Program-made: the position numbers and the translations under genes
Part shown: positions 1 through 27,122 of the stretch, piece after piece
Numbering within the stretch: the stretch's first letter is position 1
How the letters are laid out: every line of letters begins with the position of its first letter
Notes under the pieces: model-generated
What the model was told of the DNA's origin: nothing
The model's database searches: none
The model's input: the letters and a program-made list of their open reading frames with translations, nothing else
Virus record (IMG/VR): IMGVR_UViG_3300048442_000070
Location: 1 to 27,122 of that record
DNA from: a virus
Strand: one strand, 5' to 3'
Length of the DNA: 27,122 nucleotides

Positions 1-540
1 GTTGTCCAACTTACTCTTACATATTGTTTCTGTATGTCCGTCAAATATAAATAGTGGCTCATACTTTAAGTTATGTTCCTTTACATAATTTTTAATGAGA
101 CGTTCATACTCAACAATATTGTAAAACTTATCTGTGAAGGTATAAAGAATGTTTAATTTAATTCTGCTATGTGTTTGAAATCTTTGTAGGTTGTTACCTG
201 TCCTGCCGAATTTATAAAAGTATTCATTCTCTGCTAAATAAAATTCCTGTGTTGTTTTCTTTTTATTCTCTTTGTAGTTATTTCCTCTACGTAGTTTGTA
301 TTCATAATCTCTAGAACATTGTTTATTACAATGTTCTTGTTTGCTATGTCTTAATAAAAATTTAGTGTTGCAATTCTTACAACGTATGGTATCTCCAAAA
401 TGTTTTGTAGATTTTATATTAGACTTGCGTTTAAAATTTCTTTGATAGCAATTGTTATTGCAATAAAGGATAGGTCGTCCATATCTTTTAACTTTATGTA
501 TGTTAATAAAGTTATGACATTCAGGTGTAACACAATTCAT
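1..540 (-). CDS. Zinc-finger / GIY-YIG-like (T5orf172-type) endonuclease, C-terminus cut by window edge
   Basis: Open for 180 codons with no stop before the left edge, so the C-terminus is missing. The ATG at 540 follows a good Shine-Dalgarno (GGAAGGAGATAGT). Two cysteine clusters are seen: C3/C8 with C27/C31, and C54/C57 with C71/C75 (CxxC and CxxxC), which look like zinc fingers. After residue 98 comes an EFYLAENEYFYKFGRT stretch with R120 downstream. It matches the (Y)xKxGRT...R core of the GIY-YIG/T5orf172 fold, and E171 (GHTETIC) could be the conserved acidic residue. Free-standing GIY-YIG enzymes with zinc fingers are typical homing endonucleases of phages. It has its own promoter and a long structured leader. 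Nuclease activity is inferred from motifs only. Confidence 0.72.
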   Translation of the reverse strand, partial: MNCVTPECHNFINIHKVKRYGRPILYCNNNCYQRNFKRKSNIKSTKHFGDTIRCKNCNTKFLLRHSKQEHCNKQCSRDYEYKLRRGNNYKENKKKTTQEFYLAENEYFYKFGRTGNNLQRFQTHSRIKLNILYTFTDKFYNIVEYERLIKNYVKEHNLKYEPLFIFDGHTETICKSKLDN

Positions 541-670
541 ACTATCTCCTTCCAAAAAGATATAGTGTTTGCTAACTATTGAGAATTGGATACACACTTT
601 TTATAGTGACGATTATGTATTGTATTCTCAAATTTCAAATCGTTACCCGTAATAGTTAGCTTGCACTATG
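541..670 (-). promoter_or_regulatory. Long structured 5' leader of the endonuclease gene
   Basis: The untranslated stretch holds nested inverted repeats. The outer arms are 562-580 and 651-669 (16 of 19 positions complementary, with a 3-nt internal mismatch). The inner arms are 580-586 and 624-630 (TGAGAAT/ATTCTCA). A small hairpin is at 595-598/605-608. On the 3' side the inner and outer arms are contiguous; on the 5' side they are separated by about 20 nt. The predicted transcript would start at the base of the outer stem and leave the AAGGAG ribosome site just outside it. This could be a regulatory RNA fold or a DNA target. The arms are seen directly; the function is not known. Confidence 0.5.
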
Positions 671-676
671 TATTAA

Positions 677-705
677 TTAATAGTACGTGTGTTTTAGATT
701 GTCAA
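677..705 (-). promoter_or_regulatory. Sigma70-type promoter for the endonuclease
   Basis: On the minus strand a perfect -35 TTGACA (705-700) is followed after 17 bp by TATTAA (682-677). The predicted start near 670 is the first base of the outer inverted repeat of the leader. The -35 box overlaps the stop codon of the preceding gene. Confidence 0.55.
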
Positions 706-923
706 GGTTTTAACTTTATTTTTTTATTTGTACTTGATGTTGTAAATCTAACTATCTGTTTAGGGTTATCGTCACTCTCGCATGCTAGTCCGTCTATGTG
801 ATGTTTGTATTTTTGTTTACATACTAAGCATGGCTCATCACGATTGTAGTCATACTCAACCATGCTCATAAGATGTTCTATCTTTACCGCCACTTGTCTA
901 GCTTTGGTATCTATATCGGTCAT
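702..923 (-). CDS. Hypothetical small protein with CxxC metal-site motif
   Basis: A 73-residue protein. I take the ATG at 923, which overlaps the upstream stop as ATGA, rather than a TTG five codons earlier. Its middle holds CLVCKQKYKHHIDGLAC, a C-x2-C...HH...C arrangement that could bind zinc. The C-terminus is lysine-rich. I do not recognise the family. It is the last gene of the operon that begins at 4096 and is translationally coupled to the PD-(D/E)XK nuclease, so a role in DNA metabolism is possible but not shown. Confidence 0.7.
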   Translation of the reverse strand: MTDIDTKARQVAVKIEHLMSMVEYDYNRDEPCLVCKQKYKHHIDGLACESDDNPKQIVRFTTSSTNKKIKLKP

Positions 924-1297
924 GGTAGTTGTTTCCAAAATGGATCATCATAAAAACTATTGCCGACTTTGGTCTCCACTATCTCCAGGAATGTATCAAG
1001 TGTTAGGCATACAACAACAGGTACGCCGTCTGGTTGTCTGCGTTTACCGTCTGTTTTTACCAAGCGTTTCCAAACCAACGCTGTGAAGTTCGACTTTGAC
1101 TTCTTGATAGACTTTGCTAATTCACGTGTCACGTTAAGACTTTGCCTTGCTTTACACTCAACATAAAAGTCTGTACCGTTCCATTGGAATAACACATCTC
1201 CTTTATCATTTTTCCCACCTTCCGCAATTCTTTCTCCGTTTAACATTCTTGCAACGAATGTCTCTAGTTTAGTCCCCTGTTGTTTTTGTTTGGACAT
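920..1297 (-). CDS. PD-(D/E)XK nuclease, Holliday-junction-resolvase-like
   Basis: A 125-residue protein. E12 lies in an N-terminal helix. The core is GD (D34), then a strand, then YVECKAR (E47 and K49). This is the D...ExK catalytic signature of the PD-(D/E)XK fold, in the compact layout of archaeal-type Hjc resolvases and phage resolvases. A following segment rich in Lys and Arg would suit DNA binding. The start codon overlaps the upstream stop (TAATG) and has AGGAG. A role in resolving branched phage DNA or in recombination fits the ssDNA-binding-like gene in the same operon. The exact substrate is inferred; it could be another small phage nuclease. Confidence 0.7.
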   Translation of the reverse strand: MSKQKQQGTKLETFVARMLNGERIAEGGKNDKGDVLFQWNGTDFYVECKARQSLNVTRELAKSIKKSKSNFTALVWKRLVKTDGKRRQPDGVPVVVCLTLDTFLEIVETKVGNSFYDDPFWKQLP

Positions 1298-1734
1298 TAC
1301 TCCTCTTTCTTAATCATCTTCCTCTCCTTTAACGCTTTAGGAGAATTTAATACATTAGATAAACTTGTAATGTAATGTTCCATATCCCAAACATATAAAC
1401 GTCCGTAGTCTAATTGTACTCCTCGTTGTGTGTACTCATAAGAATATAAGTCATTGAAGTCTAGCAATATTGTTAGATCTCCTACACCCTTGCTTGTGAC
1501 AATGCCGACTTTAACTCCGCCATAATGCGGACAATCTTGTGTAGGAAAATCAGGTTCTAGTTTAAGTATTGACTTAGCTAAATCATTTTCTTCTATAGTA
1601 TCCAATGGAAAGAAACCAATACGTTCGCTCGGTTCAACTTCTTCTACATAAAATATAGATTCTAAAAAACCTTCACATCTATCAAGCATATTCCAGGTAG
1701 CTATACCACCTTGTGTTTTGAGTACGTCTTTCAT
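1297..1734 (-). CDS. Hypothetical protein
   Basis: 145 residues, no recognised domain. The sequence is mixed alpha/beta with many acidic and aromatic residues, including the segment LLDFNDLYSYEYTQRG, and a lysine-rich C-terminal tail. There is no signal peptide or membrane segment. It starts 1 base after the upstream stop and its own stop overlaps the nuclease start, so it is cotranslated with both. No clear Shine-Dalgarno is visible. Function unknown. Confidence 0.7.
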   Translation of the reverse strand: MKDVLKTQGGIATWNMLDRCEGFLESIFYVEEVEPSERIGFFPLDTIEENDLAKSILKLEPDFPTQDCPHYGGVKVGIVTSKGVGDLTILLDFNDLYSYEYTQRGVQLDYGRLYVWDMEHYITSLSNVLNSPKALKERKMIKKEE

Positions 1735-1735
1735 A

Positions 1736-1993
1736 CTACAACTGTAGCTGAATTTGATCCTCTAGTCTAGCCAATAGCTGTTCTTTTTTCTTTTGGTCAT
1801 TAAGTTTGTACATACTTACACCACCTTTATGCGTGTGCATGGTACATTTATCCCCTAGTATGTAATCTTCTCCATGGTCTTGGCGTATCTCTGATATTCT
1901 ATTACGTGCTGACCAACCAAACTCAATTAGTTCTGTAGCACAATGCCACTCATGGTCGTTAAGCAGTTGTAATATATCATCTCTCATTGTCAT
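1736..1993 (-). CDS. Winged-helix DNA-binding protein
   Basis: 85 residues. The pattern ILQLLNDHEWHCATELIEFG, then RNRISEIRQDHGEDYI, then a beta wing ending in YKL, is the classic small winged-helix layout (RIsdLR...G..I...Y.L) seen in many phage regulators. The C-terminal 20 residues are charged and probably helical. Strong ribosome site AGGAGGAGAT; the start overlaps the SET gene stop as ATGA. A second ATG two codons in (1987) is possible. It may regulate phage transcription; its DNA target is unknown. Confidence 0.65.
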   Translation of the reverse strand: MTMRDDILQLLNDHEWHCATELIEFGWSARNRISEIRQDHGEDYILGDKCTMHTHKGGVSMYKLNDQKKKEQLLARLEDQIQLQL

Positions 1994-2295
1994 TTGTTAT
2001 CTCCTCCTGGTTTATACCATTCATACTTTAAGGTTAACTCACTACCCATAGGTATGTCAACGATTGCATAAATATAATGGTATCTCTGTACCTCTACTCG
2101 TTTAAGGTTTGGTGTTTCGCTATGATTTATAAAACCACCTAGTGGTGTTCTGTCTAGCTTTTTAGTAATGAAATCTTCAATGTGCGTAATGCCTAGGTTT
2201 GCACCTTTATTTATATCTGATAATGTAAAGAGACCGAGACCTTCTATCTTGCTAGGTTGTATTGTAAGAAAGTCAGGTAGTGGTTTGTAGGTCAT
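1990..2295 (-). CDS. Minimal SET-domain protein (putative protein-lysine methyltransferase)
   Basis: 101 residues that carry the hallmarks of a SET domain in order: SKIEGLGLF (residues 15-23, the N-terminal GxG strand), GGFINHSETPN (53-63, the NHS cofactor-site motif), and GSELTLKYEWY (84-94, the ELxxxY motif). SET enzymes use S-adenosylmethionine to methylate lysine. The domain is close to the smallest possible: there is no pre-SET or post-SET region and almost no SET-I insert. The ATG overlaps the stop of the 47-residue gene upstream (ATGA). The target is unknown. The family call is from motifs; catalysis is inferred. Confidence 0.75.
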   Translation of the reverse strand: MTYKPLPDFLTIQPSKIEGLGLFTLSDINKGANLGITHIEDFITKKLDRTPLGGFINHSETPNLKRVEVQRYHYIYAIVDIPMGSELTLKYEWYKPGGDNK

Positions 2296-2435
2296 AGGGT
2301 AACATCAAAGTCTTCATCAGGATCTAAGTGTTTGTTTACCATAACACCTAATACCATTTCTTTAAACTCTTTACTACCTACTTTGTAACCTGGACCATCG
2401 AATGGATTATTCTTCTTCAAACCACGCTTCGTCAT
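2292..2435 (-). CDS. Small hypothetical protein (47 aa)
   Basis: A 47-residue reading frame with an excellent ribosome site (AAGGAGGAGAT, 7 nt before the ATG at 2435). It begins inside the end of the 43-residue gene (29-nt overlap) and ends as ATGA with the SET gene. The N-terminus is basic (MTKRGLKKNNPFDGPGYK) and the C-terminus acidic (DPDEDFDVTL). No family recognised. Spacing, ribosome site and coupling make it a credible gene. Confidence 0.6.
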   Translation of the reverse strand: MTKRGLKKNNPFDGPGYKVGSKEFKEMVLGVMVNKHLDPDEDFDVTL

Positions 2436-2538
2436 CTGCTATCTCCTCCTTGACTTCTACCTTTAAACCTTTAGGTACTTTCTTTAAATCAACGTCTACA
2501 AATTCTCCGCTGTCTGTTAATTTAATTATGACCTGCAT
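2407..2538 (-). CDS. Small acidic hypothetical protein (43 aa)
   Basis: 43 residues beginning MQVIIKLTDSGEF and ending in an acidic tail (DDEAWFEEE). The ATG overlaps the TAA of the ssDNA-binding-like gene (TAATG), so translation is probably coupled by reinitiation. Its last 29 nt overlap the next gene in another frame and contain that gene's start and part of its ribosome site. No family recognised. Confidence 0.6.
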   Translation of the reverse strand: MQVIIKLTDSGEFVDVDLKKVPKGLKVEVKEEIADDEAWFEEE

Positions 2539-3323
2539 TAGAAAGGTATCTCGCCTTCCTCTACGTCATCTAAACTTTTAGCAACTGCAACTTTAGGCAT
2601 AAACCATTCTTCAGGTGCTTGTTTTTCTGCGTTAAAACTTTCCATGTAATAGATACGTGGGTTGCCGTTATCACATTCTCTGTTCTTGCACTTCCAATCA
2701 GGGTAAGTCTCTTTTATTTTACCGCTTGCTTTATCTCCTCTGTTGTCCCATAGCTCACTACTACATGACAAACATTGAGGAACAATAGATCCCTGTGTAA
2801 CTACTTTCTTTTCCTGTACTTCTACACCTAGTGCTTCGAGTGCTTCCTCTGTAGATTTATTATCTAAGTTACCTACTGCACCCTGTGTCTTCTCTTGTAC
2901 AGATTGTGGAGGAGTATAACTATTGCTATTGCTAGTTTTAGCTACACTCTTGGTAACTTGTTGAGTAGGTTGTTGTCCCGCACTACCCTTCAAGTTCTCC
3001 ACCTTCTGCATTTCTGTGACTGACGGTCTTGCTTTTGCTGTATAGCCGAACCAGTTTGCAAGCCCACGTCCTATTGCAGATGTCTCTGCATTTTCAATCC
3101 ATGATGTTTGATTAGCACCTTTAGGACCTTGTTGGTCTTGTGCAATACCTGTTGCTACAGGATTTATGTCTTCTACATCTTTATAAATCATTGCTCTAAC
3201 CACAATACTTTGGTGGTCATCTGATATAGATAGGTGTTCTGTATACACTCTACCATTGGGATTGTTCTCCCAAAACTTTGCTAGTCTATCTTCTACTTGA
3301 TCGTATTCGTCTTGCCAACCCAT
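2538..3323 (-). CDS. ssDNA-binding/annealing-like protein with zinc ribbon and SSB-type acidic tip
   Basis: 261 residues. The N-terminal domain (about 1-110) contains ENAETSAIGRGLANWFG (77-93) followed by KARPS, a motif shared with phage ERF/Sak-like single-strand annealing or ssDNA-binding proteins. A disordered Gln/Ser/Thr-rich linker spans about 112-150. C184/C187 and C212/C217 form a probable zinc ribbon. The last residues, DDVEEGEIPF, closely resemble the acidic C-terminal tip of bacterial SSB (DDDIPF), which recruits partner proteins. Role: coat or anneal ssDNA in replication or recombination. GGAG ribosome site; 3 nt after the upstream gene. Whether it anneals or only binds DNA cannot be told. 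Confidence 0.65.
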   Translation of the reverse strand: MGWQDEYDQVEDRLAKFWENNPNGRVYTEHLSISDDHQSIVVRAMIYKDVEDINPVATGIAQDQQGPKGANQTSWIENAETSAIGRGLANWFGYTAKARPSVTEMQKVENLKGSAGQQPTQQVTKSVAKTSNSNSYTPPQSVQEKTQGAVGNLDNKSTEEALEALGVEVQEKKVVTQGSIVPQCLSCSSELWDNRGDKASGKIKETYPDWKCKNRECDNGNPRIYYMESFNAEKQAPEEWFMPKVAVAKSLDDVEEGEIPF

Positions 3324-3326
3324 CGG

Positions 3327-3620
3327 TTACTCCTCTATTAGTTCGGTTTTTTCTTCGGTAGTATATTCTACCCATACTTTTGTTTGTTTGCCAACATTAT
3401 ATTTTCTTAATATATCTGTGACACTTTGTTCCATAGTGTTATATATTAAATCAAAGACTTCTTCTGCTTCTGTAATGGTTTTTGCAGTAACTTTATACTC
3501 ACGCTTACTTGTATCTGTAAACAATAGTTTTACTTGCCTGCGTTCAGGATTTAATTTTGCCATATCTATTTTCTTTAAGTTGTGTTCTAGTAAGTTTATA
3601 GTAATAGGGGTGTGTGACAC
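3327..3620 (-). CDS. Hypothetical protein
   Basis: 97 residues, starting at a GTG that overlaps the upstream TAG. An internal ATG at residue 20 (MAKLNPERRQVK) is an alternative start. The sequence looks like a short beta-rich N-terminal half (RRQVKLLFTD, REYKVTAK) followed by helices, with an acidic tail. No membrane segment, no recognised family. It sits directly upstream of the ssDNA-binding-like gene. Confidence 0.6.
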   Translation of the reverse strand: MSHTPITINLLEHNLKKIDMAKLNPERRQVKLLFTDTSKREYKVTAKTITEAEEVFDLIYNTMEQSVTDILRKYNVGKQTKVWVEYTTEEKTELIEE

Positions 3621-3862
3621 TATTCTTCTTCGCCTACTTTATCTACATCTTTTAGTTCTATCTCTCCCTTAGCTAACTTGATAGCTTGTAACATCTGTTC
3701 ATTGTAATCTTCTACAAATTGTGTAGCTAGTTGGTTAACTTTAAGTGGGTTGTGTGTGTTGAGTTTTAGTGATGTCCATGATACTTCTTGACCACCGCAT
3801 GCGTTAGCCATAGCGATAGCCCACTTCTTCATTTCCTTCTTTTCTGTAAAAATGTTTGGCAC
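3620..3862 (-). CDS. Hypothetical protein
   Basis: 80 residues, GTG start (VPNIFTEKK) preceded by GGAGGAGACTAAGAC. Mostly helical and charged, with an acidic C-terminus (KDVDKVGEEE). No family recognised. It is second in the operon, 3 nt after the gene that ends at 3866, and overlaps the next gene by one base. Confidence 0.6.
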   Translation of the reverse strand: MPNIFTEKKEMKKWAIAMANACGGQEVSWTSLKLNTHNPLKVNQLATQFVEDYNEQMLQAIKLAKGEIELKDVDKVGEEE

Positions 3863-3865
3863 GTC

Positions 3866-4096
3866 TTAGTCTCCTCCGCGTTCGCCGCGTACAAACACAT
3901 AGTGAATAACATTATTCCAATTCTCAAACTCGTATATATATAGATCGTTAGCTTTAAGATAATCTTGTAGCTCTTTTGTACTATCTATAAATATAGGTTT
4001 ACCGTTTCTTGCAACGATAAAACCTTTGCCAGTTTTTGCAACTGACTGTTTAAGTTCGGATAACATAAAGTCATCACTTGTCAGTATATCAGTCAT
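3866..4096 (-). CDS. Hypothetical protein, first gene of the left operon
   Basis: 76 residues. I place the start at the ATG at 4096 because GGGAGG lies 4 nt before it; a TTG four codons upstream lies within that ribosome site. The sequence SVAKTGKGFIVARNGKPIFIDSTKELQDYL suggests a small alpha/beta domain. The family is not recognised. It is the first gene after the only long intergenic region and so probably the promoter-proximal gene of the 702-4096 operon. Confidence 0.6.
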   Translation of the reverse strand: MTDILTSDDFMLSELKQSVAKTGKGFIVARNGKPIFIDSTKELQDYLKANDLYIYEFENWNNVIHYVFVRGERGGD

Positions 4097-4135
4097 TATA
4101 CCTCCCAATATAATTGTACTACATAATTAGAGGAT

Positions 4136-4165
4136 AGTATAAAATTTCTTATTTAGCAACGACAA
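4136..4165 (-). promoter_or_regulatory. Candidate promoter of the left operon
   Basis: On the minus strand TTGTCG (4165-4160), an 18-bp spacer, then TATACT (4141-4136). The transcript would have a leader of about 33 nt including GGGAGG. The -35 match is 4 of 6, the -10 match 5 of 6. It overlaps a weaker plus-strand candidate (TTGTAC 4114-4119, TATAAA 4138-4143). Confidence 0.4.
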
Positions 4166-4222
4166 ACCCAAAAATGAATTAAAAGGTTTGCCGTCAAGGA
4201 CAAGGGTAAAGGAGGAAACCCC

Positions 4223-4276
4223 ATGTCAATGAAATATAAGTTGACATTAATTATAGCACACGGTATATTGGTCTAG
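4223..4276 (+). CDS. Possible 17-aa leader peptide
   Basis: A 17-codon plus-strand frame (MSMKYKLTLIIAHGILV) with a perfect AAAGGAGG ribosome site 7 nt before the ATG. The ribosome site sits in a short potential hairpin loop (GGGT 4204-4207 / ACCC). Its stop codon (4274-4276) coincides with the predicted start of the first small RNA, and codons TTG-ACA form that RNA's -35 box. The peptide is hydrophobic in its C-terminal half. It may be chance: no strong promoter for it is seen. Confidence 0.25.
   Translation: MSMKYKLTLIIAHGILV
4241..4269 (+). promoter_or_regulatory. Strong sigma70-type promoter of small RNA 1
   Basis: TTGACA (4241-4246), 17-bp spacer, TATATT (4264-4269). It is on the plus strand, against nearly all coding. 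The sequence from the -35 to just past the -10 resembles a second promoter at 4349-4376 (TTGACxTTAATT...TATATTGG). Confidence 0.6.
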
Positions 4277-4346
4277 TAGATAACACTTCGATGTTGTCTC
4301 CTTCCCAATTAAAAGAGACCACTCCTGCGAGGGTGGTCTTTTTTTT
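4276..4346 (+). ncRNA. Candidate small RNA 1 (about 70 nt)
   Basis: Predicted from a promoter 7 nt upstream and an intrinsic terminator at its end. The 5' part folds as a 7-bp hairpin (4279-4285 with 4292-4298, loop CUUCGA, one G-U pair). A single-stranded stretch with CUCCUUCCC follows, then the terminator stem. The CUCCUU core is complementary to Shine-Dalgarno sequences such as AAGGAG, a layout known from CU-rich regulatory RNAs that block translation. No conserved protein frame covers it. Transcription is inferred, not seen. Confidence 0.5.
4317..4346 (+). terminator. Intrinsic terminator of small RNA 1
   Basis: GACCAC (4317-4322) pairs with GTGGTC (4333-4338) and is followed by an uninterrupted run of eight further T residues to 4346. 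The inner part can add pairs with a bulge. A shorter T-rich stretch on the other side means it could also act weakly on minus-strand transcripts. Confidence 0.7.
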
Positions 4347-4348
4347 AC

Positions 4349-4376
4349 TTGACTTTAATTTGTGATGGGTTATATT
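4349..4376 (+). promoter_or_regulatory. Promoter of small RNA 2
   Basis: TTGACT (4349-4354), 16-bp spacer, TATATT (4371-4376). It starts directly after the first terminator and resembles the promoter at 4241-4269. Confidence 0.5.
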
Positions 4377-4382
4377 GGAGTA

Positions 4383-4446
4383 TCTTATTTAATACTGCCA
4401 TATTCTATGAGATGTAAAAAGCGGGAGTTTTATCTCCCGTTTTTTT
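4383..4446 (+). ncRNA. Candidate small RNA 2 (about 64 nt)
   Basis: Starts about 7 nt after the second TATATT and ends in the T-run of the next terminator. A 5' UCUUAU/AUGAGA stem with a loop of about 18 nt precedes the terminator stem, so the layout repeats that of small RNA 1 (5' hairpin, spacer, terminator). The last bases overlap the stop codon of the phosphoesterase gene on the other strand. Predicted only. Confidence 0.4.
4416..4446. terminator. Bidirectional intrinsic terminator
   Basis: Stem CGGGAG (4422-4427) / CTCCCG (4434-4439), loop TTTTAT. T-runs lie on both sides: seven T on the plus strand (4440-4446) and five on the minus strand (4420-4416). It follows the stop codon of the phosphoesterase and would end the minus-strand operon as well as small RNA 2. 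Confidence 0.75.
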
Positions 4447-5665
4447 AAACTATCTCTAAATTATTATGACCATTCTTATTGACAACCATAGTCACTACAC
4501 CTTGCCTAGTTTTCTTACCTGCTTGCTGTTCAAAGTAAGTACTCTCATCTAAGCTAGGTACTTGTATCCAGGTGCGTGGATCATGCACTTGTCTAAAATG
4601 ATGGTAATGTCCTGTCACTAAGATAGACGAGGAACCAGAATGAAACCCTCCAAACGTTTGGTTCTTCCACCAGTTCATAACCTTCGTCTCTACTGTCCCG
4701 CCGAAACCAGTAAGATGTCCATGAGTAAAGGACATGTTTGTTCCACATACGTTTAGCGATAAGTGAGGTTCATCAGGTATGACAAACTTTATATGGTCGT
4801 ACTGTGGTTTGTCTGCAAAGATTTCTCCTATTTGTTCAAAGACTTCTATGTCATAGTTGTCCATACCACCTGTTGGTGCTACACCTTTATCAGTACGTTT
4901 CTCTCCATGATTACCTGGAACTGCACCTACTACTACAACATCAAAGTCTTTAGACCATTCGACTAATGCTTTAGCAATAAGTCTTCTAGCTAACTTCATT
5001 TGATTTCTATAGTCTAACTCTACGCCGTTAGGTCCCATTGCTTGTGGGTAAAATCCTACGCAACCCTCGACAATATCCCCTAATCCTACAACAGTAAGTT
5101 GATCCATCTCTACCCCTGCTTTACGTAGGAAGTTATACCTATCGCGTACAAGATCTATCTTCTCTAAGAAGCGTTCAACAATAAGTTCAGTACCTCCGCC
5201 ATCTCTTTTGCCTAACTGCAAATCTGCAACTGCAACAAAAAAGCTAGCTTTAGTTTTCTTTACTTTAGGTTTAGCTTTACGCTTATAAGACTGTATCCAT
5301 TTTTCTATACGGGTGTAGTCTTCTTTATCTATCGTTGCTTCTGTTGCAACTATCTGTGCTTTGTATGCCCATGCCTGATGTATTTCTCCCTTACCTACAT
5401 TCATATCCCATGTACTCACACGCAATGTGTCATTAACTATTGCATATTTTTTAGGATCAAATCCCCATTCTAGTAAGAGTTCATCAAACTCTGGAGTAGA
5501 ACTACTTGTAGCTCTTGATGTTATGGTTCCAGTCTTAGTTTTATAATCAAACTTTACTCCTGGTTCCCACCCTTTAGGGTGCGCAACACCCTCCTTTGTA
5601 TTATTGTGTGCTACGTCCTGTTGGGTTTCGGTAAGTTTACTTACCTGCGAGTTGTTTTTTTGCAT
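4445..5665 (-). CDS. Calcineurin-like metallophosphoesterase (Mre11/SbcD-like nuclease candidate)
   Basis: 406 residues. The five metal-site motifs of the calcineurin-like superfamily are visible in order: ADLQ (D148), GLGDIVE (D197), PGNHGE (N252, H253), THGH (H315) and TGHYHHFRQ (H353, H355). The first 140 residues are a separate N-terminal region ending in a very basic stretch (KRKAKPKVKKTK). Actinophages often carry a similar enzyme described as an Mre11-like exo/endonuclease. DNA hydrolysis is a reasonable guess, but other phosphodiesters are possible. It overlaps the holin gene by 29 nt and is the last gene before a bidirectional terminator. Confidence 0.8.
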   Translation of the reverse strand: MQKNNSQVSKLTETQQDVAHNNTKEGVAHPKGWEPGVKFDYKTKTGTITSRATSSSTPEFDELLLEWGFDPKKYAIVNDTLRVSTWDMNVGKGEIHQAWAYKAQIVATEATIDKEDYTRIEKWIQSYKRKAKPKVKKTKASFFVAVADLQLGKRDGGGTELIVERFLEKIDLVRDRYNFLRKAGVEMDQLTVVGLGDIVEGCVGFYPQAMGPNGVELDYRNQMKLARRLIAKALVEWSKDFDVVVVGAVPGNHGEKRTDKGVAPTGGMDNYDIEVFEQIGEIFADKPQYDHIKFVIPDEPHLSLNVCGTNMSFTHGHLTGFGGTVETKVMNWWKNQTFGGFHSGSSSILVTGHYHHFRQVHDPRTWIQVPSLDESTYFEQQAGKKTRQGVVTMVVNKNGHNNLEIV

Positions 5666-5828
5666 ACTCTTTTAACACTACTATTACGGCACCGCCACCT
5701 GCAATTGCTGCAGCTTCAAGTGTTGTAATTTCAAGGTCTATTGCAGGTCCAACCAACAAAGCAGAACCGAATGCTTCGATGAATGTCCATACAACTTTTT
5801 CAACAAGTTGCTTTAGTTCGTCACTCAT
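5637..5828 (-). CDS. Holin, r1t-like
   Basis: 63 residues: a short charged N-terminus, a first hydrophobic segment (about 13-28, WTFIEAFGSALLVGPA), a polar turn, a second alanine/glycine-rich hydrophobic segment (about 37-52) and a lysine-rich tail. Size and layout match the r1t-type holins of phages of Gram-positive bacteria. Holins form membrane lesions that start lysis. It lies 11 nt after the DUF5675-like gene, as expected of a lysis pair, with GGAG before the ATG. Confidence 0.65.
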   Translation of the reverse strand: MSDELKQLVEKVVWTFIEAFGSALLVGPAIDLEITTLEAAAIAGGGAVIVVLKEYAKKQLAGK

Positions 5829-5839
5829 ATTACTCCAAT

Positions 5840-6403
5840 CTATATAATAGGTTTTCCTCTTAGCTTACTGTCAATGCGTGTCACTTTTTCGTGAATAGCA
5901 TGTAACATTTTACTATCGGAACTTTGTTGTGGTTCGCTTGAACCATCGAGATTTATCTTGCTAACCTCTAATGTGACTGGTTTACCTTGTAGTAATACTG
6001 CAGATACTTTTCTATACATACGTTCATAAGCATTACGTGACTGTCCAATCATACCGTCTTTACCTAAGTCAAGATCTTGTTGAGTATTTCCTGTCAATAT
6101 ACAACCCGAAGTATGCTCATCGGTGTTGCCAGAATGAACTAATATGTATTTAAAGTTAGGTACATCTTGTAATTCAAGCATACCGTAGTGTGCATTCTTA
6201 TATCTTGCGCTGTACTTAGTGTGAAATCCGCCAACTTTTCTGAATTTAATTTGATATGTACCTTCTGGTATGCAGGTTTCGTGCATTACTTTTACTGCTT
6301 GGTACTGGTCTTCTAGTGTGTAGCATTCAAACTTACCGTCAATGAACATCATTCCATTGGTAGCGTCAATGCCAAACTGTGTTCTTACAACTTGTATCTT
6401 CAT
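5840..6403 (-). CDS. DUF5675-like protein, probable cell-wall enzyme of the lysis cassette
   Basis: 187 residues. The signature parts of DUF5675 are seen: CYTLED (27-32), IPEGTYQI (45-52), a GMLEL/VPNFKYIL core, and HSGNTDEHTSGCILTG (90-105). The H...SGC pattern recalls the HxxxxSxGC(I/L) active site of L,D-transpeptidase-like enzymes, with H90 and C101 as candidate catalytic residues. Residues after about 150 are polar and end in a basic tail. The neighbouring holin suggests an endolysin or other peptidoglycan role. The enzyme activity is inference. GGGAG ribosome site; the start overlaps the zinc-ribbon gene stop as ATGA. Confidence 0.65.
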   Translation of the reverse strand: MKIQVVRTQFGIDATNGMMFIDGKFECYTLEDQYQAVKVMHETCIPEGTYQIKFRKVGGFHTKYSARYKNAHYGMLELQDVPNFKYILVHSGNTDEHTSGCILTGNTQQDLDLGKDGMIGQSRNAYERMYRKVSAVLLQGKPVTLEVSKINLDGSSEPQQSSDSKMLHAIHEKVTRIDSKLRGKPII

Positions 6404-6519
6404 TCAGTCTCCCTGTTTATCTTAGTATAGTCTAAACAATCAGGGTTTGTACAGTATAATTTATAAGGTTTTACCTGTACTTCAAGTGGTTGTCCGCATT
6501 TAGGACAAGATACTTTCAA
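6400..6519 (-). CDS. Zinc-ribbon mini-protein (39 aa)
   Basis: A 39-residue frame with CPKCG near the N-terminus and CTNPDC near residue 23, a standard four-cysteine zinc ribbon. The start is a TTG (6519) with no ribosome site; an in-frame stop lies 9 nt upstream, so no longer start exists. It ends as ATGA with the DUF5675-like gene and may be translated by coupling from the 54-residue gene. The cysteine pattern is what makes it credible. Confidence 0.5.
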   Translation of the reverse strand: MKVSCPKCGQPLEVQVKPYKLYCTNPDCLDYTKINRETE

Positions 6520-6525
6520 AATATA

Positions 6526-6690
6526 TTATCTGTTTGCTGCCCACATATTATCCACCATATTAGGGTACTTACGACCATTAGCTTTAGCTCTTGCTTTAGC
6601 TTTAGACTTCTGTGCAGGTGTTAGCTTCTTGCTTTTACCTAATCCACTAGGTCTTGGTTTGTCCCATACGGGTTTACTTTTTTTTGCCAT
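6526..6690 (-). CDS. Basic mini-protein of a family common in phages (54 aa)
   Basis: 54 residues: a basic N-terminal part (MAKKSKPVWDKPRPSGLGK), a KLTPAQKSKAKARAKANGR helix rich in Lys/Ala, and a YPNMVDNMWAANR end. I recognise this pattern (DKPRP..LG...LTPAQKAKAKA...GRPYPNLVDN) from many phage genomes, where it has no known function. The charge suggests nucleic-acid binding. It starts one base after the stop of the upstream basic protein. Confidence 0.65.
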   Translation of the reverse strand: MAKKSKPVWDKPRPSGLGKSKKLTPAQKSKAKARAKANGRKYPNMVDNMWAANR

Positions 6691-6691
6691 G

Positions 6692-6958
6692 TTACCACTT
6701 TACCTTATCTGCCCAATAAGCTGCAGACATTTTGCCTTTCTTTATGTTCTTCGCGTGTCGGGCTTTAAAAGACTTACGTCTTGCTTTAGACTTAGCGTCA
6801 GTTTTTTTGCCCGCCCCTGAAACGCCTTGTTGTCCGAACCTGATTAACTTAACCTTACCGTTCTCTTTAGCTAGTACAGCGTGTGACTTACTAGCTTTAG
6901 GTGTACGTTTAGGTTTGTTGTAACCAGAGAACTTTTCTCCTCTGTACTCTATTGCCAT
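6692..6958 (-). CDS. Basic conserved phage protein (DUF6321-like)
   Basis: 88 residues, about a third Lys or Arg. The sequence runs KFSGYNKPKRTP, SKSHAVLAKENGKVKLIRFGQQGV, KARRKSFKARHAKNIKKGK and ends SAAYWADKVKW. I recognise this pattern from many phage genomes and believe it is catalogued as DUF6321. No function is established; the charge fits nucleic-acid or nucleoprotein binding. It lies between the 22-residue and 54-residue basic proteins, with AAGGAT before the ATG. Confidence 0.7.
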   Translation of the reverse strand: MAIEYRGEKFSGYNKPKRTPKASKSHAVLAKENGKVKLIRFGQQGVSGAGKKTDAKSKARRKSFKARHAKNIKKGKMSAAYWADKVKW

Positions 6959-6976
6959 ATTCTATCCTTTAGACTA

Positions 6977-7045
6977 TTACTTAGTCATTTTTTTCTTACG
7001 CTTGGAAGTATATCTTTTTTTCTTCCCTGTTTTGCTGTAAGGCAT
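6977..7045 (-). CDS. Very basic 22-aa peptide
   Basis: MPYSKTGKKKRYTSKRKKKMTK: 12 of 22 residues are Lys or Arg. The ATG overlaps the TAA of the upstream membrane protein (TAATG), which supports coupled translation. Similar tiny MPYSKTGKK-type peptides appear in phage genomes, in my recollection. It may bind nucleic acid. Confidence 0.5.
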   Translation of the reverse strand: MPYSKTGKKKRYTSKRKKKMTK

Positions 7046-7272
7046 TACCTGCTCGCTTTCTTTTTGTTTGTTGCTTCTGGTTTATCTTTACGTAAACCTA
7101 TTGTTAGTAACCATAAACCTAATGATATAAGTATAGCAATACCAACTATGTCCTTAGCTGTACCAGTAAGGGTTAGCCATGCTATAAAAAAACCAAGTAA
7201 TGTAAAGGTTTGTGCTAATGTTTCTTTAAGGATCTCTCCTAACCAATTGATAAATTTCTTAATGTATTTCAT
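7045..7272 (-). CDS. Small membrane protein with two transmembrane segments
   Basis: 75 residues. An amphipathic N-terminal helix (MKYIKKFINWLGEILKET) precedes two hydrophobic segments (about 20-36 and 41-60) and a basic tail (RKDKPEATNKKKASR). This could be a second holin, an antiholin or a membrane partner of the secreted 625-residue protein, whose stop overlaps this start (ATGA). No family is certain. Confidence 0.65.
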   Translation of the reverse strand: MKYIKKFINWLGEILKETLAQTFTLLGFFIAWLTLTGTAKDIVGIAILISLGLWLLTIGLRKDKPEATNKKKASR

Positions 7273-9146
7273 GTTCTTCTTATTCTAACTGGTACTACCG
7301 AGACACTAGCTATAATTTGCGAAGCTATGATAACTGGTACCACAACTTCTTGTGCTTTTTCTTTTTGGTCATCAGTCATATCATTACCTAAAGAAGTAAG
7401 GTCTATGTCTTGTACTTGTATATCTATAAAAGAACCTATAGGATCTGCTAAGAATTGTTCTGTCTGTACTTCTGTAACTACATCGGCAAGTGTATAGTCT
7501 TCTACATCTTTATTTTCTACAGCTTTAGCAACGTATACTTCTACTGCTTCTGCTACTGCTTCATCATTCTTAACTGCTTCTGCGACAATAGCAACGTCTT
7601 CTGCTTTATCTAAATTTAAAACTTCTGCAACAGTTTCTACTTGTTGTTCTGTTAATTCTTGTACATCAGCAATAGCTTCCTCAACAACAGCTTGCACAAC
7701 ATCTTGTACTTCCTGCGTAGCTTGGTCAAGGTTTTGTACTCCAACATCGTTTACTTCGTCAAGGACTTCAACAACTTCTTCTTCGGTAAGGTCTTGTACA
7801 TACTCTTGTATTGCTTCTTCTTTTGCTTCTTCATATTCCTCCTCTGTTAAACTTTCAACATCTTCTTCTATAACAGGTATATTCACAATGTCTTCTATTT
7901 GTGAAATCTCCTCTTGTATTTCTTCTTCTGTAAGTTCTTTTACATCTTCTGTTTGAACTGGTACTTCAACCAACTCTTTAGGAATAGTGTCTTCCACAAT
8001 CGGTGGAACGTCTTGCTCGACAATATCTTGTTCTTTATCAATCGGTATAATATCTTCATCTATTCCTTCCTCTATAATTATTACAATATCTTCTGGAATG
8101 TCAATGACTATTTCTTCAATGACAATAGTTTCTTCAATGGTATCAATAGCTTCTTGTATATCCTTTTTAATAACTTCTTCATCTGTAAGTTCTTTATCTT
8201 CATCTTGAATGACCACATCAGGTACCACAACATCATTGTCGAGAAGTTCTTTTTCGGTATCTTTTGGTTCATCTTCTACAATTATAATATCTTCTTCTAC
8301 GATGTCATCATCTTTTACTTCTTCTACGGGTTTAGGAATATCACAATCCCCGCGCTCTATCTGTGCGTTAGTCATAAAACAACCGTACTCATTTTCATTA
8401 TCTATACGTTCCTGATCTCTCTCTATAGTTCCATCATTAACGTCTGCTTGTGTATAGGTCTTGTCAACACCTTCTACTTTTACATCTACAATAATTTCTT
8501 CAGGTGTAGGTGGTGGTGGAGGTGGTGGAGGAGGAGGTGGAGGAGGTACAGTTGTAGTTGTGGTAGTTGTAGTAGTAGATGTTGTAGTAGTAGATGTTGT
8601 ACTAGATGTTGTAGTAACAGGTATTTCTACATACTGCCAGTAAAGTGTATCTAATACAGATATATCAGTTAATATAACTTCAAACTTTGTAATAAATTTA
8701 TCTGTGTTGGCTTCATCATTGTTGTAATCAGTAAATGATTTGTAAAAATCATCATACATAGCATTGCCGTCTTCTCCCCAAGATTGCGCTGCATTGTTTA
8801 TAGTTTCATCTGTTTCATCAGAGTAGTAATACTTTACATCATAAGTATTATTTACTGCACCAACTAGAAATCCTACTTCATATACATCTTCTGCAAATTC
8901 AAATAGATAAGTACCACTTTGTAAAGCTAGTGAACAACCTGTAGTTCCATACCTACCTTGTTCATTACAGTAAATATACGCAGCAGTACTACCTCCGCTT
9001 ATAGTTAAACCTGTTTCGTATGTACTATCTTCAAATGCTTCATTGATAGTAACTTCATTAGGTACTTCTTCTGCAAATACAGGAATAGGAACTATAAGAA
9101 AAAGTACGATACATATCCGTACTAGACTATTAAATTTATATAACAC
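7269..9146 (-). CDS. Large secreted acidic protein with Thr/Ser and poly-Pro linkers
   Basis: 625 residues. GTG start with a signal peptide (about 1-25, cleavage after VFA). Residues 27-175 look like a beta-sandwich domain with two cysteines (60, 71). A Ser/Thr tract (178-199) is followed by 13 consecutive prolines (201-213). Residues 215-590 are very acidic and rich in Val/Ile, with the motif LT(D/E)(E/Q) repeated near 320, 405, 433, 453 and 498. The end holds a hydrophobic segment (601-620) and RIRRT, like a membrane anchor. It is probably exported and tethered at the cell surface. Function unknown; it sits among holin-like genes, so a role in lysis or superinfection exclusion is possible. 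Confidence 0.75.
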   Translation of the reverse strand: MLYKFNSLVRICIVLFLIVPIPVFAEEVPNEVTINEAFEDSTYETGLTISGGSTAAYIYCNEQGRYGTTGCSLALQSGTYLFEFAEDVYEVGFLVGAVNNTYDVKYYYSDETDETINNAAQSWGEDGNAMYDDFYKSFTDYNNDEANTDKFITKFEVILTDISVLDTLYWQYVEIPVTTTSSTTSTTTTSTTTTTTTTTVPPPPPPPPPPPPPTPEEIIVDVKVEGVDKTYTQADVNDGTIERDQERIDNENEYGCFMTNAQIERGDCDIPKPVEEVKDDDIVEEDIIIVEDEPKDTEKELLDNDVVVPDVVIQDEDKELTDEEVIKKDIQEAIDTIEETIVIEEIVIDIPEDIVIIIEEGIDEDIIPIDKEQDIVEQDVPPIVEDTIPKELVEVPVQTEDVKELTEEEIQEEISQIEDIVNIPVIEEDVESLTEEEYEEAKEEAIQEYVQDLTEEEVVEVLDEVNDVGVQNLDQATQEVQDVVQAVVEEAIADVQELTEQQVETVAEVLNLDKAEDVAIVAEAVKNDEAVAEAVEVYVAKAVENKDVEDYTLADVVTEVQTEQFLADPIGSFIDIQVQDIDLTSLGNDMTDDQKEKAQEVVVPVIIASQIIASVSVVPVRIRRT

Positions 9147-9151
9147 GGAAC

Positions 9152-9199
9152 TTACTTAGTTCCGCAACAACCACCACCGCAACAACCGTCACTACCCAT
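9152..9199 (-). CDS. 15-aa Cys/Gly micro-peptide
   Basis: MGSDGCCGGGCCGTK. The ATG at 9199 has a good GGGAGAGGA site and overlaps the end of the holin-like gene by 8 nt; the stop lies 5 nt before the GTG of the secreted protein. Two CC pairs separated by three glycines could bind metal or form disulfides. The length is short enough for chance, but the ribosome site and tight packing argue for translation. Confidence 0.45.
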   Translation of the reverse strand: MGSDGCCGGGCCGTK

Positions 9200-9473
9200 G
9201 ATCTATTCCTCTCCCGTTCATATCATTATGTGTTTTACTATCGAGAATACCGAATGCCTGGTTGACTTCCTCCATTGTAAGTTGTCCATCATTAAGATAT
9301 TTTCTTGCTAAGATTTCTAGTACGTTAGCTACTCCAAGTAATCCTGCTAGTAGTGCAGAACTAAATACGTCTATACCTACAAGACTACCTGCACCTATAA
9401 CACTTAATGCTTGTGCTATAAAGACAGCTATCATACGTTTAGATATATTCCAATACAATTTGTAACCCTTCAT
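9192..9473 (-). CDS. Holin-like membrane protein with EF-hand-like tail
   Basis: 93 residues. Two hydrophobic segments (about 13-33 and 35-54) follow a basic N-terminus. The cytoplasmic tail has KYLNDGQLTMEEVNQAF, which resembles a half EF-hand (D.G.L..EE) and is a feature I know from phage holin-like proteins. Its start overlaps the stop of the 57-residue coiled-coil membrane protein (ATGA). It is probably part of the lysis or membrane module; whether it or the 63-residue holin at 5637 is the pore former is unclear. Confidence 0.6.
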   Translation of the reverse strand: MKGYKLYWNISKRMIAVFIAQALSVIGAGSLVGIDVFSSALLAGLLGVANVLEILARKYLNDGQLTMEEVNQAFGILDSKTHNDMNGRGIDHG

Positions 9474-9643
9474 TGCATAGATAAGCTACCAACGATCAAT
9501 ACAACCGTAGCAACTAATCCCAGTACTTTGTAAAATTCTGTTTTGTCCAATTTGTTATCTAGTTTTTCTTCTAGTTTATCAAGTCTTTCAATGACCATAG
9601 TTAATAATTCCTTTTGAGTAAAGCCGTTACCGTTAGTACTCAT
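9470..9643 (-). CDS. Small coiled-coil plus membrane-anchor protein (57 aa)
   Basis: 57 residues. FTQKELLTMVIERLDKLEEKLDNKLDKTEFYK is a strongly helical, heptad-like stretch, and VLGLVATVVLIVGSLSM forms one transmembrane segment at the C-terminus. This layout is common in phage lysis modules (the hemolysin XhlA type is similar), and it is cotranslated with the holin-like gene through an ATGA overlap. No Shine-Dalgarno is evident. Confidence 0.6.
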   Translation of the reverse strand: MSTNGNGFTQKELLTMVIERLDKLEEKLDNKLDKTEFYKVLGLVATVVLIVGSLSMQ

Positions 9644-9645
9644 GT

Positions 9646-9795
9646 TTATGGTAGGTCATCGTGGGATAGAAAATCCCATTCCTCGTCATACATACGATTA
9701 TTTAAGTCATATTGACTTACTCTTTTAATAAGTTGTAGAGTTTCTTTTAAAAAATAACCTAATAAAAATCCTATTAAATAATCCATAAAAGACAT
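9646..9795 (-). CDS. Small membrane-anchored protein (49 aa)
   Basis: 49 residues with an N-terminal hydrophobic helix (MDYLIGFLLGYFL) and an acidic C-terminus (DEEWDFLSHDDLP). There is no ribosome site for the ATG at 9795. An extended -10 (TGTTATAAT, 9802-9794) overlaps this ATG and sits 7 nt before a second ATG at 9786, so the real product may start there as a leaderless 46-residue protein. It ends 3 nt before the next gene. No family recognised. Confidence 0.5.
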   Translation of the reverse strand: MSFMDYLIGFLLGYFLKETLQLIKRVSQYDLNNRMYDEEWDFLSHDDLP

Positions 9796-9802
9796 TATAA
9801 CA
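9794..9802 (-). promoter_or_regulatory. Extended -10 promoter
   Basis: TGTTATAAT on the minus strand, a perfect TGn-TATAAT, with no clear -35. Transcription would begin at about 9787, next to the ATG at 9786. Confidence 0.45.
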
Positions 9803-9820
9803 TGCTCTTAATTGAGGTAT

Positions 9821-10573
9821 CTATATTTTATGTTGTTTATAAAATTTAGGTTGTTTTTTATAACCTGTTATAAAGTTTTCATTAATTACAAAATTTGACT
9901 TTTCTAAATAATTTTCATCGTATTCTTTTTTTGTACCTTTGCGTACTTTTAATTTAATATCTTCTTTTTTAAATACGTGTACATAAACTAATGGTGTACC
10001 TGCTTCTATTGTACAATTATAATTTTCAATAGAAAAAGGGAATGCAACATAGCCCCATTTGTCTGCTTCAACTACTCCAGTAAGCATTCTTATATCATTT
10101 CTGAAGTTGTAAAATGGATCTTGATACATAACACTATAACCATCAGGGACTAATATTTTATATGGCATACCTAGTTTTAATATAGTTCCTTGTGGTGTCT
10201 TACCTATAGGCATATCTCCTACTTGGTGTTCAGTATGTGCGCCTAATAATTTTTCTTGATGATAAGTGTCAGAAGTAAAAGCGGCATAGGTAAAATCTTT
10301 ACCATCTACTTTTTCTGTGCCTATATAAAGTTTACCCCATAAAGGTAATACAATACCCTCGCCAAAATAATCTTGTATTGCAGGACATTTTTTAGCTGTA
10401 ATAAATTCATCTCCTGAAGGGATATTGAGATGTGAGTCTTTCCAACTTTCTCTATAACTACCTGGTTTTAAATTTTTCCACCAATCAGGTAATATCTCTT
10501 TAGCTTTTACTGGTGGATACAACCTTAATAAATCTTCATACTCCTTACTCTTGGGTATAATCGTAATTTTCAC
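9821..10573 (-). CDS. Cyanophage-type conserved protein (DUF6065-like), copy 2
   Basis: 250 residues, GTG start with a GGGGGG-type site upstream. The pattern PPVKAKEILPDWWKN..., KKCPAIQDYF.G, H...Q, VPDGYSVMY.DPF, GVVEADKWGY..FPF and AGTPLVYVHVFK matches a family I know from cyanophages and marine bacteria, which I believe is DUF6065. It looks beta-rich and soluble. It overlaps the paralogous gene upstream by 29 nt. In this phage the pair lies next to a halogenase-like gene. Its biochemical function is not known; the number of the family is from memory. Confidence 0.6.
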   Translation of the reverse strand: MKITIIPKSKEYEDLLRLYPPVKAKEILPDWWKNLKPGSYRESWKDSHLNIPSGDEFITAKKCPAIQDYFGEGIVLPLWGKLYIGTEKVDGKDFTYAAFTSDTYHQEKLLGAHTEHQVGDMPIGKTPQGTILKLGMPYKILVPDGYSVMYQDPFYNFRNDIRMLTGVVEADKWGYVAFPFSIENYNCTIEAGTPLVYVHVFKKEDIKLKVRKGTKKEYDENYLEKSNFVINENFITGYKKQPKFYKQHKI

Positions 10574-11261
10574 TTTTACTGTACCCCCCTTTAAATCTAC
10601 TAATAGTTACTAAATCTATTTTTTTAATAAATTTTTTTAATTTAGCGTCCATATATTTAAACTTGTATTTATATTTTTCTTTTTTGTAAGGAACTATGTA
10701 ACAAATCGGCTCGCCTTTTTTAATTAACAATTCTTCTTTTTCAGTTGTGATTAATATTTGTGTATTAAGTTGTGTCATTTTGTCTTGTTCTATGACACCG
10801 TAAGTTGCAAACCAATCAGTATTGAAATGTAGATTTAAAGGTATATATCTTAATGCGTATCCTTTTGGTAACATGCAATGAAATCTAGTAGCTAATCTAA
10901 ATACAGCTTTGATAGGTTTACCTGGTATATGATTTACAAATTGATCATCTTTGTGATGATTCAAACCTACGTTAGGATTAGCTGTTATTCCTTGCCATTT
11001 ACCATTCATATTAAATAAATGAATGTCGCAAGGTGCTACTATAACATAAGTATTTTCGTGAAATATATTTGCAAATGAAGGACACACTTTGGTAGTTCTC
11101 CAATTAGGAACTATCTTGCTAACAAACCATGAGTGATTTTCAGGCATATCTACAGGCATATCTTTGTACCATTTTGGAACAAAATTTTTAGCAGGTTGAG
11201 GTTTAATATCTTCCATATCTAAAAACTCATCATAATCAGATGTAAACAATATATCCACCAT
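10545..11261 (-). CDS. Cyanophage-type conserved protein (DUF6065-like), copy 1
   Basis: 238 residues, a diverged paralog of the next gene. Shared landmarks are PAKNFVPKWYKD, TTKVCPSFANIF, HHKDDQ, LPKGYALRYIPL, YGVIEQDKM and KKGEPICYIVPYKKEKY. The conserved W, C, H and Q positions line up between the two copies. The N-terminal P.W.K.MP motif is typical of the family. TATACT lies 6 nt before the ATG, so it may have its own leaderless transcript. Function unknown; the neighbouring halogenase-like enzyme suggests a shared pathway. Confidence 0.6.
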   Translation of the reverse strand: MVDILFTSDYDEFLDMEDIKPQPAKNFVPKWYKDMPVDMPENHSWFVSKIVPNWRTTKVCPSFANIFHENTYVIVAPCDIHLFNMNGKWQGITANPNVGLNHHKDDQFVNHIPGKPIKAVFRLATRFHCMLPKGYALRYIPLNLHFNTDWFATYGVIEQDKMTQLNTQILITTEKEELLIKKGEPICYIVPYKKEKYKYKFKYMDAKLKKFIKKIDLVTISRFKGGYSKSENYDYTQE

Positions 11262-11267
11262 AATTAA

Positions 11268-11273
11268 AGTATA
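11268..11273 (-). promoter_or_regulatory. Possible -10 box 6 nt before a start codon
   Basis: TATACT (minus strand) with ATG at 11261. Its spacing would put the transcription start on the ATG. No -35 and no TG extension is visible, so this is weaker than the other candidates. Confidence 0.25.
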
Positions 11274-11274
11274 C

Positions 11275-11517
11275 CTATAATGCGTTCAAACAATAGAAAT
11301 GTTTGACTTTTTGTTCTACAAAGTTTGTTGTACTAGGACCGCTAACTGTATCATCTATAATAAAGGAGGAACCTGCATAAAATAATAAATCAAATGTAGA
11401 AAATCCTGCGCCACCACCACTATCTGGTAATAAATCTATATCTTCATCAATAGGTTTATTTCCTATAGTGTCTATACCTAAAGATCCACCTTCTTTTAAC
11501 ATTAATAATATTGACAT
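11275..11517 (-). CDS. Hypothetical protein divergent from the halogenase
   Basis: 80 residues, no recognised domain. It is rich in Gly, Ser, Asp and Ile, with a PDSGGGAGFSTFDLLFYAGSS middle and a C-terminal YCLNAL. It shares a 30-bp intergenic region with the halogenase-like gene and lies 13 nt before copy 1 of the DUF6065-like pair. Its extended -10 box is 7 nt before the ATG, which suggests a leaderless mRNA. There is no ribosome site. Confidence 0.55.
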   Translation of the reverse strand: MSILLMLKEGGSLGIDTIGNKPIDEDIDLLPDSGGGAGFSTFDLLFYAGSSFIIDDTVSGPSTTNFVEQKVKHFYCLNAL

Positions 11518-11541
11518 ATAATTAACTATAGCAGGTATAAT
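11511..11541 (+). promoter_or_regulatory. Consensus promoter of the halogenase, placed for a leaderless mRNA
   Basis: Perfect TTGACA (11511-11516), 19-bp spacer, perfect TATAAT (11536-11541), then 6 nt and the ATG at 11548. The expected transcription start is the A of the ATG. There is no convincing Shine-Dalgarno before this gene. Confidence 0.6.
11525..11533 (-). promoter_or_regulatory. Divergent extended -10 promoter
   Basis: TGCTATAGT on the minus strand, followed by 7 nt and the ATG at 11517. It is interleaved with the spacer of the plus-strand halogenase promoter, so the two polymerase sites overlap and probably compete. Confidence 0.45.
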
Positions 11542-11547
11542 TTTGAT

Positions 11548-12639
11548 ATGAAGAAATTAGTAGTGTTAGGCGATGGTATAGCAAGTATGCTAGCTATTAA
11601 TTATTTTAAACTACATACTGATTGGGAAATAGAATGTCTCATAAAACCTGATAGTAAGCATTGGGACGTAGGTATTAGTTCTGCATTAGATACTCCCTTC
11701 CAATTAGATAACGTTAATTATTTAGACATAGAAAAATTTAATGCTAATTTAAAACTAGGAATTATGAAAGAAAATTTTAATGGTAAAGATTATTTTCAAT
11801 CGTATAAATTAAGCAACGCCAGTTTACAATTTAATTCTAAAGATTTCATTGCGTATTTAAAATCAATTAACAATATTAAATATACAGAGACAGATGACTT
11901 CATTACTGATAGTGCAGATTTTATTATCGATGGAAGCGGCGTGCCTGTTATAGACGATAGTTATAATATTATAAAAAATATACCAGTTAATACTGCATTA
12001 GGAATTAAAATACCACACGAATATCCACCATTTATGTACACAAAAATAAAAGCAATGCAACATGGTTATATCTCAATGATACCAAGCAAAAGATATTTAT
12101 TTGTTACACACATGTATAACTCAAATATAAATACAGAAGATGAAATACTAGAAGATTTAGAAAAAATGTTTCCTATAAATAAACATCAAACAATACCTTT
12201 TAAAAATTATTACAAAAAGTTTCCATATAAAAATAACAAAGTATACATTGGTAATAAAAACTTTTTTGTTGAACCTTTTGAAGGCACAAGTTTAACTGGT
12301 ATTAATATAACTATTAACTCTGCTTATCATTTGTGGAACAACCCAAGAAGTTTTGAACCACAAGCATTGAGAGATTATATTGATGAAGCAATAGATACAA
12401 TTCTTATGCACTATTTAGCTAATAAAAATATTGATACTGCCTTTTGGAATACAGCTAACAGTTTAGCTATAGATCATTTTACAAATAGTACATCTAATAA
12501 TTTTAAAAATAGAGTATTAAATATATACGATCCAAGAGTTAAATACAGTTACTCACATTTTTATGATCAAAAAATGTTAAAAGCTAATTTAGATTATTTA
12601 GGTGTAGGAAGTCTATTCCGTAACTTGTTCGGGAATTGA
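11548..12639 (+). CDS. FAD-dependent halogenase-like enzyme (tryptophan-halogenase family)
   Basis: 363 residues. The N-terminus KKLVVLGDGIASML is a Rossmann FAD-binding motif. DFIIDGSGVP (124-133) matches the second flavin-site motif. K69 in LKLGI lies where tryptophan halogenases carry the catalytic lysine, and E245 in EPFEGTSLTG (242-251) fits the catalytic glutamate of the PLESTG region. The WxWxIP motif is altered to YISMIP (174-179). Such enzymes use reduced flavin, oxygen and halide to make HOX. A cyanophage halogenase (VirX1) is known. It is shorter than the usual 500-plus residues. It is the only sizeable plus-strand gene, AT-rich, and overlaps the convergent neighbour by 27 nt. Substrate unknown. 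Confidence 0.7.
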   Translation: MKKLVVLGDGIASMLAINYFKLHTDWEIECLIKPDSKHWDVGISSALDTPFQLDNVNYLDIEKFNANLKLGIMKENFNGKDYFQSYKLSNASLQFNSKDFIAYLKSINNIKYTETDDFITDSADFIIDGSGVPVIDDSYNIIKNIPVNTALGIKIPHEYPPFMYTKIKAMQHGYISMIPSKRYLFVTHMYNSNINTEDEILEDLEKMFPINKHQTIPFKNYYKKFPYKNNKVYIGNKNFFVEPFEGTSLTGINITINSAYHLWNNPRSFEPQALRDYIDEAIDTILMHYLANKNIDTAFWNTANSLAIDHFTNSTSNNFKNRVLNIYDPRVKYSYSHFYDQKMLKANLDYLGVGSLFRNLFGN

Positions 12640-12927
12640 AACTCTACCATCTTCCTCGTAGGTATTTTGCCATAAAGTTCCATCTGCAACATTAAACCAA
12701 CGTGGATTACCCTCGCTATCTACTCCTGGTCCTGTATATGATTCATCATCGGGATTATATTTATTACCCATAACTTCGACAGTAACGTTTTCAGCTGCTT
12801 CAAAATGATTATCTAAGTCACTAAATAAATTTACAGTACCATCTTCGTTAGTGTTTATTATATTGTCTTTAACTGTTTTATATCCAACAACTATGTTTGC
12901 TGTAGACAGCTCTATAAAATTTTTCAT
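12613..12927 (-). CDS. Hypothetical tail-region protein
   Basis: 104 residues, acidic, with no recognised domain. The stretch DDESYTGPGVDSEGNPRWFNVADGTLWQN resembles the Pro/Gly-rich, aromatic C-terminal regions of fibre-associated or assembly proteins, but the match is loose. AAGGGA precedes the ATG. Last gene of the tail-fibre cluster and convergent with the halogenase, with a 27-nt overlap of the two 3' ends. Confidence 0.6.
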   Translation of the reverse strand: MKNFIELSTANIVVGYKTVKDNIINTNEDGTVNLFSDLDNHFEAAENVTVEVMGNKYNPDDESYTGPGVDSEGNPRWFNVADGTLWQNTYEEDGRVSIPEQVTE

Positions 12928-12943
12928 ATCTTACTATCCCTTC

Positions 12944-13180
12944 TTACCAAAATTCTATTATCTCTCCAGTAAAATTCTGTCCTACTAATTTTGTTAATGT
13001 AGTACTGTCGCTTAAATACCAAGCAGAACCTTGACCATCATTCCCACCTTTAAAATAGTTTAACACGATAGTTTTATCGGGATCTACTTTTTCAATAGTA
13101 TATGGACTTGTTACTCTATCAAGTCTCTGTATTGATTTAATTGTTTTACCTTGACCAGGTGTAATTACATTTCTAGCCAT
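12944..13180 (-). CDS. IKSIQR-type small tail protein, paralog 4
   Basis: 78 residues. GKTIKSIQRLDRV, then YTIEKVDPDKTIVLNYF, and the end GEIIEFW follow the layout of the three genes upstream (IKsIQR, vtItevD.dKti, then VEY-like end), so it is a shorter diverged copy. The start overlaps the stop of paralog 3 (TAATG). The family is common in phage tail and fibre regions, usually as small beta-rich proteins; a role in host contact is likely but inferred. Confidence 0.65.
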   Translation of the reverse strand: MARNVITPGQGKTIKSIQRLDRVTSPYTIEKVDPDKTIVLNYFKGGNDGQGSAWYLSDSTTLTKLVGQNFTGEIIEFW

Positions 13181-13446
13181 TAGTTATACTCCACTACTTC
13201 TTGATAAGAGTTACCGCTATTTTGGTTACTGTATGTACCTTCACTTTTAAGAGCAATATTTGTAGTAGTAGATAGATGTGCAGAGTTATTGGCATTAAGC
13301 ATACCATGTGCATGTTTAGAACTATGAAATAAAATAGTTTTATCTAAATCAACTTCTGTAATAGTTACATTAGCATTACCATTTGAACTGCCATGCGATT
13401 TATGTTGTATATTTTTTAAAACTGATACATTGTGTACTGTTCTCAT
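13180..13446 (-). CDS. IKSIQR-type small tail protein, paralog 3
   Basis: 88 residues from the ATG at 13446, which overlaps the upstream stop and has GGAG; a longer frame from 13470 lies inside the end of the previous gene. Landmarks: LKNIQHKSHG, NVTITEVDLDKTILFHSS, SAHLSTTTNIALK, and VVEYN at the end. The middle is rich in Asn, Ser and His. The IQR motif has drifted to IQH. Probably a surface-exposed tail component. Confidence 0.65.
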   Translation of the reverse strand: MRTVHNVSVLKNIQHKSHGSSNGNANVTITEVDLDKTILFHSSKHAHGMLNANNSAHLSTTTNIALKSEGTYSNQNSGNSYQEVVEYN

Positions 13447-13790
13447 TAATAATACTCCACTACTTGCCATGATACATAAGGATCACGTCCATTACCGCCA
13501 GGTCCATTTGAATATCCTTGAAACATATCAACCTCTATATTAGTAGATGAAGTTAATTGTACTTCAGGTTTTGAAAAGGTACTCAAAAAATAATGTGTGC
13601 TTTGCCATGAGTGTATTCCACCTGCAGTATCCCAACTAGCATTACAATATAATACTGCGTTGTTTAGATCAACTTCAGTAATTGTAATATTAACAATATA
13701 GCTACCTTGATTTGTACTAGGTGCAATTAATTGTTGACCTCTTTGTATTGTTTTAATTCCTGAAGCAGGTGTGCTTTCACTTCTAACCAT
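13446..13790 (-). CDS. IKSIQR-type small tail protein, paralog 2
   Basis: 114 residues from the ATG at 13790 (TAATG overlap with the gene before, GGAG in reach). Landmarks: SGIKTIQRGQQLI, VNITITEVDLNNAVLYC, a Trp/Gly/Ser-rich middle, SSTNIEVDMF and SWQVVEYY. It has the same beta-rich frame as its neighbours, with a different middle. Confidence 0.65.
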   Translation of the reverse strand: MVRSESTPASGIKTIQRGQQLIAPSTNQGSYIVNITITEVDLNNAVLYCNASWDTAGGIHSWQSTHYFLSTFSKPEVQLTSSTNIEVDMFQGYSNGPGGNGRDPYVSWQVVEYY

Positions 13791-14152
13791 TATACATACT
13801 CCACTATTTGTATAGACCAACTTGCTGTTGGTTGATTGTAATTATGACTTTGTCCGTAATATACACGAACAGTTGTAGAGTTTGTTAGGGTAGCTGAATT
13901 AGTACCTGCGTCAAAACGCATTTGTGTGTCATTACCACCAGTACCCCATTGGTACCAATATCCACCAACCATATAACTTTCAACAATTAAAAATGTTTTA
14001 TTTGTATCTACTGCTGATATAGTTACGTCAGTAGACCTGGTACTGTGTGAACCACCGCCACCTGCACCTGTATCAGGAACATTAGCGCTGCCTGTAATAC
14101 GTTGTATAGATTTAATTTGTTGTACGTTAAGATCCTTTTCGGAATATCTCAT
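13790..14152 (-). CDS. IKSIQR-type small tail protein, paralog 1
   Basis: 120 residues: VQQIKSIQRITGS, a glycine-rich turn, TDVTISAVDTNKTFLIVES, a Tyr/Trp/Gly-rich middle, NSTTVRVYYG and SWSIQIVEYV. First of four tandem copies and the best match to the phage family pattern (IKSIQRG...VTISSVDTSKS). AAGGAT precedes the ATG. It lies 15 nt after the 111-residue protein gene. Confidence 0.68.
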   Translation of the reverse strand: MRYSEKDLNVQQIKSIQRITGSANVPDTGAGGGGSHSTRSTDVTISAVDTNKTFLIVESYMVGGYWYQWGTGGNDTQMRFDAGTNSATLTNSTTVRVYYGQSHNYNQPTASWSIQIVEYV

Positions 14153-14167
14153 TTTGTATCCTTAAAT

Positions 14168-14503
14168 CTATACTGTTTCTTCAATTCCCCAAACATTGAC
14201 AACGACACCTGTTGCGTCAGAACTTGTAACTACTATGCTTCTACCTGCGTTAAGAACAATGTTAGTTCTTTCAACAATAGATTTACTAGCTAAAGTTGCG
14301 TCATCTTCAACTGTATCTACAGCGTCAAATGAACCATCTGTTTCATCAGGAACAGCTAAATCGAATGTTTGAGAGCTAGATGAGACACTTGCAATGTTTA
14401 CATTAACTACTGCTAATGTACCTGCAGGACATGTATAAACAACTTTATCTGAACCTGTTGAGGCAGATGTAATTGCTTTCTGTCCTAGTATACCACTTGC
14501 CAT
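14168..14503 (-). CDS. Small beta-rich virion protein
   Basis: 111 residues beginning MASGILGQKAI, then VVYTCPAGTLAVVNVNIASVSSSSQTFDLAV and a repeated valine-rich strand pattern. I recognise the GiLG...vYt.PagtlavvNvni pattern from phage genes found next to tail fibres or head decoration proteins. It is probably a virion surface component. It has both a GGAG ribosome site and an extended -10 box close upstream. Confidence 0.62.
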   Translation of the reverse strand: MASGILGQKAITSASTGSDKVVYTCPAGTLAVVNVNIASVSSSSQTFDLAVPDETDGSFDAVDTVEDDATLASKSIVERTNIVLNAGRSIVVTSSDATGVVVNVWGIEETV

Positions 14504-14527
14504 CTATTTCTCCAATCTTATATTATT

Positions 14528-14536
14528 ACTATAACA
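14528..14536 (-). promoter_or_regulatory. Extended -10 promoter
   Basis: TGTTATAGT on the minus strand; the leader of about 18 nt would include GGAG before the ATG at 14503. No -35. Confidence 0.4.
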
Positions 14537-14550
14537 CATCATAATTACCA

Positions 14551-15537
14551 CTAACCGTTTAATGCGAAGAATAGGTTACTAGAATTTAAAGATACAGAAC
14601 CACCACCGCCGCCACCTAAACTTATTTCTCCTGCACCACCCATAGCTGTATGACTTGAACAATAGTAGTACAAAGTTTTAGTAGCGCCTTCTATTCCTAA
14701 AGTTTCTGGTGTTACTTCTATTTGTGTATATGCACCTGTAGTGCCAGGTGTTCCGTTAGTAGTTACATTAGTAGTAAATTCAGAACCTGAACCATGTGTT
14801 CCATCTTTAGTAGCAGAAAATCTGAAAGGGTGATTTGTGTTAGAACTATCTGATTGATTAAAATAATATTTAAAACCTATCTTGAATAAAAAATGCGAAG
14901 ATCTTGTACCTGCACCAGTATCTGTACCTGATAAAAAGTAAAAAACATTTTGACTACCGCTACCATCATCAGCTACCTTAACATCTATGTTTACTGTTTG
15001 TGATGCTGTACCTTGCGTCAAACTATCTATGCTTGCTTGTAATGAAGTATCTGCAGTATCAACATAAGATTTATTTGCAGCGTCTGCTGCTGCTGTAGGT
15101 GTAGTAAGGTTTGTAATTTTATTATTGTTAGCGTTTAAGTCTGCAGCTAGTTTAGGTGTACCTGCTGTACCTGAAGCATAACTCACATCTACTACTTGAC
15201 CAATTGCGTCAAACATATCTTCATATACTTGTTGTACAGGGACCATACGCACTACGGAGTTCTGTGGGTGTGATAGTCCTGAAGCTGCTGATGATCCTGT
15301 TAAATATCTATTGTCTCCAGTAGAAGTTACTAACTGTGTAGAAGTAAATGTTCCATCGAAAAATACATACTCACGCTGTGTTGCACTATCGGGTTCAATA
15401 ACTAAATAACAAGGACTTGTCAATCCTGAAGTGGAAGCTACTGTTGCTGTTGTGTCTGTAGCACCAAATGTACTAGATAGCGTAGTTTCAAACGCATTCC
15501 TTGTAAATGTTTCTGCTGCTTTTCTTGTACTTGCCAT
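14551..15537 (-). CDS. Tail fibre protein with C-terminal cupredoxin-like domain
   Basis: 328 residues. Residues 10-112 (FTRNAFETTLSSTF... to YEDMFDAIG) form the N-terminal virion-attachment type domain seen in marine phage fibres. Residues 132-161 (ADLNANNNKITNL then ADAANKSYVD) are the classical fibre motif. Residues 185-306 resemble a cupredoxin: NHPFRFS gives H236, and LYYYCSSHTAMGG gives C293, H296 and M299. The C-x2-H-x2-M spacing matches the type 1 copper site of amicyanin. A glycine-rich end follows. The domain is widespread in cyanophage structural proteins. Copper binding is inferred. AGGAG ribosome site. Confidence 0.72.
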   Translation of the reverse strand: MASTRKAAETFTRNAFETTLSSTFGATDTTATVASTSGLTSPCYLVIEPDSATQREYVFFDGTFTSTQLVTSTGDNRYLTGSSAASGLSHPQNSVVRMVPVQQVYEDMFDAIGQVVDVSYASGTAGTPKLAADLNANNNKITNLTTPTAAADAANKSYVDTADTSLQASIDSLTQGTASQTVNIDVKVADDGSGSQNVFYFLSGTDTGAGTRSSHFLFKIGFKYYFNQSDSSNTNHPFRFSATKDGTHGSGSEFTTNVTTNGTPGTTGAYTQIEVTPETLGIEGATKTLYYYCSSHTAMGGAGEISLGGGGGGSVSLNSSNLFFALNG

Positions 15538-15556
15538 ATTCTAATTTCTCCTGTTT

Positions 15557-15565
15557 AGTATATCA
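15557..15565 (-). promoter_or_regulatory. Extended -10 promoter of the tail fibre
   Basis: TGATATACT on the minus strand overlaps the stop codon (TGA) of the nozzle gene; the tail-fibre leader would be about 13 nt and contain AGGAG. Confidence 0.4.
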
Positions 15566-17551
15566 CACACCAAATTGGTGTATTCCCAATCTTCCAATAC
15601 CAAGCGCACCTAATGAAGTAATCTCTCCAGTTGCAGACGCTTGTCTCTGACCACGTACTTGTATAGTACAAAATACCATAGTAGAACCTAGCTTAGTAAT
15701 CTCTTGTACAGGTAAGGTAACATTTTCTACAATGCCTCTAATTATTTCATCAGGTTTAAAAAGTGTTAGCGTTACTGATTTACCTTCTAATTTTTTTACA
15801 GCGTCAAATAATTTTTTACCAATGCCAGGTATATTTTTTGCACGTTTACCTGGACGCTCTATACGATCAGATACGTTAATAGGAATACGTGCAAGTATGT
15901 CTTCTGGTTCTGGGAAAGCACGATAACTATATGAGTAAACTTCTGGACTAGCTGTCCTACCTGAATCAGAAGTTATTGTTAACTTAGGAACTAGCCACCT
16001 ATTAATAACATTGATCATAGGTACTTCATTGCCACTCTCTGATGTTTCTATTTTAGTTAAAGTTGAATAACTTATAGCATTAGGATTTTCTAATGCGTCT
16101 AATTCAGTACTAAATTCTGCTAATACGTTAGAACCTGCAGGTATATCGTTAGTGTAAATACGACCACCTATCCATTGTTTAGCTTGTGAAGTATAGAAAT
16201 CTGCAGCAGGTAGTATTAAATAACCGTCATCAACTAAAGTAGCAGCTTCTTTTATTAAACCAATAGCTGCAACTATAAAAAATAATTTACCATTAGCTAT
16301 AGCTATACCTGTTACTTTACCTGATGTACCTGTGTAATATATATTTCGTGCATACCCTAGTGTTGGTAAGTAAATAGAATATAGATCTGTTTCTGTTGCG
16401 CTATCTATTACACCAAAATATATTTGATCTCTTGTGTTAAAGAATGCAGTAGGACTTTTATCTACTGTTGTATCGTTGTCTCCAAATTCTTTTATAAGTT
16501 GTCTGTCGTCAAGTGTATAAAGCACACCATCTGTTGCGATAGTTCCTCTATATACTCTACCTATTTTGCCTCCACCTGATGATGACTGTGAAGTAGAAAA
16601 GAAAACAATTCCATTACTTTCAGTCATATCGACTATATCTTCGCCCTCAATAAAAGTTTGACCAGACAATACAAGACCAGAGGTACTGTCATCTTTTATA
16701 GCATAAATATATCCATCATCAGAAGCTGCTAAGATTACAGATCCACCGTCTATAACACTTGTCCATAAAGATCCTGATGGTAAAGATTTTATAAGTGGAG
16801 GACTGTTTGTACCATCTATCTCGTGTAAGTGTCCGCTTGTGTCTATAGCTAAAACATAATTTTTTATATAAAATAATCCTGTGTATACGTGTGATGAGTG
16901 TAAGTTCATAACGTTACTCCAACCACTTGGAATGTCATCAGCGTCAAGTTTTCTAATAATACTATCTGTACCGTCATTTAATGAAACATACAACTCGTGT
17001 CCGACTAACACCATTCCTGTTACATTAAAACTTGGACCTGCTGAATAGGGATCTGTAGTTGTCCAGGTTTCTCCGCCATTTGATGAATAATGTACATCGT
17101 GACCTTGTGACACGTATAAAACATCTTCATGTGATATAAGGTTTTGATAAGCACTAGCGCTAGCTCGTGCAGTAACAGCAGTTGTTTCGTTTAATAATTC
17201 TATAGAGTATGCTTTACCACTATCATCTGCATTTTTAAAAACGTCTATACCTTTACTATCAAAAAATCTTCTGAAGTCATTTGTTCCTTGCACTCTTTGG
17301 TGTGCTTGATCTAATCCTGCACCACCAGAAAAATCTGATCTTGCGTATGACTGACCAAACTCAGCTCTAAATTCTTCAGGTACTTGTGCGGTGTTAACCT
17401 GTTGCGCAGATAATGGTGCAGTAGTAATAGTTAATTCTCTACCTGGTGCTACTGCTAAACGTAAAAGTATATCAGTAATACCATCAGATATTTGTGCTTG
17501 GTATCCAAAAGCTAACGGGTTGGAAACGTTTGACGTTGAAGGTAAAGGCAT
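15563..17551 (-). CDS. Beta-propeller tail protein, nozzle-like
   Basis: 662 residues. From about 130 to 480 it shows repeated short strands ending in aromatic residues and Asp-Gly turns (DVLYVSQG, HDVHYSSNGGETWTTTD, HELYVSLNDG, GYIYAIKDD, KLFFIVAA), as in beta-propellers. The motif SSNGGETW is an Asp-box-like turn. The C-terminal 200 residues form another domain and end IGRLGIHQFGV. Size, fold and position after the adaptor fit the podovirus tail nozzle (T7 gp12-type). This is inference from layout, not from a recognised family. The start overlaps the stop of the adaptor-like gene. Confidence 0.55.
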   Translation of the reverse strand: MPLPSTSNVSNPLAFGYQAQISDGITDILLRLAVAPGRELTITTAPLSAQQVNTAQVPEEFRAEFGQSYARSDFSGGAGLDQAHQRVQGTNDFRRFFDSKGIDVFKNADDSGKAYSIELLNETTAVTARASASAYQNLISHEDVLYVSQGHDVHYSSNGGETWTTTDPYSAGPSFNVTGMVLVGHELYVSLNDGTDSIIRKLDADDIPSGWSNVMNLHSSHVYTGLFYIKNYVLAIDTSGHLHEIDGTNSPPLIKSLPSGSLWTSVIDGGSVILAASDDGYIYAIKDDSTSGLVLSGQTFIEGEDIVDMTESNGIVFFSTSQSSSGGGKIGRVYRGTIATDGVLYTLDDRQLIKEFGDNDTTVDKSPTAFFNTRDQIYFGVIDSATETDLYSIYLPTLGYARNIYYTGTSGKVTGIAIANGKLFFIVAAIGLIKEAATLVDDGYLILPAADFYTSQAKQWIGGRIYTNDIPAGSNVLAEFSTELDALENPNAISYSTLTKIETSESGNEVPMINVINRWLVPKLTITSDSGRTASPEVYSYSYRAFPEPEDILARIPINVSDRIERPGKRAKNIPGIGKKLFDAVKKLEGKSVTLTLFKPDEIIRGIVENVTLPVQEITKLGSTMVFCTIQVRGQRQASATGEITSLGALGIGRLGIHQFGV

Positions 17552-18495
17552 TAGGTAAAGCTAATTCCGTATAACTCTACGCCTTGCGGAAATCGTGAAC
17601 GCTGTTCCCTTCTTGCTCTGTCTAACAATACTCCATAATATCGAAGTAAAGCATTTCTAAGTCTTTCTCCAGAACCAACAGGAACACCTCTTTGTTCTAG
17701 GTTTTCTGTTATATAGTTTTGTGTACTTGCGTCAACATCTAACTCTGACAATAACTGTGCTACAGCACCAACCATAACTATTTGCTCGTGAAAATCTTCT
17801 AGTCCTGATACAGCATTTAAGTCATCAGTTTCTGCTGATGGTCTTGTAAACTTTGAAGCATATACAACATATACACTCTTACCTGATGTTGGAGAGGTAG
17901 GAAACTGTACTGCTGCTTCTGTTGTAGATCCTGCAAAGTCTGTTAGTAATTCAAGTGGTACATCTGTATAACTTGTAGTAGTTCCACCAGTTGTACTGTT
18001 GTCTATTTTTGCTTGTAAAATTCTTTGTGTTCCTGCAGGCATTTCTACAAATTGTGTTGATGAGGTTGTAAGTGTTGTCTTCTTTACAGCGTACAATGCA
18101 GGAAATAAACCAATGACTTGATCGCCAATGGAATTAGTTACGTTTAGTCTTGGATACTTTGGTTTAAGAATAATGTCAGTATCTTCTGTATGTTCTGCTG
18201 CAGTAGAACCTAACCTACCACGTTCAATTGTTATCTCTCTAGATACTGTGTTGATGTCTTCAACCATAACAAGTTCACTATCAATTTCCAATACTGAACC
18301 CGCACCAATAAGTTCTTCTTCTTCTGGTGTAAATAGTCCTTCTTTGTATTGTAAAGTTGTACCAGTTGATGTAAGACCTTGACCACCACCAGTAATGCTA
18401 TCTAAGTTAGCAACTTGTGTTAAAGGTTCTTGTTCTTCTACAGGTCGTAAATACTCTCTGTAGGTTCTATCAATTAGCTGTCCTAGTGTAGACAT
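17551..18495 (-). CDS. Head-tail adaptor-like protein
   Basis: 314 residues. It starts with a helix (LGQLIDRTYREYL), typical of gp11-type tail tubular/adaptor proteins, then an inserted beta domain (LEIDSELVMVEDI.TVSREITIERGRLGS), then a helical C-terminus with LSELDVDASTQNYITENLEQRG and LLDRARREQRSRF. It sits between the capsid/decoration genes and the nozzle-like gene, where a head-tail connector is expected. AAAGGTAGG precedes the ATG. Confidence 0.55.
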   Translation of the reverse strand: MSTLGQLIDRTYREYLRPVEEQEPLTQVANLDSITGGGQGLTSTGTTLQYKEGLFTPEEEELIGAGSVLEIDSELVMVEDINTVSREITIERGRLGSTAAEHTEDTDIILKPKYPRLNVTNSIGDQVIGLFPALYAVKKTTLTTSSTQFVEMPAGTQRILQAKIDNSTTGGTTTSYTDVPLELLTDFAGSTTEAAVQFPTSPTSGKSVYVVYASKFTRPSAETDDLNAVSGLEDFHEQIVMVGAVAQLLSELDVDASTQNYITENLEQRGVPVGSGERLRNALLRYYGVLLDRARREQRSRFPQGVELYGISFT

Positions 18496-18507
18496 GAATA
18501 CCTACCT

Positions 18508-18852
18508 TTAAGCAGTTCTAAATATTAATTTAATTTTTCTGTCTGCAGCTTCTGTTCCGTCTGAAGTTATCCTAAGATAACCACCGCTAGCAAAAGCCCA
18601 ACCGCTAGGATCTACACGTGTTGCATTACCTGCACTAACTGTGTATGATACCTCTGTGCCGTCAGTCTCTACTACATCAACCCATGATGATCCATCTACT
18701 GAAAAATCAAAGGTAATGTTTGAACCAGTCATAGCAGATGGGAATACGATCCCTGCTAAAAGCATGTTATCTACGTTGACTGATGTACTGTTACTTGCGT
18801 CATCTGAAATGTCTATTAAAGCTACTTCGCTTTTACTTCTACCGTATACCAT
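18508..18852 (-). CDS. Small decoration-like virion protein
   Basis: 114 residues, beta-rich: SVNVDNMLLAGIVFPSAMTGSNITFDFSVDGSSWVDV, VSYTVSAGN, GGYLRITSD, ADRKIKLIF. I recognise this pattern (LTFqvS.DG..w..v....g..i.....gYiRi.sg...A.R.i.l) from small phage structural proteins next to capsid genes. It probably decorates the head or acts at the neck. There is no ribosome site. An extended -10 (TGTTAGAAT) sits 7 nt before the ATG, so it may be leaderless. Confidence 0.6.
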   Translation of the reverse strand: MVYGRSKSEVALIDISDDASNSTSVNVDNMLLAGIVFPSAMTGSNITFDFSVDGSSWVDVVETDGTEVSYTVSAGNATRVDPSGWAFASGGYLRITSDGTEAADRKIKLIFRTA

Positions 18853-18859
18853 ATTGTAA

Positions 18860-18868
18860 ATTCTAACA
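18860..18868 (-). promoter_or_regulatory. Extended -10 promoter after the capsid terminator
   Basis: TGTTAGAAT on the minus strand, 7 nt before the ATG at 18852. It lies directly downstream of the hairpin at 18871-18907, which fits a terminator-then-promoter boundary. Confidence 0.42.
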
Positions 18869-18870
18869 TA

Positions 18871-18907
18871 CTCAAAACACCGCTATGGTGGAATAGCGGT
18901 GTTTGAG
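18871..18907 (-). terminator. Terminator or attenuator hairpin behind the capsid gene
   Basis: Arms 18871-18885 and 18894-18907 pair nearly perfectly (CTCAAA-ACACCGCTA with TAGCGGTGTTTGAG, one bulged base), 8-nt loop. On the minus strand the GC-rich core is followed by TTTTGAG, so T-run termination would be modest. A partial terminator here would keep capsid transcripts in excess. Confidence 0.6.
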
Positions 18908-18924
18908 TAATTATTGAATAGGAA

Positions 18925-19971
18925 TTAACCTATTACGTTATCGATCTGACAATGGTATTGTTGTGGACCAAAGTCCATAGCCATTTCCATGTATACAGCT
19001 TTAGCAATTCTTGCGTTATCTGCTTGATCTAAGTCTCTAACGAACATTGTTCCATATCCTGGGATATTTAAGAATATTGGTTTAACGAAACTAAGGTCAA
19101 CGATAAATGATTGCTTAGAACCTGAAATAGTACCTGCTGGTAAGAAGTCAGATAATGCTAGTCCGATTGAACCGAATGGTGTAACGATTGTATCAATGTC
19201 AACACCTCCAACATTTCTGTCTCTTGGTAAGATACCATAATTTACAGATCCAACTGTAGCTTTAACGAGTTCCTTGTTAAGATCCAACAACATTGTTGGA
19301 GATACAAAGAGAACTGGTTGTTTCATTGGTGCGCCTGCGTCATACAACGCCTTCATACCACTAGCTATGATGTCCCAGTTTAGTTTTTGTGCTGCAGGAG
19401 TTCCTGCACCATCATCGTTATTTACTGCAGTTCCGCCTGATAGATCTTGATGTTCTTTCAAACCTCTCATCTGACGGTTGCCTGTTGTACCATCGTTGTA
19501 GGAAGCATTGAATGCTGCCCACTCTACTTTTTTAGCTACTGTCTCTAATACTAATTCCATTTGATAAGCAAGCTCATCATTGATTGGGTTAGTTCCTGCT
19601 AAAGCTAATGCAGGATCAGAGTTTTTATAGTTGCCCGCTAAGTTGAACGGTACTATTTCTCCAGAAGCAGCTTGTGCAGTATAAGAAATCTGCGCGGCTT
19701 CATGGAATATTTGTAAAACACCTTGTTGTGCTGCTCTGCTTCGTCCTGAATAATTAGGCGCGCCGCCTTCGTCATCAGGAGTTACTGCAGAAACTGCCGC
19801 ATTGTCTTGTGTTTGGAATTGGAAGAATGTGCTGTTTGTAGCAACTCCGCCATTCAAACCACCTGCAGCAGCGAGTAGTGGTGTTCTATGAGGTGTTATT
19901 TTAAATAATTCGCCAGTAAAGTTGTTCACGTCACTAGCGACTACTGGATTTGCACCTGATATTGCTGCCAT
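18925..19971 (-). CDS. Major capsid protein (HK97-fold, SU10/DUF5309-type)
   Basis: 348 residues. The opening (ASDVNNFTGELFKITPHRTPLLAAAGG), TFFQFQTQDNAA, the long E-loop-like region and the middle helix ELAYQMELVLETVAKKVEW are typical of HK97-fold capsid proteins, with closest resemblance to the SU10-like/DUF5309 group. The C-terminus (MFVRDLDQADNARIAKAVYMEMAMDFGPQQYH) fits the P-domain. It lies after a coiled-coil scaffold gene and before a terminator hairpin. GAAGGGA ribosome site. There is no sign of a protease or of an N-terminal delta domain, so the separate scaffold is expected. Confidence 0.8.
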   Translation of the reverse strand: MAAISGANPVVASDVNNFTGELFKITPHRTPLLAAAGGLNGGVATNSTFFQFQTQDNAAVSAVTPDDEGGAPNYSGRSRAAQQGVLQIFHEAAQISYTAQAASGEIVPFNLAGNYKNSDPALALAGTNPINDELAYQMELVLETVAKKVEWAAFNASYNDGTTGNRQMRGLKEHQDLSGGTAVNNDDGAGTPAAQKLNWDIIASGMKALYDAGAPMKQPVLFVSPTMLLDLNKELVKATVGSVNYGILPRDRNVGGVDIDTIVTPFGSIGLALSDFLPAGTISGSKQSFIVDLSFVKPIFLNIPGYGTMFVRDLDQADNARIAKAVYMEMAMDFGPQQYHCQIDNVIG

Positions 19972-20004
19972 TTTCTACGTCCCTTCTATTTGTAGTTAAT
20001 TGGT

Positions 20005-20460
20005 TTATTGATTTTTTTGTTGTTCTTGTAAGGCAATTTTTGCCCTTAGACTATCTCTTACAGAAGTCTCTGGACTACCAATAACGTCTTGCATTTTCTG
20101 TGTCCAATCAGCAGGTTGTTGTGCAGATGAGTTCTGTTGTATCTGTTCTAACTTACTGTCACTTTCAGCGATCTTTGCAGCAGCTACTTCGTTGTTCTGC
20201 TGTACTTGGGTATCGATGTTATAAGTGTCTTTAAGCCATTGACCTAACTCTGAAGTATTTGGTTTTCCGTCATATAGATCGAAAGCCATTTTACCTGTAC
20301 CAGAGTTTGGATCTAGTCCAACATCTTTAAACATAGAAGTCTTTACGACATTCTTTAGTTCTTTATTCTCTTGCTCAACTGATTTAAGTTTATCCCTTAA
20401 ACCTTTAATACCTTCGTTGGTATCGTTGCCGTCCATTATTTGTTCTCCGTTATCTGTCAT
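20005..20460 (-). CDS. Capsid scaffold protein
   Basis: 151 residues from the ATG at 20460 (GGAG 9 nt upstream; a GTG seven codons earlier is less likely). Residues about 15-45 (NEGIKGLRDKLKSVEQENKELKNVVKT) form a coiled coil. The middle (DVGLDPNSGTGKMAFDLYDGK) and the Gln-rich, Lys-rich helical end match typical phage scaffolds. It is the gene directly before the major capsid protein, as is usual. Confidence 0.75.
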   Translation of the reverse strand: MTDNGEQIMDGNDTNEGIKGLRDKLKSVEQENKELKNVVKTSMFKDVGLDPNSGTGKMAFDLYDGKPNTSELGQWLKDTYNIDTQVQQNNEVAAAKIAESDSKLEQIQQNSSAQQPADWTQKMQDVIGSPETSVRDSLRAKIALQEQQKNQ

Positions 20461-20643
20461 TTGATAATCTCCATTTCTCACACAATTACACCGTTCTCCA
20501 ATAAGGTGTGGTACATATTGGGAGTGGTTACATAATTATTATTACATGTTGAATGGGCGCTGTAACATACGCATACAACACCTCTACGAATTAAATACGT
20601 GGTAAGGACGTAGGAACCCTTAACCAGAGTGATGATCTATTAT
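20461..20643. other. Leader region upstream of the scaffold gene
   Basis: 183 bp without a convincing gene. On the minus strand it holds an extended -10-like box (TGTAATAAT, 20546-20538, with GTTACA 18 bp upstream) and a weak hairpin with 5-bp ACACC/GGTGT arms whose loop carries GGAG. It probably carries the promoter for the scaffold-capsid unit. Confidence 0.35.
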
Positions 20644-20817
20644 TTACTTGGCGGATACTGTCAACGCCAATACAATTAGTATAACACATAAAAACACGGT
20701 TAATGATTTTTTTCCTGTTTCTGTTAATATAATTTTATAAGCGTCATTCCACCATGTCCATGCTTTGTCAGACTTGTAGTGACCTTTTTTATTTCTAGCA
20801 CGTACCCATTTAAACAT
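20644..20817 (-). CDS. Small tail-anchored membrane protein (57 aa)
   Basis: 57 residues: a basic, Trp-rich N-terminal half (MFKWVRARNKKGHYKSDKAWTWW) and one C-terminal transmembrane segment (VFLCVILIVLALTVSA). The start overlaps the stop of the upstream virion-protein gene (TAATG), so it is probably cotranslated. No family recognised. It closes the virion-interior module before the scaffold leader region. Confidence 0.6.
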   Translation of the reverse strand: MFKWVRARNKKGHYKSDKAWTWWNDAYKIILTETGKKSLTVFLCVILIVLALTVSAK

Positions 20818-22064
20818 TATTGTTCAACCAATCCAGTTATACCTGCTTGTGTAGCTGCTGCGCCACCTTCTTGCGTAAAGACTGTAGCTTGTTCTCCTTC
20901 AAGTCTTGCACGAACTTGGTCTGCAACACCATCTCCAAAGACTTCACTTTCTATAAACTCTGATAAACCAAAGATGTCTTCTCTACCAGTAAACCTGCTA
21001 GCCAATCTTTGTAACCTAGGCAACTGTGTCTCTGCTCTAGCTGCTAACTGTTGCGCACCTGTACCTGAAACACCTGCACTAATAAGTCTTTGTGCTTGTT
21101 CTGTTGATATAGCAAAGTCTTGTTCTAAGAATGCACCACCAATTTGTGATACTTCAACTCTTTGGTTAATAATATCTGCTGATACATCTTCTGATATAAA
21201 GCTAGCAAATATAGCTTCGTCTGTAATATCTTCAGTTGTTGGAAATATATTAGGATAGTTGTTAACGTAGTATTGTTTTACAGCACCAAACTGTGGAAAC
21301 AATGAGTTGTATGCAACGTTAAGTCTTTCCTCGAATGTTCTAGGTGCTACATCGTTTTCAAATAATGTCTGTATTTGATTTCCAAAATAATCAGGATTAA
21401 GGTTGTAATCAGCTAATAAATTAGTGTAATCTTCATCAATCTTAATATAATCAAGTTCTGGTGTTGGTGTATCAATACGTAAAGTTTTACCATCTTCTCT
21501 AAAAATTCCAGGAAACTTATCTTTATATGCTTGTGTAGTTCTTAATACACGCAATGCTTCTTCTTCGTCTCCTCCATTTGTATTAAACTCTTGTAAGAAA
21601 CCTTCAGATAACTCTGGACCTAACCATGGGTAATTAGTTTCTGCGTATGCTTGTGCGTCAAATTCTTCTACTGGATCTCCAGGTACTTCTACAACTGGAC
21701 CAGGTAAAGGTGGTGGATCTGTTTGTAAACCTTGAAGTTCTAATTCTAGTCTTCTACGTTCTTCTTCTAGTCTTAACCTTTCTTCTTCTAATGCTGCTTT
21801 TTCAGCTTCTAAAGGATCTATTAGACCGTTTTCATCTTCTTCTACAACAGGTGGAACTGATGTTACTGGTGTAGTAAAAGCAGGTTCTGTTATTCCTCCT
21901 GCTGCAGCTGCTGCACCTGCACTCTGTTCTCTAAGTCTTTCAAGATTATCTACAGTTGGTTCTTCAAAATTTACCTCTGGTTCTGATCTAGGTGCTGATC
22001 TAGGAGGTGCCATTACGCCATCAATCATAGGACTTAGTTGTGCTAATCTACCTAAGATACTCAT
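20817..22064 (-). CDS. Virion-interior protein of an actinophage-type family
   Basis: 415 residues. A proline/alanine-rich N-terminus is followed by a strong coiled coil (about 88-118, EAEKAALEEERLRLEEERRR...). From about 170 on, the pattern LRTTQAYKDKFPGI, EDYTNLLADYNL, then APRTFEERLNVA, YYVNNYPN, and a Gly/Ala-rich helical end matches a family I know from actinophage virions (aYk.RFPGi...Y....). It is probably an internal or tape-measure-related protein ejected with the DNA. The start overlaps the upstream stop (ATGA). The exact role is inferred. Confidence 0.6.
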   Translation of the reverse strand: MSILGRLAQLSPMIDGVMAPPRSAPRSEPEVNFEEPTVDNLERLREQSAGAAAAAGGITEPAFTTPVTSVPPVVEEDENGLIDPLEAEKAALEEERLRLEEERRRLELELQGLQTDPPPLPGPVVEVPGDPVEEFDAQAYAETNYPWLGPELSEGFLQEFNTNGGDEEEALRVLRTTQAYKDKFPGIFREDGKTLRIDTPTPELDYIKIDEDYTNLLADYNLNPDYFGNQIQTLFENDVAPRTFEERLNVAYNSLFPQFGAVKQYYVNNYPNIFPTTEDITDEAIFASFISEDVSADIINQRVEVSQIGGAFLEQDFAISTEQAQRLISAGVSGTGAQQLAARAETQLPRLQRLASRFTGREDIFGLSEFIESEVFGDGVADQVRARLEGEQATVFTQEGGAAATQAGITGLVEQ

Positions 22065-23305
22065 GCAAACCTACCTCCGCCTGTTGCTCGTTGACCAGGT
22101 GTACCAAACTTACTTTCCATTCTTGTCTGCAATGTATCACGATATGTTTGTGTACCTAGTTTTGCAGCTTCCTCAAACGCTATATCTTCTCTTTCCTTAA
22201 CGTCATTAGTAGCCATAAATCTTTGCCATGCTGATGATGTTTCATCTGGTAACTGTCCAGTAACTGTATTCCATTGTTGTCTAAATGTACCTGAAGCAGT
22301 TGCATAATTCTTTACTGCTGTTCCTTTAAACTGTGTATATTTGTTTTGGAATGTTTCCTCTAACTGTGGAATAAAAGTTTCGTTATACCAAGTTGGATTA
22401 GCTTCTGCTTCTTTAGCTATAGATTCTACATCATAAAATTCTGTTTGCCCAGGTCCTAAAACGTTCTCAATATATTCCGCAATATCTCTTGTCTTTAATA
22501 TTACATCAAAAGATTGTCCTGTAAGTACTGCTTGTACTTCTGGATCAAGTGTATATCTTATACGTTCATTAACCATCTTGTCTAAAATATTATTTAACTC
22601 TGTAGTGTCAGAGATTTTACCTGACTGTAACAAGTTAGTAAGACCTGATACTACGTTAGGGTTTATTGTTTGCACCCCTCTGTTAACCATACCATCAACA
22701 ATTAGCTGTTGGTTTGTAACAGATTGTTCTGCATATTTAGCAGGATCTGAAGCGAATAGTTCTGCTGCTTGTCTTTGACTAGGTGGTGTAGTTCTATACC
22801 AATTAACACGTTGTAAGTCTGCAGTACGTACCGCTTTACCTTCTAACGCATTCTCTATAGCTAATGCTAAGAAATCTAAATTACCTTCATCATCTTCTGA
22901 CAATATCCATGGGCTATACTTTGCTTCTTCTTGTAATGCTTCTACTAAATGATCATAAGGTTCTGCACCTGCTTCTGCTTGTGAGAATAACAATTGGTTA
23001 GCATTGCCAAAATAAAAACTGTTGTTGTACTCTTGTCCTGTAATAGCTGATGAACCTTCTATAACATTCATACCACTATCTACTACAACGTTTGCTACTA
23101 AGTTATTTCCTGCTACTTTTTCTTTTACTGCGTTCCAATCTGATATTTCATAACGCCATGTAAATTTACCAGATGATCCTTCAAACTCTGGTATTTGTGC
23201 AACGAGGTAGAACTTACTACCAAATTCTGTAATTTCTTCCCATATCTCAAAGTCTTTAGATATAGTGTTTATAAGTTTATTTGCTGTTTTTTCTTGTGTC
23301 GCCAT
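22061..23305 (-). CDS. Virion-interior protein
   Basis: 414 residues. An N-terminal beta domain (about 15-105) precedes a long helical region. NWYRTTPPSQRQAAELFASDP resembles a motif in phage tape-measure or internal virion proteins (W..TT...R.....Dp). There is no signal peptide or membrane segment. It overlaps the next gene by 4 nt and follows the lysozyme gene by a TAATG overlap, so it is probably part of the same ejected complex. The family is not firmly recognised. Confidence 0.6.
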   Translation of the reverse strand: MATQEKTANKLINTISKDFEIWEEITEFGSKFYLVAQIPEFEGSSGKFTWRYEISDWNAVKEKVAGNNLVANVVVDSGMNVIEGSSAITGQEYNNSFYFGNANQLLFSQAEAGAEPYDHLVEALQEEAKYSPWILSEDDEGNLDFLALAIENALEGKAVRTADLQRVNWYRTTPPSQRQAAELFASDPAKYAEQSVTNQQLIVDGMVNRGVQTINPNVVSGLTNLLQSGKISDTTELNNILDKMVNERIRYTLDPEVQAVLTGQSFDVILKTRDIAEYIENVLGPGQTEFYDVESIAKEAEANPTWYNETFIPQLEETFQNKYTQFKGTAVKNYATASGTFRQQWNTVTGQLPDETSSAWQRFMATNDVKEREDIAFEEAAKLGTQTYRDTLQTRMESKFGTPGQRATGGGRFA

Positions 23306-24264
23306 TATACAAACTTTCCGCTGAACGTTCTCTTTATTCTATCATACATGTCTGGCTCACTCACTTCATTATTTGCTGTTGGAATGTTGTATGTTTTTTC
23401 TAATTTATCTTTTAGTTCTTGTTTGCTTTTTTCTTTTTGCTCTAATGCTTCTTTATATCTATTGTTTGTAGTTCTAAATCTATTGTAACCGTATGGACCT
23501 ACTTGTTCTGGTGTCTGTGATTTAAACTCTTGTTCTTTATTTTCATCAACTTCTACAGTATCTACTGTATTCATAGGTGTATCTTTTTCAGGTTCTTTAA
23601 CTTCTACATCATCTTCTGGTGTATCTTCAATTACTTCTTCTTCGTCTGGTTCTTCTGGTTCGTATATACCATCAAGATACTCTCTTTGCTCTGCAAGTCT
23701 TTTTATAATACCCTCTGACTGATTACCATATAACTCAACAGTTTTTGCATGTGCCTTATCAAAGTCTCCTATTAATAAGTTACCTGTGATATGTGCATGG
23801 TTTAATCCAGTCTTGTTAAATGCTGTAATTACTAGATAATCATAAGCACTATCTTCTAATTGATCTTTTTCAAACTTACCAAATCGTTCTATAAACTTAG
23901 GTAAAGCTATATGTCGTTCAACTCTTGCATTAACAACTCTTTGTGTTTCTGTAAGATCTGCCTCAAACAATTCATTAGCTTGTTCTTCTGTTATCTCTTG
24001 ACCTACTAAATCTTTTACAGCTTGTTTAGATCCACTTAATGTACCAGTATGACCATAGCCAATAGTCAAAGTTCCTTTTATATCTGTTCCCTCTACATAA
24101 GGTACTGGTGGATATTGTGCCATGTCATCATATACGAAAAGCACAAGTTCTTCTTTATCCTTAATGAACTCTATTCCACCTTCTGTAATCTCTAGGTTCT
24201 TATCAACCACTACTTGCCAACCTGGACATAGCGTCAACAGTACTAAATAAGTAGCTAAGATCAT
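23305..24264 (-). CDS. Virion-associated lysozyme (T4-type, GH24)
   Basis: 319 residues. EELVLFVYDD and TLTIGYGHT match the T4-lysozyme active site: E38 (E11 of T4), D47 (D20) and T67 (T26), with an insertion of about 14 residues between D47 and T67. It cleaves the glycan backbone of peptidoglycan. A very acidic linker (about 204-240) and a charged helical C-terminus follow. It lies among large virion-interior genes, far from the holin, so it probably aids DNA entry. The ATG at 24264 overlaps the upstream gene by 62 nt; a GTG at 24210 overlaps it by 8 nt and is a likely alternative. Confidence 0.78.
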   Translation of the reverse strand: MILATYLVLLTLCPGWQVVVDKNLEITEGGIEFIKDKEELVLFVYDDMAQYPPVPYVEGTDIKGTLTIGYGHTGTLSGSKQAVKDLVGQEITEEQANELFEADLTETQRVVNARVERHIALPKFIERFGKFEKDQLEDSAYDYLVITAFNKTGLNHAHITGNLLIGDFDKAHAKTVELYGNQSEGIIKRLAEQREYLDGIYEPEEPDEEEVIEDTPEDDVEVKEPEKDTPMNTVDTVEVDENKEQEFKSQTPEQVGPYGYNRFRTTNNRYKEALEQKEKSKQELKDKLEKTYNIPTANNEVSEPDMYDRIKRTFSGKFV

Positions 24265-25909
24265 TACGTTCCTTTGTAGCTTGTTGCGTAGCTTGTACTT
24301 CTGCGCCTAATACAGCGTCAGCATACTCACTAAGTTTAGCGTCTGGTGTCTCTGGTACAACTAAAGTCTTGTCTGCACCTGGAAACATACGTTGTGCTAG
24401 ATCATAATTCTTGTTATAATCTGCAACTGCTGTTTGATAATCTCTACTAGATTGTGTATAAAAATCTGCGAATGCAACCATCTCTGCTTCTGATAATTCT
24501 CTGTTTATACCAATAGCATTTAACGCACCATCAACTTCTGCTTTAATTTGTGTTGGACTAGGTTCAGTATATACCTGTGGTAATAACGGAGGTCTCTTGT
24601 AAAGTCTTTGTTTTTCTTCTGCTAAGTGTGTACCTATGTCAGTAAGTTCATAGTTAGAAGCAGTCATAGCTGATAACATTGCAGCTTGACTATTACCACC
24701 CCATGTACCTTGTTCAAAGAACCAGTCATCATAACTAAGATAACCTGCTTGTAGTAAGTCTGTTTGTACTTGCACACGTTCTTGTGGCAACATGTTAAAA
24801 CCTATTTGTATATGGTCTTGACCACCATATCTACTTGCTGCGTCTTCTGCACTAAGTGTTATTGTTTCTGCTGCTAAATCTCCTGGTGTTAGTTCTTTAC
24901 CTTCTTCAAATACAGAAGCGAGATCAGGGTTTTTATAAACTGTGTAACCTGGTGTGATACCACCGAACAATCCACCTACTTGATAGTCTGTTTGTCCTAA
25001 AATAGCTTCTTTAGCTTGATTAACTATTGCACTATCTTGACTTTGTATAACAGTATATCCACCATCTAGTTGTTGTTCTGTAAGTGCAACTAATTCGCTC
25101 TCTGATACAGTTAATTGTTCTGTCTCTCCAGTAGCATTATTAATCTTAGTTACTAAACCACCTGCTTCTTTAACAGTTAAAGGTGTACCCTTATCATCTC
25201 TATCTTGTACGTATGAGTTGTATTCTCCACTAAATTCATACTTACCTGGTTCTCCAGACATTATTGGTTCATACAATACTGTTGGCTCTGCTCTAAATCC
25301 TACTTTAGGTACTTTAGTTCTACCAGGATCTGTTTCTCTAAATTGTTGTACGCTTACTGATGGTGCGTCATAATTCTTTTTGTACCTATCGTAATCTTCT
25401 GATGAAAATAGTACATAACCTTTACCTCCACCTGGTTTTACAATTGCACCTATTTGTCCTGTTGTGTCATACCATTCGTCTAATTTAACTTTAAGAAATT
25501 CAAAATATGCTTCGCTATCTTCTCCGCCTGCTTCTACCCCTGCAGACATATCAAATCCCATAAGTATATCTTGTACTACGTCTAGTGGTGTATTTACTAA
25601 CCATGGTTTATATTGTCCAGGAGAGTATCCCTGCACAGGACCTTCTAATGGTGTTGCAGCTATAGCGTCATTTAAAGAATTTTCTAATACTTTCTTTGTA
25701 ACTAGATTAGTACCTAGACCAGTTTGACTTTCTTTGTTTATACTTTGGTCAAATATAGATAATGCTGTATTTACTTTAGCCATAAACATACTGTCAGACA
25801 CACCTTCTTTAACTAAAGCATTTAATTCTTTAGCAAACTCGGAACTATCGTCTAGTTGTCTCTGTGCTTTAATACTGTCAACAATTGCTTGTTTATATTC
25901 TTCTGTCAC
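24203..25909 (-). CDS. Large virion-interior protein
   Basis: 568 residues, GTG start with GGGAGAAG upstream and a 4-nt GTGA overlap with the gene before. Mostly helical. The region HIQIGFNMLPQERVQVQTDLLQAGYL followed by GNSQAAMLSAMTASN has the pattern (lQ..L..aGyL.....G......A...aM..aN) of phage internal virion proteins. There is no enzyme motif. Together with its neighbours it probably makes the ejected core or channel. The family is not firmly recognised. Confidence 0.6.
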   Translation of the reverse strand: MTEEYKQAIVDSIKAQRQLDDSSEFAKELNALVKEGVSDSMFMAKVNTALSIFDQSINKESQTGLGTNLVTKKVLENSLNDAIAATPLEGPVQGYSPGQYKPWLVNTPLDVVQDILMGFDMSAGVEAGGEDSEAYFEFLKVKLDEWYDTTGQIGAIVKPGGGKGYVLFSSEDYDRYKKNYDAPSVSVQQFRETDPGRTKVPKVGFRAEPTVLYEPIMSGEPGKYEFSGEYNSYVQDRDDKGTPLTVKEAGGLVTKINNATGETEQLTVSESELVALTEQQLDGGYTVIQSQDSAIVNQAKEAILGQTDYQVGGLFGGITPGYTVYKNPDLASVFEEGKELTPGDLAAETITLSAEDAASRYGGQDHIQIGFNMLPQERVQVQTDLLQAGYLSYDDWFFEQGTWGGNSQAAMLSAMTASNYELTDIGTHLAEEKQRLYKRPPLLPQVYTEPSPTQIKAEVDGALNAIGINRELSEAEMVAFADFYTQSSRDYQTAVADYNKNYDLAQRMFPGADKTLVVPETPDAKLSEYADAVLGAEVQATQQATKERNDLSYLFSTVDAMSRLASSG

Positions 25910-27122
25910 GCTTCTCCCTGCTGTACGGGCAAGTATGCACCGTATTCTAACATTGTATCATAATCGTACTCTAAATCCTCTAAGAACTGTGTCCTCTCTT
26001 GGAATAATGGTAATAATAAATTCTGTGCAATAACATAGAAATCCTCATTATCTCTTGACTGTTGACCTATGAAATCTCTTAATTGCTGTCTTTCGAGTAA
26101 CATAGTACGTGATGTTCTCCAACCTGCAGATGATAAGCCACGTCCTAGTGATTTCTTTTCTAGTATTTTTATATAATCTAATACTTGTACTACTGCTTTA
26201 CCAGTATCTGTATTTTTGAGTTTAGAGTTCTTTTCCCAATTACTTAACTCTTTAAACTGATCATCAAGAGTTCCTCTTTGTGGTAATCCAGGTATTGTAG
26301 AACCAAACCCTGGCAATCTCTGTTGCATTGTAGCTCTATGTACAGCTAATATTCTTTGACGTTGTTTAGCTTGAAATGGATCTGTTATATCAAACTGTTG
26401 TAATGTTTGTACTCTTTTGTTTTCCATTGCAAAAGCACCTAAACGTTGGTTACGTGTAGCAACCCATTCTTCTGGTGTCAGTGGTTCACGTTGTTCGTTA
26501 TATATAGATCTTGTATATGCTTCATAATCAAATGCACCACCACCACCATTAGGTACTGCATAAAATGCTGTAAGTGGATATTGTTCAAACAACTCTGGGT
26601 TTTCTTTTTCAAACTGTACACCACGTTCATCAACAGGTCTAGGTTCTATAATTACAGACTTAGGTGTTGCTATATCTAGTGGATTAAAGCCATACTCATC
26701 AATAAAGTATTTAGTAGCAGAGAAGTTATCTCCTGGTGCAAATAGGAAGTTACCTGTTACAGGATCTTTAGGTGGTGTCTCTATAAGTTCTCTATATCTA
26801 TCAGATAGTATTTGCATTGAATACATAGCACCTGCATTACGTGGATCTCCAATATCAAACCTAGGGTTCAATCCTGTAGGTCCAACGAACTGTGAGAATG
26901 CTTTTATCTTAGTTAAATTCTTAGCAATACTTCTTGCTTTCTTTAAAAGTTGATCTTGTTGTTCTGGTGTCATATCATCTTCGCCGTTAGCTTTGAGTAC
27001 ACGATATACGTCAATAGTAGAGTTAGCAGCTATACGTGATAGCTCTCCTGGAGGTGCGTCTTCACTAAACATAAACATAGCTCTAACACCATTCTTTAAC
27101 CACGCAGGCATACCTATTTCTT
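25906..27122 (-). CDS. Large virion-interior protein, N-terminus cut by window edge
   Basis: At least 401 residues from the ATG at 27111. The frame stays open to the right edge (Glu-Ile-Gly before that Met) and no strong ribosome site is seen, so the true start probably lies outside. Mostly helical, with WLKNGVRAMFMFSED near the visible start, a glycine-rich stretch (PNGGGGAFDYEAY) in the middle and a charged C-terminus. No domain recognised. Its position before the other interior-virion genes suggests a partner in the same structure. Confidence 0.6.
   Translation of the reverse strand, partial: EIGMPAWLKNGVRAMFMFSEDAPPGELSRIAANSTIDVYRVLKANGEDDMTPEQQDQLLKKARSIAKNLTKIKAFSQFVGPTGLNPRFDIGDPRNAGAMYSMQILSDRYRELIETPPKDPVTGNFLFAPGDNFSATKYFIDEYGFNPLDIATPKSVIIEPRPVDERGVQFEKENPELFEQYPLTAFYAVPNGGGGAFDYEAYTRSIYNEQREPLTPEEWVATRNQRLGAFAMENKRVQTLQQFDITDPFQAKQRQRILAVHRATMQQRLPGFGSTIPGLPQRGTLDDQFKELSNWEKNSKLKNTDTGKAVVQVLDYIKILEKKSLGRGLSSAGWRTSRTMLLERQQLRDFIGQQSRDNEDFYVIAQNLLLPLFQERTQFLEDLEYDYDTMLEYGAYLPVQQGEA

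Follow-up and report, generated by a model that had tools for sequence, protein, structure and literature searches.

Three candidate small RNAs in an intergenic block of marine phages, two of them predicted to pair with the phages' own translation start sites

A gap between two minus-strand features in an uncultured marine virus of bacteria (GC content about 35%) probably encodes three short phage RNAs, each with its own terminator: A, directed against Shine-Dalgarno (SD) sequences, C, directed against start codons, and B, a structured RNA (Table 1). The window analyzed is the whole 27,122-nt stretch, positions 1 to 27,122 of IMG/VR record IMGVR_UViG_3300048442_000070. Units A and C lie on the plus strand and B on the minus strand, and each has a promoter-like site, a hairpin and a terminator-like end. 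On sequence evidence, A and C are best read as phage small RNAs (sRNAs) that regulate the phage's own genes through a predicted block on translation initiation. The strands, conservation and structure of the units, the co-variation of the A seed with ribosome-binding sites (RBSs) and the enrichment of C complements at starts are all legible in the genomes compared here. A preliminary description of this DNA had placed two tandem non-coding units, each with promoter- and terminator-like sites, on the plus strand of the gap; both are there (A and C), conserved in relatives and with the promoters TTGACA-N17-TATATT and TTGACT-N16-TATATT as given, and the third unit, B, had been missed. The mobility of the block and the apparent direction of A at early-gene SDs and of C at start codons go beyond that account.

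Table 1. Coordinates of the gap, the candidate RNAs and their predicted targets in the window.
Feature	Position	Strand	Remarks
Gap between two minus-strand features	left operon start at 4096; MPE gene 3' end at 4445		
MPE/Mre11-like exonuclease gene	3' end 4445	minus	phrog_284
A promoter, TTGACA-N17-TATATT	4241..4269	plus	TTGACA 4241-4246, TATATT 4264-4269
Candidate sRNA A, about 70 nt	4276..4348	plus	5' hairpin 4278-4299, single-stranded seed, terminator
A seed CTCCTTCC (CUCCUUCC), anti-SD	4298..4305	plus	complementary to GGAAGGAG
A intrinsic terminator	4311..4347	plus	
B extended -10, TGCTATAAT (TGnTATAAT)	4250..4258	minus	within A promoter spacer
Candidate sRNA B, about 85 nt	4159..4243	minus	hairpin 4227-4199, terminator-like hairpin 4194-4159
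B loop GTTTCCTCCTTTA, 13 nt	4207..4219	minus	invariant
C promoter, TTGACT-N16-TATATT	4349..4376	plus	TTGACT 4349-4354, TATATT 4371-4376
Candidate sRNA C, about 64 nt	4383..4446	plus	hairpin 4383-4412, terminator 4417-4446
C seed TGCCATATTCTAT	4396..4408	plus	complementary to ATAGAATATGGCA
Predicted A target, RBS GGAAGGAG	546..553	minus	gene from 540 off left end
Predicted C target, start region ATAGAATATGGCA	6953..6965	minus	gene 6692-6958, 88 aa
Predicted C target, start region TAGAATATGGCA	15532..15543	minus	tail-fibre gene 14551-15537

Using the MPE protein as a search query, we obtained 80 viral loci. The core of B was present in all 73 MPE-gene loci whose downstream sequence sufficed, the core word of C lay near 26 of the MPE-gene loci, and A adjoined B, divergently, in the loci scanned; B was single-copy in all 15 family records of up to 44 kb. 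The A promoter follows a TTGACA-like/17/TAnnnT pattern in almost every one of 35 distinct variants, only the N of TGNTATAAT varies in the B -10 element, and the -35 and -10 elements of C are kept in relatives, where C occurs in three sub-lineages with promoter and terminator included. Because bare promoter-like matches in the AT-rich region are not above chance by themselves (6 vs 9.1 expected), the promoter evidence draws its weight from this conservation, the absence of which, for promoters and terminators alike, had been named at the outset as the observation that would speak against the units. The idea that the two plus-strand promoters arose by duplication did not hold up, as their likeness is not specific (66% in the window, 62% in a relative with different spacers). 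As a hold-out we set aside relatives anchored on MCP (up to 76% MCP identity). In most of these the covariance models detect neither A nor B, indicating that the cassette is clade-restricted, and they served as negative controls; 'lacking A' here means below model detection, and two of these relatives were later found to hold a diverged A-like unit. In the close relative L003, C is cleanly absent and the A terminator leads directly to the end of the MPE gene.

Three-frame readings of A, B and C yielded no convincing open reading frame (ORF), and with a promoter and an intrinsic terminator of their own, conserved structure and no conserved ORF, the units have the makeup of sRNAs. A 17-codon ORF at 4223 (MSMKYKLTLIIAHGILV, behind AAAGGAGG) was rejected: relatives have lost its start codon or have stops in it, and G-U pairs assign the conserved hairpin to the minus strand. 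A reading as a degenerate tRNA was also discarded, ARAGORN finding none. Rfam 15 returned no match at the gathering threshold in the window or 14 relatives, and no homology to RsaE/LhrC/6C-like families at that score; positions 4295-4346 gave a weak match to RF02278, a Betaproteobacteria toxic sRNA (29.4 bits, E 4.8e-4; gathering score 50).

Secondary structure is conserved. The RNA at 4276-4350 (A) folds with -24.9 kcal/mol (z -4.3) and that at 4383-4447 (C) with -20.8 kcal/mol (z -5.9), values equalled by no shuffle. Among 16 sequences of A, 90.8% of cells were paired vs 73.3% in shuffled alignments, and double changes at 12 of 15 pairs provide the compensatory changes that the preliminary description had looked to for support. 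B (18 pairs, 21 sequences) showed 92.5% paired cells vs 75.7%, double changes at 13 of its 18 pairs and a score of 0.53 vs 0.04-0.15 for slid controls. For C, compared over three sub-lineages only, both sides of the stem had changed at four pairs. B is assigned to the minus strand on its G-U pairs: transcribed from the plus strand, they would become A-C mismatches, and no A-C pairs were seen in the eight inner pairs of its first hairpin.

The seed of A is an unpaired C/U-rich stretch complementary to the SD, as in C-rich anti-SD sRNAs, and it co-varies with the RBSs of the phages that carry it. The GGAAGGAG octamer stands at the RBS of several early-operon genes in relatives, and in other lineages, where the seed reads CUCCUUAACU, CACCUCCAUU or GUACCUCC, the RBSs have changed to match. 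Three phages have CTCCTTAACT in place of the standard seed, and their early genes have AGTTAAGGAG. The orthologues that switch RBS along with the seed belong to clusters 11 (~277 aa), 38 (~195 aa; ArdA antirestriction, Pfam 7.7e-9) and 126 and, for the CACC class, cluster 28. Matches of at least 9 nt to a seed, our threshold, fell mostly within its own class: own-seed matched genes numbered 23 in the CC class (vs 1 and 0), 11 in the TTAAC class (vs 0 and 0) and 6 in the CACC class (vs 2 and 0), the last being weak evidence since the CACC seed fits a generic SD as well. The own-seed total at this 9-nt minimum (28 genomes, 15 seed types) was 71; when the seeds were permuted across lineages it fell to 25.3 +/- 10.4 and none of 20,000 permutations reached 71, figures that are no strict probabilities, the lineages being related, and that come from a run following exploratory counts on most of its genomes.

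A fourth seed class came from the hold-out. Two capsid-anchored genomes, G438 and G445, have a weak or no model score, yet beside their MPE gene lies a short A-like unit consisting of a hairpin, GTACCTCC and a terminator, with seed GUACCUCC. The corresponding RBS match was predicted before counting, and the count gave GGAGGTAC at 6 of the 38 GGAGG-type RBSs of this pair, compared with 1 of 141 among 24 genomes with other seeds; G444 and G446 have additional sites that look like those of G445, and one site is common to G449, G450, G452 and G457. At AAGGAG sites, GGAAGGAG and GTTAAGGAG were found in 22/55 and 8/22 cases in the matching seed classes, vs 3/34 and 1/34 in relatives without model-detected A or B. 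There was no sign that the phages avoid sites matching their anti-SD seed; the reverse was found. A single A target is visible in the window because the contig ends within the early region; the orthologue of that gene in G016 has AGTTAAGGAG together with a matching A seed. Four A-bearing genomes (G010, G020, G022 and G435) have no own match of at least 9 nt, for several of them perhaps because their early genes lie off the contig. Control of the left operon, suggested as possible in the preliminary description for both plus-strand units, would fit A, whose seed co-varies with RBSs in that operon; the apparent targets of C are different.

The hairpin loop of C holds TGCCATATTC and complements UAGAAUAUGGCA at start codons. 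We ranked every start-codon-spanning 10-mer by how many gene clusters have it, leaving C out of the ranking. The top-ranked word, GAATATGGCA, was shared by 9 clusters (45 times expectation) and is the exact complement of the C loop. It occurs at 11 of 192 starts in C-bearing genomes vs 3 of 370 in their C-less kin, 1 of 537 in relatives without model-detected A or B and 0 of 374 in unrelated low-GC phages; the few starts bearing it in genomes without detected C are in G001, G002, G007 and G022. The predicted duplexes extend over 12-14 bp at -15 to -21 kcal/mol, or -18 to -20 kcal/mol for GAATATGGCA taken with its flanks. Genes with the C complement at their start include major capsid (cluster 18) and tail genes; the targets are not all known structural genes, and the labels early and late used here describe gene content, not timing. 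Seed and targets co-vary for A, whereas for C the complementarity to start regions is seen as enrichment only.

The loop of B includes CCTCCTTT/CCUCCUUU, as found at the 16S 3' end, and is unchanged across 17 distinct stems. Among 49 unrelated viral matches to this loop, four have a perfect closing stem of at least 10 bp, vs about 0.1 expected, and hairpins similar to that of B occur in L102/L160, L152 and L440; such stems are found in just two of 119 bacterial loop matches, one being identical in sequence to viral L151. These counts point to the loop hairpin as a recurrent phage element. The GTTTCCTCCTTTA loop is found on long unrelated stems in L139 (1239), L151 (minus, 244), L137 (4916) and L174 (8325), and further in L102, L160 (1344), L152 (1627) and L440. 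Some of these hairpins in unrelated phages lie 3' of a promoter-like site or ahead of a gene start; one in L160/L102 is terminator-like, and that of L440 lies just 3' of a tRNA-like 3' end. B was also considered as a regulator of phage RBSs and rejected in that role, its complement not being enriched over flank-randomised controls.

We weighed three other accounts of the block. It might be transcription punctuation only, made up of bidirectional terminators and chance promoters with B as an attenuator leader of the left operon. B does lie upstream of that operon, and the C terminator hairpin can also be read as terminating the minus-strand gene whose 3' end is at 4445. However, in four contigs (L034-L037) the block is inverted relative to its neighbors, so that B is directed at the 3' end of the MPE gene and A and C point the opposite way, each with its terminator-like end, and the left operon of relatives has its own TATAAT-like -10 directly upstream of the first RBS. 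Both observations indicate that B is a free-standing RNA, not a leader, which would keep a fixed, co-directional position upstream of its operon. As loops and seeds are also kept beyond what a terminator needs, we consider punctuation alone very improbable. The likeness of seeds and RBSs could instead reflect shared descent or lineage RBS composition, with RBS cassettes being copied and one captured in antisense as the A seed. Phages within one seed class would indeed be related, and A-like seeds resemble a generic anti-SD. This account is improbable too, though less so: the motif is common to several unrelated genes per genome, orthologues go from GGAAGGAG to AGTTAAGGAG along with the seed, the motifs are rare at AAGGAG sites of relatives without model-detected A or B, and the fourth class was predicted ahead of counting.

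Somewhat better placed, but still unlikely, is an account in which the RNAs are mainly host-directed, their anti-SD or 16S-mimic seeds, above all the CCUCCUUU loop of B, titrating or blocking host mRNAs or the initiation machinery. The constancy of the B loop over so many stems would fit a partner that is constant between phages, as would the lack of RBS enrichment for its complement. A fixed host target would not yield an A seed that changes with the phage's own RBSs, and starts in the phage itself are enriched in the C complement. A broader version of our reading, in which development is timed mainly by RNA, with A against early SDs, C against starts and B as a general mimic of the 16S 3' end, seems to us possible but doubtful; B would then be a device common to unrelated phages, with the ribosome or SD sites as its target.

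In the reading that we prefer, the single-stranded linker of A would act in trans, pairing with the SDs of several leftward early-operon genes, among them those for the ArdA antirestriction protein, the ~277-aa protein and small early proteins, and thereby blocking ribosome binding. The loop of C would pair with the start-codon region of its targets, including capsid and tail-fibre genes, and block their translation, and B, divergent from A, would be a structured RNA whose CCUCCUUU loop does not vary. We infer that the RNAs are made, that pairing is repressive and that its purpose is to time early and late expression: A would act late, ending early expression, and C early, restraining the capsid and tail genes. 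Repression is assumed by default because pairing at an SD or start codon usually stops ribosome binding, as with c4, LhrC and RsaA. Two RNAs would thus probably serve, in place of proteins, as timers of infection.

Phage regulatory RNAs have so far been found mostly to act on one neighboring gene in temperate model phages, or on the host. The actinobacterial 6C RNA is a C-rich anti-SD sRNA, and like A it pairs with the SD through an unpaired C/U-rich stretch, as do Staphylococcus RsaA and Listeria LhrC; these are bacterial regulators of host genes, whereas A is phage-encoded with predicted phage targets. The c4 RNA of phages P1/P7 and the sar RNA of P22 pair with phage mRNA near the RBS or otherwise hinder initiation (PMC12197685). 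They resemble A and C in setting a phage RNA against phage mRNA at translation initiation, the c4 complement likewise lying in loops, but act in temperate phages on a single mRNA (ant) close to where they are encoded, whereas A apparently acts in trans on several early genes with a co-varying seed, and C on several others. Nor are A and C of the cis-antisense type (OOP, aQ, sar), as no gene lies opposite either and the predicted targets are kilobases away. VpdS of phage VP882, whose targets are phage and host mRNAs, and PreS of lambda, whose target is host dnaN (PMC12197685), are trans-acting phage sRNAs like A and C, but Hfq-dependent and gammaproteobacterial. In T4, RegB cuts GGAG in early-mRNA SDs and RegA is a translational repressor (PMC3014915). 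The presumed purpose, shut-off of early mRNAs at the translation start, would be the same, with proteins in T4 and a pairing RNA here. The block would then be a multi-target RNA circuit over a phage's own early and other genes, in a group that probably infects actinobacteria. Seed/RBS co-evolution would make the RNA interaction map readable from metagenomes alone, and the early-to-late switch in non-model phages becomes testable by simple reporters.

A marine actinobacterium is the likely host. Isolate relatives are weak (matches listed at most 33% identity for the MPE and capsid proteins); those of the MPE protein are mostly phages of Mycobacterium, Propionibacterium and Streptomyces, and those of the capsid are phages of Mycobacterium and Propionibacterium. 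Such a host would, to our knowledge, be expected to lack Hfq. Capsid relatives occurred in 7 of 396 sampled genomes from the phylum of L333, Actinopolyspora; a search for related MPE genes in bacterial genomes gave no match to a host, and no isolates with similar DNA were found. Actinomarina phages of 34-36% GC are known (PMC7771536).

Elsewhere in the window, a tryptophan-halogenase-like gene (phrog_2928, 11548-12639) is the sole large plus-strand gene. A phage protein encoded on the minus strand at 1990-2295 matches the SET domain (PF00856, E 8e-9), and its gene shares an operon with a RusA-like resolvase gene (920-1297); two neighboring, slightly overlapping minus-strand genes at 9821-11261 are phrog_7084 paralogues. 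In L034-L037, an extra plus-strand unit separates the inverted block from the left operon, with a TATACT-like -10 and two closely spaced GGAAACAAG repeats followed by a terminator (GATCCTGTAGATTTATCTGCAGGATTTTTTG).
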